A DNA stretch of 23,613 bases, taken from positions 1-23,613 of IMG/VR virus record IMGVR_UViG_3300036832_000728; one strand, 5' to 3'. Position 1 is the first letter of the stretch. Each line of letters starts with the position of its first letter. Positions 1-23,613 of the stretch are shown piece by piece. Origin of the DNA: a virus. Position numbers and translations under genes: made by a program. Under the pieces are notes generated by a model. That model searched no databases. It was given only the letters and a program-made list of their open reading frames with translations, and was not told the origin of the DNA.

Positions 1-125
1 TCGTCATCCATGAGCAATGACGCGTGCAACTTGATCCATTTGGGCGCCCGGTCGGAGTAGTGCTGGAACGTTTCCCAGTTGGGTACGACGACCCATTCCT
101 CCACCTCCGGGCGTTTGCGTGGCAT
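1..125 (-). CDS. Probable phage replication protein, N-terminus only (runs off window)
   Basis: Reading leftward from an ATG at 123-125, about 41 codons stay open to the window edge. The translation starts MPRKRPEVEEWVVVPNW and continues to FQHYSDRAPKWIKLH. The pattern WxVVPNWxxFQHYxDRxPxWIKL is familiar from the start of phage replication-initiation or winged-helix proteins encoded beside recT/exonuclease genes; that link is from family knowledge, and the fragment is too short to prove it. The start codon overlaps the upstream recT-like stop by one base (TGATG), so translation is probably coupled. Its position at the 3' end of the recombination operon fits a replication gene. Confidence 0.6.
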   Translation of the reverse strand, partial: MPRKRPEVEEWVVVPNWETFQHYSDRAPKWIKLHASLLMDD

Positions 126-1132
126 CAAAATCCCGGCGGAAAGTCGTTGTCGCGGTCGTCGTCCCGCGGCCGCGCGGTGCCCGCGTCAAGGGTTTGTTGG
201 ACGGACTCCGGGATCGGGAACCGTGACGGTTCCGGCGTAACCTCGGTGGCGTCCAACTCCTCCACGACGGCGGCCTCCACGGCGGCCTCCCGGCGCGTTT
301 TTAACGCCTCCAGGAGTTGGGAGGCCTCCACGGTTGTCAGGTCACGCGAGGACGTGAGCGGCCGCCCTATGACCTCTGATGACCACGCGAGCCGGGTGTC
401 CCGTGCGTCGTCGTCGGCTAGTCCCAGTTCGCGGAAGTCGGCCATTACCGCCCGGAGTTGCGCGGGCGTTGCCGGGTCGGGTGGCGCGGCGATGGATTCT
501 GGCGTCGGCGGGTCCGGCGCGGGCGCGGGCGCGGGCGCGGGGCGTCGACGCCGTCGCGTTGTTGTTGGCGGTGTCTCGGTCACGACCTCCGGACCTTCTC
601 CGGGCGCCGTCTCGGCCTCAAACTCCTCGGTTGCCGCGAGGCCGCCGATTGCGTCCGCGAAGATGGCGCGCGCCAGTTCGGCGGAGGCCCGCGCGAGGAG
701 CATTTGCCGCGGGTAGGTCTGCCAGTTGCGGCGGCCCGCGATTCCGGCCCGCTTCGCGTCGTCCAACGTCCACGTAACCCGGGACGTGTTTTTGTCGCCG
801 CGGCGCCGTCCGGCGATCACCGCGCGGGCGTTGGTCGACTCCTCGATCCATAGCTCATGTCCGGCGTGGAGGATGAGCGCGCGTTGGGCCTCGGCGGACA
901 GGGTGGGCCGTCCGTCTATCACCGCGATTTTTGCCAACGATTGCATCGGCCCGAGGCCGACCTCATGGCCGTAGAGGATGCAAGCGGCGATTGCGGGTTG
1001 GTTGCCGCGCAACCCGCGCGGCACGAACTCGGTGTTGGCGATCAACTCGGCCAACTCCTCGCCTTTGTCCTTTACGTCCATCCATGACGGTCGCCCGATC
1101 ACGGTGGACGGTTGAAACGGTACGACGTTCAT
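125..1132 (-). CDS. RecT-like single-strand DNA annealing protein
   Basis: 335 aa. Residues about 20-170 carry the pattern of actinophage RecT-like annealing proteins: a helix with GxExGLGPMQSL near 55-65, then VIDGRPTLSAEA near 71-81, GHELWIEE at 91-98, a GRRRG basic patch near 108, and TWTLDDAKRAGI plus YPRQMLLARA near 120-149. The family anneals complementary single strands and usually works with a 5'-3' exonuclease, here the Cas4/RecB-like gene at 1843. Residues about 176-225 are a disordered Arg/Pro/Ala linker with a PAPAPAPAP run. Residues about 226-282 form a short helical C-terminal domain ending in a TSSRDLTxxEASxLL motif that also occurs in related phage recombinases. The start ATG overlaps the preceding small gene's stop (ATGA). 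A RAD52-like fold has not been excluded. Confidence 0.82.
   Translation of the reverse strand: MNVVPFQPSTVIGRPSWMDVKDKGEELAELIANTEFVPRGLRGNQPAIAACILYGHEVGLGPMQSLAKIAVIDGRPTLSAEAQRALILHAGHELWIEESTNARAVIAGRRRGDKNTSRVTWTLDDAKRAGIAGRRNWQTYPRQMLLARASAELARAIFADAIGGLAATEEFEAETAPGEGPEVVTETPPTTTRRRRRPAPAPAPAPDPPTPESIAAPPDPATPAQLRAVMADFRELGLADDDARDTRLAWSSEVIGRPLTSSRDLTTVEASQLLEALKTRREAAVEAAVVEELDATEVTPEPSRFPIPESVQQTLDAGTARPRDDDRDNDFPPGF
516..540. repeat. GGGCGC hexamer microsatellite inside recT-like gene
   Basis: About four consecutive copies of GGGCGC on the + strand encode the alternating Pro-Ala run of the linker on the - strand. The repeat is 6 bp, so gain or loss of units keeps the frame and only changes linker length. 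Confidence 0.8.
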
Positions 1133-1299
1133 GCGGCGGCGTCCTCTCTTTCGTAGGCGGCGACGATGAGCGCGTCGTGGTGGCGCGCGACCCGTTCGGC
1201 CGCCGTGATTAGCAGGTTGGAAAGTGCAAGCGCCTCGGCGGCGAGCGCCAACAACGACGCCTCGCCGCGGGCGGCGTCCTCGATCACATCAACCTCCAT
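1129..1299 (-). CDS. Small helical protein, function unknown
   Basis: 56 aa, starting with ATG at 1297-1299 and ending with TGA at 1129-1131. A GGGAGG ribosome-binding sequence lies about 9-14 bases upstream, inside the 3' end of the methyltransferase gene. The gene overlaps the methyltransferase by 11 bp and its stop overlaps the recT-like start as ATGA, which supports real coupled translation. The protein starts MEVDVIEDAARG and is Ala/Leu/Glu-rich throughout, predicting one or two amphipathic helices without a membrane segment or signal peptide. No family recognised. A small accessory partner of the recombination proteins is possible but is only positional inference. Confidence 0.62.
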   Translation of the reverse strand: MEVDVIEDAARGEASLLALAAEALALSNLLITAAERVARHHDALIVAAYEREDAAA

Positions 1300-1846
1300 G
1301 GTTCCGACCTCCCGTTAGGCTCACGTGCTCCAACGCCTCGTTGCCCCATGTGTCCCACCCGAGGCGTTGACGGCGGGCGAACAACTCCAGGTAAGGCGGC
1401 CGGGAAATGGTCTCGGCCACGTCGAGGAAAACCTCCGGTTTGCGTGAGTGCTCGCTATTGGGTCCGGCGATGACGGACTCATGCCACCGGCCGCGGAGGC
1501 GCACGTTGCCGCGCCGTCCGACGAGCAGATACTCCGCGCTGTTCGGTGCCACCGCGCCGCCGAGCGGCGTCGCGTTGGTCTTATGCCACACGAGCAATTG
1601 GCGGTAGGCGAACCCCCATAGGCCCATGAGCGGGAACGCGTCCGGGAGGTAGCGGTTGGTCGTCCAGAGGAAAAGCAACGCGTCCCGATGCGCGAGCCGT
1701 GACACCGGCAGGTCAGCCAACTCCTCCAGGCTCATCGACGGGTAACCGAGTTCAACCTGGAGGTGGCCGACGTCACCGGTCGGCCCTTGCGCGAACCCTT
1801 CGTGGTACTCCCACGGCGGGTCGGCTACGACGGTGCGGTATTTCAC
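1289..1846 (-). CDS. MT-A70 family DNA N6-adenine methyltransferase
   Basis: About 185 aa from a GTG at 1844-1846 that overlaps the exonuclease stop as GTGA; an in-frame GTG at 1864 would add six residues. The catalytic DPPW motif is at residues 9-12 (VVADPPWEY), and the SAM-binding side of the fold is completed by LLFLWTTNRYL, GFAYRQLLVWHKT, AEYLLVGRRG, SRKPEVFLDVAE and the C-terminal YLELFARRxRxGWDxWGNE block. These are hallmarks of the MT-A70/Ime4-like family, which transfers a methyl group from SAM to adenine N6. In phages such enzymes usually act as orphan DNA methyltransferases that block host restriction or mark phage DNA. No endonuclease partner is seen, so it is not an obvious restriction-modification pair. 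Target sequence unknown. Confidence 0.9.
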   Translation of the reverse strand: MKYRTVVADPPWEYHEGFAQGPTGDVGHLQVELGYPSMSLEELADLPVSRLAHRDALLFLWTTNRYLPDAFPLMGLWGFAYRQLLVWHKTNATPLGGAVAPNSAEYLLVGRRGNVRLRGRWHESVIAGPNSEHSRKPEVFLDVAETISRPPYLELFARRQRLGWDTWGNEALEHVSLTGGRNHGG

Positions 1847-2595
1847 AACGGGTCGCCAATCCACGCGTCCGGTTGCTTGACCATTTCCGTCGCTATGTAA
1901 CGAAGCATTCGGAACACCCGAAACGCGTTTATGTTCGCCTCGACCGGAATGAGCCGGAACCCGTCCGCGGTCAACGTCACGATTCCGGCGGCGTCGATGT
2001 GGGGGATCGGGACCTCGACGCCCTCCTCCGTCAATGTGAAGTCCGCGAACCGCGCCGCGGCCAACTGCAACACGTAGTCAACGAACACGCCGCCCTTGGC
2101 GCCCGTTTTCCAATCCAAAATCCAGGTCCGCCCATCCTTCAATACAGCGACGAGGTCGGGTGTGCCCGCATACCGGTAGCGGCGGGAGAACACCGGTAGC
2201 TCGACCATAAGTTCCGCCGGTTCCCACTCCTCCGCGAACGCCAGGTAGGCGTCGACGTGGTCGCGGTAGTCATCCGGCACCTCGATTTCCTCCCCGAGCG
2301 CGAGCCGGTGCGCGTAGTCATGGATGATCGTTCCGCGTAACGCGGCCTCCTTGCCCGCATTGCGCCAGTTTTTTCGGATCGTGTTGGCCCGCGCCGTTGT
2401 GCTCATTTCGGCCAACGAGTCGTAGTTGTCCGCGGCCCAATCCGCGGCACAACCGGCCGCCCAACCGATCAACGCCGGTTTAGGCCACGCCTCACCGAGG
2501 ACCTCGGTAATGCTTGGCACCCTCTCGCCGTCGAGGCGGTACGAATGACCTCGCCCGCTATTGATCCGCCGCGTCGCGGGCGCGGTGGCGGTCAT
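1843..2595 (-). CDS. Cas4/RecB-like PD-(D/E)XK exonuclease
   Basis: 250 aa. The nuclease signature is complete: RGTIIH at 87-92 (the RecB-type motif with His92), Glu132 in VELPVF, GTPD with Asp147, LDWKTG with Asp161 and Lys163, and the QLAAAR motif with Gln177. This order matches phage Cas4/RecB-family exonucleases, which resect duplex ends to single strands. It is encoded two genes upstream of the recT-like gene, the usual pairing for phage recombination. No Cys cluster for an iron-sulfur centre is obvious, unlike true Cas4. The start ATG overlaps the preceding gene's stop (ATGA at 2592-2595). It is a recombination exonuclease rather than a CRISPR adaptation protein, because no cas genes or arrays are present. 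Confidence 0.88.
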   Translation of the reverse strand: MTATAPATRRINSGRGHSYRLDGERVPSITEVLGEAWPKPALIGWAAGCAADWAADNYDSLAEMSTTARANTIRKNWRNAGKEAALRGTIIHDYAHRLALGEEIEVPDDYRDHVDAYLAFAEEWEPAELMVELPVFSRRYRYAGTPDLVAVLKDGRTWILDWKTGAKGGVFVDYVLQLAAARFADFTLTEEGVEVPIPHIDAAGIVTLTADGFRLIPVEANINAFRVFRMLRYIATEMVKQPDAWIGDPL

Positions 2596-2855
2596 CCTTC
2601 GACCACCTCAAACACGCCCGCCAACTGCAATTCGTAAAACGCGCGCAACACGTTCGCCTCCTCCTCCTCCAACACACCGGTTACGTGATTGATGACGTCG
2701 ACCAGGGACGCCCGGGCAATGGTTGGCGTGATCCGGATCGCCGCGAACGGCGCCACCGGCGGGTCACCGAACCCGACGCATACGACCCGGTAGGCGAGCA
2801 GGGACACGGGTGCGCCGCCTAGCCACTCCGGCAGGAGGACGGCCTCTACCGGCAT
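2592..2855 (-). CDS. Conserved-looking small protein, function unknown
   Basis: 87 aa, starting MPVEAVLLPEWL. It has a hydrophobic first half followed by an acidic helix (VTGVLEEEEANVLRAFYELQLAG). No catalytic motif, Zn ligands or signal peptide are visible. The gene is overlapped by 10 bp by the preceding 36-aa membrane ORF and overlaps the exonuclease start as ATGA. Its place directly before the exonuclease suggests a DNA-metabolism accessory role, but that is positional inference only. Confidence 0.6.
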   Translation of the reverse strand: MPVEAVLLPEWLGGAPVSLLAYRVVCVGFGDPPVAPFAAIRITPTIARASLVDVINHVTGVLEEEEANVLRAFYELQLAGVFEVVEG

Positions 2856-2956
2856 CGGTCACGTCCGGCCGCGCCGTGGAAGAACGCCACGGCAACCGCG
2901 AGGGCGGTGACAATCCACGCCACCGCGACGGGGACAATCCACCACCACCAACTCAT
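2846..2956 (-). CDS. 36-aa single-pass membrane peptide
   Basis: The start ATG at 2954-2956 overlaps the SLOG gene's stop as ATGA, and the TAG stop lies at 2846-2848. The peptide starts MSWWWWIVPV, has one uninterrupted hydrophobic span (about residues 3-27), and ends in a short basic tail (GAAGRDRCR). Four consecutive Trp at the start of the span is striking. A longer upstream extension in this frame is Arg/Pro-rich and looks like a shadow of the SLOG gene. The coupling pattern shared with its neighbours is the main evidence that it is translated. Function unknown; a membrane-active accessory peptide is possible. Confidence 0.55.
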   Translation of the reverse strand: MSWWWWIVPVAVAWIVTALAVAVAFFHGAAGRDRCR

Positions 2957-3294
2957 GCGGTGACGACCTCCGTCGGGATGCCGCGCCGCTGCGCCTCCCG
3001 GATCGTGTGCCCGGTGCCGGTCGAGCGGCCGTCCCAGTAGGCGAGCACTAGGTCCGGGCCGGTGTCCAACATGGCCACGTTTCGGACGATCCCGGCCGCG
3101 CGCCCGTGCGTTTGCCAGTCCGGCGTAATCACGTGTTCCCGGAGGCCGAGGCGGCGGGCAATGGTTCCGGCCAGTTGGTCGGCGCCGTGGGCGCCGCCGT
3201 GGAGGATGGTCGTATCGCGGGGGAACTTTTGCAGGCGCGCCAGGATGGGCGCGACGTCCCTCCACGTACGCGAGCCGCAAACCAACACCGTCAT
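2953..3294 (-). CDS. SLOG superfamily protein (DUF2493/YspA-like)
   Basis: 113 aa from ATG at 3292-3294, which overlaps the wHTH gene's stop as ATGA; a longer 134-aa reading adds an Arg-rich segment that is a shadow. A Rossmann-like layout is visible: MTVLVCGSRTW with GSR at 7-9, HGGAHGAD at 32-39, GRAAGIVRN at 64-72, DLVLAYWDG at 81-89 and STGTGHTI at 91-98. These are the nucleotide-binding motifs of the DUF2493/YspA branch of the SLOG (SMF/DprA-LOG) superfamily. Members are inferred to bind or process nucleotide ligands, sometimes within NAD- or ADP-ribose-related conflict systems. No effector domain is fused here. The substrate is unknown. Confidence 0.85.
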   Translation of the reverse strand: MTVLVCGSRTWRDVAPILARLQKFPRDTTILHGGAHGADQLAGTIARRLGLREHVITPDWQTHGRAAGIVRNVAMLDTGPDLVLAYWDGRSTGTGHTIREAQRRGIPTEVVTA

Positions 3295-3476
3295 CGCAAC
3301 GCCACCCGGCCGTCCGCGTCGTAGCCGATCCGTCCGGCCCGCGTTAGGCGCCTCCACGCGCCGTGTGAGGTCACCCGCCGGACGCCAAAAATGGCGGCCA
3401 ACTCATCAACGGTCGGCGCGTAGCCGGTCTCACGCGTGACGGCGGCCACGACCTCCACCAACCGTTCCTCGGTCAT
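3291..3476 (-). CDS. Small winged-helix protein resembling the LexA DNA-binding domain
   Basis: 61 aa from ATG at 3474-3476, which overlaps the Rpf-like gene's stop as ATGA. The sequence RETGYAPTVDELAAIFGV followed by SHGAWRRLTRAGRI is the LexA-type HTH pattern (GxxPTxxELAxxxGxxSxxxxxxxLxxLxxxGxI), followed by a short wing (YDADGRVALR). There is no autocleavage or dimerisation domain, so it is not a full LexA. It could be a small transcription regulator of the early operon or of lysogeny. An in-frame ATG 15 bases upstream is an alternative start. Confidence 0.72.
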   Translation of the reverse strand: MTEERLVEVVAAVTRETGYAPTVDELAAIFGVRRVTSHGAWRRLTRAGRIGYDADGRVALR

Positions 3477-3949
3477 CGGATCAACCCGCATCGGCGCGCC
3501 GTGAGCGGCCAGGGATGGAACCCGGCGACGGCGTGGTAGGCGATCCCGGCGGTGATTTGCTCCGCCGGTGTGGCCAGGTCGGCGCGCGGCGCGAACTGGC
3601 CGCCGTACCGCTTCCACTCCGCGGCGCCGAACTGGAGGCCTCCGCGGTACCCGTTGCCGGTGTTGGCCGTCCACGCGCCCTCGTAGGAGTGCACGCACTG
3701 GAACGCCGAGACCAACCAAACCACGCGGTCAACGCGGGCGGCCAACTCCCGCCGTAGGGCAATCGTGAGCCGTCGTTGACGGCGCCACCGCGCCGCCCAC
3801 AACTCAGGACCGGCGCCGTTGAACTTGATTTGACCGTGGCCGATGATCCGGGACGGCGTGACGCCCTTCGCGGACGCGGTGAGCACCGTCGCAAACGTCA
3901 GGACGGCGGCGTACACGCACGCGATGAGCGTGGCGGTTCTACGTGTCAT
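3473..3949 (-). CDS. Secreted resuscitation-promoting-factor-like transglycosylase
   Basis: 158 aa. Residues 1-27 are a signal peptide: basic MTRR, hydrophobic core, and ASA before a likely cut. Residues about 76-158 match the Rpf/lysozyme-like fold: FQCVHSYEGAWTANTGNGYRGGLQF (the split halves are around Cys85-Trp93 and Thr94-Phe107), then WKRYGG, TPAEQITAGIAYHA and GFHPWPLT. Glu90 is the likely catalytic acid, and Cys85 and Cys154 could form the family's disulfide. Rpf-like enzymes cleave glycan strands of peptidoglycan, so the substrate is the host wall and the site is outside the membrane. It sits in the early operon, far from the CHAP endolysin, which is unusual. A role in wall remodelling or waking dormant hosts is inference. 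Confidence 0.82.
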   Translation of the reverse strand: MTRRTATLIACVYAAVLTFATVLTASAKGVTPSRIIGHGQIKFNGAGPELWAARWRRQRRLTIALRRELAARVDRVVWLVSAFQCVHSYEGAWTANTGNGYRGGLQFGAAEWKRYGGQFAPRADLATPAEQITAGIAYHAVAGFHPWPLTARRCGLIR

Positions 3950-4406
3950 TGGTCGTCACCTCTCCCATTGGTTTGAGGGCCGTTTGGGGGACGAAGAACG
4001 CCTCGCCGTAGCCGTTCGGGTTCCGCCTCCACTCGTCACGCCGCCCGTCGTGAGCGCGTATCCATCCGATGAGTTGGTAGCGGCCATTGGCGCCGGTGAT
4101 GAGGACGAAAAACGGGTTGCCCGGGAAGTCGCGCGCGCGGAGGACGAGGTGCCCGTTCGCGTGCGCGGTTTGCCGCACCTGGACGGCGCCGACGTCACCC
4201 TTCGCCTTCGGGGTTAGGCCGGTCCAGTAGCGGGCGAGGTGTTTGGCGAGCGCCAGTTCCGCGGCCGCGCCCTCAATGGTGTGGTTCCAATCCGCGCCGG
4301 TGTCGAACTGGGTGATTGACCCGGCCCGCAAACACGCGAGGTGGCGGTGCACACCGACCGTTGCGGCGACCAGGAGTTCGTCGGTCGTGAGGGCGACCGT
4401 TTTCAT
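3939..4406 (-). CDS. Hypothetical protein with a possible PD-(D/E)XK-like core
   Basis: 155 aa from ATG at 4404-4406, which overlaps the upstream gene's stop as ATGA; it overlaps the Rpf-like gene by 11 bp. Seen features: GAAAELALAKHLARYW near 46-61 (a Glu-containing helix), KGDVGAVQVRQTA near 69-81, LVLRARDFPGNPFFVLITG near 87-105, a YQLIGWIRAHD strand, and a C-terminal YGEAFFVPQTALKPM. The order Glu-helix, Asp strand, then Q-V-R strand resembles restriction-endonuclease-like folds in which the usual ExK is altered, so it may be a nuclease or an inactive relative. This is a fold guess, not a family match. Homologues of this pattern do occur as unknowns in actinophages. Confidence 0.65.
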   Translation of the reverse strand: MKTVALTTDELLVAATVGVHRHLACLRAGSITQFDTGADWNHTIEGAAAELALAKHLARYWTGLTPKAKGDVGAVQVRQTAHANGHLVLRARDFPGNPFFVLITGANGRYQLIGWIRAHDGRRDEWRRNPNGYGEAFFVPQTALKPMGEVTTNDT

Positions 4407-4711
4407 TCCCGGCCGCCGGTTAGGAGGCGGGAGGACTCGGACGCCGCACCACCCGAGACGGCCGCGTCGGCCGTGTGATCCGCAACGAGGGGGGTAGCGG
4501 AACTGTCGGCATGGCGCGGCAATCCTCCCGCCACGATGCGGAGGCGTTGCACGCGGAGCGCGTGCTCGTAGTGCTCACGTTGTTTGAGGCGGCGCCGGTA
4601 CTCCTTCGCCCGGGCGACGGCGCGCCGGTGGCGGCGGCGGGCGGCGACGAGGACGAGCAGGAACACAAGCGCGCCGCCTGCAACAAACGCACCGAGGGCG
4701 AGCGCGATCAC
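4403..4711 (-). CDS. Small membrane protein with basic cytoplasmic helix
   Basis: 102 aa. Residues about 2-24 are a hydrophobic span (IALALGAFVAGGALVFLLVL) and are followed at once by a strongly basic helix (AARRRHRRAVARAKEYRRR), giving an N-out/C-in single-pass topology by the positive-inside rule. The remainder is polar and low in complexity. ATGA overlaps join it to the genes on both sides. No family recognised. It could anchor an early protein to the membrane or act in superinfection exclusion, but nothing in the sequence shows this. Confidence 0.6.
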   Translation of the reverse strand: MIALALGAFVAGGALVFLLVLVAARRRHRRAVARAKEYRRRLKQREHYEHALRVQRLRIVAGGLPRHADSSATPLVADHTADAAVSGGAASESSRLLTGGRE

Positions 4712-4899
4712 CGGGTGACCTCACGGAGGCGGGCGTCGGCCGCGCGGCGCGCCGCCTCCGCCGACCCAAAATCTTCGGACCGGAACGTTGCGACGACCGC
4801 GTGATTGCGGGCGCGGTCGAGAACGTGGATACTCACGCCGACGCGCCGGGATTCCAGGTCGGGGTACCCCTCCACCTCGACCACTTTCCACCGGTTCAC
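4708..4899 (-). CDS. First gene of the leftward early operon, small protein of unknown function
   Basis: 63 aa with a GTG start at 4897-4899 and a TGAGG ribosome-binding sequence 8-12 bases upstream. It starts MNRWKVVEVEGYP, continues with short beta-like segments (VGVSIHVLDRARNHAVVATF), and ends in an acidic/basic helix (SAEAARRAADARLREV). The pattern of a strand-rich half plus a terminal helix resembles many small phage proteins, but no named family is recognised. Being promoter-proximal, it should be among the earliest products of this operon. Its stop overlaps the next start as ATGA. Confidence 0.6.
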   Translation of the reverse strand: MNRWKVVEVEGYPDLESRRVGVSIHVLDRARNHAVVATFRSEDFGSAEAARRAADARLREVTR

Positions 4900-4923
4900 G
4901 GCGCAACCTCAGTGTTAGAGCCG

Positions 4924-4943
4924 AAAACCCCACTGTGGGTTTT
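4924..4943. promoter_or_regulatory. AAAACCC inverted repeat in the divergent control region
   Basis: AAAACCC at 4924-4930 and GGGTTTT at 4937-4943 form a perfect 7-bp inverted repeat around CACTGT. A further copy, AAAACCCACA at 4974-4983, matches the complement of TGTGGGTTTT at 4934-4943. One site lies between the two start codons and the other overlaps the expected rightward transcription start, which is where an operator pair for a regulator would sit. A simple hairpin is the alternative. Confidence 0.5.
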
Positions 4944-4944
4944 G

Positions 4945-4973
4945 TTGCCCGTTCGACCAGTCATAGGTACACT
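4945..4973 (+). promoter_or_regulatory. Putative rightward promoter for the integrase transcript
   Basis: TTGCCC at 4945-4950 and TACACT at 4968-4973 are separated by 17 bp, a good match to actinobacterial housekeeping promoters. Initiation would fall near 4980, about 30 bases before the ATG at 5010. The third AAAACCC-type half-site at 4974-4983 would overlap the start point, so a bound repressor could block it. Confidence 0.45.
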
Positions 4974-5009
4974 AAAACCCACATGACCCCGACGGAAGGA
5001 AACACGGCA

Positions 5010-5393
5010 ATGGGTAAGACAGTGGACGAGTCCACGTTGGTTGTCCTGGAGTGGTGGGACGGCGTGACCGGCATGTGGGCGCAAGCGGGAGAGTTCGACA
5101 CGCGTGAGGAGGCCGAGGCCCGGGCCGCCGAACTCGACCTGGAAAATCTGGCGTCCTATCTGGCGGCGGGTGAGCGTGCCGTGTGGCGCACCGTCACGAC
5201 CATCGTGGAGGCCGTACGGCCGCGGTGGAAATGTGAGCGGCGCGGGTTCCACACGACCGGCGCCCTCTACGTTTCGCGTACGCGTGACGGTTGGGAATAC
5301 GGCACGGTGGAGGACGGCGAGTTGTTCCGCGTTGGTGAAACGTCCCGGCCGATTGCGCGGGCGAAAGAATTGGCCGAGAGAGAGGTGGTCTAG
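5010..5393 (+). CDS. Unknown protein co-transcribed with the integrase
   Basis: 127 aa. ATG at 5010 is preceded by GGAAGGA with a 9-base spacer; an in-frame ATG at 4983 has no ribosome-binding sequence and would be nearly leaderless. The protein contains LVVLEWWDG, an acidic/Ala-rich helix near residues 30-50, then VRPRWKCERRGFHTTG and DGWEYGTVEDGELF, ending in a charged helix. No domain recognised. Its TAG stop is directly followed by the integrase TTG start, so the two genes are one translational unit. Recombination directionality factors of serine integrases are diverse and often adjacent to the integrase, so this is one of two candidates in the window; there is no direct evidence. Confidence 0.72.
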   Translation: MGKTVDESTLVVLEWWDGVTGMWAQAGEFDTREEAEARAAELDLENLASYLAAGERAVWRTVTTIVEAVRPRWKCERRGFHTTGALYVSRTRDGWEYGTVEDGELFRVGETSRPIARAKELAEREVV

Positions 5394-6743
5394 TTGGCCG
5401 CCTCTCGCGTCATCGGCATTGTCCGCGTGTCCCGCACGAAGGGCGTCGACATCGTGTCCCCGGGTGAGCAACGCGCCCGCCTTACCCAGTGGGCGAAGGA
5501 CAACCGCCACGACCTCGTTGAGGTCATGGAGGAGTTGGACGTTTCCGGCGGCACACCGCTCGCGCGGCGTAAGGGTTTGCTCCACGCCGTCGAGACCGTT
5601 GAGCGCGGCGGCGCCGACGTCATTGTGGCTTCCTACTTCGACCGGGTGTTCCGCTCGCTCGCCGTCCAAGCGGAGGTCATCGGCCGCGTGGAGGCCGCGG
5701 GCGGAAAGGTGTTTGCGTTGGACATCGGCCAGGTGTCCAACGCCACCGCGACCCAGTGGATGAGCAACACCTTTATCGGCACGATGGCGGAATACATGCG
5801 CCGGACGACCGCGGAGCGGACGCACGAATCCAAGGTGGCCGCCGTCATGCGCGGCGTGGCGCCGTATCCGCGCCTGCCTCTCGGTGTCCGCAAGAACGAG
5901 ACCACCGGCCGGGTTGAGCCGGACCCGGCGACCCGCGCCCTCGTCCTGGAGGCGTTCCGGATGAGGGCCAACGGTTCCACGCGGGCGGCCATCCGTGACT
6001 ACCTGATTGCGAACGGGCACACGCTCCTCCTTCGCACGATCACCGTCATGTTGGCCAATCGCCTCTACCTCGGTGAACTGGCCTTTGGTGACACGGTGAA
6101 CCCGGACGCGTGCGAGCCCATCGTTCCGGCGGCCCTGTTCCGGAAGGTTCAAACCATGTCGGTCCTGGCGGGACGTAAGGCTAAATCCGACCGCCTCCTG
6201 GCCCGCCTCGGAATCCTCCGGTGTGCCGGGTGTGACGGCCGCATGGTCGTTTTCACTTCCAAGCAACGCAACGGCACGTTGTCCATCGGCTACCGGTGCG
6301 GCAATAAAGAAACGTGCACGGAGCGCGCGGGCATCAACGCCGAGTGGATTGAGGAGGTGGCCCTTACGGCGACCCAGGAGGCGTTGCGCAAGTTTCAAGG
6401 GCGCGGCTCCAACGCCGTCAAGATCGAGGCGGCACGGGCGCGGCGTGACGGCGCCGTGGCGGCCCTGGAGGCGGCCGTGGAGGCGTTTGACGGCCTCGGA
6501 GTGGCGGCGGCCAAATCCAAGCTAGGGCGCCTCCAGGTGGAGGCGGACGCGGCCGCGGCGGCGTACGAGGAACTACTCGGCTCCACGGATTCGATCTTGC
6601 GCGCGTCGGTCGATGATTTTGACCGGGCGACCGCGGATGAGCAACGTCGCTTCGTGCGCTACGCGCTTGACCGGATCAAGGTCCGCAAGCATGGAGTCGG
6701 CGGCGACCGGGTGGAGGTCACGTTGGCTAACGCCGTCCTCTAG
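5394..6743 (+). CDS. int: Large serine recombinase (phage integrase)
   Basis: 449 aa, TTG start at 5394 immediately after the previous stop, with a GAGAGAGAGG ribosome-binding sequence. Catalytic domain: VRVS with nucleophile Ser13, SPGEQR near 22-27, and the YFDRVFRS block with Asp83, Arg84 and Arg87. A long helix (MSNTFIGTMAEYMRRTTAERTHE, residues about 123-145) leads to the recombinase domain with PYPRLPLGVRKN. A zinc ribbon follows: CAGC at 277-280 and Cys302/Cys308. Residues about 340-395 are an Ala/Glu-rich coiled coil, as in other large serine integrases. It should join phage attP and host attB without host factors. The length is at the short end for the class. The attP partner could not be fixed from sequence alone. 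Confidence 0.95.
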   Translation: MAASRVIGIVRVSRTKGVDIVSPGEQRARLTQWAKDNRHDLVEVMEELDVSGGTPLARRKGLLHAVETVERGGADVIVASYFDRVFRSLAVQAEVIGRVEAAGGKVFALDIGQVSNATATQWMSNTFIGTMAEYMRRTTAERTHESKVAAVMRGVAPYPRLPLGVRKNETTGRVEPDPATRALVLEAFRMRANGSTRAAIRDYLIANGHTLLLRTITVMLANRLYLGELAFGDTVNPDACEPIVPAALFRKVQTMSVLAGRKAKSDRLLARLGILRCAGCDGRMVVFTSKQRNGTLSIGYRCGNKETCTERAGINAEWIEEVALTATQEALRKFQGRGSNAVKIEAARARRDGAVAALEAAVEAFDGLGVAAAKSKLGRLQVEADAAAAAYEELLGSTDSILRASVDDFDRATADEQRRFVRYALDRIKVRKHGVGGDRVEVTLANAVL

Positions 6744-6861
6744 CAACCGTTGGGCGAAGCGGTCGAACGCGTCCTGGATTTCCGGGTCGGGTTCGGCCGC
6801 TTTTGTCGTTCGTCTGGCCGTCATGGGTGGGTCATACCGCACCCGCGGCGGCGGCGATGTT

Positions 6862-6911
6862 GTGTCTCACCGTGTCCGCCCGTGTCTCGCCGGGTCACAC
6901 CGTGTCAATCG
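6862..6911 (+). repeat. Five tandem 10-bp repeats (GTGTC-NNNCC)
   Basis: Consecutive units are GTGTCTCACC, GTGTCCGCCC, GTGTCTCGCC, GGGTCACACC and GTGTCAATCG. The GTGTC half is kept in four units and changed by one base in the fourth; the last two bases are CC in four units. The period is one DNA helical turn, so all sites face the same side. This is the layout of a cooperative binding array for a small DNA-binding protein, with the HTH gene starting 87 bp downstream. Confidence 0.82.
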
Positions 6912-6924
6912 CGCACTCTTCATT

Positions 6925-6963
6925 ACTCCGCGCAAATAGCGACTAAACCGTGCGCCGCGGAGT
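6925..6963. repeat. 8-bp inverted repeat ACTCCGCG ... CGCGGAGT
   Basis: ACTCCGCG at 6925-6932 and CGCGGAGT at 6956-6963 are perfect complements around a 23-base centre. The span (39 bp) is near that of serine-integrase sites, but the centre falls on a single base rather than a dinucleotide. It could instead be an operator or an mRNA leader hairpin for the HTH gene. Confidence 0.45.
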
Positions 6964-6997
6964 TTCGGATCGCGCCGCCACGTGGGAGGGTCCAAAC

Positions 6998-7237
6998 ATG
7001 GCAGGCGGCCACACTCCCGGCGGGGAGAGGTGGCTTACGTTGACCGAATCCGCGGCGCGGGCATCGGTAAGCCGTTCAACCCTCTACCGGGCGCGTGCGG
7101 CTGGCCGCCTGCCATTCCTCACCACGGCGTCCGGCCTCGTTCGGATTGTCCAATCGGACCTTGACGGGTGGGTGTTGGACGGGATGCCGACCGGGGACGG
7201 CGCCGCCGCGCGGCGGCCGCGGCACCCTCCACGCTAG
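6998..7237 (+). CDS. Small excisionase/MerR-like helix-turn-helix protein
   Basis: 79 aa from ATG at 6998-7000, with GGGAGG 8-13 bases upstream. LTLTESAARASVSRSTLYRARAAG followed by a short strand and hydrophobic LDGWVLDG is the HTH_17/excisionase (MerR-type) pattern: the Tyr-Arg-containing recognition helix is near residues 27-35, followed by a small wing (LVRIVQSDL). The C-terminal 15 residues are basic and Pro/Arg-rich. Such proteins bind short direct repeats and act as excisionases or transcription regulators. It lies just downstream of the five 10-bp repeats and on the integrase strand, so it may regulate the switch or control integrase direction. No classical repressor was found, so its exact role is open. 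Confidence 0.78.
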   Translation: MAGGHTPGGERWLTLTESAARASVSRSTLYRARAAGRLPFLTTASGLVRIVQSDLDGWVLDGMPTGDGAAARRPRHPPR

Positions 7238-7244
7238 GCGGCCG

Positions 7245-7339
7245 CGCCCGCCCGCCTCACGGTGTCAACGAGGGCGGGGCGGGTGCGGTCGTTCCCGGAG
7301 GGCGGGGCGGGTGACAGTCCCCCGACGGATCACCCGTCG
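7245..7339. terminator. GC-rich convergent intergenic region with repeats and hairpins
   Basis: Between the converging HTH gene and the late operon lie an imperfect stem (7245-7258 with 7270-7283, two bulges), two copies of a 16-bp sequence GAGGGCGGGGCGGGTG (7270-7285 and 7298-7313, period 28), and a perfect 6-bp stem CGACGG/CCGTCG (7323-7328 with 7334-7339) over the end of the membrane-protein gene. No T-tract follows any stem. Transcription termination from both sides is likely, but the form is not classical. Confidence 0.4.
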
Positions 7340-7539
7340 CCGCCCTCCTGCCGTTCCGGCGCATCGTAGTCGTTGCCCGCTTCGCGGTCGCGTTCAATGA
7401 ACACGCCCACCCGGAACCGGCGGGCCTTGGGCGGCGTCCGCGTGAACAGGGACCGGCCGGTGGCGATCAGCGCCAGGATGAGGACGAACGCCGCAACGGC
7501 CAGGACAATGATCGCGGCGTTGGACATGGCGAGCAACAT
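7330..7539 (-). CDS. Small membrane protein next to the endolysin (holin candidate)
   Basis: 69 aa from ATG at 7537-7539, with AGGG 7 bases upstream; a TTG two codons earlier is an alternative start. Residues about 6-27 form one long hydrophobic span (AAIIVLAVAAFVLILALIA), and the tail is polar with basic residues after the span (TGRSLFTRTPPKARRFR) and an acidic C-terminus. It directly follows the endolysin and is the last late gene, which is typical for a holin. Only one transmembrane span is visible, as in single-span class III type holins or in spanin-like accessory proteins. The lysis role is an inference from position and topology. Confidence 0.65.
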   Translation of the reverse strand: MLLAMSNAAIIVLAVAAFVLILALIATGRSLFTRTPPKARRFRVGVFIERDREAGNDYDAPERQEGGDG

Positions 7540-7548
7540 GGCCAAACC

Positions 7549-8454
7549 CTACGGCTCGCGGACACGCACGAACGCAATCGCGTAGGCCTCCCACTGGTTG
7601 CGTGTGCGCCGTTGCACCTCACCGCCATTGGAGTTGTTGGAGGCGGACGTGTTGCCCTCGATGGCCGTCCATTCGTTCGCGTTGCCGCCCTCAAAAATGC
7701 CGACGTGGTCGTAGTCGCCGCCGTCCCAGTCGTAACAAACCAGGTCGCCGGGGATCGGCGCCGTCGTGATTGACAACCCGTTACGGCCGTGGCGGGCGTC
7801 GTCCACGATGTACGGGACGTACGCGTACCGTTGGCCCTTCGCGAACGAGGGCGATCCGCCGAACGGGCCGACCTCAAACGCGTAGGTGCAAAACATCGCG
7901 CACCACGGTTGCCCGTCGGCGCCGTACCACGCGCCGAACGGTGTGCGGTTGGAGTTGGCGGGCGACTCCTTCGTCCCGAGCCATCGCGCGGCCTCCTGGA
8001 GTGCGGCGGCGCGCACGGTCGCCGCGGCCGGTGGCGCGTGAAACTTCGTGTAGGCCTCCGCAATCAGGTTTTGCGCGTTGGCGTCCATTGCCGGTTCGCC
8101 CGCGTGCGGGAGTCCGGCCGGTATCCGGATCGAGCGAAGGAGGTTGAACGTCGCCTCGCCAATGAACCCGGTGTCGGGCGTGATGTTTCCTTGGCGTTGC
8201 ACACCGGCGACGCCGGAGTCCTTGACGTTGCCGCCTGCCTTCCCGTGTGCGAACGCGTTGGAGTAGGCGCGGTCGAAGGTTTGCCATGGCCACCGTCCGG
8301 CGCGGGACACGGTGCGTTTGTACGCCTCGACGTCCGGGCCGTTGGACGAGGGCGTGTGTCCGGGCGCCGCGTCGGGCGGGTAGACGTTACGCGGGAACCC
8401 GAGCACGGGAACCATCGGCCCGCCCGGGTAGCCGTGTTCCCACCATTCACTCAT
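7549..8454 (-). CDS. Endolysin with CHAP amidase/peptidase domain
   Basis: 301 aa from ATG at 8452-8454, overlapping the preceding stop as ATGA; the upstream in-frame extension is Arg/Gly shadow sequence. Residues about 78-110 match a peptidoglycan-binding-1-like motif (GVAGVQRQ ... TGFIGEATFNLL). The C-terminal CHAP domain has the Cys-His-acid triad: Cys185 in QPWCAMFC, His250 in DYDHVGIF, and Glu266 with Asn268 in AIEGNT. CHAP enzymes cut amide bonds in the peptide part of peptidoglycan. There is no signal peptide, so export should depend on the adjacent membrane protein. The role is host lysis, which fits its place at the end of the late genes. Confidence 0.87.
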   Translation of the reverse strand: MSEWWEHGYPGGPMVPVLGFPRNVYPPDAAPGHTPSSNGPDVEAYKRTVSRAGRWPWQTFDRAYSNAFAHGKAGGNVKDSGVAGVQRQGNITPDTGFIGEATFNLLRSIRIPAGLPHAGEPAMDANAQNLIAEAYTKFHAPPAAATVRAAALQEAARWLGTKESPANSNRTPFGAWYGADGQPWCAMFCTYAFEVGPFGGSPSFAKGQRYAYVPYIVDDARHGRNGLSITTAPIPGDLVCYDWDGGDYDHVGIFEGGNANEWTAIEGNTSASNNSNGGEVQRRTRNQWEAYAIAFVRVREP

Positions 8455-8672
8455 GGCGCCTTCGCAAACACCGTCGGCGCGTCGGGCGGTGTCGCCGCGG
8501 CGGCCTCCGAGACACATGCGGAGCTACAAAAAACGTGCTGCGCGGACGGCTCGCCATAGACCTCGGAGTGGACGACGATCCATCCGGTAAGGTCATGCGG
8601 GTCGAGGTCATTGCCCGGGCAACTCTCGTTGTCACACACGACCGAGACCACGGTTTTTTCAGTTATCGGCAT
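8451..8672 (-). CDS. Small zinc-ribbon-like protein
   Basis: 73 aa from ATG at 8670-8672, preceded by AGGAGG with a 9-base spacer; the frame opens further upstream but without a better start. CDNESC (two Cys four apart) and FCSSAC (two Cys three apart) give four candidate Zn ligands (CX4C ... CX3C) separated by about 30 residues that include a GWIVVHSEV strand. This is a common layout in short actinophage zinc-binding proteins of unknown role. Its stop overlaps the endolysin start, and its own start lies within the 3' end of the preceding gene. Function unknown. Confidence 0.7.
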   Translation of the reverse strand: MPITEKTVVSVVCDNESCPGNDLDPHDLTGWIVVHSEVYGEPSAQHVFCSSACVSEAAAATPPDAPTVFAKAP

Positions 8673-8850
8673 CGGCGGGGACCTCCTGTTGTTGTCGCAG
8701 TTGCTCACGGAACGCATCAACGTATTCCGCGAGTTGGCCCATGTCATAGATGGCCACGGACTCCACGACGCGTTCCCCGACGATGCAACCGAGTTCGTCG
8801 CGTTCCAACAACACCGGTTGCACGATCACCTTTAGTAGTTCGTAGCTCAC
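8659..8850 (-). CDS. Small tail/late-region protein, function unknown
   Basis: 63 aa from a GTG at 8848-8850 that overlaps the fibre gene's stop as GTGA; a longer frame to 8949 is an Arg-rich shadow. It starts MSYELLKVIVQPVLLERD and ends in a polar Gln/Glu helix (YVDAFREQLRQQQEV). No transmembrane span or metal site. It is overlapped by 14 bp by the next gene. It resembles the short acidic proteins that follow tail-fibre genes in many actinophages. A fibre chaperone is one possibility, but nothing in the sequence shows it. Confidence 0.66.
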   Translation of the reverse strand: MSYELLKVIVQPVLLERDELGCIVGERVVESVAIYDMGQLAEYVDAFREQLRQQQEVPADADN

Positions 8851-10919
8851 GTCACCGTCACGCCTTTCCATACGCCGCCGACGCGCACCCACAACTTGCC
8901 CGCGGTCGAGTCGGCAACGAGGGTGCCGTCCGGCGGCGCGGCCGCCCAATCGGTATCGGCGGGCGTCCCTGCCTTGACCTTGGTGGCGACGCCGAGCGTG
9001 GCGGCGAAGTGGTCGTCCGTTTGCAGGCGGTCGGCGGCGGCCCGGTAGAGGCTTACGTCGGAACCGAGGTAGATACGGGCGCCCGTGTTGCCCGCATCAA
9101 CGGTGAGGTTGGTGCCGACATCGAGCGTTCCGTCCGTTTTGAGGCGGGCCGCACCGTTGCGGTAGAGCAGCGTGTCGGCGGCGGTTGTGCCGCCGATCCC
9201 CCATCGGTGCGTTCCGTCCGTGTCAATCTGGAGTCGAGGTTGGGTGTCGCCCGTGATGTAGGTCGTAGAGGCGGGACCGTTCGCCGCCCGGATCGACTGG
9301 AGGCCGCCACCGGGTCCGAGGTTTAGACCGGCGCCTACTCCTCCCGACCCGGTTGCCGTCAACGATCCGACGATCAAGTTTGTTTCGGTCTTTAGCCCCG
9401 TCCCGACACCCGGAGTTACCTGCCGGAAAAGGTCCGTGTCGGGTGCGGTCGCGCCGCCCGCGCCCCAATAGATCGCCCCGTTGGGAGTGACCGCGTAACG
9501 AGGCGAGGAGTCCGCGCCGATATACGAACCGAACACGTAGCCGCCCGAGACGGACGGATTGGCGACGAACGTAACGTTGGCGTCCTTGGCGACGATGCGC
9601 CCGTCCGTCGTGAGCACACCCGCCCCGGACCGGTAGAGGGTCGTGTCGGGCGCGGTGGCGCCGCCGGGTCCCCAATCCTGGCGGCCGCTCCCGAGCACGC
9701 GCCACGCGGGTTGCGCGTCACCGGCGGCGAGGAAGTTGGCGACGATCCGCGTGGCGGCGACAACGACGGTATCGGCGGGGAGGCCGACCGCCGACGCCGC
9801 CCAACGCACTCCGGTTGCCTGCGTTGAGTCGGCGGTAAGGACCTGCCCGTTGGCGCCGACCGTCACCTTCGCCGCGGTGTCCGCGCCGGTGCCCGCAACG
9901 AGGTCGCCCTTGGCGTCGAAGATCGGATCAGTTGCGACGGCGAGGTTGCCCTGCAATACCCACGTCGGCGTTGGGCCGCCCGTCGGTTTGAGTGCAAGCG
10001 TGATCGCGTAACCGTGATCGCTCGTGCTCACTGTGCTGATCGGCGTACCAGTCGCGCCAGCACTCGCCTGCGCTTTGTCGGAAACTGAGAGCCGTTGATC
10101 TGACGACGCGCCGACCTGGAGTCGTTCGGTGAACCCTGACGGCGGCGTGATGACGTTTGATGCCAAGAACGCGATGACCGCCTCGACCACGCGCCCGTTG
10201 GGTTGCGTCGTCGTGACAGATGGCCCGGTCGCCGTTGTGCCCGTGCCCCACGACGTACTCGCAATCACATCGAATGCGCCGCCGATGTACGCGAGGTAAC
10301 CGATTGACCACCAGGAGTTATCGGAGTGCGTGAGCGTGAGCGATGCGCCCTCGGTGCCGTCGGCGACGCGGGTGTAGACCTCCCATGTGTTGCCCGAGCC
10401 GCCCTGCGCTTGCAACGTCCAACCGGCGACGGGTTGCGTGTGCTCGTTGGGTGCGCCCGACGGCTCGGCGACGATCACCAACACGAGTTGATCGCCAACG
10501 GCGACGCCTGCGGGTTTGGCAATGGTGCGCGAGTAGCCGAGTCCGCTGTCCGTCGTCATCGAGCGGAACGCGGCGGCGGCGGCGACGTTCTGTTTTTGCC
10601 AAACGTCGCCGCTCGTTAGGTCGATGTAGCTGTCACCAAGGTTGCCGGTGCCGCTACCCGGCGACCCGTTGCCGAGCAACATTTGATTGCCGCCCGCGCC
10701 GAGAACGGAGGCTAACCCGGTGACATGCCCGTACGCGTCAATGGTGACGATGGGGACGTGTGACGCGTCACCGATTGGACCGGCCGCGCCGAGCGCGCCG
10801 TTTGTCTTGTGCTCAATCGTTACGTCGACGCGGTCGTTTGCGGAGTCGTCGGCGGTTGACGGAATGAGCATTCCCGACGGCGCCGTTTTGAAGTTGAGTC
10901 CGTTGCGGCTATACGCCAT
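8847..10919 (-). CDS. Long tail-fibre/minor tail protein with internal repeats
   Basis: 690 aa. Residues 1-110 include LLGNGSPGSGTGNLGDSYID, a collagen-like or fibre hinge type element. Residues about 118-328 form a beta-rich domain (AKPAGVAVGDQLVLV, AGWTLQ, ITPPSGFTERL, GYAITLALKP) as in phage adhesins. Residues about 330-380 hold the KGDLVAGTGADTAAK ... GQVLTADSTQATGVRW cassette common in fibres. The C-terminal half repeats a WGxGGxTAxDTxLYRxGAxxLxTDG-type unit at about 415-440, 480-505, 575-600 and, degenerately, 610-635. A trimeric fibre and receptor binding are likely by family. The start overlaps the LamG gene by 11 bp. Codon use in the middle is less GC-biased than in neighbours. Confidence 0.78.
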   Translation of the reverse strand: MAYSRNGLNFKTAPSGMLIPSTADDSANDRVDVTIEHKTNGALGAAGPIGDASHVPIVTIDAYGHVTGLASVLGAGGNQMLLGNGSPGSGTGNLGDSYIDLTSGDVWQKQNVAAAAAFRSMTTDSGLGYSRTIAKPAGVAVGDQLVLVIVAEPSGAPNEHTQPVAGWTLQAQGGSGNTWEVYTRVADGTEGASLTLTHSDNSWWSIGYLAYIGGAFDVIASTSWGTGTTATGPSVTTTQPNGRVVEAVIAFLASNVITPPSGFTERLQVGASSDQRLSVSDKAQASAGATGTPISTVSTSDHGYAITLALKPTGGPTPTWVLQGNLAVATDPIFDAKGDLVAGTGADTAAKVTVGANGQVLTADSTQATGVRWAASAVGLPADTVVVAATRIVANFLAAGDAQPAWRVLGSGRQDWGPGGATAPDTTLYRSGAGVLTTDGRIVAKDANVTFVANPSVSGGYVFGSYIGADSSPRYAVTPNGAIYWGAGGATAPDTDLFRQVTPGVGTGLKTETNLIVGSLTATGSGGVGAGLNLGPGGGLQSIRAANGPASTTYITGDTQPRLQIDTDGTHRWGIGGTTAADTLLYRNGAARLKTDGTLDVGTNLTVDAGNTGARIYLGSDVSLYRAAADRLQTDDHFAATLGVATKVKAGTPADTDWAAAPPDGTLVADSTAGKLWVRVGGVWKGVTVT

Positions 10920-12063
10920 TCAGCCATACCTTTGTTTTCGGTGTGGCGTAGGTGGTGCCGCCCGAGCCGTCGGCGGTTGCGACATATCCCGCGGGTGCGT
11001 CGGCGCCGCCGGGGAGTTCGGAGTGGAGGGTGCCGGGTGTTCCGGCGGGTCCGGTGCCGATGGTCGTTACCGCATACGTGTCACCCTCCGCGAGCACGGT
11101 CGCGTTGTAGATGTTCTGGACCTCGGCGAGTGTTAGAGCCTTACTGTAAATCTCTAGCTCATCGAGACACCCGGCGCCGTGAGAGAAACGCAAGTCATCC
11201 AAGTTGGCGCCGCCGAGCGTGAGCGTTACGCTGCTGCTGTCACCCGCGAGCACAACGGCGGCGGCGTTCCCGGTGAGCGTCGCTACGACGTTGCCGTTGA
11301 GATAGAACGTCCTCGTATAGACCGCGCCGACCTTCCCCAACGTCATCGCAAAGTGGTACCAACGATGCGCGATCAGTCCCGCCGACGATGCCCAAGTGTT
11401 CGCGCCGCCCATCGTGGTGTCCCAGGTGAGTACGCCCGTGGCGGGCGTGAACCCAAGATGACTCCCGGTGGTCGAGACGCCGTAAACGTGCTGGAGGTCG
11501 CCAAGCAGGTAGAACACGGGATCGGACGCGGTGACGTTTGAAATGTCGTTTTGGGTCTCGCTTGGCGGAATGTATTGCACCCAACAAACGAGCGACGCGC
11601 CCGCGCCGCTCCCGTTCGTCCAGAGCGTTTCCGGGAAACGCGTCGGCAGGGACACGCAAAGTTGCTCGCCCCAACTCGTCCATTGGTACTGATTGAAGTT
11701 GAAGCGGATACCGCCGTCGTTCAGCGTCGGGTCACCGAGCGTGAGGGCGCCGTCGATGTGTTGCGTTGGCAGGTGCGGGTCGCCGGGTCCGTAGAGGACG
11801 GCGGTATGGGGAATGTTGGCGTTGATCGCTTCGCCGTGGCGGCCGAGGCCGCTGCTGTCGAGCAACCAGTTGGGCGTATAAACCGCGGCCGACGGGAACG
11901 GTCCCGCCTCACCGAGGCGCCACCATCCCTCTAGGTGTCCCGGTGTGATGATCGCGCCCTCTAGCGACCCGCCGCCGAGCACCATGCCCTCCGGGAAGTG
12001 GATCGGGTCCGACCCGCCCGGTTCGTGGTCGCGTCCGTGGATGACAGGCTTTAGCGACGCCAT
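10909..12063 (-). CDS. LamG/concanavalin-like minor tail protein
   Basis: 384 aa. The N-terminus (LKPVIHGRDHEPGGSDPI) is a signature of actinophage tail-tip proteins. Residues about 90-310 form a jelly-roll/LamG-type sugar-binding domain: SLVCWVQYIP, HRWYHFAMTLGKVG, YLNGNVVATLTG and the closing LDELEIYSKALTLAEVQNIYN, the last being a strong LamG_3 marker. The C-terminal tail has GPAGTPG. This suggests binding of host surface glycans as part of the tail tip or baseplate. It is encoded between the distal tail protein and the fibre. Leu/Ala/Thr codons such as CTA, GCT and ACA near the C-terminus of the LamG domain differ from the usual codons of the neighbours. Confidence 0.8.
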   Translation of the reverse strand: MASLKPVIHGRDHEPGGSDPIHFPEGMVLGGGSLEGAIITPGHLEGWWRLGEAGPFPSAAVYTPNWLLDSSGLGRHGEAINANIPHTAVLYGPGDPHLPTQHIDGALTLGDPTLNDGGIRFNFNQYQWTSWGEQLCVSLPTRFPETLWTNGSGAGASLVCWVQYIPPSETQNDISNVTASDPVFYLLGDLQHVYGVSTTGSHLGFTPATGVLTWDTTMGGANTWASSAGLIAHRWYHFAMTLGKVGAVYTRTFYLNGNVVATLTGNAAAVVLAGDSSSVTLTLGGANLDDLRFSHGAGCLDELEIYSKALTLAEVQNIYNATVLAEGDTYAVTTIGTGPAGTPGTLHSELPGGADAPAGYVATADGSGGTTYATPKTKVWLNGV

Positions 12064-13457
12064 TAGTGCGGACCCGCTAGCGGTGAGTCGGGCGGGAAGT
12101 AGGCGTCGGGCGATACGTCCAACGTGATCGTCACGTCGGCCATGTCCGGGTTGAGCGGCACAACCTGCTCGTGGATGCCCTCAATGAAGAACGGTTCCGC
12201 GTTGAACACGCCGCCGGTGGCGTCGTTCTCCGTCACGTCGACCATGTCCCCTATGTCACATCGCGTGAGGAGGTCCCACGTTTTGATTGACCCGGGCCAG
12301 TCCGCGGCCATCGTGCGGAACCCGAGCAACGTGATCCGGTTGCGCGGTTCCGCGAAGTTGTCAACGATCCATTGCGCGAACGCCAAACACTCATCCGGGC
12401 CGGTGTTGCCGGTGAGGATTCCCGAATCGACGTAGAGGTTCTCCGCCGACCATGACCGCCACCCGTAGGTTCCGATGGAGGTGGTGTCGTTCACGTACTG
12501 CCCGGCGATCAGTCCGGGCGCGATGCCGTTCCATGTGCACAACGCGGAGTTGATGACCTTGGACAACCCGCGGTTGAACGCCAGTTGGCGGAGTTGCGCG
12601 TAGGCGGCCGCGGTGTTGTCGAGCGGATGCGCGGCGACGGCGGCGGAGTCGCCCGCGTGCCAGTGGTGGTAATCCCACTTCGCCGTCCCGGCGTCGGTCG
12701 AGGTACCGACCGGATCAAACCGCGCCATACGCCCGTGGACGCACATGCGTCCGAACCGGTCGCAGTAGACGTTGGCCACGGTCGGGAACTCCGCGTCGGC
12801 GGCGTCCTGGACGACCTGCAACACGTTCTCCGAGGGCGCGTACGGCGACGGCAATACGTTGACGTTGAGCGTAAACACGACGTAGAACTCGACCGGGATT
12901 CCGGCGTTGCCCATCACGCCCACGATCCGGTCGTTGGCGCGGTCGTTCTGGAAATAAATGTTTCCTTGCGCCAGTTGCGAGGCGAGGTCAACGCCAAACG
13001 CCGCGAGCGTTGGATGCCCGACCATCGGGACGGGTTGCATTTCTATTGCGGTGAGGATTGCGAACAGGTCAACGCATGTGATGGTTAGCCGCCCCAACCG
13101 CGTGTCCGCGTCGATGCCGTAGTCGTAGTCCTCGATGAACCCACGGAACCGCGGTTGGTAAAGGTCGGTGTGCGGGTTCAGTAGCTCAATCTGGATTTGC
13201 CGCAACGGCTCCAACTTCGTGTAGTACGGCCCGGTCGTGTTCGTCGGGTCGAGCACGTGGTCGCGGTCAATGAATGTGACGGTGGCGGTGCCGGTGTCCG
13301 TTTTGTCGAACTCAAACGCGCGGCCGCGGTCAATGGAGTAGGACGCGACCAGGTTGTCCGTGGCCGTTAGGTACGTCCACGTCGGCGTTGGTTCCAACGT
13401 CACGTCATCGAACGCGACGCCAATCCTTACGCCACCCGCGCCGCCCGCGGTCGGCAT
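12063..13457 (-). CDS. Distal tail / baseplate minor tail protein
   Basis: 464 aa, directly downstream of the tape-measure gene (spacer 3 bp), the usual slot for the tail hub or distal tail protein. Seen features: MPTAGGAGGVRIGVAFDD, a beta-rich N-terminus with IDRGRAFEFDKTDTGTATVTFID, YYTKLEPLRQIQIELLN and FRGFIEDYDYG, a pattern shared by actinophage minor tail proteins. The middle has NVLQVVQDAADAEFPTV, and the C-terminus ends in a beta domain (VDVTENDATGG ... FFIEGIHEQV). It presumably connects tail tube and adhesins. The stop overlaps the LamG gene's start (TAATG). The exact subclass (Dit or Tal) cannot be told from sequence. Confidence 0.8.
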   Translation of the reverse strand: MPTAGGAGGVRIGVAFDDVTLEPTPTWTYLTATDNLVASYSIDRGRAFEFDKTDTGTATVTFIDRDHVLDPTNTTGPYYTKLEPLRQIQIELLNPHTDLYQPRFRGFIEDYDYGIDADTRLGRLTITCVDLFAILTAIEMQPVPMVGHPTLAAFGVDLASQLAQGNIYFQNDRANDRIVGVMGNAGIPVEFYVVFTLNVNVLPSPYAPSENVLQVVQDAADAEFPTVANVYCDRFGRMCVHGRMARFDPVGTSTDAGTAKWDYHHWHAGDSAAVAAHPLDNTAAAYAQLRQLAFNRGLSKVINSALCTWNGIAPGLIAGQYVNDTTSIGTYGWRSWSAENLYVDSGILTGNTGPDECLAFAQWIVDNFAEPRNRITLLGFRTMAADWPGSIKTWDLLTRCDIGDMVDVTENDATGGVFNAEPFFIEGIHEQVVPLNPDMADVTITLDVSPDAYFPPDSPLAGPH

Positions 13458-13460
13458 CGG

Positions 13461-15842
13461 TCAATGCCTCCCGGCGTATGGGCCGCGCCGCGATTGCGTG
13501 CGCCGCGTGGCGTCTTTCTGTTGCCCGCGCGTAACGGTGCGCGTCACCACCTGGCCGTCGAGGGTGAGCGTGTTGTGCACCACGATTTCGCGGCCCGCTC
13601 CGGCGCCCGCGAACGCGGCGGACGCACCGGCGGGCACGGTGCCGCCCGGGCCGAGTTGGGCGAGGCGGGCGTGGAGTATCCGCATCGTCGTCGGGTCGAG
13701 CCCGAGGCCGGATAGGAGGGCGGTCGCGGTTACGTGTTTGAACCGCGGGAGTTGCGACGCGCTACTCAGCGACGACGTGAGGGTGTCGATTATGTCTTGC
13801 GCTTTTTGCTTGACCTCCGGGTGGCCCGGGAGCGCACGGTCGAGGAGCAACTTGCGCAACTGGGTCAACTTGCGCTCGTTGGCCGCGGTGTCGTAGACGG
13901 TGCCGACGATTTTCTTCGTGAGGTTGGCCACCTCCGCGGTGAGTTTGTGAACGGTCGGCACCTTGGCGTCGCCCGTCGGCCCGAGGCCGAGGATGGCGAA
14001 CAACTGCGCCTCCTGCCGTTGCCCGCGGAGTTGCTTGATTGTTTGCGCGTTCTGGAAAAGTTGCGTCTGTATGTCCGCGGTGTCACCCATGACCCGCGCC
14101 TCGCGTCGCAACCCGGCGTTCAACGCCTCCAACGCGGCAATGTCATCCGTGACGGCGGCGGTTGCTTGCGCCTTGGTCACGTTGAACGTCAACGCGCCGA
14201 TCAGGTTGTCGAACGTCGTTTGACGCGCTTGCGTTGCCGCTTGCGCGATCTGTTGTTGCACCGACTTTTCCTGCGCGATGGTTGACAAAAGGTCGTCCAT
14301 CAACTTTTGGTGGCGCGTTATGTCCTTGACCGTCGCGAGTTGGCCGCGGATTTTCACCTCCGCGGTTTTCAGCGCGGCCGACTGTTGGTCGAGGGTGCCG
14401 AGGCCTCCGCGGAGGAGGATGCGCGCGATGGCGTTGTCGAAAAACGTGTTGCGTTGCGTGGCGGTGAGCTTGGACCTGGCCGCCTTGGTTGCTTTGTCTG
14501 CCGCGCTTTCGCGGTTGCGTGCGTCGGTGGCGAACCCGGCGGCGGCGCGCGGCGCGGACGCAATGTTGACGGCGGCCGCCAGGAGGATTTGGAAGTCGTG
14601 GTCGGTCAACTCCGGGTGTTGCGAGCGGAGTTGGTCAACTTGGTCGGGCGTGAGCCGCGCCGTAACCTTCCCGAGGAACGGGTTACCGGTCGGCGGCGTT
14701 CCGCCCTCCGGGCCGCGCGTGAGCGCGTCGGCCAGTTTCTTACCGATGGCCTCAAACGGACGTTTCAACGGGTTCGCGTTTGACCCGGCGAACTTGAACT
14801 CGTACGGAATGACGATTACGGGTATGGCGATCTCGGCCAACCCGACGAGACCCGCACGGAGGCCCGCAAGTTTTCCGGTGGCGCCCTCGGCGGCGCCGCC
14901 GATCCGGCCCAACCCGGCGAACGTTTCCAACGCCCACTTACTGATCCGTAGGCCGATCAGTAGCTCCAACGTGTTTTTGAAACTGCCGGTTACGTGGTCG
15001 GCGGTTTTCACCACGTCGGCCACGTCACCGATCACGGTGGCGAACGCGTGCGCGTCCTTCCGTACGTCCTGCTGCAACTTTCCGGACTCGTTCATTTGCT
15101 GCAACCACTTGCCACCGGCGGAGAGGTATTTGTTGATCGTCGGCAGGAGGCCGGTGCCGATAATTTCCTCGGTGTTGTGGAGGATGGCGCCGAACCGTTC
15201 CTGTTCGGTTGACCCCGCTCGCGCTTGACCGGCGACCACCTGGCGGAGCTTCGCCAACGCTTGTTCCGCGGTCGCGTGTTTGGCGATCTCAAATCCTTGG
15301 CGGCGTAGGAGGGTGGTGTTGCCCGCTTCGGTTTTGGCGATGATGAGCGCGGCCGCGTTTAGGTCGATGTGTTTCGCCCGCGCCAGGTCGGCGGCGGTGC
15401 CGAGGTCACGCATTGCCTTCGCCACGTTCGGGACGGTGCGCAAAATCGTCGTTAGGCCGGTGATTAGTTGGTCGTTGTTGAACCCGGACAACGCCGAGAG
15501 GCGGTTGGTCGTCTGTTCAATTTGCACGCGGTACTCCGCGAACACGTCGCCGTTGTTGCGCAACTGGGTTGCGAGTTGCCGTTGCGCTACGGCGGCCTCC
15601 AGCGCGGCGTCGACGGATTTGCGGAGGAACGAGGAGGCGGAGGCGAACGCCAGGAACCCGCCCGAGGCGAACGCAATCGAGCGGCCTAGTCCCTGGAACA
15701 CCCCCGACCCGGAGAGGACGCCGCGCTCGACCTTGGAAAACTCACCGTGTGCAACGACGGCCGATTTGGAGGCGCGGCCAAACGCCCGTTCCAGCGAGGC
15801 GGAGTTGCCGATGAGTTCTACGATCAGTTTGCGCGTGGCCAT
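13461..15842 (-). CDS. Tail tape-measure protein
   Basis: 793 aa, the longest gene in the window. It starts MATRKLIVELIGNSASLERAF, a typical tape-measure N-terminus, and is dominated by long Ala/Gln/Leu helices (for example AVAQRQLATQLRNNG, LRQVVAGQARAGSTEQERF). Hydrophobic stretches lie near residues 50-68 (LGRSIAFASGGFLAFASAS) and around 320-350. The protein sets tail length and is ejected during infection. By the usual relation between length and tape-measure size, the tail would be of the order of 100-120 nm, which is an estimate only. It is preceded by the gp10-like gene and the chaperones. No lytic domain was seen in it. Confidence 0.92.
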   Translation of the reverse strand: MATRKLIVELIGNSASLERAFGRASKSAVVAHGEFSKVERGVLSGSGVFQGLGRSIAFASGGFLAFASASSFLRKSVDAALEAAVAQRQLATQLRNNGDVFAEYRVQIEQTTNRLSALSGFNNDQLITGLTTILRTVPNVAKAMRDLGTAADLARAKHIDLNAAALIIAKTEAGNTTLLRRQGFEIAKHATAEQALAKLRQVVAGQARAGSTEQERFGAILHNTEEIIGTGLLPTINKYLSAGGKWLQQMNESGKLQQDVRKDAHAFATVIGDVADVVKTADHVTGSFKNTLELLIGLRISKWALETFAGLGRIGGAAEGATGKLAGLRAGLVGLAEIAIPVIVIPYEFKFAGSNANPLKRPFEAIGKKLADALTRGPEGGTPPTGNPFLGKVTARLTPDQVDQLRSQHPELTDHDFQILLAAAVNIASAPRAAAGFATDARNRESAADKATKAARSKLTATQRNTFFDNAIARILLRGGLGTLDQQSAALKTAEVKIRGQLATVKDITRHQKLMDDLLSTIAQEKSVQQQIAQAATQARQTTFDNLIGALTFNVTKAQATAAVTDDIAALEALNAGLRREARVMGDTADIQTQLFQNAQTIKQLRGQRQEAQLFAILGLGPTGDAKVPTVHKLTAEVANLTKKIVGTVYDTAANERKLTQLRKLLLDRALPGHPEVKQKAQDIIDTLTSSLSSASQLPRFKHVTATALLSGLGLDPTTMRILHARLAQLGPGGTVPAGASAAFAGAGAGREIVVHNTLTLDGQVVTRTVTRGQQKDATRRTQSRRGPYAGRH

Positions 15843-15845
15843 CGT

Positions 15846-16229
15846 TCACCGCGCCCAATCCGCTTCGATCTCATCCAACATGCGTTCAAACCCGCGCTCG
15901 ACGTTGCCGACGTTTTGCGCGAGCGCCGGTTCCATTGACCGCTCCGCGAGCAGGTTGGCCAGGTTGGGCCGTTGCGCGTACGGGTTTTTCCGGGCGCCGC
16001 GTTGCCGCGGTGCAACGTAGGTAACGCGCGTGGTGATGCCGACGCGCATCCGCGCCCATTGCGGCGAGAGGCCCATGTTGCGGATCGTCTCGACGGCCAA
16101 CCCTTCCGCGTCGCGGCGCACCGGTTCGGCCACGACGCGCAACGCCTTTCGGACGCCTAGCTTGGTGTCCTTGGATGCGCGGGCGTCGGCGCGGAGGAGT
16201 TCCGAATAGCCGCGGACGACGAGCGGCAC
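15846..16229 (-). CDS. HK97 gp10-like head-tail/tail completion protein
   Basis: 127 aa. The GTG start at 16227-16229 directly follows the chaperone T stop. The pattern LVVRGYSELLRADARAS, a helix with VRKALRVVAEPVRRDAEGLA, SPQWARMRVGITTRVTYVAPRQRG and the C-terminal VERGFERMLDEIEADWAR helix resembles HK97 gp10-like proteins that finish the head-tail joint or tail. In most siphoviruses this gene comes before the major tail gene; here it lies between the chaperones and the tape measure. The fold call is moderate; another possibility is an uncharacterised tail-assembly protein. Confidence 0.62.
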   Translation of the reverse strand: MPLVVRGYSELLRADARASKDTKLGVRKALRVVAEPVRRDAEGLAVETIRNMGLSPQWARMRVGITTRVTYVAPRQRGARKNPYAQRPNLANLLAERSMEPALAQNVGNVERGFERMLDEIEADWAR

Positions 16230-16478
16230 TCAGTCCTCCGGGTGCGCGTAGAGGTACGCCGCGTGCAACTGCGCCGGTGTCATGGCGGCGATGTCGCGCG
16301 GGAGGATTCCGCAAACCTCCGCAAGTCGAGGGGTCCAGTAGGAGGCGGGAGGTTGTCCGGGTTCTCCGAGGTCGAGTTCCCAAATGACCCACCATTTGGC
16401 GTAAGCGATCCGGTCCCCGGCGGTGTCGTAGGGTCCTCTCCCAACTCCTCGGACGGGTCCGGGATTTCCTCCAGGTTG
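16230..16478 (-). CDS. Tail assembly chaperone T segment, made by -1 frameshift from G
   Basis: In the frame one base back from gene G, translation is open from just after a TGA at 16479-16481 down to TGA at 16230-16232 (83 codons), with no ATG, GTG or TTG in the first 60 codons, so it needs entry from G. The part downstream of 16430 reads as an ordinary protein: YDTAGDRIAYAKWWVIWELD, SYWTPRLAEVCGILP and MTPAQLHAAYLYAHPED. The G-T product, if the shift is at Pro103 of G, is about 169 aa. Paired G and G-T chaperones before the tape measure are standard in siphoviruses and help its folding. The slip site is not a canonical heptamer (see findings). Confidence 0.75.
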   Translation of the reverse strand, partial: QPGGNPGPVRGVGRGPYDTAGDRIAYAKWWVIWELDLGEPGQPPASYWTPRLAEVCGILPRDIAAMTPAQLHAAYLYAHPED

Positions 16479-16738
16479 TCAATCGAGGCGCGGGCGAGCC
16501 GGTCGGCCACGTCGGTAACGTCCGCCTCCGCAATCCGACCGGCCCGCGCCATCGCGATAACGGCGAGCGCGATGTTGATATCCGGGTCGCCGCCCTTGAC
16601 GCCCTCGCGGATCGTTGCCGGGAGGTAGCCGCTAATGCGCTTGATCCATCGCCACTCCAGCGTCGTTAGCGGTTCCTCGTCTATGTCGAGCCGGTAGTCA
16701 CCCGCGTACGGCTTCGCCTTGATCCGGAGGGTTGCCAC
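16280..16738 (-). CDS. Tail assembly chaperone G
   Basis: 152 aa from a GTG at 16736-16738, three bases after the major tail gene's stop. Residues about 1-95 are compact (MATLRIKAKPYAGDYRLDID, LTTLEWRWIKRISGYLP, DPDINIALAVIAMARAGRI) and match the N-terminal domain of actinophage tail-assembly chaperones. From about residue 96 it becomes a Pro/Gly/Thr/Ser-rich tail (TTPPGTGSLTPNGG) typical of the non-shifted product. The chaperone binds the tape measure during tail assembly. A -1 shift before the Pro-rich tail would produce the G-T form, whose T segment is listed separately. Position between the major tail and tape-measure genes supports the call. Confidence 0.82.
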   Translation of the reverse strand: MATLRIKAKPYAGDYRLDIDEEPLTTLEWRWIKRISGYLPATIREGVKGGDPDINIALAVIAMARAGRIAEADVTDVADRLARASIDNLEEIPDPSEELGEDPTTPPGTGSLTPNGGSFGNSTSENPDNLPPPTGPLDLRRFAESSRATSPP

Positions 16739-16741
16739 GGC

Positions 16742-17176
16742 CTACGGCCCTTCGGGCGCGTCGTACCACTGGAGGCCGTCGGCGTCGGCCGGGATGAACT
16801 CCACGTCGAACGTCGCCACATCGCCGCGTGTGCGGCCCGGGGAGAACGTGCGCACGTAGACGTTGCCGCGCAACTCCGGGTTGGCCGGGGACACGATGGA
16901 CGTTTGGTCGTGGCGTGTCTTGAACTCGCAAATCGTCCGCGCGAAATGGAGTGGCCACAACGTGGCGTGTACCTCTCCCGTGTCCTTGGTGTCGAAGAAC
17001 GTGGCCGTAACGGATGACGCGCGGTTGCCGACGAGGTTTTCGTCCGAGCCGGTCGCATTGAACCCGGACGCGTCGACCGTGGTCATTTCCGATACCGGCG
17101 TTACGGCGCGGCATAGATCAGAGAGGTCGGTCGTATCAACCTCCACCGAGTCCTTTAGTGCGATTTCCTTACTCAC
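16742..17176 (-). CDS. Major tail (tube) protein
   Basis: 144 aa with GTG start at 17174-17176; GGGAGGTG lies about 5-12 bases upstream. The protein begins MSKEIALKDSVEVDTTDLSD and is beta-rich: SSVTATFFDTKDTGEVHATLWPL, an FKTRHDQTSI strand, then ELRGNVYVRTFSPGRTRGDVATF and FDVEFIPADADGLQWYDAPEGP. The RxGDVATFDVEF-type ending is characteristic of actinophage tube proteins. It polymerises into the tail tube. The gene order connector - terminator - small protein - tube - chaperones supports the call. It overlaps the preceding gene by 8 bp. Small size compared with tubes bearing Ig-like extra domains. Confidence 0.85.
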   Translation of the reverse strand: MSKEIALKDSVEVDTTDLSDLCRAVTPVSEMTTVDASGFNATGSDENLVGNRASSVTATFFDTKDTGEVHATLWPLHFARTICEFKTRHDQTSIVSPANPELRGNVYVRTFSPGRTRGDVATFDVEFIPADADGLQWYDAPEGP

Positions 17177-17372
17177 CGTTCACCTCCCGTTCGTTGTCGG
17201 CGTCGTCGGCCGGTTCGTTGCCCTCGCGCAACTTTGCGTTGCCGCGGGCCTTTTCAATTGACCCGCGCGCGATCAGGCGGGCCTCTAGCGCGTCGTCAAA
17301 CTCCGCCTCGAAAACCGATCCGGGTACGTGACCGGCGACGGCCCGCGTTCCCGTCACGCGGTAGCGACTCAT
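17169..17372 (-). CDS. Small conserved head-tail region protein
   Basis: 67 aa from ATG at 17370-17372, overlapping the upstream stop as ATGA; an earlier ATG in frame is shadow. SRYRVTGTRAVAGHVPGSVF followed by EAEFDDALEARLIARGSIE is a recurrent pattern in phages of this type, found next to the major tail gene. The C-terminus is acidic (EPADDADNEREVNGE). It resembles small completion or decoration proteins, but its exact function is unknown. Its stop lies within the major tail gene's start region (8-bp overlap), so the two are likely translated together. Confidence 0.68.
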   Translation of the reverse strand: MSRYRVTGTRAVAGHVPGSVFEAEFDDALEARLIARGSIEKARGNAKLREGNEPADDADNEREVNGE

Positions 17373-17791
17373 CCGCGACCCCCAATCCATGTTGTGACCA
17401 ACCACTCGCACCCGAGGAGGCGTTCCTCTCCCACGTCGTCCGCGTATTGGCGGAACCCGTTGACGCCGCCGTCGGCGCCGATGGACGCCGCACCGGCGGT
17501 CGCGAGCGCGCCCTCCACGGAGGCCTCGTCGTTTGGGTCAAGCATCCGGAGGAGGAGTTGTTGGGCGGCCTCCGTGTCCGCCGTTCCGACGCGTGCACGG
17601 ACGGTGAGGAACACCTGAGATTCCCCGATGCCGAACCCGGCGCCGACTTGAAACGGCGTTGCCGGGTAGACGTCGAGCGCGGGCGGCGACGGGTTGTCAT
17701 TCCAGTAGCCGTACACCTGGAGTTCCGGCAACGGGTCCTGGATGGAACGCAACGCGTCCGCAACTCCGGCCATCGCCTCCGCCAACGTCAA
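17369..17791 (-). CDS. Tail terminator-like protein
   Basis: 140 aa. A TTG at 17789-17791 overlaps the connector stop as TTGA, with a G-run ribosome-binding sequence. The protein has an N-terminal helix (LAEAMAGVADALRSI), a beta-rich core (ELQVYGYWND, PPALDVYP, ESQVFLTVRARVGTADTEAAQQLLLRML) and GCEWLVTTWIGGRG at the end. This alpha-then-beta layout fits tail terminator/completion proteins, which cap the tail tube and join it to the head. It has the right neighbours: head-tail connector before it, small protein and tube gene after it. The precise family is inferred from position and layout. Confidence 0.72.
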   Translation of the reverse strand: MTLAEAMAGVADALRSIQDPLPELQVYGYWNDNPSPPALDVYPATPFQVGAGFGIGESQVFLTVRARVGTADTEAAQQLLLRMLDPNDEASVEGALATAGAASIGADGGVNGFRQYADDVGEERLLGCEWLVTTWIGGRG

Positions 17792-18132
17792 CTAACCCCC
17801 CAATCGTCCTTCAACGACGCCAGGGTTTGCGCGTGCCGATACCAACTGTTCCGGGCGACGAGCACGGTGCCGACGTCCGGGCCTTGATTGAGTGCGCCGT
17901 AGGGCGTGAGCCGCCAGTGTTCGGCGGCGCGGTCGATGTTGACCTGTACGACCAACGCCATACCGTCGGGTGACACATCACCGTCCACCGGCGGCGTCAC
18001 GTCCCATGAGAGGTACGCGTCGATTTCCTGAGTTGCCGCGTCGAGTGCCCGTTGTGCGGCGGCCAATTGGTCGTCCGTTGGGTTGTCGAGCCGTAAGACG
18101 CGCGTGAACTCAGTTAGGTCGGCGTATGACAT
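17788..18132 (-). CDS. Head-tail connector protein (HK97 gp6-like)
   Basis: 114 aa. MSYADLTEFTRVLRLDNPTDDQLAAAQRALDAATQEIDAYLSWD splits into two helices typical of gp6/gp15-type connectors (helical N-terminus, then IDRAAEHWRLTPYGAL). The domain order and the HWRxxxxPYG element match actinophage head-tail adaptor proteins that form the ring under the portal. It follows the capsid and AT-hook-like genes, where connectors normally lie. The ATG start lies 3 bp after the previous gene's stop. Alternative: one of the other small connector families. Confidence 0.75.
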   Translation of the reverse strand: MSYADLTEFTRVLRLDNPTDDQLAAAQRALDAATQEIDAYLSWDVTPPVDGDVSPDGMALVVQVNIDRAAEHWRLTPYGALNQGPDVGTVLVARNSWYRHAQTLASLKDDWGVS

Positions 18133-18135
18133 TGG

Positions 18136-18345
18136 CTAGGCCTCGTCCTCCCGTGGCCTCTCCGTTGCTCCTGTCGCCTCGGGTTCGTCCGGAATGGAGG
18201 ACCGGCGCGGGCGGCCGCGGCCGCGGCGCGGTGTCTCGCCACCGCTCCCGCCGGTGCCCTCGTCCCAAGGCGCGGAACCGTCCGGCCGAACCGCCTGTTG
18301 GTTCGGTGCGTCCATGAGGTCGGCGTCGTCCGTTGCTTCGCTCAT
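18136..18345 (-). CDS. Small acidic/basic protein with an AT-hook-like motif
   Basis: 69 aa from ATG at 18343-18345, which overlaps the capsid gene's stop as ATGA; the long upstream extension is a shadow of the capsid gene. The N-terminal half is acidic (MSEATDDADLMDAP), the middle is Gly/Ser-rich, and residues about 38-48 read TPRRGRGRPRR, an AT-hook-like GRP core flanked by Arg. The C-terminus is acidic. It is probably disordered. Nearness to the capsid suggests DNA binding inside the head or during packaging, but this is an inference; the motif could equally be a chance Arg-rich patch. Confidence 0.66.
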   Translation of the reverse strand: MSEATDDADLMDAPNQQAVRPDGSAPWDEGTGGSGGETPRRGRGRPRRSSIPDEPEATGATERPREDEA

Positions 18346-19544
18346 GCCGCCAACTTGACGATGCCGGTGTTTTGCATCGTGAGGTTCGCGAAGTAACCGG
18401 CGTATGCGACCTGTACGCCGAGCACGGACGGCTCGACCACCTGCAACGAACCGATCCGGTCCTCGTAGACCTCGGACGCGGCCGTTGAGAGGACGAGGAC
18501 GGTGCCGGTCGGGAGCGACGCGGACATGACGACCGAGATGCCGGAAATAGCACCCATCACGCCCTGGCCGAACTGTTCCGCGTTGAACCCAACGCCGAAC
18601 GCGGACACGGGGTTGTACGGCGCGAACAGTGGGCCAATCACGCCGAGCATGTCCGGCGATACGGCGATGATGAGTCGACCCTGACCCTTCGTCGCGGCGT
18701 ACACCTGACCGGCGGCGGCCCACACGGCGGCCGAGGCCGCTTGCGGCGTGGTGCCGTAACCCGGTCCCGTCGAGACCTGTGCATCGGTGACCAGTTGCGT
18801 CGCCGTTGCGGCCTCCGTCTGCAACGCGTACTCCGCGGAGAGGTCCGCAATAACCAGGTCCATGATCGCCGGTTGAGTCCAGTCGATGTCCTGACGGGAA
18901 ACGTTGACGTAACCGCCGTACGTGACCGCGGACACCGGGATTTTGCCGATGGTCATTTTCTGCGAAACGAGTTCCGTTTTCTCTCCGCCTTGCGGAGCGA
19001 CGGCGGTGTGTGCGGTCACCTTCGGCCGCGCCCACGACCCGGACGGCAACTGCCGCGGCCCGAGGGCCGAGACAATTGGCCGCGCGGCGTCAACGAAGTT
19101 GACGACCGGCCCGAGGATTTGCTCCGGGAGGAGGCCCGGGTTGTCTGACGTTTTCTGATGTGCGGCGGCCCGGTGGAAAATGTCGAGGCGGGATACCGCC
19201 TCCTCCACGCCGAGACCGGCGCGCCAGTAGTCGAGAATGTAGGCGCCCGCGGTGCGGTACTCCACGGGTGTCGCCAGGTGAGGCGACCGTGCCGCCGCCG
19301 CTTGCGCGGCGATGGCCGCCGTCCGCTCGCGTGAGTCGGCGGTGATGCGTGCCGTTTCCCGGAGCGGTTCGACCATGCCGTTCACGACCGCAACGCGGTC
19401 GCGTGCGCGGCCGATCAATTCCATTTCTTGCGCGGTTAGGTCGCGCGCCTCGTTCTGCGCCGCTTCGACTAGGCCGTCGATGAACGTCTGCCGCTCCTCG
19501 ATTTCCTGGCCGTAACGGGCAACTAGTGCATCGGTTGCGCCCAT
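18342..19544 (-). CDS. HK97-fold major capsid protein
   Basis: 400 aa from ATG at 19542-19544, with GGAGGT about 9-14 bases upstream. Residues 1 to about 100 are helical and charged (EIEERQTFIDGLVEAAQNEARDL) and resemble the delta domain used as scaffold, cut off by the protease. From about residue 135 it is a typical HK97 capsid: NPGLLPEQILGPVVNFVDAA, PRQLPSGSWARPKVT, YVNVSRQDIDWTQPAIMDLV, ITG-type loop region and the closing YEDRIGSLQVVEPSVLGVQVAYAGYF pattern. It should form the icosahedral shell. The genes around it (protease, portal, connectors) fit. Its leader region is the only long gap in the head genes and holds a hairpin. Confidence 0.93.
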   Translation of the reverse strand: MGATDALVARYGQEIEERQTFIDGLVEAAQNEARDLTAQEMELIGRARDRVAVVNGMVEPLRETARITADSRERTAAIAAQAAAARSPHLATPVEYRTAGAYILDYWRAGLGVEEAVSRLDIFHRAAAHQKTSDNPGLLPEQILGPVVNFVDAARPIVSALGPRQLPSGSWARPKVTAHTAVAPQGGEKTELVSQKMTIGKIPVSAVTYGGYVNVSRQDIDWTQPAIMDLVIADLSAEYALQTEAATATQLVTDAQVSTGPGYGTTPQAASAAVWAAAGQVYAATKGQGRLIIAVSPDMLGVIGPLFAPYNPVSAFGVGFNAEQFGQGVMGAISGISVVMSASLPTGTVLVLSTAASEVYEDRIGSLQVVEPSVLGVQVAYAGYFANLTMQNTGIVKLAA

Positions 19545-19656
19545 GTTGCGGGACCTCCAAAAGTTGGACGAACAGGACGACGACCTAGGTCTGTTCGTCG
19601 CGTCCCCCGCAACGGGCGGCCCACCCAGTGGTCTCCAACGCCCGGTAGTTCAGCGA
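19545..19656 (-). other. 112-bp leader of the capsid gene with a strong hairpin
   Basis: The gap between the protease stop and the capsid start holds no credible reading frame. It contains a perfect 9-bp stem at 19567-19575/19591-19599 and the capsid ribosome-binding sequence. It is the only sizeable gap among the densely packed head genes, so it probably carries regulation. Confidence 0.6.
19567..19599 (-). promoter_or_regulatory. Perfect 9-bp stem-loop just upstream of the capsid ribosome-binding site
   Basis: GACGAACAG at 19567-19575 and CTGTTCGTC at 19591-19599 are exact complements around a 15-base loop that contains the palindrome ACCTAGGT (19583-19590). In the leftward transcript the hairpin ends about 22 bases before the ATG and is followed by CAACTTTTGGAGG. 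Likely roles are mRNA stabilisation or processing to raise capsid output, or control of initiation. A terminator is less likely because only four T follow. Confidence 0.6.
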
Positions 19657-20280
19657 CTAGCTATCGAACCGAGCGTAACGGTCGCCAAGCATCCAACCGC
19701 GTACGACGTCGAGGTTGGGCGTTGCGGTCGGCTCACCGGGCGCCGCCGGTGAATCACTGGCGCGGACGGCGAGCACGTTGGCGCCCATGTAGGCCGGGTC
19801 CGGCGTCATGGCGATATGGCCCAACCAAAGTTTGTTGAGGCGGCGCCGCGAGCGTGTCTCCCAAACCTCACCACCCGGCATCGGGAGGAACCCGGCGGAG
19901 GCGTCAAGGATTTCCTCGTCGGCCAGTTGCAAGGTCTCATCACCGAGCGGCGTTTGCGCGATCCGCAACTCCGCGATCAGTCCCTCCGACCGGGACGGAT
20001 GGAACGCAACGGCGCGGCCGACGGTGCGCGTCAAGTCGTGGTCACGGTTGACGCGGACACGGTTCGCGCGCCGCTCAATCCCGGCGAACGCACCCGCCGA
20101 GCAAATCTCGGTGACCATCCGGTCGCCATGGGCAACGAGCGCGGGTTCCTCGTAGGGCATCACCACCAACTCGATTGTCCGGTTGGGAAACGAAACGCCT
20201 AGTTGGGTGGCCGCCCGGAACTCCAACACGCCCTTGGGCGGCGCCTCGATGGCCGTCGCCTCCTGTTCTGTTTCGCTCAT
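19657..20280 (-). CDS. Prohead serine protease (HK97-type, S78)
   Basis: 207 aa. The catalytic pattern of caudoviral prohead proteases is present: NRDHDLTRTVGRAV with His81, and LDASAGF with Ser128; the third residue is not obvious. Residues about 31-41 (FPNRTIELVVMPYEEP) and GDRMVTEICSAGAF are also typical of the family. It cuts the capsid delta domain during head maturation; the substrate is the 400-aa capsid protein encoded next. No scaffold is fused, consistent with the delta domain in the capsid protein. Its start overlaps the portal stop as ATGA, so translation is coupled. The C-terminal 30 residues are Pro/Ala-rich. Confidence 0.9.
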   Translation of the reverse strand: MSETEQEATAIEAPPKGVLEFRAATQLGVSFPNRTIELVVMPYEEPALVAHGDRMVTEICSAGAFAGIERRANRVRVNRDHDLTRTVGRAVAFHPSRSEGLIAELRIAQTPLGDETLQLADEEILDASAGFLPMPGGEVWETRSRRRLNKLWLGHIAMTPDPAYMGANVLAVRASDSPAAPGEPTATPNLDVVRGWMLGDRYARFDS

Positions 20281-21563
20281 CGGAGCACCCCCGCCGAGAC
20301 GTCGTTAGGTGTGGAATTGGTGAGCCGTTCCGAGGCCCGTATCTCCGCCACGGTGAGCGCGGTCTCGCCGTTCGGGTCCTGGATACCGTGCAATATTTGT
20401 GCGGTCTGCGCGCGCTCCAACGGGTCCGGTTCCACGTAGGCGTCGCGGTTGATCTCGACGCGGGTGCCGCGCGGGACCAGCCACCCGGACAACGCGGACA
20501 TGACCATTTGCGCCTTTGGCCGCAACCCGGCCCGCCAGTGGTAGTCGTAAATATTGATGAGGTTTTTGTAGGTCATGGAGTCCGCGCCCGAGGGCAACCC
20601 GACGAGGAACGGCGGCACCCCGAGCGCGACGGCGATCCGGGCCTCGTTGAACGTGGCCAGGTCATGTAGCGCCATGTCCTTCGGGTTGATGGCCACGGAT
20701 TGCCAGGTGGCGCCGCCGGAGATTACGGCGGGTTCCCCGAGGTGGGACATGCGGGCGTTGACCCATTGCGCTTGCAACGCGGCCGCTTGCGCGGCGTTCA
20801 ACTCCTCCGGGTGGGTGAGGATTGAGGACGGGATGCCGCCCGACGTGGCGAGGTTGGTGGCGTAGCGCATGAGCACACCGGCGGCGATGATCCGCGACTG
20901 CATCGCGTCCAACGGTCCCATTCCGTGCGCGTTGCCGGTCACCGAGCGGTAACGAATGTGGAGTATGTCCTCGGTCACGTCTAGGCCACCAATGGAGTAG
21001 CGGCGCGTGCCGGTCTCGTAGTCCCACTCCACACTCACCATGTAGCCGGGGACGACGTGGAAACGGGCGGGCCACCCGGTGGAGTAGTAGGCGGTGGCGA
21101 TCACGAACGCCTCGCCTAGTTGGTAGTCCCAAAACAGTTGTTTCGCGAACTCCTCCCATGAGGAGTAGAGGTCGGGCGCCGGATTGTTCAACCAGTCCGC
21201 CGGAGTGGACGGCGCGGCGTCGACCAGGTAGGGCGGCATGGACGCGAGTAGGTTGGCGTTGAGGTCCAGGCAAACCCACGCGGTGTCGACCAGGTCGCCC
21301 CACCGTCCGGAGTTCCACCCGGGCGTCGTCCAGTCGGCGGGCCACCCGGACCACGGCATCGGCCGCGAGAGTGGCGGAGGTGGCGGCGCGGCGTTGCCGG
21401 AAAAGTCGGGGACGAGGCCGGACGGGTCGCCCGGGTTGTAGGAGGGTGGCCCGACACTCCCGGGAGGAACCGCGGCCGGATCATTCGGGTTTGGCGTGAT
21501 GTCGGGCGGGCGTATCGAGCGCTCGTCCACTGGGTCAAATGCTAGTGTCCGCGCCGTGTTCAA
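20277..21563 (-). CDS. Portal protein (HK97 gp3-like)
   Basis: 428 aa from a TTG at 21561-21563 behind a GGGGGA ribosome-binding sequence; an upstream ATG at 21620 gives an odd N-terminus that overlaps the rightward 27-aa ORF in antisense, so it is not preferred. The first 65 residues are Pro-rich and poorly conserved. The core has the portal features: TAWVCLDLNANLLASMPPYLV, QLFWDYQLGEAFVIATAYY, VPGYMVSVEWDYETGTRRYSI, ILHIRYRSVTGNAHGMGPLDAM, IAVALGVPPFLVGLPSGADSMTYKN and the PDPLERAQTAQILHGIQ tail. It forms the dodecameric channel at one vertex through which DNA enters. Starts other than 21563, such as GTG at 21530, are possible. Confidence 0.9.
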   Translation of the reverse strand: MNTARTLAFDPVDERSIRPPDITPNPNDPAAVPPGSVGPPSYNPGDPSGLVPDFSGNAAPPPPPLSRPMPWSGWPADWTTPGWNSGRWGDLVDTAWVCLDLNANLLASMPPYLVDAAPSTPADWLNNPAPDLYSSWEEFAKQLFWDYQLGEAFVIATAYYSTGWPARFHVVPGYMVSVEWDYETGTRRYSIGGLDVTEDILHIRYRSVTGNAHGMGPLDAMQSRIIAAGVLMRYATNLATSGGIPSSILTHPEELNAAQAAALQAQWVNARMSHLGEPAVISGGATWQSVAINPKDMALHDLATFNEARIAVALGVPPFLVGLPSGADSMTYKNLINIYDYHWRAGLRPKAQMVMSALSGWLVPRGTRVEINRDAYVEPDPLERAQTAQILHGIQDPNGETALTVAEIRASERLTNSTPNDVSAGVLR

Positions 21564-21589
21564 CGTCCCCCGACACGGAAAGGCGCACC

Positions 21590-21673
21590 ATGACCACCTT
21601 TGAGAAAAACGGCATCGCAATCATCCTTGCGGTGGTGATTTTGATGCTCGTCTACGTCCTCGTTTTCGGCTAG
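21590..21673 (+). CDS. 27-aa membrane peptide on the opposite strand between portal and terminase
   Basis: ATG at 21590 has GGAAAGG with a 6-base spacer and the frame ends in TAG at 21671-21673. The peptide is MTTFEKNGIAIILAVVILM followed by LVYVLVFG: a short charged head and one clean hydrophobic span of about 19 residues. It runs against all surrounding late genes. The hairpin at 21760-21785 could terminate its transcript. A TGCTAGTGT extended -10-like sequence lies at 21540-21548, but no good -35 is seen. The ribosome-binding site and the clean span favour translation; size and lack of homology keep it uncertain. Confidence 0.42.
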   Translation: MTTFEKNGIAIILAVVILMLVYVLVFG

Positions 21674-21759
21674 AGGGACGCCCACCGGTCGGGCCGGATG
21701 CGACGGGTTACCTCTGTCAACGGTGAACGCCCGCCGCAACAACATGACCGACCGGTTTG

Positions 21760-21785
21760 AACGGGCGCCCTCACCGGCGCCCGTT
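21760..21785. terminator. Perfect 10-bp stem hairpin at the terminase 3' end
   Basis: AACGGGCGCC at 21760-21769 and GGCGCCCGTT at 21776-21785 form a perfect 10-bp stem with a 6-base loop. It abuts the terminase stop (21786-21788) on one side and is 87 bases after the rightward 27-aa ORF on the other. T-runs are short on both strands, so it could be a bidirectional terminator of the strong-stem type. Confidence 0.55.
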
Positions 21786-23558
21786 TCAGTAGACGGCGGG
21801 CAACCTGACCGGCCGGTGTGCGGCCGCCACCGCCCACACGGCCGCCTTGACCAAATGCGGCGCCGCGCCGCCCGCGATCCGCAACCCGCTCGCGGACCCC
21901 CGCACCCGCGCCGCCTTGATTGCGTCATCGAGCGCGAACGTCCGTTGGTCGTGAACCAACATCGCGTCGGCGGCCAGGTCACGGAACACCGCGAGCCCGT
22001 TGCGCGTGTCCGCGCCCGCGGCCGCCTTCGGCCGCGGTGAGAGGTCGGGCGGCGCCCGGTCGAGCAGGGACGCGCCCACCTGGATCGAGCGCACCTGGCG
22101 CCACTCCGCGAGCCGTTGCACATCACCCATCGCCGCATCCCAGTTTTTGCACAACCACCCGTCGACCTCGATCCGCCCGTACCGGTCACGGGAGGCCGCG
22201 GCCACCGCGGCGCCGCGCCCGAAGTCATCCTCGACCGCCACGTAAATCGGGCCGTCTGTCTCGACGTCCGCCTCCGCCAACCCGGCCCACATGCCCGCCG
22301 GTAGCAACTCCTCCAACGGCCCGCCCGCCGGTGTCAACGTGCGCGGCCATTGGTTCAACCATTGCGCCCGGAATGACGCCTCCGGGTCGGGTTCCTCCGG
22401 GTCCTCAATTTCACCGGCGCGCATCGCCTCCAACTTGCGCGCGATCAACCGCTCGCGTTGCGGCGTCCAATGCGGCGACGCCAACCGCCACCCGTCCCGG
22501 TCGTCCACCTGGAGGACACGCGGCACCGACCACTCCACGATCAGGTCACCGGCGCCGGACTCCAACGCCGTCAACGCACCCGCCCGCCGCTCCAACATCA
22601 ACGCCGTCGACAACCGGTGCGCCGTGGACACGAGCAGGAGTTGCGGTTGCAACCGCTCCGTCATGGTCGGCTCCAACCCTTCGTCCACCGAGGACGAGCG
22701 CACCTTCCAACCCTCATCGACGGCGGCCATCCCAACCGAGTAGCCGTAGACGGCCTCTTTCGCGCGAAGCATCCACCGCGACCCGTCCGGGAGGTGCTCG
22801 ATTTCCTCCTGGCCGTTCACCTCACGCACCTTGTAAAGCGCCGGTCGCGCCTTCGCCCAATAACGCGCGGGCCGTTGCACCTCCTTGCAAATCGCGATGT
22901 CCTTGCCCGTATGCATCACGTCTTGCGGTTCCCCGAACCGGACGCCTTGGTGGATGCGCCACAACATCAACTCGCGCAACAACCACGACTTGCCCAACTG
23001 GCGCGCCATGCTCAAAACCATCGCCGTCCACACAAGCGCGCCCGCGTCGTCCACCTCCAACAACCGGGTCGCAACGAGCCGTTGCCACCACCGCAACTCC
23101 CGCCCGGTGCGCGCATCCGACCACGCCACGAACTCCGCCCCGAGCGAGTCCACGGCGCGCGGGTGCGGCGCCGTCATGTAGCGCGGCCAGGTCGCGTCGG
23201 GCGGCGGAACCCGCAACGGCGCAATCCAAGGAACGTTCCACCGCTCATCGTCGGCGGCGATCCCGTCCGCCTCCGGTTCCTCCTCCTCCGCGACGGCCGC
23301 CCACCTGGAGTTCGTGACCGCGGCGCCGCGCGTGCCGCCCGCGGAGCGGTTGCAAAACGCGTGTTCCGGTCCGGAGTAGCGGGAGCGGTCACCGTCCACG
23401 TGGCCCATGTCCCACTCTTCGTTCGGCGCGATCAGTTCACCGCACCGGGCGCACCGGACGCCGCCCGCGAGCACTAGCGGCGCGTGCGCGGCCCGGATGC
23501 GTTGGTGCCGTGTGCCGTAGCCGCGATCCGCGGAGGACGTGGGCGCCCGGGCCGCCAT
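21786..23558 (-). CDS. terL: Terminase large subunit with fused N-terminal HNH nuclease domain
   Basis: 590 aa from ATG at 23556-23558. Residues about 12-75 are an HNH endonuclease domain of the phage packaging type: RGYGTRHQRIR, zinc Cys pair CARC at 36-39, WDMGH with His53, DGDRSRYSGPEH and the CNR block (His66, Cys69, Asn70). After a 30-residue acidic linker comes the packaging motor: PHPRAVDSLGAEFVAW, Walker A-like SMARQLGKS (183-191), Walker B MAAVDE (Asp281, Glu282) and coupling motif LLLVSTAH (307-314). The nuclease domain follows with VAVEDDFGRG (Asp444/Asp445) and a second acidic pair Asp544/Asp545. It cuts and pumps DNA into the head. In related phages HNH is usually a separate gene next to terminase; here one frame joins both. 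Confidence 0.92.
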   Translation of the reverse strand: MAARAPTSSADRGYGTRHQRIRAAHAPLVLAGGVRCARCGELIAPNEEWDMGHVDGDRSRYSGPEHAFCNRSAGGTRGAAVTNSRWAAVAEEEEPEADGIAADDERWNVPWIAPLRVPPPDATWPRYMTAPHPRAVDSLGAEFVAWSDARTGRELRWWQRLVATRLLEVDDAGALVWTAMVLSMARQLGKSWLLRELMLWRIHQGVRFGEPQDVMHTGKDIAICKEVQRPARYWAKARPALYKVREVNGQEEIEHLPDGSRWMLRAKEAVYGYSVGMAAVDEGWKVRSSSVDEGLEPTMTERLQPQLLLVSTAHRLSTALMLERRAGALTALESGAGDLIVEWSVPRVLQVDDRDGWRLASPHWTPQRERLIARKLEAMRAGEIEDPEEPDPEASFRAQWLNQWPRTLTPAGGPLEELLPAGMWAGLAEADVETDGPIYVAVEDDFGRGAAVAAASRDRYGRIEVDGWLCKNWDAAMGDVQRLAEWRQVRSIQVGASLLDRAPPDLSPRPKAAAGADTRNGLAVFRDLAADAMLVHDQRTFALDDAIKAARVRGSASGLRIAGGAAPHLVKAAVWAVAAAHRPVRLPAVY

Positions 23559-23613
23559 CGTGCTAACCCGCTACGCCCTCGGGCGTTTCCGCGTGAGTGG
23601 GGGAAAATCTGAC

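Follow-up and report, generated by a model that had tools for sequence, protein, structure and literature searches.

A helically phased array of 10-bp direct repeats between a serine integrase gene and an excisionase-like HTH gene is a candidate operator in an actinobacterial phage

The stretch of DNA analyzed here, called the window below, is a 23,613-base IMG/VR virus record and represents a fragment of an uncultured actinobacterial tailed phage. Its structural and lysis genes run leftward, an integrase gene (int) and a small helix-turn-helix (HTH) gene run rightward, and exonuclease and RecT genes run leftward again. The main features of the int-HTH region are collected in Table 1. The integrase contains Resolvase (PF00239), Recombinase (PF07508) and zinc-ribbon (PF13408) domains and belongs to the large serine integrases. 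The imperfect dyad that follows int is best read as the int terminator. With its 2-bp centre and its position beside int, this dyad was also considered as attP, but it was rejected because of its strong hairpin and U-run and because the dyad at 4934-4983 has a counterpart in a related contig (L327). Elsewhere in the window, one open frame at 21786-23558 encodes a terminase large subunit with an N-terminal HNH endonuclease domain (phrog_9 and phrog_1808), and the related contigs L207 and L211 align with it over equal length.

Table 1. Positions of the features in and around the repeat array
Feature	Coordinates	Strand	Remarks
Predicted attP, 50-bp imperfect dyad TGTGGGTTTTGTTGCCCGTTCGAC-CA-GTCATAGGTACACTAAAACCCACA	4934-4983	.	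Precedes the int operon
Large serine integrase, 449 aa	5394-6743	+	TTG start immediately follows the preceding gene's stop codon
Minus-strand ORF, 89 aa	6573-6842	-	Start GTG 6842 or ATG 6824; overlaps the 3' end of int
Imperfect dyad after int	6757-6802	.	RNA hairpin z -5.3, then TTTT
Near-copy GGGTCATACC, 9/10 identical to unit 4	6829-6838	+	Isolated
Array unit 1 GTGTCTCACC	6862-6871	+	
Array unit 2 GTGTCCGCCC	6872-6881	+	
Array unit 3 GTGTCTCGCC	6882-6891	+	
Array unit 4 GGGTCACACC	6892-6901	+	
Array unit 5 GTGTCAATCG	6902-6911	+	
CGCAAATAGCG 11-mer	6931-6941	+	In A+T-richer DNA separating the array from the HTH gene
HTH_17 winged-helix protein, Xis/BldC type, 79 aa	6998-7237	+	GGGAGG precedes the ATG

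A preliminary description of this DNA had reported five GTGTC-based units, one every 10 bp, between the integrase and an excisionase/MerR-like HTH gene, with no coding gene to explain them. Our analysis agrees on each point. Five direct-repeat units stand in a register of exactly 10 bp at 6862-6911, with the core GTGTC in four units and GGGTC in unit 4, and positions 9 and 10 are CC in units 1 to 4. No sixth unit was found on the left or right flank. The array lies between the int stop codon at 6743 and the HTH start codon at 6998. The two plus-strand ORFs that cross it (6613-6939 and 6750-7043) are unsupported overlapping frames, and a coding repeat was therefore rejected. An RNA element was also rejected, with no match in Rfam and folding equal to that of shuffled sequences (z of -0.2 and -0.7 for the two strands). 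The near-copy GGGTCATACC lies 33 bp upstream of unit 1 and outside the 10-bp register; it may be a chance match, since about 20 single matches as good or better occur in the window.

Nowhere else in the 23.6-kb window did five copies of one 5-mer occur at a single period with up to one mismatch, whichever period from 6 to 30 was taken. A comparable period-10 run appeared in 0 of 300 dinucleotide shuffles, and a single run was obtained when periods 8 to 22 were pooled. The lag-10 identity score (27/40) is a looser test than the core-run test and gave a less extreme result (P ~0.007 for lag 10, 0.07 across lags 8-22). When only the 1 kb after int was considered, P was ~0.0003 for period 10 and 0.001-0.003 for periods 9-11, and Tandem Repeats Finder also called a repeat at 6862-6906. 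The 10-bp array is real and helically phased, and its units are asymmetric direct repeats about one helical turn apart, as in arrays of the Xis/Apl type. The spacers had a mean identity of 44%, whereas the cores were kept, which argues against a recent duplication.

On its left side, 19-37 bp separate the array from the start codon of the minus-strand ORF, depending on which start is taken. This ORF showed neither a family match nor a recognizable DNA-binding domain. Short ORFs resembling it, with an RLLxE-like stretch, were found after int in L318, L323, L327 and L247, indicating that it is probably a real divergent gene. On its right side, the array ends 87 bp upstream of the HTH start codon. 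The array is thus located within a divergent control region. The 11-mer CGCAAATAGCG is also present in the related contig L323, 46 bp upstream of the HTH start codon there (P ~0.005 by simulation), and could be a promoter or a shared control element.

The HTH protein matched PF12728 (2e-7) and phrog_66, annotated as 'excisionase and transcriptional regulator'. A profile search of the PDB with this protein and ten relatives gave BldC (6ama/6amk, E of 1e-12), Pukovnik Xis (4j2n, 4e-10) and RdfS (8dgl, 1e-5). An AlphaFold model had pLDDT values above 90 over approximately residues 10-60, and it is consistent with the HTH_17 winged-helix fold of the BldC family. The top Foldseek match of the model was the BldC-DNA complex, and Pukovnik Xis could be superimposed with an RMSD of 1.1-1.2 Å; the Z score of ~7 means that this match speaks for the fold only. 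Both profile and fold searches place the protein among the winged helices of the BldC/Xis type, in line with the earlier excisionase/MerR-like assignment. A small winged-HTH protein of Xis/MerR-like fold is encoded beside the repeats, as it is beside arrays of the Xis/Apl type. However, reading of the alignments showed that the BldC core residues F21, W31 and L43 (numbering of PMC5859096) correspond to A22, A32 and A44 in the 79-aa protein. Alanines at these head-to-tail core positions would speak against an HTH filament.

We then compared the locus with its relatives. The contigs nearest to the window by tail and terminase genes were L206-L211 (44-60% identity). In L206, L208 and L210, the ORF at the corresponding place reads as a tyrosine-type integrase, and the lysis and recombination modules on its two sides are those that flank window 4900-7300. 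These three contigs have no serine integrase, no HTH_17 protein above the cut-off and no array, so the array travels with an int-HTH cassette that is exchanged wholesale. A search with an alignment of integrases from genomes reached 11 viral contigs, and four of them (L318, L321, L323 and L327) belong to the phage group of the window. The serine integrase of L323 is 38% identical to that of the window, and the gene order is int, an HTH_17 gene on the minus strand, an HTH gene on the plus strand and the lysis genes. The plus-strand HTH protein is an orthologue of the 79-aa protein, with 32% identity and a C-terminal PxGDG common to both. The L323 interval 7751-7933 contains a period-10 array, CCGGAGCGCA CTGGCGCGCA CCTGCGCGCA, with the core GCGCA. 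It is the best period-10 run in the 13-kb locus (P ~0.002, or 0.013 over periods 9-11). As a separate observation, the L323 genes at 7559-7750 and 7934-8152 are divergent and both HTH_17-like, with the array between them in one control region, and could have arisen by duplication of one regulator.

A further array, CTTTGCGCAG GTATGCGCGG CTTTGCGGAG CTTTTTGCCG, follows int in the prophage-like contig L246 (integrase 44% identical, P ~0.0007); this contig ends 50 bp beyond the array, before any following gene. Among 19 int-downstream regions, period 10 reached P<=0.01 in three, periods 7, 8, 9, 11 and 13 in none, and period 12, a coding-type period, in two. L318 and L321 also have serine integrases, but their HTH protein is from another family and they lack an array. 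No period-10 array accompanied the serine integrase homologues in genomes, apart from L246. Single-sequence scans of viral contigs, and for the integrase also of genome contigs, found no close relative of either protein. In 300-400 actinobacterial genomes, the HTH homologues were generic HTH_17 proteins without arrays. The control region of BlueFeather gp20, an HTH protein with 48% identity to that of the window over 46 aa, is divergent but contains no period-10 array, and no phage matched the window at the DNA level. The spacing is thus kept in the one clear orthologue-bearing relative, L323. The preliminary description had looked to relatives for conservation of both the period and GTGTC. 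The period is kept, but the GTGTC core is not, L323 having GCGCA. What is kept between relatives is the geometry of the units and not their letters. Since the unit differs between relatives, covariation gives no support for recognition of the array by the HTH protein.

We favour, with a probability of about 0.57, an operator reading, in which the adjacent HTH protein assembles head to tail on the array and regulates its own control region. One winged-HTH monomer would bind each 10-bp unit, head to tail along one face of the DNA. The binding would be cooperative and would bend the DNA, and the bound protein would regulate the region between the minus-strand gene and its own gene, as Apl and BldC do. 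The analysis establishes the array, its exact period and position, the HTH fold and the recurrence of the period in a relative, and from these we infer HTH binding, cooperativity, promoter control and any directionality-factor role. Asymmetric direct repeats are the arrangement that head-to-tail monomers need, which supports an operator. An HTH operator carrying a one-face filament was one of three options in the preliminary description, and it is the best supported of them, on the basis of the fold, the group of proteins with one-turn repeats and the period in L323. However, no sigma-70-like promoter was found on either side of the array, which counts against an operator.

GTGTC arrays also occur elsewhere. 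A survey of contigs gave 84 at period 10 and at least 120 at period 11. A universal phage motif was considered and rejected, as these were mostly tandem repeats of identical units together with one marine 11-bp family. The latter, GTGTCGGCAGG / GTGTCGCAAGG, was seen in many marine-type contigs (L086-L205); some of them carry it twice, and both orientations occur (e.g. L117, L140 and L203). Decameric GTGTC/GACAC arrays were located in or beside genes for replication initiators, helicase loaders and primases (L003, L014, L019, L049 and L057; L004, L029, L065 and L078; L262-L264). Those in the replication genes of unrelated phages are probably in-gene origins.

These replication-gene arrays bear on another option of the preliminary description, iterons of a plasmid-like maintenance origin. 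In this reading, the repeats would be a replication origin bound by the phage's initiator, with the initiator gene beyond the ends of the fragment. It is weaker than the operator and we consider it unlikely. The period-10 GTGTC/GACAC arrays inside replication genes of unrelated phage contigs favour it. Those of L003, L014 and L004 lie in DnaD/O-like initiators (phrog_1701, 3729 and 270), that of L262 in an O-like initiator, and those of L263 and L264 in or beside primase-polymerases; the units of L262-L264, GTGTCnnrCC, are the nearest to those of the window. However, the genes that flank the array in the window, an incomplete fragment, include none for replication, and the array occupies the control region of an int-HTH cassette that is swapped as one block. 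No clearly A+T-rich stretch for melting is apparent, the minimum being ~52% GC (50-bp window, 6900-6949) against a mean of 66%. Furthermore, GTGTC is only weakly enriched: a scrambled 5-mer of matched composition, CTGTG, gave arrays in 54 contigs compared to 84, and little weight can be placed on GTGTC as a general motif.

The array could instead be the operator of another regulator, such as the minus-strand product or a phage immunity repressor whose gene is beyond the fragment, or could mainly control the minus-strand gene. The short distance to the start of the minus-strand ORF is consistent with this, as is the second HTH_17 gene at the corresponding divergent position in L323. However, usual repressors are dimers that bind palindromes, and asymmetric direct repeats spaced by one turn mark the Xis/BldC group. 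In addition, the minus-strand ORF lacks a recognizable DNA-binding domain. Control by another protein is therefore quite unlikely in our estimate.

The remaining option of the preliminary description was an excision-control site adjacent to attP. At such an accessory site, an Xis-type protein would bend the DNA and set the direction of recombination. For serine integrases, ~50 bp of att DNA is enough, and directionality factors generally act on the integrase and not via DNA arrays. The likely attP is the dyad at 4934-4983, which has perfect 10-bp outer arms and is positioned upstream of the small gene that precedes int. In L327, a similar dyad, also with a CA centre, occupies the corresponding place (5668-5717). 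The array does not overlap the predicted attP; the two are 1.9 kb apart, on opposite sides of int. A PWM scan found no second array near this attP, which is itself a prediction, and serine-integrase directionality factors may need none. If the prediction is right, this distance and the missing second array disfavour a role of the array as an excision site, and adjacency to attP is not supported. On the other hand, the array type and the protein fold are excisionase-like and the integrase gene adjoins, and a small Xis-like directionality factor working with a serine integrase has a precedent in phiRv1 (Rv1584c, 73 aa; PMC4111918). We regard an accessory excision site as very unlikely. As to host sites, related serine integrases in four genome contigs (L247, L248, L249 and L251) lie inside or at the start of a bcp (peroxiredoxin) gene, near the VVLYFYPKAD codons, which looks like attB, and the neighbour of the L246 integrase is a miaB-like gene.

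A functionless array, arisen by chance or as a decayed tandem duplication, would fit the marginal whole-window value over many lags (0.07) and the frequency of 10-bp tandem repeats formed by duplication among contigs, but it is highly improbable given the kept cores with divergent spacers, the strict core test (<1/300) and the recurrence of period-10 arrays at the corresponding place in relatives.

The operator reading can be extended. The HTH protein might serve the serine integrase as its directionality factor and also form filaments as an operator protein, coupling excision of the cassette with its transcription through the array; we put this forward tentatively and think it rather unlikely. 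If true, the phage would combine a serine integrase with a dual regulator like Apl, and between relatives the array unit would change in step with the protein under a constant 10-bp geometry. It is difficult to recognize directionality factors of serine integrases from sequence, and such factors are wanted as tools. A phased array of this kind next to an Xis-like gene may serve as a DNA signature for them, or at least for a phage control switch. It would also illustrate a geometric rule, one monomer per turn, that is kept while the site sequence changes.

The array and its HTH protein can be compared with known systems. Apl of coliphage 186, both a directionality factor and a lysis-lysogeny regulator, binds direct repeats spaced by 10-11 bp. 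Five of these repeats lie at attP and seven between the early promoters; binding is cooperative and bends the DNA, and the head-to-tail, one-turn mode was proposed to be universal for the Xis/Apl group (PMC7498355). The window resembles this system in its small HTH protein, its operator-like direct repeats one turn apart and their location in a control region. However, 186 has a tyrosine integrase and the phage of the window a serine recombinase, and the 186 repeats occur both at attP and at promoters, whereas the predicted attP of the window has no array. Apl is also a sequence outlier within its group. BldC of Streptomyces, the best structural match to the 79-aa protein within the HTH_17 fold, forms head-to-tail filaments on 9-bp direct repeats in promoters (PMC5859096). 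Its AATTxxxxC sites are A+T-rich and span 9 bp, as opposed to 10 bp with a GTGTC core in the window, and its oligomer-core residues are not kept. Mycobacteriophage Pukovnik Xis (4j2n) and RdfS of Mesorhizobium ICEs (8dgl) share the HTH_17 fold and form filaments. Pukovnik Xis has tandem sites one turn apart; RdfS oligomerizes, and a clear sequence motif is not apparent for it (PMC11963761). In contrast to the phage of the window, their partners are tyrosine integrases, and they act at attP arms. Rv1584c of phiRv1 is likewise small and named as an Xis, and it works with a large serine integrase. The design itself, of the excisionase/BldC type, is known, and its pairing with a serine integrase is the unusual point.
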